From: a virus
Strand: one strand, 5' to 3'
DNA: 34,366 nt
IMG/VR virus record: IMGVR_UViG_3300028392_000179
Location: 1-34,366 of that record
A model generated the notes under the pieces. It was not told the origin of the DNA. It did no database searches and saw nothing but the letters and a program-made list of their open reading frames with translations. Shown here piece after piece: positions 1 through 34,366 of this stretch. The position numbers were made by a program, and so were the translations under genes. Numbering within the stretch: position 1 is the first letter of the stretch; every line of letters starts with the position of its first letter.

Positions 1-2
1 CG

Positions 3-704
3 GTTTTATGGGCGGGGAGTAGTTTTTCAAGTAGAGATACAGCTAAATTTAGAGTAAATGGAGATGGAACACTATATGCTACTGGGGCAACCATTCAATC
101 TAATAATGGTTCTAATAATGCTTATTATGTAAAACTTGATGGTACAAATGATCAATTATTAATATATGGATTACCTGCAACTAATCCAGGTTCTTCACAA
201 ACATTTACGGCTTCAATTACAGGCGGAGCTATACAGGGATCTTATGCAGCAACACAAACAAAAGCAACAACTCCATATATGCTTACTGCAAAAGCTGGCA
301 ATATTTCATCATCTTCATTTCTTTCACTAGTTTCACCTATAGCAGTTCAAATATTTGGCACAAGCGATACTGTACCAATGGCTTCATTTGACCCTTCAGG
401 GGGTTATACAACTTTTACAGAAACTGGGGGATCATCTCTAACTGGGTCTTCAGCAGTTATTAATACAGATATTGCATTTTTAAACTCATCATCTGTTATA
501 CTGGGAAGTGGATCTGGGGTCACATCTGGGGTCGCTACAGATAGTTCTTCTCATGTATATATAAATGGTTTTGCAAGAGTTAGAAACGCAACTCCAGTAG
601 GATCTGGCACAGGTTCGTATGTAAGAAATGTTTATGTAAATACAGCAGCACCATCCTCCTCTGCCAATAGCGGGTTTCAGGGCGATCTTTGGGTAACATA
701 TTAA
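3..704 (+). CDS. Partial phage tail/fibre-type structural protein (5' end outside window)
   Basis: The reading frame is already open at the left edge, so the N-terminus is missing; about 233 residues are visible before the TAA. The protein is very rich in Ser, Thr, Gly, Ala and Asn, has almost no Lys, Glu or Cys, and alternates small and aromatic residues in short beta-strand-like stretches such as YVKLDGTNDQLLIYG and VYINGFARV. This composition is typical of tail fibre, baseplate or virion decoration proteins. It lies 9 bases upstream of the Ig-like adhesin and shares its composition, so both probably belong to the end of the virion structural operon. No enzymatic motif is visible, and the exact virion role cannot be read from the sequence. 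Confidence 0.6.
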   Translation, partial: VLWAGSSFSSRDTAKFRVNGDGTLYATGATIQSNNGSNNAYYVKLDGTNDQLLIYGLPATNPGSSQTFTASITGGAIQGSYAATQTKATTPYMLTAKAGNISSSSFLSLVSPIAVQIFGTSDTVPMASFDPSGGYTTFTETGGSSLTGSSAVINTDIAFLNSSSVILGSGSGVTSGVATDSSSHVYINGFARVRNATPVGSGTGSYVRNVYVNTAAPSSSANSGFQGDLWVTY

Positions 705-713
705 GGATAAATA

Positions 714-3242
714 GTGGGATTTTTTGTAAAGAAATCTAATACGGGTTCATCCGATTGGGCAAATGCCACAAGCATATATGTCAAAGTTTCCACGGGCTGG
801 ACAGCAATAAAAAAAGGTTTTATAAAAGTTTCAGGTGGCTGGCAACAGTTTTATCCAAATGCTGGTCCATATACAACCGCATCTCCATTTATTTCTTCAA
901 ATACTAGTGGAGCTAGTCCCTGGGGTGCGGGAATTTTATTTGGTAGTTCTGCATATGGTCAAAGAGGAACTTGGGTAGCAAATAGCAGTTCGGCAACAAT
1001 TACATCTTATTCATATCAAATACTTACATCAACTTCTTCCACACCTGGCTCTGGACCATATGTTACAGTTGTAGGATCAACTACTTTAAGTGGAACATAT
1101 CAAACAATAGATTTAACTAACTCAGCATATGATGATGCATTTTTAATTTTTAGAGTTACCGCCACTAGATCAGATAGTGTTACTGGTGTTGATGATACTG
1201 ATAGTCAGGCGGGAACTACCAGACAATACTTTATCTATAGAAATATACCAGTAATTAATACAGGATCTTCTTTAACAAAAGGTGCTAATGATAATATTCT
1301 TACATATAGTTCAACTTGGGATACTTCTACTGGCGGTGTGCCAGATATAACAAGATCTACAGTTCAAATTTATAGAAATACAACAAGTGCAACAACAGGT
1401 GGAACACTGGTATCCACCAGCAGTTGGAATTCATCAGTAATGTCAGGCCCAACTTCTTATGCATCAAGTACATCTTATGCAACTACCGCAACTTATGATG
1501 CAGGATCAGACCCAACTAATAATGCAGGTAAATATTTTTATGCGGTAGAAACACAGTATAACTCTGGCACTGATTATAATGGTGGAACATTTGTACCCGC
1601 TCCAGTTACAAATACAAAAACTTATGGTCCTATAACATTATTGACTGCTCCAGGTTCATTTACTTATTCTATTTCAGATTCAACAGCAACCCCAGCCTGG
1701 ACAACATCTCCAAATATAAGTTTATCTGGAGATACAAGTAATTTTTTAACAGTAACTTGGGGAACAGCTTCTCCAGTAAGTGCTTATTTTATTACTCTTT
1801 CAGGATCGCCAGTAACTATTGCAAGAACTGGTAATGGAACAAGTACGACATATATGACTTATTATTATGCCTCGGGTACAGAAACTGCAACAATAGATGT
1901 AGAAAATAATAATACTTATTGCACTATTACAATTCCTACTGCTGCAACAAATGCTACACGTTATGTTTATGATTATAGTGATGGTACTACAAGAACTACT
2001 GCAAGTACCAGCGCAACTTCATATAGGTTTCAAGTACCAAATGGAAACACGGCCACTGTATATAGCGTAAAAGCTTATAATGGTCCTAATACAACATCGC
2101 CATCAACAACTGGTACGCCACCCGCTACTACAACAAATAAACCAGTAACACAATCAATAACTGCAAGCAATTCTTCTATATTAACTTATGGCATAGCACC
2201 ATCAAATACTAGTGTTCCAGTTATTTCTCCAGCAGGTGGATATGTAAATACTGTTTATAGTTGTTCCACGGGATCTTGGAGTGGTAGTGCAACAATAACA
2301 TATTCTTATCAATGGCAAGCATATAACAGTTCAACATTTGGCTGGGATAATTTAACTGGTGGAACTTCAAGCACTTATACACCAACTTTTGCCATGAATC
2401 CTGGTTTACGTTGTGTTGTTACTGGGTCAAATGCTTATGGTTCATCTTCAGCTAATGCTACTTCAGTTAATATAAGCTCATATCCATCACCTTCAATTGT
2501 TACGGCACCTTCAGCCACACCTTCAAGCGGTTATTTGGGAATCACTTCATTTACTTCAACATCAGGAACTTGGAACTACGCATCATCTTATTCATATCAA
2601 TGGCAATACTATGATACCGTTACCTCTTCTTGGTTAAATCGTAGCGATACTGGAGCAACCACATCTTCTTACACACCTCAAATAACTGGAAGTTTTAGAT
2701 GTCTTGTTACGGCGTCGGGAACTGGTGGTTCAACTTCTGCAGCATCAAATGCCGTTACCGTAACTTCATATCCAGTACCAGTAAATACTGTTGCACCTTC
2801 AGTTACACCTACAAGTGGAACAACTAGCACATCATTTAGTTGTTCTACGGGAACTTGGACAAATTCACCAACATCTTATTCATATCAATGGCAATACTAT
2901 AATACCGTTACCAGTAATTGGACAGATCGTTCTGGAGCAACCTCTAGTAGTTATACACTCACTTTTAGTGGAAGTTTGCGATGTCAAGTTAAAGCAACAA
3001 ACACGGGTGGTACGTCAAGTGCTGCAACTTCAAATGCCGTTACTGTGAGTTCAACCCCTACACCAACCCCTACACCAACCCCTACACCAACCCCTACACC
3101 AACCCCTACACCAACCCCTACACCAACCCCTACACCAACCCCTACACCAACCCCTACACCAACCGCTCCAAGTTCATGTTGTACAACAGGTTCTTGCGGT
3201 GGTGGAAGCCTTTGTAGTGGCCGTTGCTTGTGTAATGGATAA
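714..3242 (+). CDS. Ig-like/FN3-like phage adhesin with Thr-Pro stalk and Cys-rich C-terminus
   Basis: An 842-residue protein starting at GTG, with the SD-like AAGGATAA just upstream. Residues ~1-50 (WANATSIYVKVSTGW, IKKGFIKVSGGWQQF) carry short repeats seen at the N-terminus of phage tail proteins. Residues ~60-780 are beta-rich and Ser/Thr-rich, with at least three Ig-like modules marked by the recurring YSYQWQ strand at ~96-residue spacing; each module carries a CS or RC Cys pair. Residues ~781-818 are an uninterrupted Thr-Pro repeat. The last ~21 residues hold six Cys and many Gly. There is no signal peptide, as expected for a virion protein. The likely role is a tail fibre or capsid-attached adhesin binding host surface glycans. 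Adjacent sugar-modification genes suggest it may be modified. Confidence 0.75.
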   Translation: MGFFVKKSNTGSSDWANATSIYVKVSTGWTAIKKGFIKVSGGWQQFYPNAGPYTTASPFISSNTSGASPWGAGILFGSSAYGQRGTWVANSSSATITSYSYQILTSTSSTPGSGPYVTVVGSTTLSGTYQTIDLTNSAYDDAFLIFRVTATRSDSVTGVDDTDSQAGTTRQYFIYRNIPVINTGSSLTKGANDNILTYSSTWDTSTGGVPDITRSTVQIYRNTTSATTGGTLVSTSSWNSSVMSGPTSYASSTSYATTATYDAGSDPTNNAGKYFYAVETQYNSGTDYNGGTFVPAPVTNTKTYGPITLLTAPGSFTYSISDSTATPAWTTSPNISLSGDTSNFLTVTWGTASPVSAYFITLSGSPVTIARTGNGTSTTYMTYYYASGTETATIDVENNNTYCTITIPTAATNATRYVYDYSDGTTRTTASTSATSYRFQVPNGNTATVYSVKAYNGPNTTSPSTTGTPPATTTNKPVTQSITASNSSILTYGIAPSNTSVPVISPAGGYVNTVYSCSTGSWSGSATITYSYQWQAYNSSTFGWDNLTGGTSSTYTPTFAMNPGLRCVVTGSNAYGSSSANATSVNISSYPSPSIVTAPSATPSSGYLGITSFTSTSGTWNYASSYSYQWQYYDTVTSSWLNRSDTGATTSSYTPQITGSFRCLVTASGTGGSTSAASNAVTVTSYPVPVNTVAPSVTPTSGTTSTSFSCSTGTWTNSPTSYSYQWQYYNTVTSNWTDRSGATSSSYTLTFSGSLRCQVKATNTGGTSSAATSNAVTVSSTPTPTPTPTPTPTPTPTPTPTPTPTPTPTPTPTPTPTAPSSCCTTGSCGGGSLCSGRCLCNG
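2584..2912 (+). repeat. Duplicated Ig-like module boundary (288-bp offset)
   Basis: About 41 bases beginning at 2584 recur at 2872 with a single visible substitution (G versus A in the Asp/Asn codon of YYD or YYN T). The offset is 288 bp, or 96 codons, which equals one Ig-like module. A more diverged copy of the YSYQWQ strand lies near 2299. This points to recent in-frame duplication or gene conversion of an adhesin module. Confidence 0.8.
3053..3160 (+). repeat. Nine perfect 12-bp tandem repeats encoding Thr-Pro-Thr-Pro
   Basis: The unit AACCCCTACACC is repeated nine times without a mismatch and followed by a degenerate tenth copy. In the adhesin frame each unit encodes TPTP. The unit is a multiple of three, so slippage would change stalk length rather than switch the gene off. 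The C-rich top strand contrasts sharply with the AT-rich surroundings. Confidence 0.95.
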
Positions 3243-3261
3243 TTTAAAAATGTTTAAATGT

Positions 3262-3269
3262 GATATACT
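3262..3269 (+). promoter_or_regulatory. Candidate extended -10 promoter
   Basis: The sequence TGaTATACT matches the extended -10 form TGnTATAAT with one change and lies in the 72-base gap before the gene at 3315. No convincing -35 box is visible at the proper distance. The same TGaTATACT word recurs before the gene at 7262, which supports function. Confidence 0.45.
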
Positions 3270-3314
3270 GTATAAAAAACAAACAATGTATTATATAAAA
3301 GGAGATCAATAATT

Positions 3315-3731
3315 ATGGTTAATAGTCTTTTTGTTTTTATAAATAAAGATAATAATAAAGTTTTTTGTGTTATGGATCGTTTTCCAGGCCCCTTAAATGA
3401 TTTACTTACTGCTGCATTTGCGTCGGAAGTTCAAGGTATGATTATTACTGAATATCCAAATGCTCAGAGAGGAGATATTTGGGATGGTTCAAATTTTATT
3501 AAAATGTCTCTTGAACAAGACCCAGAGTTAGAAGAAAGAGTTGCTTTATTGGTAGAAAATGAAATTGTTGATATTTTAGAATTAGACAAAGTTTATCCTT
3601 ATTATAATATATGGATAGAAGGATTTTCTAAAGAACATTTTGGATTTAATGCTACAGGTTATGAAAATGTTCGTTCAGGATCAATTTGGGATGGAAAATC
3701 TTTTACTCTTCCAGATATTCCAGCTTATTAA
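3315..3731 (+). CDS. Hypothetical virion-region protein with duplicated WDG motif
   Basis: A 138-residue protein of unknown function. The start is supported by AAAGGAGAT eight bases upstream of ATG. Two short related halves are visible: an RGDIWDGSNF-type motif near residue 56 and a RSGSIWDGKSF-type motif near residue 124, each preceded by a YPN or YEN turn. Tail and fibre accessory proteins often contain such a motif (G-x-IWDG, the strand that follows the substrate or fold turn). An acidic helical linker lies between the halves. It sits after the adhesin and before the modification cassette and may be a chaperone or small tail protein. Family not recognised. Confidence 0.55.
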   Translation: MVNSLFVFINKDNNKVFCVMDRFPGPLNDLLTAAFASEVQGMIITEYPNAQRGDIWDGSNFIKMSLEQDPELEERVALLVENEIVDILELDKVYPYYNIWIEGFSKEHFGFNATGYENVRSGSIWDGKSFTLPDIPAY

Positions 3732-3733
3732 AA

Positions 3734-3762
3734 TTGACTATTTTGTAAAAAGAGAGTATTAT
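3734..3762 (+). promoter_or_regulatory. Promoter for the modification cassette
   Basis: TTGACT at 3734-3739 and TATTAT at 3757-3762 are separated by exactly 17 bases, a near-consensus primary sigma promoter. It starts transcription about 18 bases ahead of the TTG-started gene at 3787 and probably drives the overlapping run of genes that follows. Confidence 0.7.
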
Positions 3763-3786
3763 TAATAATAAAGAAAGGTATTTATT

Positions 3787-4032
3787 TTGGATAACGAAAA
3801 AGAATTAACCCCTTGGCAGCAATATAAAAAAAATCTTGGAGAAACAAGGCCCTGGGACATAATTGATCCAGCCGCAGAACGAGCAACTGAAGAAGAAGCA
3901 AATACAAGATATTCAATTTGTTTAGAATGCCCAGAATTAATTAAATTAACAAAACAATGCAGAAAATGTAGTTGTTTTATGAAAGCAAAAACAAAGTTGC
4001 AAGCAGCACATTGTCCATTACAAAAATGGTAA
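3787..4032 (+). CDS. Small Cys-rich zinc-binding phage protein
   Basis: An 81-residue protein with a TTG start; the SD-like AGAAAGG lies about eight bases upstream and the promoter at 3734 fits this start. The C-terminal half contains CLEC, then CRKCSC, FMKAKT and CPLQKW, a C-x2-C...C-x2-C-x-C...C arrangement expected to bind zinc. Similar short proteins with a KCxCFMKxK...CPxxKW ending are common in tailed phages, often beside 2-oxoglutarate oxygenases as here. Its last codons overlap the start of the next gene by seven bases (ATGGTAA), implying coupled translation. Molecular function unknown. Confidence 0.65.
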   Translation: MDNEKELTPWQQYKKNLGETRPWDIIDPAAERATEEEANTRYSICLECPELIKLTKQCRKCSCFMKAKTKLQAAHCPLQKW

Positions 4033-4622
4033 AAGAAAAAATAGAAGAAGGCATTTATTTATATAAAAATGTTCTTCCAGAATCTAAACAAATTATTAAA
4101 GAAATTGAAGAATGTATTCAATTAAATATGCTTTCTTGGATTCCAAGTCTTGTAAAAACAGATTCTACTGATTCTATTAATAAAATGGTAAGAGACACAG
4201 ATTCAATATCAATTCCGTATTTAGGAAAAATTGATGAAAATTTTGTTAATTCTACAGAATCATTATTTAAATCTTTAAATAATGCTTTTTATGAAGCATT
4301 TGATTTATGTGAAAAAGATTATATGTCAATGTTTGGTATATCTTCAGTTTGGCATGATTCTTGGCAAATATTAAAATATGGAGTTGGTCAATTTTTTACA
4401 AATCATATTGATGACCATACAAATTATCATAGAAGAATATCAACAGTTTTTTATATGAATGATGATTATAAGGGTGGCGAAATAAATTTTCCAAGATACA
4501 ATTTATCAATTAAACCAAAAGCAAATGATTTGTTAATATTTCCTTCATTCTACACTTATAATCATTCTGTAAATCCAGTAACAGAAGGCACAAGGTATGC
4601 GGTTGTTGGTTGGTTAAGATGA
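4026..4622 (+). CDS. Fe(II)/2-oxoglutarate-dependent oxygenase, prolyl 4-hydroxylase-like
   Basis: A 198-residue protein starting at the ATG that overlaps the previous stop codon. The C-terminal half carries the double-stranded beta-helix signature: HID as the iron-binding HxD, then STVFYMNDDYKGGEINFP, then a distal His in YNHSVNPV and the 2-oxoglutarate-binding Arg in GTRYAVVGW. This is the arrangement of prolyl 4-hydroxylase-like phage oxygenases. The expected reaction is hydroxylation of a protein side chain or small molecule using O2 and 2-oxoglutarate; the substrate cannot be read. It lies in an overlapping series with a second oxygenase and sugar enzymes, so a target on the virion or a surface glycan is plausible. 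Confidence 0.85.
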   Translation: MVKEKIEEGIYLYKNVLPESKQIIKEIEECIQLNMLSWIPSLVKTDSTDSINKMVRDTDSISIPYLGKIDENFVNSTESLFKSLNNAFYEAFDLCEKDYMSMFGISSVWHDSWQILKYGVGQFFTNHIDDHTNYHRRISTVFYMNDDYKGGEINFPRYNLSIKPKANDLLIFPSFYTYNHSVNPVTEGTRYAVVGWLR

Positions 4623-5197
4623 ATATTCAAAAACCACAAATAATAAATGATCTTTTAAAAGAAAAAGATTTTGAAAATTTAAAAAAAATTTTTTCAATAA
4701 ATAAAATAAAGTCTTTTAATTTTGAACAAGAACTTTCAAGATATATCATTGCAGATAATCAAATGTTGGAATTTAAAGAATATATAAATTTTATAACACC
4801 AATAGCAAAAGAAATTTTTAAAAGTGATACATTAATGCCAACATATTCTTTATTTTCACATTATGAAGGACCAAATGCAAATCTTTATAAACATAAAGAT
4901 GATAATGCTTGTACATATACAATAGATATGTGTCTTTATCAAAAATATGCTTGGGATTTATGGGTAGAAAATCAACCATATACACTTTTGCCAAATCAAG
5001 CCTTGGCTTATTATGGCAATAATCAAGAACATTGGCGGGAATCTTTTCCAATGAAAGAAATTAATTATGTAGCAATGATTTTTTTTCATTTTGCGGAACC
5101 AGACCATTGGTGGTTTGTTAAAGGGCCAGGTTATCTTGACGTAGTAAGAGGAAACTTATCGGAGGAAGAATGGCAATTGGGGCAAAATCAGCATTAG
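4619..5197 (+). CDS. Second, divergent Fe(II)/2-oxoglutarate oxygenase-like protein
   Basis: A 192-residue protein whose ATG overlaps the previous TGA (ATGA). The core shows LYKHKDDNACTYTIDMCL, with a candidate HxD iron site (H-K-D), then PNQALAYYGNNQEHWRES with a distal His, then a hydrophobic strand NYVAMIFFHF. This matches the fold of the 2-oxoglutarate oxygenase superfamily but not the prolyl-hydroxylase-like subgroup of its neighbour. The Trp-rich tail (DHWWFVKGPGY) is unusual. The two adjacent oxygenases may act on different positions of one substrate, or one may be a regulatory paralogue. Overlap of 28 bases with the next gene suggests coupling. Confidence 0.7.
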   Translation: MNIQKPQIINDLLKEKDFENLKKIFSINKIKSFNFEQELSRYIIADNQMLEFKEYINFITPIAKEIFKSDTLMPTYSLFSHYEGPNANLYKHKDDNACTYTIDMCLYQKYAWDLWVENQPYTLLPNQALAYYGNNQEHWRESFPMKEINYVAMIFFHFAEPDHWWFVKGPGYLDVVRGNLSEEEWQLGQNQH

Positions 5198-6147
5198 TAT
5201 TAGGTGCTGGAGGATTTATTGGAAGCCATTTAGTAAAAAAGTTAAAAGAAAATAACTATTGGGTTCGTGGGGTAGATCTTAAATACCCAGAATATTGGGA
5301 AACTTTTGCAGACGATTTTGTTATTGGCGATTTAAGAGATCCTAAGATAGTTGAAAGTGTTATTGATTTTAAATTTGATCAGGTATATCAATTAGCAGCA
5401 GATATGGGCGGTGCTGGCTATATTAATACAGGAGATAATGATGCAGAAGTTATGGGTAACTCTATACTTATTAATGTAAATGTTTTAAAGAAATCGCATG
5501 AAGTTGGAATTGAAGGAGTTTTTTATTCTTCTACAGCATGTGTTTATCCAGAGTATAATCAAATGGACCCAGATAGTGTAAATTGCAGAGAAGATTCTGT
5601 ATATCCCGCATTACCAGATACAGAGTATGGCTGGGAAAAATTGTTTAGTGAAAGGCTATACTTAGCCTATAACAAAAATTATAATATGAAAAATAAGATA
5701 GCCCGATACCATAATGTCTTTGGGCCGTATGGCACTTGGGACGGCGGTAAAGAAAAAGCCCCAGCAGCTATTTGCAGAAAAGTAGCAAAAGGAATTGATA
5801 AAATAGAAATATGGGGTAATGGCGAACAATTAAGGTCTTTTTTATATATTGATGAGTGCATAAAAGCAACAATAGATTTTAACACTAACTCCGATTACTT
5901 GGAGCCAATAAATATTGGTTCAGAAAGAGGAATATCAATTAACGAGCTTGTTGATATAGTTTGTGCAATTGCTGAAAAGAATTTAGAAAAAGTAAATATA
6001 TCAGGACCTATGGGTGTGCATGCAAGGTACTCAAATAATGATTTGATAAATGAAGTGCTTGGCTGGAAGCCAGAAGAAAACTTAGAGTATGGATTATCAA
6101 AAACATACGAGTGGATAAACAATCAGGTAAATGATTTCAAGCGATAA
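5170..6147 (+). CDS. NAD-dependent nucleotide-sugar epimerase, GDP-mannose 3,5-epimerase-like
   Basis: A 325-residue extended short-chain dehydrogenase. The ATG follows a strong GGAGGAAG SD within the end of the preceding gene. The Rossmann motif G12-x2-G15-x2-G18 binds NAD. The motif AADMGGAGYI and the following YSSTACVYPEY strand are characteristic of GDP-mannose 3,5-epimerases, and Y153-x3-K157 (YGWEK) supplies the catalytic pair. The C-terminal region (LRSFLYIDECI, INIGSERGISI) is the sugar-nucleotide binding lobe. It likely makes a GDP-L-sugar for the fucosyltransferase-like enzyme encoded next. Other NDP-sugar epimerase specificities are possible. Confidence 0.85.
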   Translation: MAIGAKSALVLGAGGFIGSHLVKKLKENNYWVRGVDLKYPEYWETFADDFVIGDLRDPKIVESVIDFKFDQVYQLAADMGGAGYINTGDNDAEVMGNSILINVNVLKKSHEVGIEGVFYSSTACVYPEYNQMDPDSVNCREDSVYPALPDTEYGWEKLFSERLYLAYNKNYNMKNKIARYHNVFGPYGTWDGGKEKAPAAICRKVAKGIDKIEIWGNGEQLRSFLYIDECIKATIDFNTNSDYLEPINIGSERGISINELVDIVCAIAEKNLEKVNISGPMGVHARYSNNDLINEVLGWKPEENLEYGLSKTYEWINNQVNDFKR

Positions 6148-7186
6148 AATTTATTTTCAATTATACAATCCAACTGGAATGATTAATCAAGTTATGAGTA
6201 TGGAGTTAGCAGTTGGCTTAGCGCACGAAACAAAAAGAGAAACTATTATCCATTATGTTTCTAATAATGGAGACAATCTTTACAACTTTAGAACAGTTCC
6301 AATTTTTACACCGAGTCGCTGGTACAACCCTCAAAGAAAAGGTTTTATCAACGGAGATCAGTTTCCACACCTTTCGGATATACTTGAGTGGGATGATTTA
6401 AATATAACTTTAATAAATGAAAAAATTGATAGTTTTGAAGATGAACATCTTGTTATTCCAGATTTAATGAACAATTATTATTTTTCTAAAGAAGAAAGTG
6501 TTAGCGAAAATGAACTTAGTTTTGCAGAAACAAGATCAAGACTTGAGTTCAATGATAATTCTAATATTCATTTAAAGCTTACTCTTGGTTGGTATTCAAG
6601 GTTTTTCTATAACAGAGATAAAGATCTTGATCGCATTTTAAGTAATGTTAAATTTAAAAAAGAATATTATGATTTTGCTGCAATGGTAGCATCCTCTTTA
6701 GGAAATTTTCAAGCAGGTCACATTAGGCTTTCAGATCATTTAAGAATGTTTGAAACAACACAAGCAATGTTTGAGTATAATCTTTCAAGACTTGAAAAAA
6801 ATAATTTGCCTATTGTTATATCAACTTGTGAACCAAATCATAAGATGATTAAAGATAATAGTCATAGATTTATTTTACTTGATGAGTATATTGTTAATAA
6901 TTTTTATAAAGAGTTCCAAGATCTTAAATTTAAAGACGAGATAGTATTTGGCCTTATCTGTAACTTAGTGCTACATCACTCTAAGTATTTTATAGGCACA
7001 TCAGGTAGCACATACACTGGGTATGTACAAAGAAAAAGAAATCAAAATGGTCTTGTAGAAAACTGGGAGTTCTGGGACAATCCTTGGGACATATCTAATG
7101 GGCCGTTTTCTTGGAACGGCTACGCTTTAGAAAATGGAAGAAAGATGTGGTGGAGAGAATGGGAAGAATCAAAATTAAATTTTTAA
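6131..7186 (+). CDS. O-fucosyltransferase-like glycosyltransferase
   Basis: A 351-residue protein that starts inside the end of the epimerase gene (17-base overlap). The N-terminal part reads as a substrate-handling Rossmann lobe (YNPTGMINQVMSMELAVGLA), resembling the GxxNQ loop of GDP-fucose protein O-fucosyltransferases. The C-terminal lobe contains GHIRLSDH, the counterpart of the conserved HxRxxD/E GDP-binding motif, and SKYFIGTSGSTYTGYVQRKR, a typical donor-site strand-loop. It is therefore probably a GT-B enzyme using a GDP-sugar, in keeping with the adjoining GDP-sugar epimerase. Acceptor unknown; the Ser/Thr-rich adhesin upstream is one candidate. Family assignment is by motif only. 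Confidence 0.65.
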   Translation: MISSDKIYFQLYNPTGMINQVMSMELAVGLAHETKRETIIHYVSNNGDNLYNFRTVPIFTPSRWYNPQRKGFINGDQFPHLSDILEWDDLNITLINEKIDSFEDEHLVIPDLMNNYYFSKEESVSENELSFAETRSRLEFNDNSNIHLKLTLGWYSRFFYNRDKDLDRILSNVKFKKEYYDFAAMVASSLGNFQAGHIRLSDHLRMFETTQAMFEYNLSRLEKNNLPIVISTCEPNHKMIKDNSHRFILLDEYIVNNFYKEFQDLKFKDEIVFGLICNLVLHHSKYFIGTSGSTYTGYVQRKRNQNGLVENWEFWDNPWDISNGPFSWNGYALENGRKMWWREWEESKLNF

Positions 7187-7246
7187 AAAACATTGCGTTT
7201 AGGTATAAGCAATGGAAAAAATATCGCAAGATTAAAAAATCAAATC

Positions 7247-7255
7247 TGATATACT
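7247..7255 (+). promoter_or_regulatory. Extended -10 promoter giving a leaderless transcript
   Basis: TGaTATACT ends six bases before the ATG at 7262. With normal spacing transcription would begin at or next to the start codon. No Shine-Dalgarno sequence is present, which agrees with leaderless translation. The -35 region is not recognisable. Confidence 0.55.
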
Positions 7256-7261
7256 AGTAAT

Positions 7262-8218
7262 ATGTTATTTGACTTGTACTACAAAAATGTAATACCACAC
7301 CACAGTTACGATAAAAACAATAAGTATAAAGATTACTCTGGCGTATTCCCCACGCTAGCAGCACATTCAGAGGTAGCAAGGCCAGAGTACAACTATATTT
7401 GGAATAGCGATGGGTTAAGGTCTATTGAGTTTTCAAATAAACCAAATGTAATTGCATTAGGGTGTTCAATAACTTTAGGACAGGGGCTACCAGTAGATTT
7501 AAGATGGTCAAACCTATTGTCAGATATGTTAAATAAACACGGGAAATATTCAATAGGTAATATATCTTATAGTGGAGCAGCGATAAACAAAGACGTTTTA
7601 AGTTTTTTTGGTTTAATAAATCAATATAACTATTTGCCAGAATATGTAATTTGTAATTTTGCAAATTTTGAAAGGTTTTATTTTGTTGATTCAAACAATG
7701 AGTATATGCGTGATAACTATGCAAACCATAAACCAAGAGCTTATAAAGCAAATGCACCATTTGACTATGAATCTATTATTCCTTATGAATGGATTTATTA
7801 TAATAATTTAGAGCATATAAAAATGCTTGAGGTTTTTTGTAAAGCCAACAATATCAAATTAATTTGGAGCTGTTGGTCAAATAATTTAGATGAAAATAAA
7901 GAAAAGTTCTTGTTAGAAAATTTTGAATTTTATGTGCAAGATCCAACAAGAAAACAATTTCCTAAAGATTTTGAGTTTTTGGTAAATCCAGACAGCATAG
8001 ATAATCTTGAACAATATTATAAAATGAATGATTGGGATCTTATTAAATGCCATGAAGATTATTATAATAAACATAAGGAAATATTTGACCATGGGTATGA
8101 CTATCATAAAATTGCAGGATCTTGGGGGCCAGGCGCACACTGGCCTCATCCAGGAATACATAAACAAATTCACTGGGCAGAATTTTATTATGAAGAGATG
8201 AAAAAAAACTGGATTTAA
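7262..8218 (+). CDS. SGNH/GDSL-family hydrolase
   Basis: A 318-residue protein. Near residue 60 the strand-turn IALGCSITLGQG places a Ser in the position of the GDS nucleophile (block I). YSGAAIN provides the block II Gly, an Asn-rich CNFANFERF lies where block III is expected, and the C-terminal GAHWPHPGIHKQIH resembles the block V Asp-x-x-His region, although here the expected Asp is replaced within a His-rich segment. SGNH enzymes add or remove acyl groups on carbohydrates and cell wall polymers, so it fits the neighbouring sugar genes. It begins a new transcription unit and ends one base before the carbamoyltransferase gene. The active-site assignment is tentative. Confidence 0.7.
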   Translation: MLFDLYYKNVIPHHSYDKNNKYKDYSGVFPTLAAHSEVARPEYNYIWNSDGLRSIEFSNKPNVIALGCSITLGQGLPVDLRWSNLLSDMLNKHGKYSIGNISYSGAAINKDVLSFFGLINQYNYLPEYVICNFANFERFYFVDSNNEYMRDNYANHKPRAYKANAPFDYESIIPYEWIYYNNLEHIKMLEVFCKANNIKLIWSCWSNNLDENKEKFLLENFEFYVQDPTRKQFPKDFEFLVNPDSIDNLEQYYKMNDWDLIKCHEDYYNKHKEIFDHGYDYHKIAGSWGPGAHWPHPGIHKQIHWAEFYYEEMKKNWI

Positions 8219-8219
8219 T

Positions 8220-9662
8220 ATGAAAATATTGGGGTATAACGAAACATCACACGATGCTGCTATGGCATTAATTGACGATGAAAAAATACTGTTTGCTGGT
8301 CATGCTGAAAGATATAGTAAGAAGAAGAATGATTGGTATAACAATGATGAAATAATTACTGATCTTTATTCTTATGGAACTCCAGACGCTGTAGCATATT
8401 ATGAAAAATCTAATTTAAAACGATTAAGAATTAAATTGCGTGGGGGTGCTTCGGACTGGAAACCTCTTTGGTCAGTATCAAAAGTAAAAGAATTTAAGCA
8501 TCATTACTCGCATGCAGCAGCAGGGTATTACACAAGTCAATTTGATGATGCTGTGATAGTAGTTCTGGATGCCATTGGTGAATTCAATACTTCAACTGTT
8601 TGGGTCGGGGAGGAAGATAAAATCTCCTTGGTAAGTAAAAAAAATTATCCGTTTAGCTTTGGTTTGTTTTATTCAGCATTTACTCAGCTTATCGGACTTA
8701 TGCCAAATCAAGAAGAGTATATTATGATGGGTATGGCTGCATATGGAAATCCAAATAAATACTTTGATAAAGTAAACAAGTACTTTCCTAGTTTTAAAAA
8801 GCAAAGAAAAAATTTTCATAGTGGTATTAATAATTGGAATCTAAAAATTACAGAGCAAGATAAGTTTGATATTGCAGCATCAGTTCAAAAAGTTTATGAA
8901 AAAAGATTAATGGAATTTATGCATAATGTAAAGTGGAAAACAAAAAAGAATAAATTAGTTTTTATGGGCGGTTGTGCTTTAAACTGTTCTGCAAACACAA
9001 GACTTTGGGAAGTTTTTCATGATATTTGGATTATGCCAAACCCAGGAGATGCAGGCTCTAGTCTTGGGGCAGCTTTAGCATTAAGAGGAAAACATATTAA
9101 GTGGGAAGGCCCGTACCTTGGATACGACTTAGGAAATGATTATCCAGTTGAAGAAATATTAGATCAACTTGTCAGTAAAGGTGTAGCACCAGTTGCAGCG
9201 GGACGTGCAGAATTTGGGCCTAGAGCTTTTGGAAACAGAAGTATATTGGCTGATCCAACAGATATTAGAATAAAAGATAAAGTAAATAAAATTAAACAAA
9301 GAGAACTTTTTAGACCTTTTGCTCCAGTAGTTATGGAAGAACATGCAAATGAATGGTTTGATATGCCAAGGGGTAAGCCAACCCCATATATGCAATATGC
9401 GGTAAAATGTTTAAAGCCAGATTTAATTCCAGCGGTTGTTCATAAAGATGGAACCTCAAGAGTTCAAACGGTAAATAAAGATCAACACCCAGGTTTGTAT
9501 GCTGTGCTTTCTGAATGGTATAAACTAACAGGCGTTCCAGTTCTTTTAAATACTAGTTTAAACATAAAAGGGCAACCATTATTAAATGATGAGTCTGATA
9601 TAAAATTGTGGAATAAAGTGTATAATAGTACAATAATCACTGGCAGCAAAAAAAATAAATAA
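8220..9662 (+). CDS. Carbamoyltransferase, NodU/TobZ/CmcH type
   Basis: A 480-residue protein, slightly shorter than cellular members (~550-600). It has both family domains. The N-terminal Kae1-like ATPase part begins MKILGYNETSHDAA, has the metal/substrate His cluster HHYSHAA with H94, H95 and H98, and contains GGCALNCSANTRLW and the PNPGDAGSSLGAA phosphate loop. The C-terminal domain contains FGPRAFGNRSILADP, RPFAPVVMEEHA and LLNTSLNIKGQPL. These enzymes activate carbamoyl phosphate with ATP and transfer carbamoyl to a hydroxyl of a sugar, antibiotic or nucleoside. With sugar enzymes on the same strand immediately upstream, glycan carbamoylation is the simplest role; carbamoylation of a modified base cannot be excluded. 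Confidence 0.9.
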   Translation: MKILGYNETSHDAAMALIDDEKILFAGHAERYSKKKNDWYNNDEIITDLYSYGTPDAVAYYEKSNLKRLRIKLRGGASDWKPLWSVSKVKEFKHHYSHAAAGYYTSQFDDAVIVVLDAIGEFNTSTVWVGEEDKISLVSKKNYPFSFGLFYSAFTQLIGLMPNQEEYIMMGMAAYGNPNKYFDKVNKYFPSFKKQRKNFHSGINNWNLKITEQDKFDIAASVQKVYEKRLMEFMHNVKWKTKKNKLVFMGGCALNCSANTRLWEVFHDIWIMPNPGDAGSSLGAALALRGKHIKWEGPYLGYDLGNDYPVEEILDQLVSKGVAPVAAGRAEFGPRAFGNRSILADPTDIRIKDKVNKIKQRELFRPFAPVVMEEHANEWFDMPRGKPTPYMQYAVKCLKPDLIPAVVHKDGTSRVQTVNKDQHPGLYAVLSEWYKLTGVPVLLNTSLNIKGQPLLNDESDIKLWNKVYNSTIITGSKKNK

Positions 9663-9663
9663 A

Positions 9664-9672
9664 TGCTATAAT
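9664..9672 (+). promoter_or_regulatory. Extended -10 promoter
   Basis: TGCTATAAT matches the TGnTATAAT extended -10 consensus perfectly and lies two bases after the carbamoyltransferase stop. No clear -35 box is present. It would serve the small helical-protein genes that start at 9717. Confidence 0.5.
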
Positions 9673-9675
9673 GTA

Positions 9676-9720
9676 ATGAGAGGGATAATTTCTGAAGAAT
9701 ATTGGAAAAATAATAAATGA
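9676..9720 (+). CDS. Possible 14-codon leader ORF coupled to the next gene
   Basis: A short frame reads MRGIISEEYWKNNK and stops at a TGA that overlaps the ATG of the next gene in the ATGA arrangement used for reinitiation. The downstream ATG lacks a recognisable SD sequence, so coupling would explain its translation. However, the start of this ORF is only three bases after the candidate -10 box, so transcripts from that promoter might not include it. It may be fortuitous. Confidence 0.25.
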   Translation: MRGIISEEYWKNNK

Positions 9721-9923
9721 TATCTTTAAATAAAGATGAAAAATTAATAATAGCAAATTCTCATTTAAATGCTTTAATAAATAGAGAAAAAGAATTAATG
9801 TTGTTAAAGGAAGGTCTTTCAACAATAGATGCAGAGTCAATTATTGAATCTTTAATGGATTTAATAAAAAAAAGGCAAGCAATAAATAATGAAATTGCAA
9901 ATATTTTGTTAAAAACGCAATAA
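9717..9923 (+). CDS. Small helical protein, paralogue of the gene at 9970
   Basis: A 68-residue protein, almost wholly predicted alpha-helix, without Cys, Trp or Pro. Its N-terminus (LNKDEKLIIANSHLNALI) aligns by eye with that of the 79-residue product encoded next (LTPEEKKIIAEQHLKTVL), and the second half is a heptad-like Leu/Ile series. The two genes appear to be an old tandem duplication. Function is not recognisable; small coiled-coil proteins in this position may be structural accessories or regulators. Confidence 0.55.
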   Translation: MISLNKDEKLIIANSHLNALINREKELMLLKEGLSTIDAESIIESLMDLIKKRQAINNEIANILLKTQ

Positions 9924-9924
9924 A

Positions 9925-9954
9925 TTGACCATATCGTATAAAGTATGATACAAT
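9925..9954 (+). promoter_or_regulatory. Promoter upstream of the 9970 gene
   Basis: TTGACC at 9925-9930 and TACAAT at 9949-9954 are 18 bases apart, and the -10 is preceded by TGa, an extended -10. The same TTGAC-N18-TACAAT layout recurs at 11023. The SD AGGAGA follows before the ATG at 9970. Confidence 0.7.
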
Positions 9955-9969
9955 AAATTAGGAGAAAAA

Positions 9970-10209
9970 ATGACAATACTTACACCAGAAGAAAAAAAAA
10001 TTATAGCAGAGCAGCATCTAAAAACTGTTTTGTTTTCAGAATATAATATATCTTTAAGTTTAATGGAATCTAATGCAATAGTTGATAAAAATCAAACTAA
10101 CATTGATGCATTAAATAATCAAATGAATGAAGTTCTTTCTCAAAAAAATATTTTGCAAGCAGAACTTGATTCAATAGAAGCAGAGATAGCTTCACAAACA
10201 ACAGCATAA
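9970..10209 (+). CDS. Small coiled-coil protein
   Basis: A 79-residue protein with a good SD (AGGAGA) and its own promoter. Residues ~4-30 resemble the start of the preceding 68-residue protein. Residues ~40-75 (INNQMNEVL-like, then LQAELDSIEAEIAS) form a clear heptad coiled coil. No Cys, no membrane segment and no enzymatic motif. It is followed after eight bases by another coiled-coil gene, so the set may assemble together. Function unknown. Confidence 0.6.
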   Translation: MTILTPEEKKIIAEQHLKTVLFSEYNISLSLMESNAIVDKNQTNIDALNNQMNEVLSQKNILQAELDSIEAEIASQTTA

Positions 10210-10217
10210 GGATAAAA

Positions 10218-10412
10218 ATGGAAAATAATCAAAAAGCAGAATTAATAATTACTGCTTTACAACAGCGTATTGGTGAACTAGTTTCAAATTATGAAACTCA
10301 AATTGCGATACTTAGAGCAGATTTAACAGGGTTAATGCAACAAGAAGAAGAAAAGAAAAAGGCGTTAGATGAATATTCTCAAGGTCTTTCAGAAAAAACA
10401 GCAACCGCTTAA
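10218..10412 (+). CDS. Small coiled-coil protein
   Basis: A 64-residue acidic helical protein preceded by AAGGAT. Heptads run through almost all of it: LIITALQQRIGELVSNYE, then ETQIAILRADLTGLMQQEEE. It resembles the short coiled-coil proteins found near tail or lysis genes in actinophages, but no family can be named. Its 3' end overlaps the next gene by 44 bases in another frame. Confidence 0.6.
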   Translation: MENNQKAELIITALQQRIGELVSNYETQIAILRADLTGLMQQEEEKKKALDEYSQGLSEKTATA

Positions 10413-10764
10413 AAATTATAACCCAAGTGTTCCGAGTGGATTAATAGCTCATACAGAATCGGGTTATTTTTATATTAAGGGAAATAAAAAATTTAAATTT
10501 ATATCTGAAAGAGCTGTTATTTCTTGGGGATTACCAATAATTAAAACTATTGATAAACAATTAAATAAATTAGTCTTAACAGGAACTTTAGGGTTTAGAG
10601 ACGGAACTTTGATAAAAGATATTTCAGATGGTAAAATATATCTTATAAGCGATTCAAAAAAACGACATATAACTGATCCAGATGTTTTAGAGTGGCTTAA
10701 TGGTAAAATCATTGTGATTGGGCAAAAAGAACTTTTTGTTCATGACGAAGGAGAAGATCTATAA
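10369..10764 (+). CDS. Protein with cell-wall-hydrolase-type 'KKRxI' repeats
   Basis: A 131-residue protein; AAAAAGG lies about eight bases before its ATG inside the previous gene. The C-terminal half has the pattern GTLIKDISDGKIYLISDSKKRHITDP, written here in pieces: a GTL(I/V) strand, a D-x-x-IYLI strand and a KKRHI turn. This motif occurs in repeats attached to actinobacterial cell-wall enzymes and phage surface proteins, where it may bind wall polymers. An earlier copy is visible at residues ~33-55 (YFYIKGNKKFKFIS). There is no catalytic domain in this short protein. A role in wall binding is inferred. Confidence 0.5.
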   Translation: MNILKVFQKKQQPLKNYNPSVPSGLIAHTESGYFYIKGNKKFKFISERAVISWGLPIIKTIDKQLNKLVLTGTLGFRDGTLIKDISDGKIYLISDSKKRHITDPDVLEWLNGKIIVIGQKELFVHDEGEDL

Positions 10765-10765
10765 A

Positions 10766-11026
10766 ATGTATGTTCCTATCAAATCTTGGGTTAAGAGAGA
10801 TAGGAAAATTAGTAAAGAAGGATATATTTTAATAAAGATTCCAGAACATCCTAAAAGTTTTAAAGGCTGGTATTATGAACACCGCCTTATAATTGAAAAA
10901 CAATTAAATAGAATTATTGAAGATTGGGAAACTATTCATCATATAAATAAAAATAAAATTGATAATAGATTAATTAATCTTTTTATATGTTCAAGATTAG
11001 AACATAATAAAGCTCACGTTGCTTGA
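10766..11026 (+). CDS. HNH homing-type endonuclease
   Basis: An 86-residue protein. ATG at 10766 is preferred because GAAGGAG lies 11 bases upstream; an in-frame ATG at 10742 is possible. The core has YYEHRLIIEK, then IHHINKNKIDNRLINL, which is the HNH_3 pattern (His, His-His-x-N-x3-DNR, N). Free-standing HNH proteins of this size in phages are mostly selfish homing endonucleases, though some help DNA packaging. It sits between the wall-repeat gene and the phosphoesterase and its end overlaps the -35 box of the next promoter, suggesting late insertion in an otherwise continuous module. Confidence 0.8.
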   Translation: MYVPIKSWVKRDRKISKEGYILIKIPEHPKSFKGWYYEHRLIIEKQLNRIIEDWETIHHINKNKIDNRLINLFICSRLEHNKAHVA

Positions 11027-11052
11027 CAAAAAATAACATAATGCGATACAAT
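11023..11052 (+). promoter_or_regulatory. Promoter for the phosphoesterase gene
   Basis: A perfect TTGACA at 11023-11028 and TACAAT at 11047-11052 are 18 bases apart. A short CCC-N7-GGG inverted repeat lies between the start site and the SD at about 11060-11072. The gene at 11079 follows. Confidence 0.75.
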
Positions 11053-11078
11053 TAACTAAACCCCTAGAAAGGGATTAA

Positions 11079-11834
11079 ATGAATAATGATTTAAAATGGA
11101 TGATGGTCTCAGATGTCCACTTCCCCCGCCACGATGAACGCAAAGTAGAATTATTTCTTAAAGTTATGAAGTGGTGGAAACCAGATTCAGTAGACCTTCT
11201 TGGCGATATTGATGATGCTGATTCTACAAGTCGTTGGGCAGATGGATACCCCGATGAAGGAATTTCTATTATGGACGGCGGTGTTTTAGGAACACGTCAG
11301 TTCTTGTCAGATATTAGAAATATTGTACCAAATGCTGATTGTCATTTTCATGATGGTAATCACGGTTGGACAAGACATGGAGATTATATTGCAAAGAAAG
11401 CTCCAACATTATTAGATTTCGTTACACCAGATTCACTCTATGAATATACTAAGCATGGTTTTAATTGGCATCATTATAATGAACCTCCAGTTAAACGTTT
11501 TGGCGATTTGTATGGTCACCATGGCGAATCCATTTCTAAACACTCTGGGGAATCTGTTCGTAACGATGTAAACAACTGGGGAATTTCCTTGGTTCGTGGA
11601 CATTCTCACCGTATGGGTGCCTATTATCAAACATACAATCTAAGCGGTCAAGAACTGCGTGGATATGAAATTGGGCATCTTTGCGATGAAGAAAAAATGG
11701 ATTACTCCATACAAAAAAATTGGCAGGCAGGGTTTGCAGTAGCACATGTTGTTAATGACTATCCTCACGTCCAGCTAATACAAATTACACGAGATTATAC
11801 TTGTGTAGTTGACGGTAAGATTTTTACCGCATAA
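11079..11834 (+). CDS. Calcineurin-like metallophosphoesterase
   Basis: A 251-residue protein with AAAGGGA before its ATG. The dinuclear metal motifs appear in order: D12-x-H14 in SDVHFPRH, GD in LLGDIDDAD, GNH in HDGNHGW, a His in YGHHGES and GHSH in VRGHSHRM. These define the metallophosphatase family, which hydrolyses phosphomonoesters or diesters of nucleotides, nucleic acids or proteins. In phages such genes may act on nucleotides or host signalling RNA; the substrate is not readable here. It is followed 17 bases later by a holin-like gene. Confidence 0.9.
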   Translation: MNNDLKWMMVSDVHFPRHDERKVELFLKVMKWWKPDSVDLLGDIDDADSTSRWADGYPDEGISIMDGGVLGTRQFLSDIRNIVPNADCHFHDGNHGWTRHGDYIAKKAPTLLDFVTPDSLYEYTKHGFNWHHYNEPPVKRFGDLYGHHGESISKHSGESVRNDVNNWGISLVRGHSHRMGAYYQTYNLSGQELRGYEIGHLCDEEKMDYSIQKNWQAGFAVAHVVNDYPHVQLIQITRDYTCVVDGKIFTA

Positions 11835-11851
11835 CCTAAATAGGAGAAATA

Positions 11852-12034
11852 ATGAACGCAAAGACAAAAGCTCTTGTAGAGCACTATGTAATGGCAACAG
11901 CAGCAGCTGGTGTAGCAATTTGGCAAACAGGCAATCATGATCTTAAGAGAGTTTCATGGGCCGCACTTGTAGGCGTACTTGGTCCAGTGCTTAAGGGTGC
12001 TTACGATCACGCAACAAAACCAGCAGCAAAGTAA
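11852..12034 (+). CDS. Small holin-like membrane protein
   Basis: A 60-residue protein with a good SD (AGGAGA). Two short hydrophobic segments are separated by a polar turn: MATAAAGVAIW at ~14-24 and WAALVGVLGPVLKGAY at ~36-51. Charged ends (NAKTK, KPAAK) flank them. The organisation resembles r1t-like actinophage holins, in which an AT-x3-A segment, a DxK turn and a final LK region recur. No endolysin gene is seen adjacent in the window, so the holin assignment is tentative. Confidence 0.45.
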   Translation: MNAKTKALVEHYVMATAAAGVAIWQTGNHDLKRVSWAALVGVLGPVLKGAYDHATKPAAK

Positions 12035-12054
12035 TTCATAGATAAAACTAAATA

Positions 12055-12240
12055 ATGCTTAAGTGTAAAAAATGTACAGGGCGAGTATTTGTTGACAGAG
12101 TTTATTCCCAGAACCTGCGAGTTGAATTGTTCTGTATCATGTGTGGGAAAAGATGGATGGTCAAAAGAGATAATAGGTTTGCATTATGGGTAGCAAAAAA
12201 AGAGGAAACTCTGCAACACGGTTACGGTATTTCTATCTAA
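12055..12240 (+). CDS. Small zinc-ribbon protein
   Basis: A 61-residue protein. CKKC near the N-terminus and CIMC about 25 residues later form a zinc ribbon, followed by a basic segment GKRWMVKRDNR. The start lacks a strong SD. The C-terminal 18 codons overlap the next gene in another frame. Such ribbons often bind nucleic acid or assist transcription; no specific family is recognised. Confidence 0.5.
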   Translation: MLKCKKCTGRVFVDRVYSQNLRVELFCIMCGKRWMVKRDNRFALWVAKKEETLQHGYGISI

Positions 12241-12701
12241 ACGATAAGTTGCATAAAGTTTTGCGTCGCTCAAGAGCAGAAGATCTTTTAATTGCTTGGG
12301 ACTATCAATTGGGTAAGCGTGTTGCTTATAACTTGACAGATGTCAATAAAAATAAACAATATGCTTACCCCATCAAAGAAGTTGTTAAAATAATTGGTAA
12401 ACATGAAGATACTATAAAATGGCATTTATATAAAGGCAATTTAAAATTTCCACAAAGAGTTTATTCTTTAAATGGAAATAAAACTCCAGGAAAATATTTT
12501 TGGAGCGAAGATGATATTAGAGGTATGCATGATTTTTTTAAAACAGTTCACAGAGGACGACCAAGAAATGATGGCGGTATTACACCAGGTGACATGCCAA
12601 GTAGAGCAGAATTAGAAGCAATGATTAAACAAGAAAATATTTTATATGTTAAAAATAATGATGGGGAATTTATCCCAGTTTGGAAGGCACCTGAATGGTA
12701 A
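12186..12701 (+). CDS. Helix-turn-helix DNA-binding protein
   Basis: A 171-residue protein starting at ATG within the previous gene (55-base overlap). Its N-terminus is basic (GSKKRGNSATRLR). Residues ~62-110 read YPIKEVVKIIGKHEDTI, WHLYKGNLKFP and KYFWSEDDI, the order of a MerR/excisionase-type winged HTH: recognition helix, wing, then a strand that leads to an (S/T)xxDI helix. The C-terminal tail contains a GRPRNDGG AT-hook-like stretch. It may regulate the replication genes that follow or act in replication start. It lies at the head of the replication block. Confidence 0.65.
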   Translation: MGSKKRGNSATRLRYFYLNDKLHKVLRRSRAEDLLIAWDYQLGKRVAYNLTDVNKNKQYAYPIKEVVKIIGKHEDTIKWHLYKGNLKFPQRVYSLNGNKTPGKYFWSEDDIRGMHDFFKTVHRGRPRNDGGITPGDMPSRAELEAMIKQENILYVKNNDGEFIPVWKAPEW

Positions 12702-12934
12702 ATGATAAAATAAATAAAGAGGCAAAGCAGACTTTGGATGCAGCATTAAAAGTTTTAGAATATGCCATGGAGCTAGCTTTACAAAAAGATGATCTAGATG
12801 CTATGATAGCAATATCGGATCGTTTGATGATGTTGTATCAACATCTTTCGGATAAAAATCCAAAAAAGTTTAAACCAGGATTTGCTTTAGTTGAAAGGGA
12901 AGAAAAAAAGAATGACGAACCAGACGAGCATTAG
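12695..12934 (+). CDS. Hypothetical helical protein
   Basis: A 79-residue protein, ATG overlapping the previous stop by seven bases (ATGGTAA). Residues ~5-55 form amphipathic helices (TLDAALKVLEYAMELAL, LDAMIAISDRLMMLYQHL), followed by a charged tail EEKKNDEPDEH. The TPR-like helical pair could be a protein-binding module. Unknown function; position suggests replication accessory. Confidence 0.5.
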   Translation: MVNDKINKEAKQTLDAALKVLEYAMELALQKDDLDAMIAISDRLMMLYQHLSDKNPKKFKPGFALVEREEKKNDEPDEH

Positions 12935-13121
12935 AATTGATTTACAGTTCACCCGAAATCTAGGTAATTATGAAAATATTAAAATTGGTATTGCCGTTGA
13001 AGACTTTAAGCGTCAAGGAGAAAGTACTGATGAAGCAACTGATAGAGTTTATGATTTTGTTGAAAAAAAGTTAATTGAAAAAGTCAATCAGATTGAAGAA
13101 GAGCTAAAGGTTAAAAAATGA
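12912..13121 (+). CDS. Conserved phage replication-region protein
   Basis: A 69-residue protein. ATG at 12912 is preferred over an upstream TTG because GAAAGGGA lies about 10 bases away. The pattern IRIDLQFTRNLGNYENIKI, then a VEDFKRQGE turn and a final Val-Glu-rich helix with FVEKKLIEKV, is shared with small proteins found beside recombination or replication genes in many phages, where the N-terminal half forms a beta-sheet. Molecular role not known to me. It overlaps the next gene through ATGA. Confidence 0.5.
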   Translation: MTNQTSIRIDLQFTRNLGNYENIKIGIAVEDFKRQGESTDEATDRVYDFVEKKLIEKVNQIEEELKVKK

Positions 13122-13450
13122 CAAAAGATGAAGCAAAACTAGCTTATGGGTTAGTTTCACTTTATTGCGCTTTGTATAAAGAAACTTATAAAAAGCCAGC
13201 TGTTGTAAATAAGTATAGAGAAAAATGGGCTATGCAAGATGTTATTGATAGCGTAGGGTATGACCGTGCCAAGGTGCTTTTAGAATATTATTTTAAGATT
13301 ATTAAAAATGGACATCCCTTATCTTGGTTTTTTTATAATTTTGAAAAATTAAATATAACTTTACAGCAAACAGAAGAAGATAAAACTCGCAGGGAATTAA
13401 TAAGAGCAAAAACCAAGTCTATGGTTGAAGAAAGAGACAATGAACGCTGA
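13118..13450 (+). CDS. Hypothetical protein, candidate helicase loader
   Basis: A 110-residue all-helical protein. It begins in an ATGA overlap and ends 11 bases into the DnaB-type helicase gene. Residues ~10-80 contain LVSLYCALYKETYKKP, DVIDSVGYDRAKVLLEYYF and HPLSWFFYNFEKL, and the tail is strongly charged (RRELIRAKTKSMVEERDNER). Helical proteins encoded directly before a phage replicative helicase are often loaders, but no loader family can be confirmed by eye. Position is the main evidence. Confidence 0.4.
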   Translation: MTKDEAKLAYGLVSLYCALYKETYKKPAVVNKYREKWAMQDVIDSVGYDRAKVLLEYYFKIIKNGHPLSWFFYNFEKLNITLQQTEEDKTRRELIRAKTKSMVEERDNER

Positions 13451-14666
13451 ATCAGCAGTTATAACATCTGTATGCAGCAATAAAGATATTTCCACTGTAC
13501 TTGCTGAAAATATTGATGAAGTATTTACTTCTCACCGAGATGTATGGGAAGGTTTAAAGTCTTATTATTTAAAGTTTAAATCTGTTCCAGATATTTCAGT
13601 ACTTACTGAAAAATTTAAAGATTTTGAACCAGCAAAAGTAAACGGTGAAACAGCCTATTATCTTGATCAACTTAAAAACGAATATCTTGCTGGCAGATTA
13701 AGAAATTTGCTTTTAACATCAGGCGCTAGTCTAAAAACAGAAGCATCTGCTAGGGTGATTGCTCAGATGCAATCAGAATTAAATGGCCTTGGTAAATTAA
13801 CTGCAAATGTTAGAGACGTAGATTTAACTGATTATAAATCTGCTCAAAAACATTTTGAAGCAGTTAGAACAAGATCTGATGCGATGGGCGGTAGCCCAGG
13901 AATTATGACAGGGTTTAAAGCTATTGACTATGCATATCCTACAGGTATGGCTCCAGGACACCTTATAGTGATGATTGGTTGGCCAGGTAAGGGTAAGACA
14001 TGGTTCTCTTCTTATTTAGCCTGTAAAGCTTGGGAACAGGGATTTAAACCAATGATTATCTCTCTTGAAATGACACCAGAAAATATGCGGGATCGCATTT
14101 ATACAATGTTGGGTTCTGGTCTTTTTAAATCTTCAGATTTTGCAAGAGGTAGCGTTGATATGGCAGCCTTTGATGATTGGGGTTCTAAAAAATTTCTTGA
14201 TAAAAATGGTTTTATTCTTGTTTCAAATGAAGGCGCTGGTCAAATAACTCCAACAACCGTGCAAGCAAAAATTGATCAACACAAACCTGATTTAGTAATT
14301 TTAGATTATCATCAATTATTTTCTGATTCAAATAATTCAAAAGCCCCTACAGAACGTAATATGAATATTTCTCGTGAATTTAAAATGCTTGCTATGAGAA
14401 ATAATATTCCAGTTATTGATATTACTGCTGCAACAGCAGAAGAAACTTCTGATCATGATTCGCCGCCAATGCTTAATCAGGTGGCTTGGTCAAAAGCAAT
14501 TGAATATGATGCTGATATGGCAATTGCAGTACATAAGAATCCTGATTCTAATATAATGGAAATTGTAAGTAGAAAAAATCGTCATGGCACTGATTTTGGT
14601 ATGTATTTGGATTGGGATTTAAATCGCGGTATTGTAAAAGAAGTTTATGATATACCAATAAGCTAG
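13440..14666 (+). CDS. Replicative DNA helicase, DnaB-like
   Basis: A 408-residue protein starting at ATG 13440, overlapping the previous gene. The N-terminal ~110 residues correspond to the DnaB N-domain (NAESAVITSVCSNKDIS, DVWEGLKSYYLKFKSVPD). The RecA-like domain starts with a TGFKAIDYAYPTGMAPGHL strand, a Walker A G180-W-P-G-K-G-K-T187, the IISLEMTPENMRDRI helicase motif, LVILDYHQL Walker B, and a late RKNRHGTDFGMYLDWD hairpin with Arg residues. It would unwind the fork and work with the primase encoded at 15003. Length is slightly short for cellular DnaB, as usual for phages. Confidence 0.9.
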   Translation: MNAESAVITSVCSNKDISTVLAENIDEVFTSHRDVWEGLKSYYLKFKSVPDISVLTEKFKDFEPAKVNGETAYYLDQLKNEYLAGRLRNLLLTSGASLKTEASARVIAQMQSELNGLGKLTANVRDVDLTDYKSAQKHFEAVRTRSDAMGGSPGIMTGFKAIDYAYPTGMAPGHLIVMIGWPGKGKTWFSSYLACKAWEQGFKPMIISLEMTPENMRDRIYTMLGSGLFKSSDFARGSVDMAAFDDWGSKKFLDKNGFILVSNEGAGQITPTTVQAKIDQHKPDLVILDYHQLFSDSNNSKAPTERNMNISREFKMLAMRNNIPVIDITAATAEETSDHDSPPMLNQVAWSKAIEYDADMAIAVHKNPDSNIMEIVSRKNRHGTDFGMYLDWDLNRGIVKEVYDIPIS

Positions 14667-14688
14667 TTTATGTAATCACTCATTAACT

Positions 14689-14697
14689 TGATATAAT
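14689..14697 (+). promoter_or_regulatory. Extended -10 promoter
   Basis: TGaTATAAT is a perfect extended -10, 23 bases after the helicase stop. No -35 match is evident. It probably drives the 93-residue gene and the primase. Confidence 0.6.
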
Positions 14698-14718
14698 TAT
14701 CAAGAAAGATTGGTGAGC

Positions 14719-15000
14719 ATGTACCCTAGAAAAATACATGATTTTTGGATGAATGGAATTATTAAAGATGATTCTATTTTTCAAAGTTCAAGAGAAAACT
14801 ATGAAAGACTTTTAGTCCAGCAAATGCGAGACAAAGGTTATGTTCCCGTTCTTGACATGCAGCCGCAGTTTAATGTAAAATATAATGAAGAGAAAGATCA
14901 CTATACTTTCAATCTTGTAATGTACGGCATGTACTTAGGTAAAGTCAAAGCATTAAAGCATGAGGGGTTCTCTGGTCAGAGTTTAATACCTAAAGGATAA
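14719..15000 (+). CDS. Hypothetical protein
   Basis: A 93-residue protein. In-frame TTG 14710, GTG 14713 and ATG 14719 are possible starts; ATG is chosen because AAGAAAG lies at a normal distance (about 10 bases). It reads FWMNGIIKDDSIF at the start, then a helix, then VPVLDMQPQFNVKYNEEKDHYTFNL in parts, which looks like a beta-hairpin of a small alpha/beta fold. It precedes the primase by two bases and may assist replication. Not recognised. Confidence 0.5.
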   Translation: MYPRKIHDFWMNGIIKDDSIFQSSRENYERLLVQQMRDKGYVPVLDMQPQFNVKYNEEKDHYTFNLVMYGMYLGKVKALKHEGFSGQSLIPKG

Positions 15001-15002
15001 AA

Positions 15003-15962
15003 ATGACAGATGCATATACTAAAGCGGATCTCCGCTCTATTCTTCGTTCCTGTAATATAGAAATAATTTCTCAAACAGGAACAGATTTTTTATGTTTATG
15101 TCCATTTCATCACAATACAGATTCTCCAGCTTTTGCCGTAAGTTATTCTAAGGGCTTGTATATTTGTTACAATCAAAATTGTGATTCATCTGGGACTGTT
15201 CTTGATTTAGTAAAAAATCTTACAAATAGAAATGACTTTGAGGCATTACGATTTATATCTCAAAATAAACAAACAGAAGCAGAATCTTTTGAAGAGGGAC
15301 TAAAAGATTTATTAGGTGAGAAACCAAATTTTGTAGAATTTTCAGAAGATACATTAAAAAATTTATATAATGGACTTGCAAAAACTGAATCAGCAAGAGA
15401 TTATTTAAAATCTCGCAAAATAGATTTATCTGCTATGGCTTATTTTTCTATGGGTTATTCAGAAAATATGGGAATGGTTACAGTTCCTTTGCATTCACCT
15501 GACGGCATTCCCGTTGGAATTATTGGCAGATCAATTACTAATAAGAAATTTAAGAATAGCGTTAATCTTCCACGTAATAAAACTATGTTTAATTTACACC
15601 GTGCAAAGCGTGAAGGTGGAACAATTATTGTTGTAGAATCAAGTTTTGATGTTATTCGTTTATGGCAGGCGGGATATCCAAATGCTGTAGCCACACTAGG
15701 TGGAAGCATATCGGACATTAATATACAAAATTTAAATAAGTATTCATCTACAATAATTTTAATGACAGATAATGATTCAGCAGGTCGTGCATTAGGCAAT
15801 ACTATTGCTAATAGATTAAAGAATAAAAATGTTTTGTGGGCTAAATATGACCACAATAATATCTATCCTAATTCTGCTAAAGATGTGGGAGATATGACGG
15901 ATGAAGAAATAAAACAATGTATAAAAAATGCTATTCCGCATTTTGAATACGCTAATATCTAG
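15003..15962 (+). CDS. DNA primase, DnaG-like (zinc finger plus TOPRIM)
   Basis: A 319-residue protein. The zinc-binding CHC2-type domain shows C33, H36, C55 and C60 (CPFHH and CYNQNC). A central helical region includes LKSRKIDLSAMAYFSMGYS, the family pattern preceding TOPRIM. The TOPRIM domain contains VVESSFDV with catalytic E212 and TDNDSAG with D256 and D258, followed by helical support. It is shorter than cellular DnaG (~600) and lacks the C-terminal helicase-binding domain. It would lay down RNA primers for the DnaE-type polymerase encoded 0.8 kb downstream. Confidence 0.9.
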   Translation: MTDAYTKADLRSILRSCNIEIISQTGTDFLCLCPFHHNTDSPAFAVSYSKGLYICYNQNCDSSGTVLDLVKNLTNRNDFEALRFISQNKQTEAESFEEGLKDLLGEKPNFVEFSEDTLKNLYNGLAKTESARDYLKSRKIDLSAMAYFSMGYSENMGMVTVPLHSPDGIPVGIIGRSITNKKFKNSVNLPRNKTMFNLHRAKREGGTIIVVESSFDVIRLWQAGYPNAVATLGGSISDINIQNLNKYSSTIILMTDNDSAGRALGNTIANRLKNKNVLWAKYDHNNIYPNSAKDVGDMTDEEIKQCIKNAIPHFEYANI

Positions 15963-15991
15963 TAGACAAAGCAAGTCTAAACTGATATAAT
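15963..15991 (+). promoter_or_regulatory. Promoter for the ssDNA-binding protein gene
   Basis: TAGACA at 15963-15968 and a perfect TATAAT at 15986-15991 with TGa in front are exactly 17 bases apart, one of the strongest promoters in the window. A small inverted repeat GGAC-N8-GTCC begins at 16001 in the leader and an AAGGAG SD follows. The strength is in keeping with an abundant product. Confidence 0.8.
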
Positions 15992-16035
15992 GATAATAAT
16001 AGGACATAATATAGTCCACTACATAAGGAGAAAAT

Positions 16036-16713
16036 ATGGGTATAGTGACAGGCTTAGCAGCAATGAACAAGCAGATGGAAACAAAAACTTCATCTGGAGA
16101 TACACAAAAAGGAAGATGGCTTCAACTTAAAGACGGCCAATCATTAAAGATACGATTCATGCAAGAAATTGATCCAGATTCAAAAAATTATAATGAAAAA
16201 GCTGGCTTAGCATTTATTGCAGTTGAACATACAAATCCAAAAGATTACAAGCGTAAAGCGCTTTGTACAATTGAAGATCAAGGTAGATGTTTTGGTTGCG
16301 AGCAACATCGTCGTGATCAGAAAGCTGGCTGGAAAGGGCGCTCTCGTTTCTATGCTAATGTTTTGGTTGATGATGGTCAAGAAGAACCCTACGTAGCAAT
16401 TTTTTCTCAAGGTGCAGGACCAAAATCTGCAACTCCAGAAATTATAAATTATGCGGGTGAAACAGGTAGCATTTCTAATCTTAATTGGAAGTTAAAGCGT
16501 ACAGGAACTTCAACTGATACTAATTATTCAATTATTCCATTGCCAACAGCAGATGCTGCTCCAATTGATTTTGATAAATATGAGTTATTTGAACTTCAAA
16601 AGTCTGCAGTTCGTGATGTTCCATATGATGAGCAAGAGAATTTTTATCTTGGAATAACATCTGATTCTTCTGAAGAATCTTTACAATCCACTTCATCAGC
16701 CGTTGAGTGGTAA
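16036..16713 (+). CDS. Single-stranded DNA-binding protein, actinophage type
   Basis: A 225-residue protein. The order of motifs matches the ssDNA-binding proteins of many actinophages: MGIVTGLAA start, GRWLQLKDGQSLKIRF (core strand), VEHTNPKDYKRKA, a C-x7-C-x2-C-x2-H zinc site (CTIEDQGRCFGCEQH), then RFYANVLVDDGQEEPYVAIF in two strands, then LKRTGTSTDTNYSI. The C-terminus is Ser/Glu-rich and ends SSAVEW, a flexible acidic tail of the sort that contacts partner proteins in gp32 and SSB. Its strong promoter and place between primase and polymerase support the role. Confidence 0.8.
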   Translation: MGIVTGLAAMNKQMETKTSSGDTQKGRWLQLKDGQSLKIRFMQEIDPDSKNYNEKAGLAFIAVEHTNPKDYKRKALCTIEDQGRCFGCEQHRRDQKAGWKGRSRFYANVLVDDGQEEPYVAIFSQGAGPKSATPEIINYAGETGSISNLNWKLKRTGTSTDTNYSIIPLPTADAAPIDFDKYELFELQKSAVRDVPYDEQENFYLGITSDSSEESLQSTSSAVEW

Positions 16714-16730
16714 TTAAAAACTAATAGAAT
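16703..16730 (+). promoter_or_regulatory. Promoter giving a leaderless polymerase transcript
   Basis: TTGAGT at 16703-16708, inside the end of the ssDNA-binding gene, and TAGAAT at 16725-16730 are 16 bases apart. The ATG at 16739 comes only eight bases after the -10 box and has no SD, which predicts a leaderless mRNA. Confidence 0.55.
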
Positions 16731-16738
16731 AGATAAAC

Positions 16739-19700
16739 ATGTCTGACTTTGTGCATTTGCATTGCCATAGCCATTACTCTTTGATGGATGGGCTTAATAC
16801 ACCCTATGAGTTACTTGAGGCTGCAAAAAATCAAGGTCAGACTTCTTTAGCAATTACAGACCATGGCACACTATCTTCACACAGAGACATGCAGATTGCC
16901 GCTAAAGAATTAGGCGTGAAGCCAATTTTAGGAATTGAAGCTTATATTTCTGAAACAGATAGATTTGATAAACGTGAAGTCAAAAAGCGTGATGATAATA
17001 CTTCTGTATATAATCATATTATATTACTTGCTAAAAATAATACTGGTTTAAAAAATTTACAAAAACTTTCACAGATTGCATGGACTGAAGGTTATTATAG
17101 AAAACCACGCATTGATATGGAAATCCTTTTTGAATATAAAGAGGGTATAATTGTTGTGTCAGGGTGTATGAATGGGTTGATTTCTAAATCTATTGAACGC
17201 GGTGAGTTAGATAGAGCAGAAGAGATTGTAAAAATATTTAAAGAAAATTTTAATGAAGATTTTTATATTGAAGTGCAAGCTCATAATCCAATAAAATTAA
17301 ACACTGCTCTATTAAATTTAGCAGACAAGTTTGGAGTAAAACCAGTTGCTACGGGAGATTGTCATTTTGCAAAGAAAGAGGAGAGGGATTTGGAAGAACT
17401 CCTTCTCATCTTATCTACCAAGCCAACGCAAAACAAAGAAGCAGATTATACAAGTGGTCGTCAAAGATCTTCTATCCTTGATCGTTTTGATCATATTTAT
17501 CCCAATCGCCCTATTAGTTTTGCTGATATTAACGTTTATATTCAATCCTATGATGAAATTAGTTTGGATTTTCAAAAAGCGGGTGTAATAAGAAAAGATA
17601 TATATCAATCAACGGTAGAAATATCAAATAAAATTGAAGAATATGAATTTCATAAAAATCTTGATTTACTACCAGTGCCGAAAGCAAATGCATTAAAAAC
17701 ATTAAAAGATATGTGTAGTGATTCTCTAGTGGATATGGAGTTAGATAATGAAATTTATAGAGCAAGGCTTGAAGAAGAACTTAAAATCATCAAAGACAAG
17801 AATTTTGCTAGTTATTTTCTCGTTGTTAGTGATATGGTTAATTGGGCGAAACAGAATGAAATACTTGTTGGACCAGGACGGGGCTCCGCAGCGGGGTCAT
17901 TAGTTTGTTATTTATTGGGTATTACAGAAGTAGATCCAATTAAATTTGATCTTTTGTTTTTTAGATTTATTAATCCAGAACGCAATGACTTTCCAGATAT
18001 TGATACAGACTTTATGGATCGCCGTCGTGGGGAAGTAAAAGAGTATTTGCGTAAAAGATTTAAACATGTTGCTTCTATATCAACTTATCAGTATTTTAAA
18101 GATAAAGGAGTTGTTCGTGATGTTGCCAGAGCATTTTTGGTCCCACTTGGTGAAGTTAATAAAGCGCTTAAAACTGTTGAGACATTTGAAGAATACGAAA
18201 GCTCTAATAGTACGGAAGAATTTCGTAAAAAATATCCAGAAGTAACTAAATATGCTTCAATGTTACGTGGCAAAATTCGTGGCAATGGAATGCATGCAGC
18301 AGGGGTAGTTGTTGCAAAAGATGATATTAGTCAATATGTACCAATTGAAACCCGAAAAGACCCAAATGATTCCGTATCTGGAAGAATCCCAGTTGTAGCA
18401 TATGATATGGATCAAACAGCAGACTTGGGCTTGATTAAACTTGATGTTTTAGGACTTAAAACATTATCGGTTATTGACGATGCATTAAGAACAATTGAGC
18501 ATCTTAAAAAGAAAAAAATTGATCTTAAATCAATTAAACTTGATGATCCAAAAGTTTTTGAAGATTTATCTAATGGTTATACTAAGGGTGTGTTTCAAGC
18601 TGAAGCAACTCCATACACCAATTTGTTAATGAAAATGGGTGTAAATAATTTTGAAGATTTAGCTGCATCCAACGCTTTAGTGCGCCCAGGTGCTATGAAT
18701 ACGGTTGGAGGATCTTATATAAGGCGTAAACGTGGAGAGGAGTTAATTACTTATGCCCACCCAATTATGCAGGAGTTTACAGCTCGTACTTATGGAGTAA
18801 TTATTTATCAAGAACAAGTTATGCAAGCTTGTGTAAATTTAGGTGGTATGACTTGGGCGGACGCTGATAAAGTAAGAAAGATTATCGGTAAGAAAAAAGA
18901 TGCAAAAGAATTTGATATATTTAAAGATCAATTTATTTCTGGAGCAAGCAAGCATATTACCCCCGAAGATGCACAAAAATTATGGCATGATTTTGAAGCT
19001 CATGCTGGTTATTCTTTTAACCGTTCTCATGCTATTGCTTACTCTATGTTATCTTATTACACGGCATGGCTTAAGCATTATTATCCTCTTGAATTTATGT
19101 TTGCTATTCTTAAAAATGAAAAAGATAAAGATGCTCGTACAGATTATTTGCTAGAAGCCAAAAGAATTGGCATTAAAGTTTTATTACCTCATATTAATGA
19201 ATCGGAGTTAGATTTTAGCGTTCAAGGTAATTCTATAAGATTTGGGTTGTCAAATATTAAGTATATTTCAGATAATATTGGTAGTAAAATAACCCACCTT
19301 CGCCCATTTAAATCATATAAAGATTTTGTTGAAAAAGCCAATATTAAAGGCAGTGGGATAAATTCCAGAGCTATAGAATCTCTTAATACAATTGGAGCCG
19401 CAGCATTTCCAGATAATAAGCGAAAAGGTAATGAAAATGAAAATCTTTATGAGTATTTAGGCATTCCAAAGTTTGACACTGGAAAATTAAGTCCAAAAAT
19501 TAAATCTCAAGTAAATCCGCTTGAAGATTTTCTTGAAGAAGGATGTTTTGTGCTTTTAGCTATGGTTAAATCAATTAAAAAAGGACCGACGTGGGCCCGA
19601 ATAGAACTTGTAGATGATACAGGTGCTGTGGGTATTTTCCATGAAGTTAATACAAAAATTGAGCCAGGAATGATGTACTTTTTCTTAGTGGGAGATAACC

Positions 19701-20014
19701 GCATACATAAATATGTAACAATTGATGATGTTGTTAATAATATTGATGAACCATTTGTTCACTGGCTTTATAAAGATAAATTAAAAATTGATAGTGGAAA
19801 AAGACTTGTTCTTGATTTTACACATTATAAGACTAAAGCTAACAAAATGATGGCTCATATTATTTTATCTGATGCGGATAAAAATTTAGAGCGAGTAATA
19901 GCTTTTCCAAAGATGTATACAAAATCTTTGGGTAAAATGCAAGCAGGATTAATTTGTGATCCCGCTATTGCAAAGATGGATGATGGAACATTATTTGTAA
20001 AGGAGGTGAACTAA
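16739..20014 (+). CDS. dnaE: DNA polymerase III alpha subunit, DnaE-like (family C)
   Basis: A 1091-residue replicative polymerase. The PHP domain is intact: H8-x-H10 (HLHCHSHYS), ITDHG, GIEAY, SGC and TGDCHF. The palm has GPGRGSAAGSLV and the catalytic acidic triad D420-x-D422-x-D424 (PDIDTDF). The KYFKDKG region, GNGMHAAGVV, DQTADLGLIKLDVLGL, RPGAMNT, YQEQVM and SFNRSHAIAYS follow in family order. It is shorter than bacterial DnaE; the C-terminal region after ~930 carries an OB-fold-like strand set and lacks a clear tau-binding domain. The gene ends in a full AGGAGGTGA SD for the next gene, one-base overlap. Confidence 0.95.
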   Translation: MSDFVHLHCHSHYSLMDGLNTPYELLEAAKNQGQTSLAITDHGTLSSHRDMQIAAKELGVKPILGIEAYISETDRFDKREVKKRDDNTSVYNHIILLAKNNTGLKNLQKLSQIAWTEGYYRKPRIDMEILFEYKEGIIVVSGCMNGLISKSIERGELDRAEEIVKIFKENFNEDFYIEVQAHNPIKLNTALLNLADKFGVKPVATGDCHFAKKEERDLEELLLILSTKPTQNKEADYTSGRQRSSILDRFDHIYPNRPISFADINVYIQSYDEISLDFQKAGVIRKDIYQSTVEISNKIEEYEFHKNLDLLPVPKANALKTLKDMCSDSLVDMELDNEIYRARLEEELKIIKDKNFASYFLVVSDMVNWAKQNEILVGPGRGSAAGSLVCYLLGITEVDPIKFDLLFFRFINPERNDFPDIDTDFMDRRRGEVKEYLRKRFKHVASISTYQYFKDKGVVRDVARAFLVPLGEVNKALKTVETFEEYESSNSTEEFRKKYPEVTKYASMLRGKIRGNGMHAAGVVVAKDDISQYVPIETRKDPNDSVSGRIPVVAYDMDQTADLGLIKLDVLGLKTLSVIDDALRTIEHLKKKKIDLKSIKLDDPKVFEDLSNGYTKGVFQAEATPYTNLLMKMGVNNFEDLAASNALVRPGAMNTVGGSYIRRKRGEELITYAHPIMQEFTARTYGVIIYQEQVMQACVNLGGMTWADADKVRKIIGKKKDAKEFDIFKDQFISGASKHITPEDAQKLWHDFEAHAGYSFNRSHAIAYSMLSYYTAWLKHYYPLEFMFAILKNEKDKDARTDYLLEAKRIGIKVLLPHINESELDFSVQGNSIRFGLSNIKYISDNIGSKITHLRPFKSYKDFVEKANIKGSGINSRAIESLNTIGAAAFPDNKRKGNENENLYEYLGIPKFDTGKLSPKIKSQVNPLEDFLEEGCFVLLAMVKSIKKGPTWARIELVDDTGAVGIFHEVNTKIEPGMMYFFLVGDNRIHKYVTIDDVVNNIDEPFVHWLYKDKLKIDSGKRLVLDFTHYKTKANKMMAHIILSDADKNLERVIAFPKMYTKSLGKMQAGLICDPAIAKMDDGTLFVKEVN

Positions 20015-20256
20015 TGGCAAAAAAAACAAGTAACGTAGAAGAATCTGCAGCAGAGAATACTAATATCCCTATTAGCATTGAACAAATTTGTGCAGCAATT
20101 ATCACAACACTGGGTTCTGTAAGTATTTCATTCGCAAATCTTTTGGCAGATTACTCAGGTAAGAGTATTTCTGTAAATCAAGATGATGAGACTAAAGCCG
20201 TAACATTTGGACTTATTGATACTCCAGAAATTGAAAAAACAGAATCTGCAGAATAG
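20014..20256 (+). CDS. Hypothetical small protein
   Basis: An 80-residue protein with the best SD in the window (AGGAGGTGA). A polar N-terminus is followed by a semi-hydrophobic helix (EQICAAIITTLGSVSISFANLLADY) and an acidic tail rich in Glu. The central helix could be amphipathic and bind the polymerase or membrane. Strong SD and coupling to the DnaE gene suggest it is needed in large amount relative to polymerase. Not recognised. Confidence 0.5.
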   Translation: MAKKTSNVEESAAENTNIPISIEQICAAIITTLGSVSISFANLLADYSGKSISVNQDDETKAVTFGLIDTPEIEKTESAE

Positions 20257-20264
20257 TGTATAAT
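20257..20264 (+). promoter_or_regulatory. Possible leaderless promoter
   Basis: TATAAT at 20259-20264 lies at the end of the preceding gene and its last base is eight bases before the ATG at 20273. The start has no SD. A TTGAAA at 20231 is 22 bases away, too far for a good -35. Moderate support from the same layout at 7250, 27388 and 33155. Confidence 0.45.
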
Positions 20265-20272
20265 ATAAGTAT

Positions 20273-20527
20273 ATGGCTCAGTCCTACATACTTAAAGGTA
20301 CGGAGAACGAATATCTTTTGGTCATTAGAGCAGAAGACGAAAAAGCAATCTATAATATAATAGATTTATTAGTAACCAGCCGTAATGAACAAATAAAATT
20401 GCTGGCATTAGAGTTAGAAAAGAGTTTACATGATAACGGAAGAGATTCTAGCAAAACTAGATCCAAAAACAAGAGCAAGAGTACAACTAGCAACAACGAT
20501 AAGCGTAGAAAAGCAAAAGACTCCTAG
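20273..20527 (+). CDS. Small hypothetical protein overlapping recA
   Basis: An 84-residue protein. Residues 1-55 have a compact alpha/beta look (SYILKGTENEYLLVI strand pair, then IIDLLVTSRNEQIKLLALELEKSL helix). Residues ~53-84 are encoded by DNA shared with the recA start in another frame and are Lys/Ser/Arg-rich and disordered (SKTRSKNKSKS-type). The overlap of 98 bases is much longer than elsewhere in the window. The basic tail may bind nucleic acid. Whether the whole tail is translated is uncertain. Confidence 0.5.
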   Translation: MAQSYILKGTENEYLLVIRAEDEKAIYNIIDLLVTSRNEQIKLLALELEKSLHDNGRDSSKTRSKNKSKSTTSNNDKRRKAKDS

Positions 20528-21428
20528 TATTGGTTTAAATATAGCCTTAAGAGGTGGATTTGGTTTTGGTAGACAAGTGCTTGTTTGGGGAAATAAATCT
20601 GCAGGTAAATCATCATTTTGTTTACAGATGATTGCTGATGCTCAAAAAAATGGTAAAACTTGTGCTTGGATTGATGCAGAAGCATCTTATGATTCTGAAT
20701 GGGCAGGTAAACTGGGTGTAAACTCAGAGTCTCTTATATATTCTCCAGCTAAATCTATTAATGATATGGTTGATATTGCTCAACAATTAATGGAAGCAGG
20801 AGTAGATATTATTGTTGTAGATTCTATTTCAGCATTACTTCCTGCTATTTATTTTGAAAAAGATAGTACAGATCTTAAAAAATTAGAAGATACAAAGCAA
20901 ATAGGTGCAGAAGCAAAGGACATGACACATGCAGTTAAAATGCTTAACTATGCCAATAAAAATACACTACTCGTTCTTATTTCTCAACAGAGAAATCAAT
21001 TTGGTTCTATGCATGCCAGTCACATCCCGACTGGAGGAATGGCAGTTAAATTCTTTTCTAGTACCGTCATTAAACTTTGGTCATCAGAAGCTGAAGCTAA
21101 TGCTATTAAATCTGGAGTTCAAGTTGGTGACAAAATTATTGAACAAAGAGTGGGTCGTCCCGTTAATTGGATCATTGATTACAACAAACTTGGACCTCCA
21201 AACCTGTCGGGTCAATATGATTTTTACTATCAAGGAGAAAACTTGGGAGTTGATTCAGTAGGTGAAGTTCTTGATTCTGCAGAAATGATGGGTATTGTTC
21301 AAAAAGGTGGAGCTTGGTATACAGTAAATGGTGAGCGTTTCCAAGGACGTGCAAAATCAGTTGAATATTTAAGAAATAACCCAGATATTGTTAAAAAGAT
21401 AGCAAAAGAGATTTATGACAAATCTTGA
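20430..21428 (+). CDS. recA: RecA-like recombinase
   Basis: A 332-residue protein. ATG at 20430 lies inside the preceding gene; an AAAAGAG SD is upstream. Walker A G54-N-K-S-A-G-K-S61, the catalytic Glu E84 (IDAEASYD), Walker B IIVVD131S, and a QQRNQFGSMHASHIPTG stretch that matches the L2 DNA-binding loop region with its preceding QxR are visible. The C-terminal region is short, as in phage RecA/UvsX-type proteins. It catalyses strand exchange and supports recombination-dependent replication with the ssDNA-binding protein and the resolvases encoded nearby. Confidence 0.9.
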   Translation: MITEEILAKLDPKTRARVQLATTISVEKQKTPSIGLNIALRGGFGFGRQVLVWGNKSAGKSSFCLQMIADAQKNGKTCAWIDAEASYDSEWAGKLGVNSESLIYSPAKSINDMVDIAQQLMEAGVDIIVVDSISALLPAIYFEKDSTDLKKLEDTKQIGAEAKDMTHAVKMLNYANKNTLLVLISQQRNQFGSMHASHIPTGGMAVKFFSSTVIKLWSSEAEANAIKSGVQVGDKIIEQRVGRPVNWIIDYNKLGPPNLSGQYDFYYQGENLGVDSVGEVLDSAEMMGIVQKGGAWYTVNGERFQGRAKSVEYLRNNPDIVKKIAKEIYDKS

Positions 21429-21609
21429 TGATTTTTTAAATAAAAAAAATGATGTACCAAAAATTATAAATGTTGAAATTATAGATGGATCTTTTGTATG
21501 TCAAAATACAGAATGTAATGCCATTTCTTATGAAGCAATAATGGATTCAAATGACAGATCAGTACACTGGACGTGCAATTGCGGACATAGATCAAAGTTT
21601 AAACTATAA
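21415..21609 (+). CDS. Small zinc-ribbon protein
   Basis: A 64-residue protein that overlaps the end of recA by 14 bases. CQNTEC at ~30-35 and CNCGHR at ~55-58 give C-x4-C and C-x-C-x-H ligands, a zinc ribbon. The N-terminal DDFLNKKNDVP is a short acidic arm. Similar small ribbons accompany recombination genes in actinophages; the role is not known. Confidence 0.5.
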   Translation: MTNLDDFLNKKNDVPKIINVEIIDGSFVCQNTECNAISYEAIMDSNDRSVHWTCNCGHRSKFKL

Positions 21610-21917
21610 TGTCAGAACGTGGGGAGATTAAGCGTGATAAAGCAAAAGCTCAAAAGAATTCTGGACGTGGTGATTATCAAAAGGGTGATGCTATCTGGCA
21701 TGACTTTGTGGTTGATTACAAAGAGTATGAAAAGTCAATATCAATTAGTCAATCAATTTGGGCTAAAATATGTACAGATACTTTTAAGGTATCACGAGAG
21801 AAATATCCTGTACTTAAGATCATCTTGGGCGGATCAGGTCAAAAAACTAGACTTGCAGTAATTGAATGGGCATTATTTGAACAAATGGTAGAGTGTTGGG
21901 AGACACATAATGATTGA
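21609..21917 (+). CDS. PD-(D/E)XK nuclease, Holliday junction resolvase-like
   Basis: A 102-residue protein. The sequence shows the compact Hjc-like layout: an N-terminal Glu/Arg helix, the NSGRGDYQKGDAIW stretch with an Asp, then DFVVDYKEYEKS, in which Asp-x-Lys is the second half of the active site. A (K/I)WAKICTDTFK helix and LKIILGG and LAVIEWALF strands follow. The pattern is widespread in actinophages next to RecA. It likely cleaves branched DNA during recombination or before packaging. The exact branch specificity is not readable. Confidence 0.65.
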   Translation: MSERGEIKRDKAKAQKNSGRGDYQKGDAIWHDFVVDYKEYEKSISISQSIWAKICTDTFKVSREKYPVLKIILGGSGQKTRLAVIEWALFEQMVECWETHND

Positions 21918-22092
21918 AGAAAAAGACCTTAATGAATTTCACATTTGGTATGACAATGGCGTTGCCCGTGGCTGGATAACTGAAATGTTTTGCGCTACTC
22001 ACGATGGGGTGCCATCACTTACAGAAGAAGAAGAAAAAGAATGGGAAGATGGCGGAGATCCTTGTCAATTTTGTGTTAGGATTATGGAATGA
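21910..22092 (+). CDS. Small conserved actinophage protein
   Basis: A 60-residue acidic protein with an eight-base overlap with the nuclease gene. It reads WYDNGVARGWITEMFCATHDGVP, TEEEEKEWEDGGDPCQFCVRI: a Trp-rich start and a CxxC close to the end, with a second Cys-x2-His pair (CATH). A GW(I/V)T...C.THDG.P...EE..E...G.DPC pattern is frequent among small actinophage proteins. Possibly zinc-binding; function unknown. Confidence 0.55.
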   Translation: MIEEKDLNEFHIWYDNGVARGWITEMFCATHDGVPSLTEEEEKEWEDGGDPCQFCVRIME

Positions 22093-22415
22093 CAGATAAA
22101 CCAACTATTGAATTAATTAGTGAACTTACAGAGTTCAATGATATGAAAACATATATGAATGATAAAGATCTTGATTATGCTCTTGATTTAATTATTAAGT
22201 TAATTGCAAAACCAGATGTTCCTTCATCTAAAGCTCCCGATCTTATTATTAAGATGCAAGCACTTGCAGCTAAATTTGCAATGATGGCAAGATACTATAC
22301 CACCTTTGAAAAAGGCGGGGAGAATGCAAAGAAAAAAAATGTTTATTTTACAGCAGAAGAAGCAATTAATAGATTAGTGGATGCATTAAAGTATTCCGCA
22401 AGATATGGAGCATAA
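22089..22415 (+). CDS. Hypothetical helical protein
   Basis: A 108-residue protein with ATGA overlap at its start. Helices dominate (ELISELTEFNDMKTY, LDYALDLIIKLIAK, DLIIKMQALAAKFAMMARYY). A conserved-looking middle, PSSKAPDLIIKMQA, and a final AINRLVDALKYSARYG helix resemble regulators of nuclease or kinase subunits, but no motif allows a call. It belongs to the overlapping run from recA to the Cas4-like nuclease. Confidence 0.45.
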   Translation: MTDKPTIELISELTEFNDMKTYMNDKDLDYALDLIIKLIAKPDVPSSKAPDLIIKMQALAAKFAMMARYYTTFEKGGENAKKKNVYFTAEEAINRLVDALKYSARYGA

Positions 22416-22443
22416 TGAAAATAGGTATAAGGAACAAAATAAA

Positions 22444-23109
22444 ATGAATACAAATTTAGTTATAGTGCCAACAAGATCAAGACCAGATAATGCAGAAAGA
22501 TTTGCTAAACATTTTTTTGAAACATCTAAGATATCAGATTTAGTTTTTGGTATTGATGATGATCAAATTGATTTATATCCAAAAATTGATGGTGTTATTT
22601 ATGACATAAACCCTAATATGAAATTAGTACCAAAGCTAAACCTTTTAGCAAATAAGTATAAAGATAAATATGAAACTATAACTTTTTTGGGCGACGATCA
22701 TTTGTTGATAACCGATGGGTGGGATCAAAGTCTTTATATACCAATTAAACAAACAGGTTACGGTTTTTCTTTTGCAAATGATTTATTGTTTAAAGAATCC
22801 TTGCCTACCTGTGTTATGGCATCAACCAATATAATCAAATCTTTAGGTTATATGACTCCGCCTATTTTATGGCACATGTATATTGATAATTTTTGGAAAA
22901 TGTTAGGTAGCAGATTAAATGCAATATTTTATTTTCCAGAAGTTTATTGGGAAAATTTAACTTATCAAAATGGAAAAGCCAAAATGGATGATTCTTATAG
23001 GGAAACCAGCACTTATTTAGAACGTGATAAATTTGCTTTTCATGAATATTTAGCCGATGATTTTCAAAATGATTTACAAAAAATAAAAAAGGATTTAAAA
23101 ATTGGCTAG
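22444..23109 (+). CDS. Glycosyltransferase-like protein (GT-A-like)
   Basis: A 221-residue protein; ATG at 22444 has AAGGAA nine bases upstream, so the in-frame ATG at 22405 is not preferred. The N-terminus reads NLVIVPTRSRPDNAERF, then VFGIDDDQIDLY, then ITFLGDDHLLITDGWD: the PxRxRP opening and the DDD/DDH metal-binding-like pairs are typical of GT-A nucleotide-diphospho-sugar transferases. The second half (TCVMASTNIIKSLGYM, YIDNFWKML, PEVYWENL) is consistent with acceptor binding. Lying among recombination genes, it could modify a phage or host component, perhaps DNA. Acceptor not readable. Confidence 0.6.
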   Translation: MNTNLVIVPTRSRPDNAERFAKHFFETSKISDLVFGIDDDQIDLYPKIDGVIYDINPNMKLVPKLNLLANKYKDKYETITFLGDDHLLITDGWDQSLYIPIKQTGYGFSFANDLLFKESLPTCVMASTNIIKSLGYMTPPILWHMYIDNFWKMLGSRLNAIFYFPEVYWENLTYQNGKAKMDDSYRETSTYLERDKFAFHEYLADDFQNDLQKIKKDLKIG

Positions 23110-23881
23110 AAAAATAATAGGAAATTTAAAATTTAAAAAACCATTAGAAAATGGTTTTGACCCAAATAAGTTTGCAGAAATGATGGAGGAGGCTTATACA
23201 AATGTTGAAAAACGTGATAGTTTTACTCAAAAGAAAACATTTAGTCCTAGTACTATTGGCTATGGTCACGGTAACTGCCCTAGATATTGGTTCATTGCTT
23301 TTACTGGTGCAGAGTTTGAAGACCAGTTTGATGCTATGGCTAGGGCTAATATGGATAATGGTACGGCTGCTCATGATCGCATTCAGGCGGTTATGGCTAA
23401 AACAGGTGTACTTAAATCAACAGAAATTGAAATTACAAACGATAACCCACCAATTAGAGGATTTGCAGATGCAATTATTGAATGGGATGGAAAAGAAGTA
23501 ATTGGAGAGATAAAAACTGCTAAAGACGAAGTATATTCTATGCGTCAAGCAGAAATGGCTCCAACTTCAAATCATTTATATCAATTATTAACATATATGA
23601 AAATTCGTGGAGCAGAACAAGGATTTTTTTATTATGAAAATAAAAATGATCAATCATATTTAATTCTTCCAATAAATATGAATGAAAGAAATGAAAAAAT
23701 AATTAATGACGTATTTGATTGGTTAAAAAAAGTATATGCTAATTATGAATCTGGAACTTTGCCAGAAAGAGTATTTACTAAATCTGTTTCTGCATGCAAG
23801 TATTGCCCAGTAAAGACATCATGTTGGAAAGAGTTGGGTGATGGTGAAGTCTTTATACCAGCAATGGTGGTTGCAAAATGA
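23102..23881 (+). CDS. Cas4/RecB-like PD-(D/E)XK exonuclease with predicted Fe-S cluster
   Basis: A 259-residue protein with a TTG start supported by AAAAGGA eight bases upstream. The active site is IRGFADAIIEW (Asp), then VIGEIKTAK (Glu-x-Lys), then a QLLTYM helix with Gln, as in RecB nucleases. Four Cys at 59 (GHGNCPRYW), 232, 235 and 241 (CKYCPVKTSCW) match the [4Fe-4S] ligands of Cas4 and AddB. It probably digests DNA ends to make single strands for RecA or degrades host DNA. No cas genes lie nearby. Confidence 0.8.
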   Translation: MARKIIGNLKFKKPLENGFDPNKFAEMMEEAYTNVEKRDSFTQKKTFSPSTIGYGHGNCPRYWFIAFTGAEFEDQFDAMARANMDNGTAAHDRIQAVMAKTGVLKSTEIEITNDNPPIRGFADAIIEWDGKEVIGEIKTAKDEVYSMRQAEMAPTSNHLYQLLTYMKIRGAEQGFFYYENKNDQSYLILPINMNERNEKIINDVFDWLKKVYANYESGTLPERVFTKSVSACKYCPVKTSCWKELGDGEVFIPAMVVAK

Positions 23882-24165
23882 TATGTATTTATGAAAAATG
23901 TGATAATGAGTTTACTCCTAAAACACATAATCAAAAATATTGCTCTGATGAATGTTGCAGAATAGCAACAAATGAAAAACTTAAAGAAGCTTATTATGAA
24001 AAAAAAGCAAGGCTTGCAGGTAAAAAAAGATTATGTAAAACTAAAGGTTGCGAAATTATATTGAGTAGATATAATAACACAAACATTTGTGATAAATGCG
24101 TAGGCGCAAAAAAAGAAGCAGAAAGAAAAGATTTAATAGAAATGGTAAAACGTGTCTCTGGCTAA
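23878..24165 (+). CDS. Zinc-finger protein of actinophage type
   Basis: A 95-residue protein in ATGA overlap. Its start, CIYEKCDNEFTPKTHNQKYC, followed by CSDECCRIATN, is a FCS-like zinc finger, C-x4-C...C-x3-CC. A second Cys set is present (CKTKGCE, ICDKC). The middle is a Lys-rich helix (YYEKKARLAGKKR). Proteins with this opening are frequent in actinophages and many bacteria and may bind nucleic acid. It is wedged between the exonuclease and the RuvC-like resolvase, which suggests a recombination role. Confidence 0.6.
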   Translation: MICIYEKCDNEFTPKTHNQKYCSDECCRIATNEKLKEAYYEKKARLAGKKRLCKTKGCEIILSRYNNTNICDKCVGAKKEAERKDLIEMVKRVSG

Positions 24166-24709
24166 ATTATCCAGGCCCGTTGCCCATAAAGTCTTGGGAA
24201 TAGATGCCAGTACAAACAGCATTGCTTTTTGCCTTATGAATGAAAATAAACCAATAAAATGGGGAGAAATAGTTTTTGAAGGCGCAGATGTATACGAAAG
24301 AATATTAGACGCTAAACGCAAAATAAAATCGTTTAAAAATGAGTTAGATACAGATTTTGTAGTAATTGAAGCAGCAATTCAAGTAAAAAGCGTTCATACT
24401 GGAATAAAGATGGCATACGTTTTTGGTGCTATAATGGGAGAGTTACTTAGTGATAATGTAAAAGTTGTTGAGGTTCACCCTATAACCTGGCAATCATACA
24501 TAGGTAATAAAAATTTTACAAAAGTTGAAAAACAGGCGGTTAAAGATGAATTTCCAGGAAAATCAGAAAATTGGTACAAAGCCAAAATCAGAGACATTAG
24601 AAAGTCTAGGACAATTGACTTTGTTAGAACACTGGGCGTTGACACTAAAAATGATAACGTTGCTGATGCGGCGGGGATAGCTTGGTATGCAGTTAATGAA
24701 GTGGTATAA
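24152..24709 (+). CDS. RuvC-like Holliday junction resolvase
   Basis: A 185-residue protein beginning at GTG 24152, 14-base overlap with the previous gene; no good SD is visible and the exact start is uncertain. The RNase H-like core has D18 in VLGIDAST, E73 in VVIEAAIQ and D168 and D172 in NDNVADAAG. The VHPITWQSYIGNKNFTK stretch, a substrate-binding segment, resembles RuvC-type phage enzymes. Together with the Hjc-like enzyme at 21609 the phage encodes two different junction nucleases. Confidence 0.8.
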   Translation: MSLAKLSRPVAHKVLGIDASTNSIAFCLMNENKPIKWGEIVFEGADVYERILDAKRKIKSFKNELDTDFVVIEAAIQVKSVHTGIKMAYVFGAIMGELLSDNVKVVEVHPITWQSYIGNKNFTKVEKQAVKDEFPGKSENWYKAKIRDIRKSRTIDFVRTLGVDTKNDNVADAAGIAWYAVNEVV

Positions 24710-24717
24710 GGAAAATA

Positions 24718-24891
24718 ATGGCTAAAAAATATAAACTATATGATAATAAAGAATGGGTTTACAAAAGATATGTAACCGAAAAAAAGACAGTTAGAGAGAT
24801 GGCTATGGAAGCTAATTGCTCTCATATGACTATTCAAAGAGAATTAGAAAGACATGGATTAATTAAAAAACCTAGAAAATGGACTAAATGA
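24718..24891 (+). CDS. Small helix-turn-helix protein
   Basis: A 57-residue protein with AAGGAAAA seven bases before ATG. Residues ~23-50 form a resolvase/Hin-like HTH: KTVREMAMEANCSHMTIQRE, then LERHGLIKKP. The tail and head are basic (MAKKYK, KPRKWTK). It ends in an ATGA overlap with the glycosyltransferase. Likely binds DNA as a regulator or in homing; no catalytic domain. Confidence 0.7.
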   Translation: MAKKYKLYDNKEWVYKRYVTEKKTVREMAMEANCSHMTIQRELERHGLIKKPRKWTK

Positions 24892-25571
24892 TACCAGTAT
24901 TAATATATCCAGTTCTTAATAGATATGATCTTTTAAGAAAATCATTAAGCACAATTGACTATCCAATTGGTGAAATATTGATTATTAATAATAGCGGCGA
25001 CAATTCAATGAGTGATGGTCTTATTGAAGAATATCCACATTTAAATATTAGAATTTTAAATTTGCCTTCTAATATGGGCATAACTGGTTCTTGGAATCTT
25101 GGAATTAAACTTTATCCGCATGCAAAATATTGGATGTTTTCTTCAGCAGATACAACGCCTTCGCCAGGCCTTTGGCAAGATTACGCAGAAAAAAGCGGAC
25201 CAGATAAATTTGTTTTATCAGCAAACGCTGGATGGAATATATTTACAGTTGGAGAAGAAATTGTAAAAAAGGTTGGGATATTTGATGAGTATATTTACCC
25301 AGCTTATTATGAAGACAACGATTATTGGGACAGAATGATTTTAGGCGGATTTGTTGTTGATATAAACATTTTGCATTCACAAGTTTACGCAGATGAAAAT
25401 GGAATTTCTCAAACTATAAAAAGCAATCCAATTTTTTTTCAAAAAAATGATTATACATATGTAAAAAATCATGAGTATTATCATAACAAAAAAAATAGTG
25501 GCGATTATACCTGTAAAGGTTGGAATTTAGAGAGAAGGAGAGATCACGAATGGCTACCACAAAAACATTAG
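24888..25571 (+). CDS. Glycosyltransferase family 2-like protein
   Basis: A 227-residue protein. The GT-A opening is IPVLIYPVLNRYDLLRKSL, then ILIINNSGDNS, LPSNMGITGSWNLGI (the conserved NxGxxxxxNxG pattern) and MFSSADTTPSPGLW (a DxT or DD-like site where DxD is expected). It ends with a YEDNDYWDRMI motif that matches the catalytic ED region of GT2. The DxD is altered (A-D-T), which may affect metal binding. It begins a second sugar/methyl cluster between resolvase and terminase. Confidence 0.75.
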   Translation: MIPVLIYPVLNRYDLLRKSLSTIDYPIGEILIINNSGDNSMSDGLIEEYPHLNIRILNLPSNMGITGSWNLGIKLYPHAKYWMFSSADTTPSPGLWQDYAEKSGPDKFVLSANAGWNIFTVGEEIVKKVGIFDEYIYPAYYEDNDYWDRMILGGFVVDINILHSQVYADENGISQTIKSNPIFFQKNDYTYVKNHEYYHNKKNSGDYTCKGWNLERRRDHEWLPQKH

Positions 25572-26077
25572 ATTTAGGATGTGGAAAAGAACCAAGAAAT
25601 CCTAAAAATGCAGATGAAGTGTATGGAGTTGATATTATTGATTATGGCAACTCAAATATTAAAATAGCAGATTTAGTTATAGACCCTATACCATTTGAAG
25701 ATAATACATTTGACTTTGTTACGGGACATGATTTTCTTGAACATATTCCCCGAATGCTTTATATTGGTAGAGAAAGAAAACAACCATTTATTGATATTAT
25801 GAGTGAAATTTGGAGAGTATTAAAACCAGGTGGTTTTGGTATTTTTGCAACACCAGCATTTCCTCATCAAGAAATGTTTCAAGACCCACAACATGTAAAT
25901 TATATAAGCACTAATACTTTACAGTATTTTTGTTTACCTTCACAAGCCACAAATGGTTGGAGCTTGTTAAATCTTTGTCATGATTATGGTTTTAAAGGAA
26001 CTTTTGAAGCCGTAAACCAATATTGGAGAGAAGATGTTCCATATCATTTAATATGGGAAATTAAGGCGGTTAAATGA
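25550..26077 (+). CDS. SAM-dependent methyltransferase
   Basis: A 175-residue class I methyltransferase. ATG at 25550 has a strong AGAAGGAGAG SD, in the end of the previous gene. Motif I is TLDLGCGKEP, with VYGVDIIDY as motif II, then PFEDNTFDFVTGHDFLEHI and EIWRVLKPGGFGIFATP as motif III and the SAM pocket. It has the small size of SAM methyltransferases acting on small molecules or sugars (type 11). It is flanked by a glycosyltransferase and an epimerase, so a sugar O-methyltransferase is most likely. Confidence 0.85.
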   Translation: MATTKTLDLGCGKEPRNPKNADEVYGVDIIDYGNSNIKIADLVIDPIPFEDNTFDFVTGHDFLEHIPRMLYIGRERKQPFIDIMSEIWRVLKPGGFGIFATPAFPHQEMFQDPQHVNYISTNTLQYFCLPSQATNGWSLLNLCHDYGFKGTFEAVNQYWREDVPYHLIWEIKAVK

Positions 26078-27075
26078 AAGTTTTAATTACTGGTGTTGCT
26101 GGCTTTATGGGCAGCCATCTTGCGGATGCATTTCTTAAAAATGGAGATAATGTGATTGGAATTGATAATTTAATTGGTGGCTATACAGATAATGTACCAG
26201 ATGCAGTTGAATTCCATAATCAAGATTTAGGTGATTTTGATGCAGTTAAAGATTTATTTAACGGAGTAGATTTAGTAGTACATTCTGCATGTACTGCATA
26301 TGAAGGATTGTCTGTTTTTAGCCCTGCACTTGTTACTCGCAACACTTCACATATAACTACTGTTGCTTTATCAGCATCAGTTCGGGCGGGAGTTAAAAAG
26401 TTTGTTCATATGTCATCAATGGCTAGATACGGAACACAAAAAACGCCATATACAGAAGATATGATACCAATGCCACAAGATCCATATGGAATTTCTAAAG
26501 TTGCTTCAGAACAATTAGTTAAAAATATATGTGAAACTAATAATATAAATTATGTAATTCTTGTTCCACATAATATTATAGGGCCAAGACAAAAATATGA
26601 TGATCCGTTTAGGAATGTAGCTTCTATTATGATAAATAGAATATTGCAAGGCAAAAAACCAATTATATATGGTGATGGTAGCCAAGTAAGATGTTTTTCT
26701 TTTATGAATGATGTAACAAATCCATTAATGATTGCTTGTACAACAGATGTTGCAAATGGCATGACAATAAATGTTGGCCCAGATGAGGAATTTATTACTA
26801 TAAAAGATTTGTTTTACAAGATTGCTAAAATAATGAATTACACTGATGATCCTATTTTTTTACCAGGTAGACCTCAAGAAGTTCATAATGCAGTATGTTC
26901 TTCAAATTTATCAAGAAAAATTTTAGGATATAAAACAACAACTACACTTGATAAGGGCTTGACAGAATTGGCTGAATGGATTAAAATAAAAGGTGTAAAA
27001 TCTTTTGATTATCATTTACCACTTGAGTTTACAACAGAAAAAACACCTAAAACTTGGTCAGAGAGGCTAATGTGA
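26074..27075 (+). CDS. NAD-dependent epimerase/dehydratase (extended SDR)
   Basis: A 333-residue protein, ATGA overlap at its start. The NAD motif is G7-x2-G10-x2-G13 (TGVAGFMGSH), followed by GIDNLIGGY and Asp-rich HNQDLGD. The catalytic pair is Y138-x3-K142 (YGISK), preceded by a HMSSMARYG strand. The VPHNIIGPRQKYDDP segment is the substrate part. It belongs to nucleotide-sugar 4-epimerase/4,6-dehydratase-like enzymes, distinct from the GDP-mannose 3,5-epimerase-like protein at 5170. It likely feeds the neighbouring glycosyltransferase. Exact sugar unknown. Confidence 0.85.
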   Translation: MKVLITGVAGFMGSHLADAFLKNGDNVIGIDNLIGGYTDNVPDAVEFHNQDLGDFDAVKDLFNGVDLVVHSACTAYEGLSVFSPALVTRNTSHITTVALSASVRAGVKKFVHMSSMARYGTQKTPYTEDMIPMPQDPYGISKVASEQLVKNICETNNINYVILVPHNIIGPRQKYDDPFRNVASIMINRILQGKKPIIYGDGSQVRCFSFMNDVTNPLMIACTTDVANGMTINVGPDEEFITIKDLFYKIAKIMNYTDDPIFLPGRPQEVHNAVCSSNLSRKILGYKTTTTLDKGLTELAEWIKIKGVKSFDYHLPLEFTTEKTPKTWSERLM

Positions 27076-27392
27076 AAACACCAGCAGAAATAAATGATTT
27101 ATATTTGCATTCTTTAAAAGCACCATTAGGCGGAGAAATTTGGAATACTTGTTTAAATATAATGGAAATGCTTATAGATAAAAACATATCTTATGGCAAT
27201 TCAGCTATAGACCCAGTTAGGATATTTGCTACATCAGATAATATTGAACAATTAAAAGTTCGTATTGATGATAAGATCAATAGAATAAAAAATAATCAAG
27301 GTTATGCTGGAGATAATGATATTGTTGATATGATTGGTTATTTAGTTTTACTTAAAATTGCTATTGACAAAGATGGTAATAAAGAGGTATAA
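27072..27392 (+). CDS. DUF1599-like nucleotide modification associated protein
   Basis: A 106-residue protein. GTG at 27072 is taken as start because GAGAGG lies five bases before it and it overlaps the previous stop as GTGA. The middle reads KNISYGNSAIDPVRIFATS, then IRIDDKINRI-like, then NDIVDMIGYLVLLKIA: the (D/S)YGxSxxxPxxIF, R(I/L)xxKxxR and DxxGYxxL elements are those of DUF1599 domain proteins, found in phages beside nucleotide-modification genes. The 3' end holds the -35 of the terminase promoter. Function in phage is unknown. Confidence 0.55.
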   Translation: MKTPAEINDLYLHSLKAPLGGEIWNTCLNIMEMLIDKNISYGNSAIDPVRIFATSDNIEQLKVRIDDKINRIKNNQGYAGDNDIVDMIGYLVLLKIAIDKDGNKEV

Positions 27393-27393
27393 T
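27364..27393 (+). promoter_or_regulatory. Consensus promoter for the packaging genes
   Basis: Perfect TTGACA at 27364-27369 and perfect TATAAT at 27388-27393, 18 bases apart, lie at the end of the preceding gene. The ATG at 27399 is just five bases downstream, so transcription probably begins at the start codon. This is the closest match to the primary sigma consensus in the window. Confidence 0.8.
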
Positions 27394-27398
27394 TAAAT

Positions 27399-27578
27399 AT
27401 GGCTACATATGAATATGGATGTATTGAATGTGATAAGACTGAAGAGGTTTCTAGAGGAATTACTGATCCTGAATCAATTCCGTCATGTCCATCATGCGGA
27501 TATGCTATGGTAAGAGTTTGGAATGCCCCAGGCGTACAATTTAAAGGATCAGGTTTTTATAAAACAGATAATGGATAA
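27399..27578 (+). CDS. FmdB-like zinc-ribbon protein
   Basis: A 59-residue protein starting at ATG immediately after a consensus promoter. It reads MATYEYGCIEC, then CPSCGYAMVRVWNAPGVQFKG, GSGFYKTDNG: the YEY-x-C-x2-C, CP-x-CG and final P-x-FxGxGFYxTD elements are the FmdB regulatory-protein pattern. These small zinc proteins occur in many bacteria and actinophages, role unknown. It overlaps the small terminase gene by eight bases and is the first gene of the packaging operon. Confidence 0.8.
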   Translation: MATYEYGCIECDKTEEVSRGITDPESIPSCPSCGYAMVRVWNAPGVQFKGSGFYKTDNG

Positions 27579-28098
27579 AGAAATAGAAGTTGCAGGTCAA
27601 TTTGACCAAATGAATAAAGTTGTTGAAGAATTGCTTAAAGGCAATACACCAACACAAATAGCACGTTCTTTAGATCTTACCCGTGTTCAAGTAGAAACTT
27701 ATATTGACGCATGGAAAGGTTTTGTTCATGACAATACAGCAATTCGTGAACGTGCAAAAGAAGCTTTGGCAGGGGCAGATGAGCATTACAATATGTTAAT
27801 AAAAGAGGCGTGGATCACTTTAAGTCAAGCAGATGCACAAGATTCTCCCAATATTAAAGCGCAAGTTATTAAATTAATTGCTGACATTGAAGCAAAAAGA
27901 ATTGATATGTTAAATAAAGCGGGAGTGCTAGAAGATAGTTCAATGGCAGATCAAATTTTAGAATCAGAAAGAAAACAAGATATTTTAGTAGGCATTCTTA
28001 AAGATGTAACTTCATCTTGTGATAAATGTAAATGGGAAGTTTCAAAAAGATTATCGCAAGTAACAGGCCAGATTGAAGCAGTAATAGTAAATGACTGA
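27571..28098 (+). CDS. Terminase small subunit-like protein
   Basis: A 175-residue protein, ATG at 27571 overlapping the FmdB stop; an upstream in-frame ATG is not supported by spacing. The N-terminus has an HTH (VVEELLKGNTPTQIARSLDL, VQVETYIDAWKGF) that would bind the packaging site. The rest is helical with a coiled-coil-like central region and a short CDKC near the C-terminus. It overlaps the large terminase by eight bases. It is somewhat variable in this position, but context makes terminase small subunit likely. Confidence 0.7.
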   Translation: MDKEIEVAGQFDQMNKVVEELLKGNTPTQIARSLDLTRVQVETYIDAWKGFVHDNTAIRERAKEALAGADEHYNMLIKEAWITLSQADAQDSPNIKAQVIKLIADIEAKRIDMLNKAGVLEDSSMADQILESERKQDILVGILKDVTSSCDKCKWEVSKRLSQVTGQIEAVIVND

Positions 28099-29932
28099 TT
28101 TTAGTGCTTTTATAGATGCACTTGAAGGTGATGAATTTTCAGAAAAACCAGCTCCGCTTGAAGAATTTGTAACAAGTAAAGACTATCTTGGTTTACCACC
28201 ACTTTCTATGTATCAATATCAAATGATCAGAGCATCAACACAAATTTATAAACGTGAAACATTACACAAAATCTATGGTGAAATTGAAGGCGAAAAAATT
28301 TGGAAACAAACTTGTTCTGAAGTAATTTTACAACTTGGTAAAGGTTCTGGAAAAGACTATACATCTACAATCGCTTGTGCATATATGGTGCATTTACTTT
28401 TATGTCTTTCAGATCCAGCAAGATATTATGGAAAACCTCCAGGGGATGCCATTGATATTATTAATATTGCCATTAACGCTATTCAAGCTAACCGAGTTTT
28501 CTTTAAAGGTTTCAATCAACGCATTGAAAAGTCACCTTGGTTTCAAGGAAAATATATTGCTAAAGCAAATATGGTTGAATTTGATAAATCTGTTACAGTT
28601 CACTCGGGTCACTCAGAAAGAGAAGCTTGGGAAGGATACAACGTTTTAGTTGTTATTCTTGATGAAATTTCAGGATTTGAACTTGAATCAACTTCTGGGC
28701 ATGATCAAGCAAAGACCGCATCTGCAATTTATAAAATGTATCGTGCATCTGTAAATTCTCGTTTTCCAGATTTTGGTAAAGTAATTTTACTTTCTTTTCC
28801 TCGTTTTAAAAATGATTATATTCAACAAAGGTATAACGAAGCGGTAGCAGAAAAAGAAGTCGTGCTTAGACATCATAAATTTAAAGTAGACACAGAACTT
28901 CCAGATGGCACCGAAGGCAATGAATTTGAAATGGAATGGGAAGAAGATCACATTATTTCATATAAAGTTCCAAGAATGTATGCTTTAAAAAGGCCAACAT
29001 GGGAGATCAATCCGACTAGAACTATTGACGATTTTACAATTGACTTTTATACAGACCCTACAGATGCTTTATCTCGTTTTGCTTGCATGCCGCCAGATGC
29101 CACGGATGCTTTTTTTAAAAGCAGAATGGTAATTGAAAAAGCTTTTAGTAATCCTAAATTAAATGTAGATTCATATGGAAGATTTGATGATGATTTTAAA
29201 CCAAAAGAAGATAAAACATATTTTATGCATGTAGACTTAGCACAAAAACATGACCATTGTGCGGTGGCGCTAGCGCATGTAGATGGTTGGGTAACAATGA
29301 AAATTGGAGAACAGTATAAAGAAGCCGCACCTAGAATTATAGTAGATGCAGTAAGATATTGGACTCCAACTGCATCCAAATCTGTTGACTTTACAGAGGT
29401 TAAAGATTATATAACAAGCATAAGAGAGCGCAATTTTAATGTTAAATTAGTTACATTTGACCGATGGAATTCACACGATATGATGCAACAACTTGGGGTA
29501 CATGGCATTAAAACTGAAATTTTATCTGTAGCTAAAAAACACTATGAAGATATGTCTCTTACTTTAACTGAAGAAAGGTTGCTAGGGCCTAAAATTCAAT
29601 TGCTTATAGATGAATTATTGCAGTTACGAATTGTAAAAGATAAGGTAGACCACCCAAGAAAGGGTTCTAAAGACCTTTCAGATGCCGTATGCGGGGCTAT
29701 CTACAATGCTATATCCTTAACACCACCAGACCAAAATAAAGAGGTAGAAATCTATACTTATTCTGGGGTATTTTCGGAGGAGTTGGCAAAATTAAAAGAA
29801 GAATCAGATGCAAGAATGAAAAACACTATTCGCATGCCAGAAAGAAAGGTTATGCCTGAAGATATTAGAGATTTTTTTGATGATGATGACAGTGAATATA
29901 GAGATATAGTTGACAACTTTAAAATATTATAG
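28091..29932 (+). CDS. terL: Terminase large subunit
   Basis: A 613-residue ATPase/nuclease. Walker A-like G83-K-G-S-G-K-D89 (QLGKGSGKDYTS) and Walker B VVILD191E192 give the motor domain; ILLSFPRFKNDYIQ, which contains the coupling motif SFP, follows. The nuclease domain (RNase H-like) shows D382 in MHVDLAQKHDH, DRWNS, and D531 in KDLSDAVCGA. It cuts concatemeric DNA and drives it into the prohead. Protein length fits the family. It ends with a DDDDSEYRD acidic tail. Confidence 0.95.
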   Translation: MTDFSAFIDALEGDEFSEKPAPLEEFVTSKDYLGLPPLSMYQYQMIRASTQIYKRETLHKIYGEIEGEKIWKQTCSEVILQLGKGSGKDYTSTIACAYMVHLLLCLSDPARYYGKPPGDAIDIINIAINAIQANRVFFKGFNQRIEKSPWFQGKYIAKANMVEFDKSVTVHSGHSEREAWEGYNVLVVILDEISGFELESTSGHDQAKTASAIYKMYRASVNSRFPDFGKVILLSFPRFKNDYIQQRYNEAVAEKEVVLRHHKFKVDTELPDGTEGNEFEMEWEEDHIISYKVPRMYALKRPTWEINPTRTIDDFTIDFYTDPTDALSRFACMPPDATDAFFKSRMVIEKAFSNPKLNVDSYGRFDDDFKPKEDKTYFMHVDLAQKHDHCAVALAHVDGWVTMKIGEQYKEAAPRIIVDAVRYWTPTASKSVDFTEVKDYITSIRERNFNVKLVTFDRWNSHDMMQQLGVHGIKTEILSVAKKHYEDMSLTLTEERLLGPKIQLLIDELLQLRIVKDKVDHPRKGSKDLSDAVCGAIYNAISLTPPDQNKEVEIYTYSGVFSEELAKLKEESDARMKNTIRMPERKVMPEDIRDFFDDDDSEYRDIVDNFKIL

Positions 29933-29968
29933 TAGACTAACCCATATAACAACAAACAAAGGATAATA

Positions 29969-30256
29969 ATGTTAGCAAATGGAACTATTGCAACAATTGA
30001 AGACGAACAAGATATTTATATTAGTTTAACTGCACTTTGTGAATATTTTACTAAATCTTCTGTAAATATGCAACAAGAAATTAAACATGCAGATCCAAGA
30101 GATAAAAGATATGCAGCAGGACTTTATGATATGATGCATACAATTGCACAAGAAATTGTTGAGCTTGGAAAATTTGAAGCACAGCGTAGAATGATTAATA
30201 GTCCTGAAGATCTTTTAAAGATGATTGACAAAAACCCATTTGGTAAAGTAGAATAG
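29969..30256 (+). CDS. Hypothetical protein
   Basis: A 95-residue protein with AAAGGATAA SD. A short strand (IATIEDEQDIYISLTALCEYF) is followed by two long helices (QQEIKHADPRDKRYAAGLYD, MHTIAQEIVELGKFEAQRR). No motif is known. It is followed by tRNA-Asn after six bases, and may be the last gene of the packaging operon. Confidence 0.5.
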   Translation: MLANGTIATIEDEQDIYISLTALCEYFTKSSVNMQQEIKHADPRDKRYAAGLYDMMHTIAQEIVELGKFEAQRRMINSPEDLLKMIDKNPFGKVE

Positions 30257-30262
30257 CAGTAT

Positions 30263-30335
30263 TGGTCATTAGCTCAATTGGCAGAGCATCCGACTGTTAA
30301 TCGGAAGGTTCTTGGATCGTGCCCAAGATGACCAG
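30263..30335 (+). tRNA. tRNA-Asn (GTT anticodon), atypical T-loop
   Basis: Cloverleaf: acceptor TGGTCAT/ATGACCA perfect; D-stem GCTC/GAGC; anticodon stem TCCGA/TCGGA with loop CTGTTAA, anticodon GTT for Asn; variable AGGTT; T-stem CTTGG/CCAAG. The T-loop is ATCGTGC instead of TTCRANY, lacking U54 and A58. No CCA encoded after the discriminator G. Confidence 0.85.
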
Positions 30336-30369
30336 CAAATTATTAACCAACTAATAGAGAGAGTATAAT

Positions 30370-30615
30370 ATGAATATGACAACAGAAATAGTAAAAGAAA
30401 AAGAAATTGAGAAAGAATATGTTCTCAAGGTTATTGATCGTTGTGATTCTTGTAACTCTCAAGCGTATGTATTAGTAAAAGGTGTAACGGGAGACTTAAT
30501 GTTTTGTGGTCATCATTACAATAAAAATGAAGCAGCATTAATTAAATTTTCATATGAAATTATTGATGAACGAGAAAAATTAATAGAAAACAAATTAAAG
30601 GGCTCAGAAAACTAA
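30370..30615 (+). CDS. DUF7455-like actinobacterial protein
   Basis: An 81-residue protein, with SD-like GAGAGAG eight bases upstream. The core DRCDSCNSQAYVLVKGVTG, then DLMFCGHHYNKNEAAL, forms C-x2-C...C-x2-HH: a metal-binding site and the DRCDxCxAQAYV...L.FCGHH pattern of DUF7455 proteins. Those are small proteins typical of Actinobacteria. The N-terminal extension (TTEIVKEKEIEKEYVLK) is charged. As a gene of host type between two tRNA genes, it supports an actinobacterial host and may have been acquired with the tRNAs. Confidence 0.7.
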   Translation: MNMTTEIVKEKEIEKEYVLKVIDRCDSCNSQAYVLVKGVTGDLMFCGHHYNKNEAALIKFSYEIIDEREKLIENKLKGSEN

Positions 30616-30623
30616 ATATTTTA

Positions 30624-30697
30624 GCGGTAGTAGCTTAGTTGGTTAAAGCCCCGAACTCATAATTCGGTAATCGTAGGTTCAAGTCCTACCTCCCGCA
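30624..30697 (+). tRNA. tRNA with CAT anticodon (Met or Ile2)
   Basis: Acceptor GCGGTAG/CTCCCGC with one T-C mismatch; D-stem GCTT/AAGC; anticodon stem CCGAA/TTCGG, loop CTCATAA, anticodon CAT; T-arm GTAGG-TTCAAGT-CCTAC; discriminator A. With lysidine modification it could read AUA; otherwise elongator Met. No encoded CCA. Confidence 0.85.
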
Positions 30698-30700
30698 CAA

Positions 30701-30818
30701 GGCTATATGCAGCACACCTTAGCATGGTATAGTTACATATAACAAGTACCCGCAGCGTAAGAGTTCGGGGAGATAGGGCAGCGTCATTCGGTGCTGGAAT
30801 ATCTGCGTATAGCCCCCA
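30701..30818 (+). ncRNA. Structured RNA between tRNA genes, tRNA-like acceptor end
   Basis: A non-coding stretch starting three bases after one tRNA and ending three bases before the next. The ends pair in a 12-bp helix: 30701-30712 with 30803-30814, one T-G wobble, all else Watson-Crick; the outer seven pairs are GGCTATA/TATAGCC. They are followed by C and then CCA, just like a tRNA discriminator and CCA end. Inside, 30779-30785 pairs with 30790-30796 (CAGCGTC/GGTGCTG, loop ATTC), 30749-30752 with 30766-30769 (CCCG/CGGG), and GTTA/TAAC at 30732-30743. The stretch is visibly more GC-rich than the surroundings. There is no T-loop or D-arm, so it is not an ordinary tRNA. It does not show tmRNA, SRP RNA or RNase P signatures. 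Confidence 0.75.
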
Positions 30819-30821
30819 TTT

Positions 30822-30892
30822 GCGAATATTGCATAGTGGTAGTGCGTAACCTTGCCAAGGTTAATGTGCGAGTTCAATTCTCGCTATTCGCT
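30822..30892 (+). tRNA. tRNA-Gly (GCC anticodon)
   Basis: Acceptor GCGAATA/TATTCGC perfect; D-stem GCAT/GTGC; anticodon stem TAACC/GGTTA, loop TTGCCAA, anticodon GCC; T-arm GCGAG-TTCAATT-CTCGC; discriminator T followed by encoded CCA at 30893-30895. Confidence 0.9.
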
Positions 30893-30901
30893 CCAGTAAT
30901 G

Positions 30902-30907
30902 TATAAT
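30902..30907 (+). promoter_or_regulatory. Possible leaderless promoter for the HNH gene
   Basis: TATAAT begins seven bases after the tRNA-Gly CCA; the ATG at 30917 is nine bases after it and no SD is present. No good -35 box is found within the tRNA. Confidence 0.45.
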
Positions 30908-30916
30908 TAACTCATA

Positions 30917-31411
30917 ATGACTAATGCACACAATCAAAAAATGACATTTTCAATTCTGGCACATATTCCAGAACATGACCCACGAGAAAAAGATCCAAAT
31001 TATAAATATTTTATTGCCGCTAAAAAGAAAATTAAAGCGGCGGGACTTTGGAAATGTGCCATCAATGATGATTTATGTGGTGGACAAATGGAATTACATC
31101 ATACTCATGTAGAATTTAGTCAAATTTCAAATGCTGATAAATCTAAAATAGAAGCTTATTTTGGTTTAAATTTTAAAGACGATCAAGAATTTCAAGTTTG
31201 GTTAGAAAGTCCAGGAAATTTAGAAGTATTATGTACTAATCATCATAGAACACATTATGGGATACATACATTACCCCATGCTCTTTGGGAGTCCCTCCGA
31301 TTTAGAAAAAATGGGACTCTTCCCGCAGCAGAAGTAGTAACAAAATCTAATATGAAATCTCATAAAATTAATGATATAATTAAAACGAAGAGGGGTAACG
31401 ATGCCATATAA
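30917..31411 (+). CDS. HNH nuclease-like protein
   Basis: A 164-residue protein. A CAINDDLCGGQMELHHTHVEF stretch (shown here as two parts, CAINDDLCGG and MELHHTHVEF) and a later NLEVLCTNHHRTHYGIH form the His-Asn-His arrangement: HH, N and HH. The Cys residues may bind a structural zinc. The N-terminal part has AHIPEHDPREKDPNYKYF. It overlaps the next gene by 11 bases. Free-standing HNH proteins in phages may be homing nucleases or packaging partners; the place near the capsid-associated gene allows either. Confidence 0.7.
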   Translation: MTNAHNQKMTFSILAHIPEHDPREKDPNYKYFIAAKKKIKAAGLWKCAINDDLCGGQMELHHTHVEFSQISNADKSKIEAYFGLNFKDDQEFQVWLESPGNLEVLCTNHHRTHYGIHTLPHALWESLRFRKNGTLPAAEVVTKSNMKSHKINDIIKTKRGNDAI

Positions 31412-32441
31412 AATAGTGCAACATGGAAATAAATTTTCAGTAGTAGCTCAAAATACTGGTCATGTAGCTGGCACACATCCAAGCAAAGAAAAAGCACAAG
31501 CACAAATGTCTGCGTTATATGCAAATGAACCAGAAGCAACTAAAAAATGTATGACTTGTGGATGCGATGATTTAGGTAATGATCATCATTATATTTCTGA
31601 TACAGAAAAATGTTCTTCTTGTATTGATAAAGGACAAGGACCTTGTTGGGATGGGTACGCATATGCTGGCACTAAAGAACAAGATGGCAAGACTGTTCCA
31701 AATTGTATTCCCGTAAAAAAATCTGACGGTGGTTATCAACCAAATGCAGGAATGAAAGCAGCGGCTCGTCGTGCATTAAAATGGAAAGACGCAGGTATGG
31801 CTACGGGTGCAGGAACCCCCGTGGGTTGGGGTCGTGCAAGCGATATTGTTGCTGGAAGATCAATGTCTCTTGATACAGTAAAAAGAATGTATTCATTTTT
31901 TTCTCGTCATGAAGTTGATAAAAAAGGAAAAGATTGGGATAAACCATCTCACGGAAAAATTATGTGGAATGCTTGGGGCGGAGATGCAGGGTTTGCTTGG
32001 TCTCGTGCAATTGTAGCAAGAGAAAATAAAGTTGAAAAAGATTCTGCATTTGGCTCGGAAAGATTATCAGGCGGACCAGGATTTAAAATTGAATTTAATA
32101 CGCCAGACTGTTTAGGTGGTTACGCTGTAATAAAAGCGGGATCTGGACAGGTTATTGGTTGCTATACGACTAAAGAACATGCACAAGAAGCTATGGATGC
32201 TATTGCAGTAAATGAACCAGATTTAACTAAATCAGCAAATCCAACTCCAACAAAAGATTCAACATCAATTTGGGATGGAATATTTGTTCCAACAGGGGAT
32301 GCAACATCAGGAACAAATTATGGATCACTTTATGGAGATACTGGTTGGATGTCTACTTATAACTCACCACCACAACATGATGGCAAGCCAAGCGTAGGGT
32401 ATGGAAATCATAGCGATCCAAAGGGTCGCAGTAATCAATAA
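31401..32441 (+). CDS. Conserved phage protein with zinc-like and RHE/WGGD domain
   Basis: A 346-residue protein. Residues 1-45 and ~242-273 are related: ending KAQAQMSALYANEPE and HAQEAMDAIAVNEPD, each after a (V/I)xGxxxxKE turn. Residues 50-75 have C-x2-C-x-C and C-x2-C with HH. Residues ~108-200 hold the domain PNAGMKAAARRAL, VGWGRASDIVAG, MYSFFSRHEVDKKGKDWD and MWNAWGGDAGFAWSRA, frequent in proteins encoded near phage portal and capsid genes. The C-terminus (~280-346) is Gly/Ser/Thr-rich and disordered. Virion or prohead association is plausible; no protease triad is visible. Confidence 0.6.
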   Translation: MPYKIVQHGNKFSVVAQNTGHVAGTHPSKEKAQAQMSALYANEPEATKKCMTCGCDDLGNDHHYISDTEKCSSCIDKGQGPCWDGYAYAGTKEQDGKTVPNCIPVKKSDGGYQPNAGMKAAARRALKWKDAGMATGAGTPVGWGRASDIVAGRSMSLDTVKRMYSFFSRHEVDKKGKDWDKPSHGKIMWNAWGGDAGFAWSRAIVARENKVEKDSAFGSERLSGGPGFKIEFNTPDCLGGYAVIKAGSGQVIGCYTTKEHAQEAMDAIAVNEPDLTKSANPTPTKDSTSIWDGIFVPTGDATSGTNYGSLYGDTGWMSTYNSPPQHDGKPSVGYGNHSDPKGRSNQ

Positions 32442-32445
32442 AATC

Positions 32446-32454
32446 TGATATAAT
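32446..32454 (+). promoter_or_regulatory. Extended -10 promoter for hsp20
   Basis: Perfect extended -10 TGaTATAAT, five bases after the previous stop. It would start a transcript near 32461 and leave a leader of ~57 bases before the Hsp20 start. No -35 is needed for such a strong extended -10, and none is seen. Confidence 0.65.
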
Positions 32455-32460
32455 ATATTT

Positions 32461-32517
32461 ACAGGATGCCTACGGGGTACTGAATTTAACTAACTTGCTG
32501 AAAAGGAGCTAAGTAAA
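32461..32517 (+). promoter_or_regulatory. Structured 5' leader of hsp20, possible RNA thermometer or cis-element
   Basis: Two local hairpins can form: CAG-GA-TGCC (32462-32470) with GGTA-CTG (32476-32482), loop TACGG; and CTTGCT (32494-32499) with AGC-T-AAG (32507-32513), loop GAAAAGG. The second holds the SD AAGGAG (32503-32508) partly in its loop and stem and thus could hide it. Heat-shock genes are commonly controlled by such structures. Confidence 0.4.
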
Positions 32518-32955
32518 ATGACACATCTAACAACATATAACAATCCATTCACACAAATTCAATCTATTTTTAATGACCCGTTCTTTTTAGGGTTTAATGA
32601 TCAATTTGTAAGATGGGAATCAAATAAAAAAACAACATCCGCATTTCCCCCATACAATGTAAAGAAGGTTGATGAAGACAATTATATTGTTGAATTGGCT
32701 GTTGCGGGATATGATCGTGAAGATCTTGATATTACTGTAGATAAAGATACATTAATTATCAAAAGCGATAGAGAAAATGATGAAAAATCAGATTTTCTAC
32801 ACAAAGGAATTGCAGGACGCAATTTTAAACAGACGTTCACTTTAGGTGAATACATGCTGGTTAAATCTGCTTCACTTGAAAATGGTTTGCTAACCATTAA
32901 AATTGAACGGGAAATACCAGAAGAGCACAAGCCTAGACAAATCAAGATCAAGTAG
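32518..32955 (+). CDS. Small heat-shock protein, Hsp20/IbpA family
   Basis: A 145-residue protein. Residues ~40-140 are the alpha-crystallin domain: PPYNVKKVDEDNYIVELAVAG shown in part as YNVKKVDEDNYIVEL, AGYDREDLDITVDKDTLII, a FKQTFTLGEYM strand and the LENGLLTIKI motif. The N-terminal arm carries NPFTQIQSIFNDPFF, the usual aromatic oligomerisation region. The C-terminus ends PRQIKIK, an (I/V)x(I/V) anchor. It is an ATP-independent holdase. Phages use it presumably to keep host or virion proteins soluble. It has its own promoter and structured leader. Confidence 0.95.
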   Translation: MTHLTTYNNPFTQIQSIFNDPFFLGFNDQFVRWESNKKTTSAFPPYNVKKVDEDNYIVELAVAGYDREDLDITVDKDTLIIKSDRENDEKSDFLHKGIAGRNFKQTFTLGEYMLVKSASLENGLLTIKIEREIPEEHKPRQIKIK

Positions 32956-32963
32956 TATATAAT
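32934..32963 (+). promoter_or_regulatory. Promoter upstream of the 43-residue basic peptide gene
   Basis: TAGACA at 32934-32939 in the end of hsp20 and a perfect TATAAT at 32958-32963 are 18 bases apart. This is the same -35 variant as before the ssDNA-binding gene. Confidence 0.65.
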
Positions 32964-32966
32964 AGT

Positions 32967-33005
32967 GATGAGGACCTGAGCACGTCCTGTAATAAACTGC
33001 TCATC
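32967..33005 (+). promoter_or_regulatory. Leader with alternative pairings
   Basis: Two exclusive structures are possible: AGGAC (32971-32975) with GTCCT (32984-32988); or TGAGCA (32977-32982) with TGCTCA (32998-33003), while GATGAG (32967-32972) can pair with CTCATC (33000-33005). They precede the SD AGAGGA at 33010 and a 43-codon gene. It could be a regulatory switch, or partly chance. Confidence 0.35.
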
Positions 33006-33020
33006 TAACAGAGGAAAATA

Positions 33021-33152
33021 ATGACTCAAAAGCAAAAAAAAGTAGAAGCAAGACTGGCTATTCGTATTGCAACAATGCCTAAAGGGTCGGGGTTTAAAAA
33101 GCCTGGGTCCATGAATAAGAAAAAAACAGGTTACGCTAAAGTATCAAGATAA
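33021..33152 (+). CDS. Small basic peptide, 43 residues
   Basis: A short gene starting at ATG with AGAGGAAA seven bases upstream and a promoter at 32934. The peptide MTQKQKKVEARLAIRIA, TMPKGSGFKKPGSMNKKKTGY is Lys/Arg-rich, with a short amphipathic helix at the start and a basic disordered tail. It may bind nucleic acid or the virion interior. The promoter, leader and SD argue that it is real although very short; no family is recognised. Confidence 0.5.
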   Translation: MTQKQKKVEARLAIRIATMPKGSGFKKPGSMNKKKTGYAKVSR

Positions 33153-33154
33153 TG

Positions 33155-33160
33155 TATAAT
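33155..33160 (+). promoter_or_regulatory. Possible leaderless promoter for the membrane-protein gene
   Basis: TATAAT lies two bases after the preceding stop codon; the ATG at 33168 is seven bases downstream and has no SD. A weak TTACGC at 33131 is 18 bases away. Confidence 0.45.
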
Positions 33161-33167
33161 TAGATAT

Positions 33168-33464
33168 ATGAGCAAATTAATAAATCATGTATCTTTTTAT
33201 ATAGACAAATACCCAGCAAGAATGTCAGGGTATATTTCAGCAATAATTCTTAATGTTTCTCATATGTGGTCCAATTTTCCAATTGGCTTGTTTATTCCAG
33301 TTGCCATGTTGTTCATTATGATGGGTGAGGGAGCACAAAGAAAAGAAGATAAAAAAACTTTAAAAGCTCTTTATACAGAAAACGATAAAGAAAAATCAGA
33401 TTCCGATATAATACTAGAGATGGTGCACTCATTGCATCAAAAAGGTGAAAATAATGGCAAATAA
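33168..33464 (+). CDS. Small two-helix membrane protein
   Basis: A 98-residue protein. Hydrophobic segments at ~20-34 (SGYISAIILNVSHMW) and ~37-53 (FPIGLFIPVAMLFIMMG) are separated by SN and followed by a highly charged cytoplasmic-type tail (RKEDKKTLKALYTENDKEKSD). Two membrane passes with a charged tail is holin-like or inner-membrane accessory architecture, but no family is recognised. The tail overlaps the dps start by 11 bases, so the two are co-transcribed. Confidence 0.5.
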   Translation: MSKLINHVSFYIDKYPARMSGYISAIILNVSHMWSNFPIGLFIPVAMLFIMMGEGAQRKEDKKTLKALYTENDKEKSDSDIILEMVHSLHQKGENNGK

Positions 33465-33903
33465 TGAAAATTTAATTCAAATTTTAAAAGAATTACAATC
33501 AATGGCAATGAAAATGTATGCTCAAGCACACGGTTATCATTGGAATATTAAAGGGCGAGAATTTAAACAAGATCACGCTTTTTTATTAGAAATATATGAA
33601 GATGTATTTGATTCAATTGATACATATGCTGAAAATTTAAAAAAAATTAAAGAAAAATCACCATTTGGACTTGAGCAATTACAACAAAATAGTGCATTGA
33701 AAATCAATGATTCTGCAGATTTAACTTCTGAACAGATGTTTGCTGAGTTAAGCAAAACTAACTTGCAGATTATTGATAAGTTAAAAGATGGCTTTGATAT
33801 TGCAACAGAAGCTAAAGAAAACGGAATTGCTAATTTTTTTGGTGATCGTCAAGATAAACATTCATTTTGGCAATGGCAATTGACAAGCACCCTTAGCGCA
33901 TAG
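33454..33903 (+). CDS. dps: Dps-like ferritin, DNA protection during starvation
   Basis: A 149-residue protein with SD AAAGGTGA just before ATG. The helical ferritin core has H29 (AHGYHWNIKGREF), H41, D56 and E60, which match in spacing the intersubunit ferroxidase residues His51, His63, Asp78 and Glu82 of E. coli Dps. KIKEKSPFGLEQLQQ and SFWQWQLTSTL supply the later helices. The family stores iron, consumes peroxide and binds DNA. In a phage it may protect DNA from oxidative damage. The N-terminal tail is short and not basic, so DNA binding by the tail is doubtful. Confidence 0.9.
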   Translation: MANNENLIQILKELQSMAMKMYAQAHGYHWNIKGREFKQDHAFLLEIYEDVFDSIDTYAENLKKIKEKSPFGLEQLQQNSALKINDSADLTSEQMFAELSKTNLQIIDKLKDGFDIATEAKENGIANFFGDRQDKHSFWQWQLTSTLSA

Positions 33904-33909
33904 TATAAT
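33880..33909 (+). promoter_or_regulatory. Consensus promoter facing the terminator
   Basis: Perfect TTGACA at 33880-33885 and perfect TATAAT at 33904-33909 are 18 bases apart in the end of dps. The predicted start near 33916 is only about seven bases before the terminator stem. See finding. Confidence 0.65.
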
Positions 33910-33922
33910 ACATATTAGATGC

Positions 33923-33950
33923 AAAAGGTCACGCAAGTGACCTTTTACTT
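33923..33950 (+). terminator. Strong hairpin terminator after dps
   Basis: AAAAGGTCAC (33923-33932), GCAA tetraloop, GTGACCTTTT (33937-33946), a perfect 10-bp stem, followed by ACTTTTAT. It is the only clear intrinsic terminator in the window and separates the stress genes from tRNA-Arg. Confidence 0.85.
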
Positions 33951-33952
33951 TT

Positions 33953-34025
33953 ATCCCTGTAGTTCAGCGGAAAGAATAGCTCGTTTCTACCGAGAAGGTC
34001 GGGAGTTCAAATCTCTCCAGGGGTG
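33953..34025 (+). tRNA. tRNA-Arg (TCT anticodon)
   Basis: Acceptor ATCCCTG/CAGGGGT, one wobble; D-stem GTTC/GAAT; anticodon stem GCTCG/CGAGA (outer pair mismatched), loop TTTCTAC, anticodon TCT for AGA; T-arm GGGAG-TTCAAAT-CTCTC; discriminator G; no CCA encoded. It reads AGA, a codon typical of AT-rich genes. Confidence 0.85.
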
Positions 34026-34044
34026 CATTTATTTTGATTAAGTG

Positions 34045-34050
34045 TATAAT
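34045..34050 (+). promoter_or_regulatory. Candidate -10 box before the last gene
   Basis: TATAAT occurs between tRNA-Arg and the last gene, 21 bases before its TTG start. A strong SD follows. No -35 box is evident. Confidence 0.45.
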
Positions 34051-34071
34051 AGGAAATGAGGAAGTGACACA

Positions 34072-34366
34072 TTGGAATACGATCCTTCAAACGAGGAACA
34101 TAGGGAAATTATGGAGTATCTTCTATCAGAAGGTGCTGCAATCCTTGAGGGAATTGATGAAGATGGTCAACCAGTATACATGTTTGACATGGAGATCTTG
34201 GAAGAAGTTATGCCAGAACTCCACGCTGTAATGCAAGAAGATATGGACCAAGTTTTGGTTGATCTATATCAAAAAGGCTTAATAGATGTATCTTACGATG
34301 AAGATTTAAATGCTATGATGACTATTTCTAAAGAAGGCAAAGATGTCTTATTAAAAATGGGATTTG
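34072..34366 (+). CDS. Truncated hypothetical acidic protein (3' end outside window)
   Basis: At least 98 residues, cut by the right edge. The TTG at 34072 is chosen because GAGGAAG lies exactly seven bases upstream; an upstream in-frame stop at 34057 excludes a longer start, and the ATG at 34056 leads to an early stop. The protein is acidic and helical (HREIMEYLLSEGAAILEGI, FDMEILEEVMPELHAVM), then LVDLYQKGLIDVSYDEDL and LNAMMTISKEG, which resembles the wing of a winged helix. Function unknown. Confidence 0.6.
   Translation, partial: MEYDPSNEEHREIMEYLLSEGAAILEGIDEDGQPVYMFDMEILEEVMPELHAVMQEDMDQVLVDLYQKGLIDVSYDEDLNAMMTISKEGKDVLLKMGF

Follow-up and report, generated by a model that had tools for sequence, protein, structure and literature searches.

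A phage RNA family with a covarying closing helix and conserved segments complementary to 23S rRNA around H69-H71

The window analysed in this work is the whole stretch of 34,366 nucleotides of the IMG/VR virus record IMGVR_UViG_3300028392_000179, a 34-kb fragment of DNA from a freshwater phage that encodes a terminase large subunit (TerL) and, downstream of it, an array of tRNA genes. Between the tRNA-Met and tRNA-Gly genes of this array lies a structured RNA of 114 nt closed by a helix, P1 (Table 1). As an earlier note had described from the letters alone, the ends of the element pair over 12 bp and the element is spaced three bases from the tRNA on each side. One of the 12 pairs is a G-U; CAA precedes P1 and UUU stands between a CCCA and tRNA-Gly; immediately outside P1 are an A at 30700 and the CCCA at 30815-30818. 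The element was also said to be more GC-rich than its neighbours, which holds against the AU-rich phage background but not against the adjoining tRNAs (0.50 vs 0.45-0.49). Its minimum free energy of -38.9 kcal/mol (z = -2.7 vs dinucleotide shuffles) is modest taken alone. Elsewhere in the window, the open reading frames at 8220-9662, 32518-32955 and 33445-33903 resemble, by eye, a carbamoyltransferase, an Hsp20-like chaperone and a Dps-like protein, respectively, an unusual cargo for a phage fragment, and 714-3242 encodes a large protein of structural appearance that has a long (PT)n tract and a C-terminal end rich in Cys.

Table 1. Features of the element and its surroundings (positions in the window).
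Feature	Position	Strand	Remarks
TerL, bait for relatives	28091-29932	+	63-66% identical to Streptomyces phages (Stanwilliamsviridae)
tRNA-Met, upstream neighbour	30624-30698	+	discriminator A at 30697; ARAGORN/Rfam
Structured RNA, class A of the family	30701-30814	+	closed by P1; covariance model R1, 130 bits
P1 closing helix, 5' strand, GGCUAUAUGCAG	30701-30712	+	99.1% paired, double changes in 11 of 12 pairs, 19 relatives
CCUUAG	30717-30722	+	complementary to 23S CUAAGG, E. coli 1925-1930
UAUAGUUAC	30728-30736	+	complementary to 23S H69 5' side and loop GUAACUAUA, E. coli 1910-1918; invariant in 19-sequence alignment
AUAUAA	30737-30742	+	possible small hairpin with core UAUA, GUUACA as loop; predicted in relatives
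Internal hairpin with conserved GUAAGAGU motif, variable domain	30749-30769	+	minimum free energy fold, alignment
CAUUCGGUGCUG	30785-30796	+	corresponds to antisense CCAUUCGUGCAG of 23S 1962-1973; family GUGCWG
GGAAU	30796-30800	+	corresponds to antisense AGGAAUUUCG of 23S 1934-1943, which includes UUCCU of H70
P1 closing helix, 3' strand, CUGCGUAUAGCC	30803-30814	+	pairs with 30701-30712, including one G-U
tRNA-Gly, downstream neighbour	30822-30895	+	ARAGORN/Rfam

With TerL as bait, 80 related viral loci were collected and the element was then sought by nhmmer and later by the covariance model R1. In most of the TerL-selected loci that reach far enough it was found at the matching place, after TerL and usually in a tRNA array. 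In an alignment of 19 relatives, chosen by sequence and not by pairing, P1 is almost always paired (Table 1) and holds 49 double-change cells, against at most five when the register is slid by 1-3 columns. For the two internal hairpins, proposed earlier along with P1 as places to look for compensatory changes, the alignment of relatives gave no covariation support. The letters invariant outside P1 in the 19 sequences are CAC, CUU.G, UAUAGUUAC and AUA (30739-30741 in the window), and the conserved sequence as a whole consists of CUUAG...UAUAGUUAC towards the 5' end and of GUGCWG..GGAAU towards the 3' end. P1-closed members span ~55 to 145 nt owing to a variable middle domain that is nearly missing in the short members L006 and L105, in which the hairpin corresponding to 30749-30769 is reduced or absent.

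The interval 30699-30821 matches no Rfam family at gathering threshold, and at E<=10 both strands of the window gave only the two flanking tRNAs and their antisense artefacts; at gathering, Rfam 15 likewise returned tRNAs only in the window and in 18 loci with other classes. Neither the tRNA model (RF00005, cloverleaf covariance above 29 bits; gathering or E<=10) nor ARAGORN found a match in the interval, and for tmRNA, with its tRNA-like domain and tag reading frame, ARAGORN and Rfam were likewise negative. A decayed tRNA or a spacer that folds by chance, an option suggested by the location in a tRNA array, the 12-bp end helix and the CCCA, has a practically negligible probability: the covariation of P1 already refutes it, the conserved core (described below) occurs in at least 120 viral contigs, 12 members have promoters of their own, and the element has no tRNA similarity. 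Judged by this covariation, by the matching place of the relatives and by these promoters, 30701-30814 is a member of a real RNA family. The novelty claimed for it in the earlier note was upheld, as the family is previously undescribed: it matches nothing in Rfam, has no relative among the cultured phages and is described in none of the open-access papers searched; searches for a natural RNA of this kind found none, and being confined to open-access papers they are weak evidence of absence.

The core pattern was detected in at least 120 stretches in IMG/VR viral contigs and in one of 84,980 bacterial and archaeal species genomes. This single prokaryotic match (L201, Cellulosilyticum) lacks an evident P1 and seems to be due to chance. 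Exactly one copy was present in 16 of 20 virus records searched whole, 15 of which had previously been found to carry the core or a variant, and the reversed pattern was absent from all 20. Rows gathered by pattern search cannot support the conservation of that same pattern, and the E-values of R1 are rough, as shown by a false positive inside the TerL gene of L007 (E 1.5e-4). A blastn comparison of the element with 50,697 phage records gave no match, and that of the core alone gave chance-like matches only. One candidate, the intergenic GGGGUAGGAUGGUAUAGUUACCCC of Klebsiella phage RCIP0095 (L315, 701-717), has 17 nt in common with the core, lacks CUUAGG and is probably a chance match. Because the TerL of the window is 63-66% identical to that of Streptomyces phages of the Stanwilliamsviridae (Table 1), an actinobacterial host is likely. 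In the representatives of these phages, Gilson and Faust, which share the TerL-tRNA-HNH synteny, the element was not found with R1. Gilson has a 167-nt gap between two tRNA-Pro genes (L291, 17599-17765) with a helix-closed stretch (GUAGAAGC/GCUUCUAC) that bears no annotation and no core and may represent another RNA occupying this slot.

A near-consensus -35/-10 promoter precedes the element in 12 members. The -10 box ends 5-7 nt upstream of P1, and therefore transcription of these members should start at the helix. For the copies within tRNA arrays, excision by RNase P and RNase Z is probable; RNase P is the natural candidate because the 12-bp helix would equal an acceptor plus a T stem. The release by tRNA-processing enzymes put forward in the earlier note is plausible for the array copies, but at least 12 relatives have a promoter of their own and several do not adjoin a tRNA. 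The further suggestion that the RNA mimics a tRNA end is not supported since neither the encoded CCA nor the tRNA setting is general across the family: CCA follows P1 only in the window, L017 and L022/L025, most members have CCU, and the conserved part is not tRNA-like but complementary to 23S rRNA.

With the exception of its middle, the family core, CUUAGGAUGKURUAGUUAC, is complementary to 23S GUAACUAUA-acgg-UCCUAAG (E. coli 1910-1929). Among 438 rRNA windows the best predicted duplex of the core fell at 23S ~1891-1940 in 33 of 33 element clusters, with a mean of -25.1 vs -9.3 +/- 2.2 kcal/mol, figures that refer to E. coli 23S rRNA, which may differ from that of the host, and to clusters that share ancestry and hence are not independent draws. 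The consensus core gives a duplex of -27.9 kcal/mol, beyond the best of 250 shuffles (-23.0). The core of the window itself reaches -22.0 kcal/mol, a value matched by 32 of the 250 shuffles, and this copy is a weak predicted binder in which a C replaces the G after CUUAG; that G, through which the family consensus CUUAGGA extends to 23S 1923-1924, varies in other members too. Complementarity conserved beyond chance, as expected of antisense sRNAs, is a property of the family consensus and less so of the copy in the window. The linker between CUUAG and UAUAGUUAC ranges from ~5 to 9 nt and also varies in sequence, as expected if the H69 stem were skipped or looped out. Within the pairing segments, the internal changes seen in TerL-selected members are mostly A-to-G or C-to-U, so that G-U pairs are kept. 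In mature ribosomes position 1915 is m3-pseudouridine, a modification that would weaken one pair.

Two further segments point to the same neighbourhood. Elements in which the core had been masked were compared with every antisense position of 23S and 16S rRNA (~4,430) at three window lengths, and 23S 1962-1973 ranked first for the flanks at all three; for the bases after the GUGCWG motif, 23S 1934-1941 ranked first among ~4,430 rRNA positions. Both stretches adjoin the core target, and the H71 hairpin between them is skipped by the RNA. The maximum for the second motif was 7.52, with 7.39 in the sense-strand 23S control, and because the members are related and this control is nearly equal, the weight of the motif rests mainly on the location of its best site beside the core target. 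The GGAAU segment is missing from the short members L006 and L105. By sequence comparison, then, the conserved segments are complementary to four neighbouring 23S stretches (1910-1918, 1925-1930, 1934-1943 and 1962-1973) around H69-H71.

The order of the segments differs between two scaffolds. In class A, to which the window copy belongs, it is P1, core, variable domain, GUGCWG-GGAAU, P1'; in class B (L084, L091, L092, L108, L152, L155 and L177), as well as in the single loci L205 and L275, it is P1, GUGC.., core, P1', which is the true order of the antisense strand, and P1 is different and compensating. In L091, for example, the sequence reads CAUUCGUG-UGGAAU-ACUUAGGAUGGUGUAGUUAC. Since the same segments sit on two scaffolds, it is the segments that appear to matter. 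These permuted orders, together with the variable spacing, the compensatory helix changes and the promoters that would start transcription at P1, make it very improbable that the element is a signal at the DNA level, for instance a site for homing or packaging that is related to the sequence of the rRNA gene, in spite of the HNH-like gene that adjoins the array and of the fact that the same 23S stretch is also a target of rDNA homing endonucleases. It is unlikely, although with a better claim to attention, that the conserved segments bind a protein or another phage molecule and that their resemblance to antisense 23S rRNA is a coincidence. The pairing is predicted from sequence, the conserved GAGU and AUA motifs have no known rRNA complement, and stable phage RNAs without known function exist (T4 species 1 and 2), all of which would suit such a ligand; against a coincidence stand the consensus duplex that exceeds all 250 shuffles, the two further segments that rank an adjacent 23S stretch first and the retention of the segments while order and scaffold change.

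Based on these observations, we favour the reading that the element works by pairing with host 23S rRNA at the H69-H71 site, which we regard as rather probable. P1 would hold the RNA as a closed loop in which two groups of antisense segments are brought side by side, one in which UAUAGUUAC would face the loop of H69 and its 5' side and CUUAG the strand that follows this helix, and another in which GUGCWG and GGAAU would face the two strands that flank the H71 hairpin. The RNA would pass over the H69 and H71 stems, as with a target that is already partly folded. A main bridge to the 30S subunit is formed by H69, on the face that H70-H71 also line. Once cut out of a tRNA array by RNase P and RNase Z, or started elsewhere from its own promoter, the RNA could dock onto free or newly made 50S subunits at their subunit-interface face and keep them from forming 70S ribosomes, and in this manner host ribosomes might be taken over or stored during infection. 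Action on free or nascent 50S in competition with 70S formation is the simplest option for an RNA that pairs at this site on the subunit-interface face; that hindering 70S formation is the specific step is, nevertheless, a tentative proposal. We infer binding, accessibility of the site, the step affected and the benefit to the phage, and the chances seem to us evenly balanced that this widespread, single-copy phage RNA family is a natural, scaffolded, multi-segment antisense agent, with two or more circularly permuted architectures, that during infection recognises host 23S H69-H71 and controls the function of the 50S subunit.

The main functional rival is that the RNA pairs with the same 23S segments and shields host ribosomes from cleavage at this site by a defence nuclease, in a way that recalls the tRNA arrays thought to replace cut tRNAs. 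The mycobacterial toxins MazF-mt6 and MazF-mt3 cleave the UUCCU of 23S helix/loop 70, MazF-mt6 in free 50S only and not in 70S (PMC5408214). These enzymes touch the same rRNA neighbourhood as the element but are protein nucleases. A published cutting site restricted to 50S (PMC5408214), the GGAAU of the phage RNA that faces UUCCU, the probable actinobacterial hosts and the location of the element within tRNA arrays are consistent with a shield. However, the best conserved segments face H69 and 1925-1930 and not UUCCU, and two short members lack the GGAAU segment altogether, and we consider this explanation improbable.

To our knowledge, phages control host translation through proteins and tRNAs. 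If the favoured reading is correct, pairing of an RNA with the functional core of the large subunit would represent a new mode of translation control, would explain a stable RNA other than tRNA inside phage tRNA arrays and would provide a natural counterpart of laboratory antisense agents against rRNA; the role of the extra RNAs of phage tRNA clusters could then be approached with a pairing prediction that is concrete and testable. The box C/D and H/ACA guide RNAs of archaea and eukaryotes are also small and pair with rRNA via short segments held by a scaffold. Unlike these, the element belongs to bacterial phages and addresses a target of ~60 nt with hairpins skipped, and by inspection of the alignment its invariant columns show no obvious C/D or H/ACA boxes. 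According to a review, a synthetic PNA against H69 inhibits the growth of E. coli (Kulik 2017, reviewed in PMC7038079); it has the same rRNA target as the element but is man-made and consists of one segment. GOLLD and ROOL, described as structured RNAs known from lakes and phages (PMC12286853), are far larger than the element and have no Rfam match in the window.

The nearest RNAs in setting and size are the species 1 and 2 RNAs of phage T4 (rnaC, 139 nt, and rnaD, 119 nt), which are likewise small, stable and located in a tRNA cluster. They differ from the element in having no H69 core and are not homologous by the R1 test, in which the T4 tRNA region (L290) was negative at E<=1. In rnaD (L290, 1054-1172, minus strand), the conserved hairpin loop GUCGCUACC shows complementarity to 23S 1928-1935, beside the target of the family, through a conserved UCGCUACC antisense to that stretch; a second 8-mer match is not conserved. 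This complementarity is a weak lead only and may hint at the function of the T4 RNA.

A third arrangement, class C, was noticed in many uncultured phages and was excluded from the statistics and not counted as support. It is a hairpin with CUUAGG and the loop UAUAGUUAC, placed 3' of a capsid gene and before an intrinsic terminator (L086, minus strand, ~11033-11051; L215, L217, L202, L212 and others), in which CUUAGGA is largely self-paired. The gene in L215 matches a Streptomyces phage major capsid protein, and the stem appears to covary (GACUGU/ACAGUC, GAUUGU/ACAAUC, GGGUGU/AUACCC).
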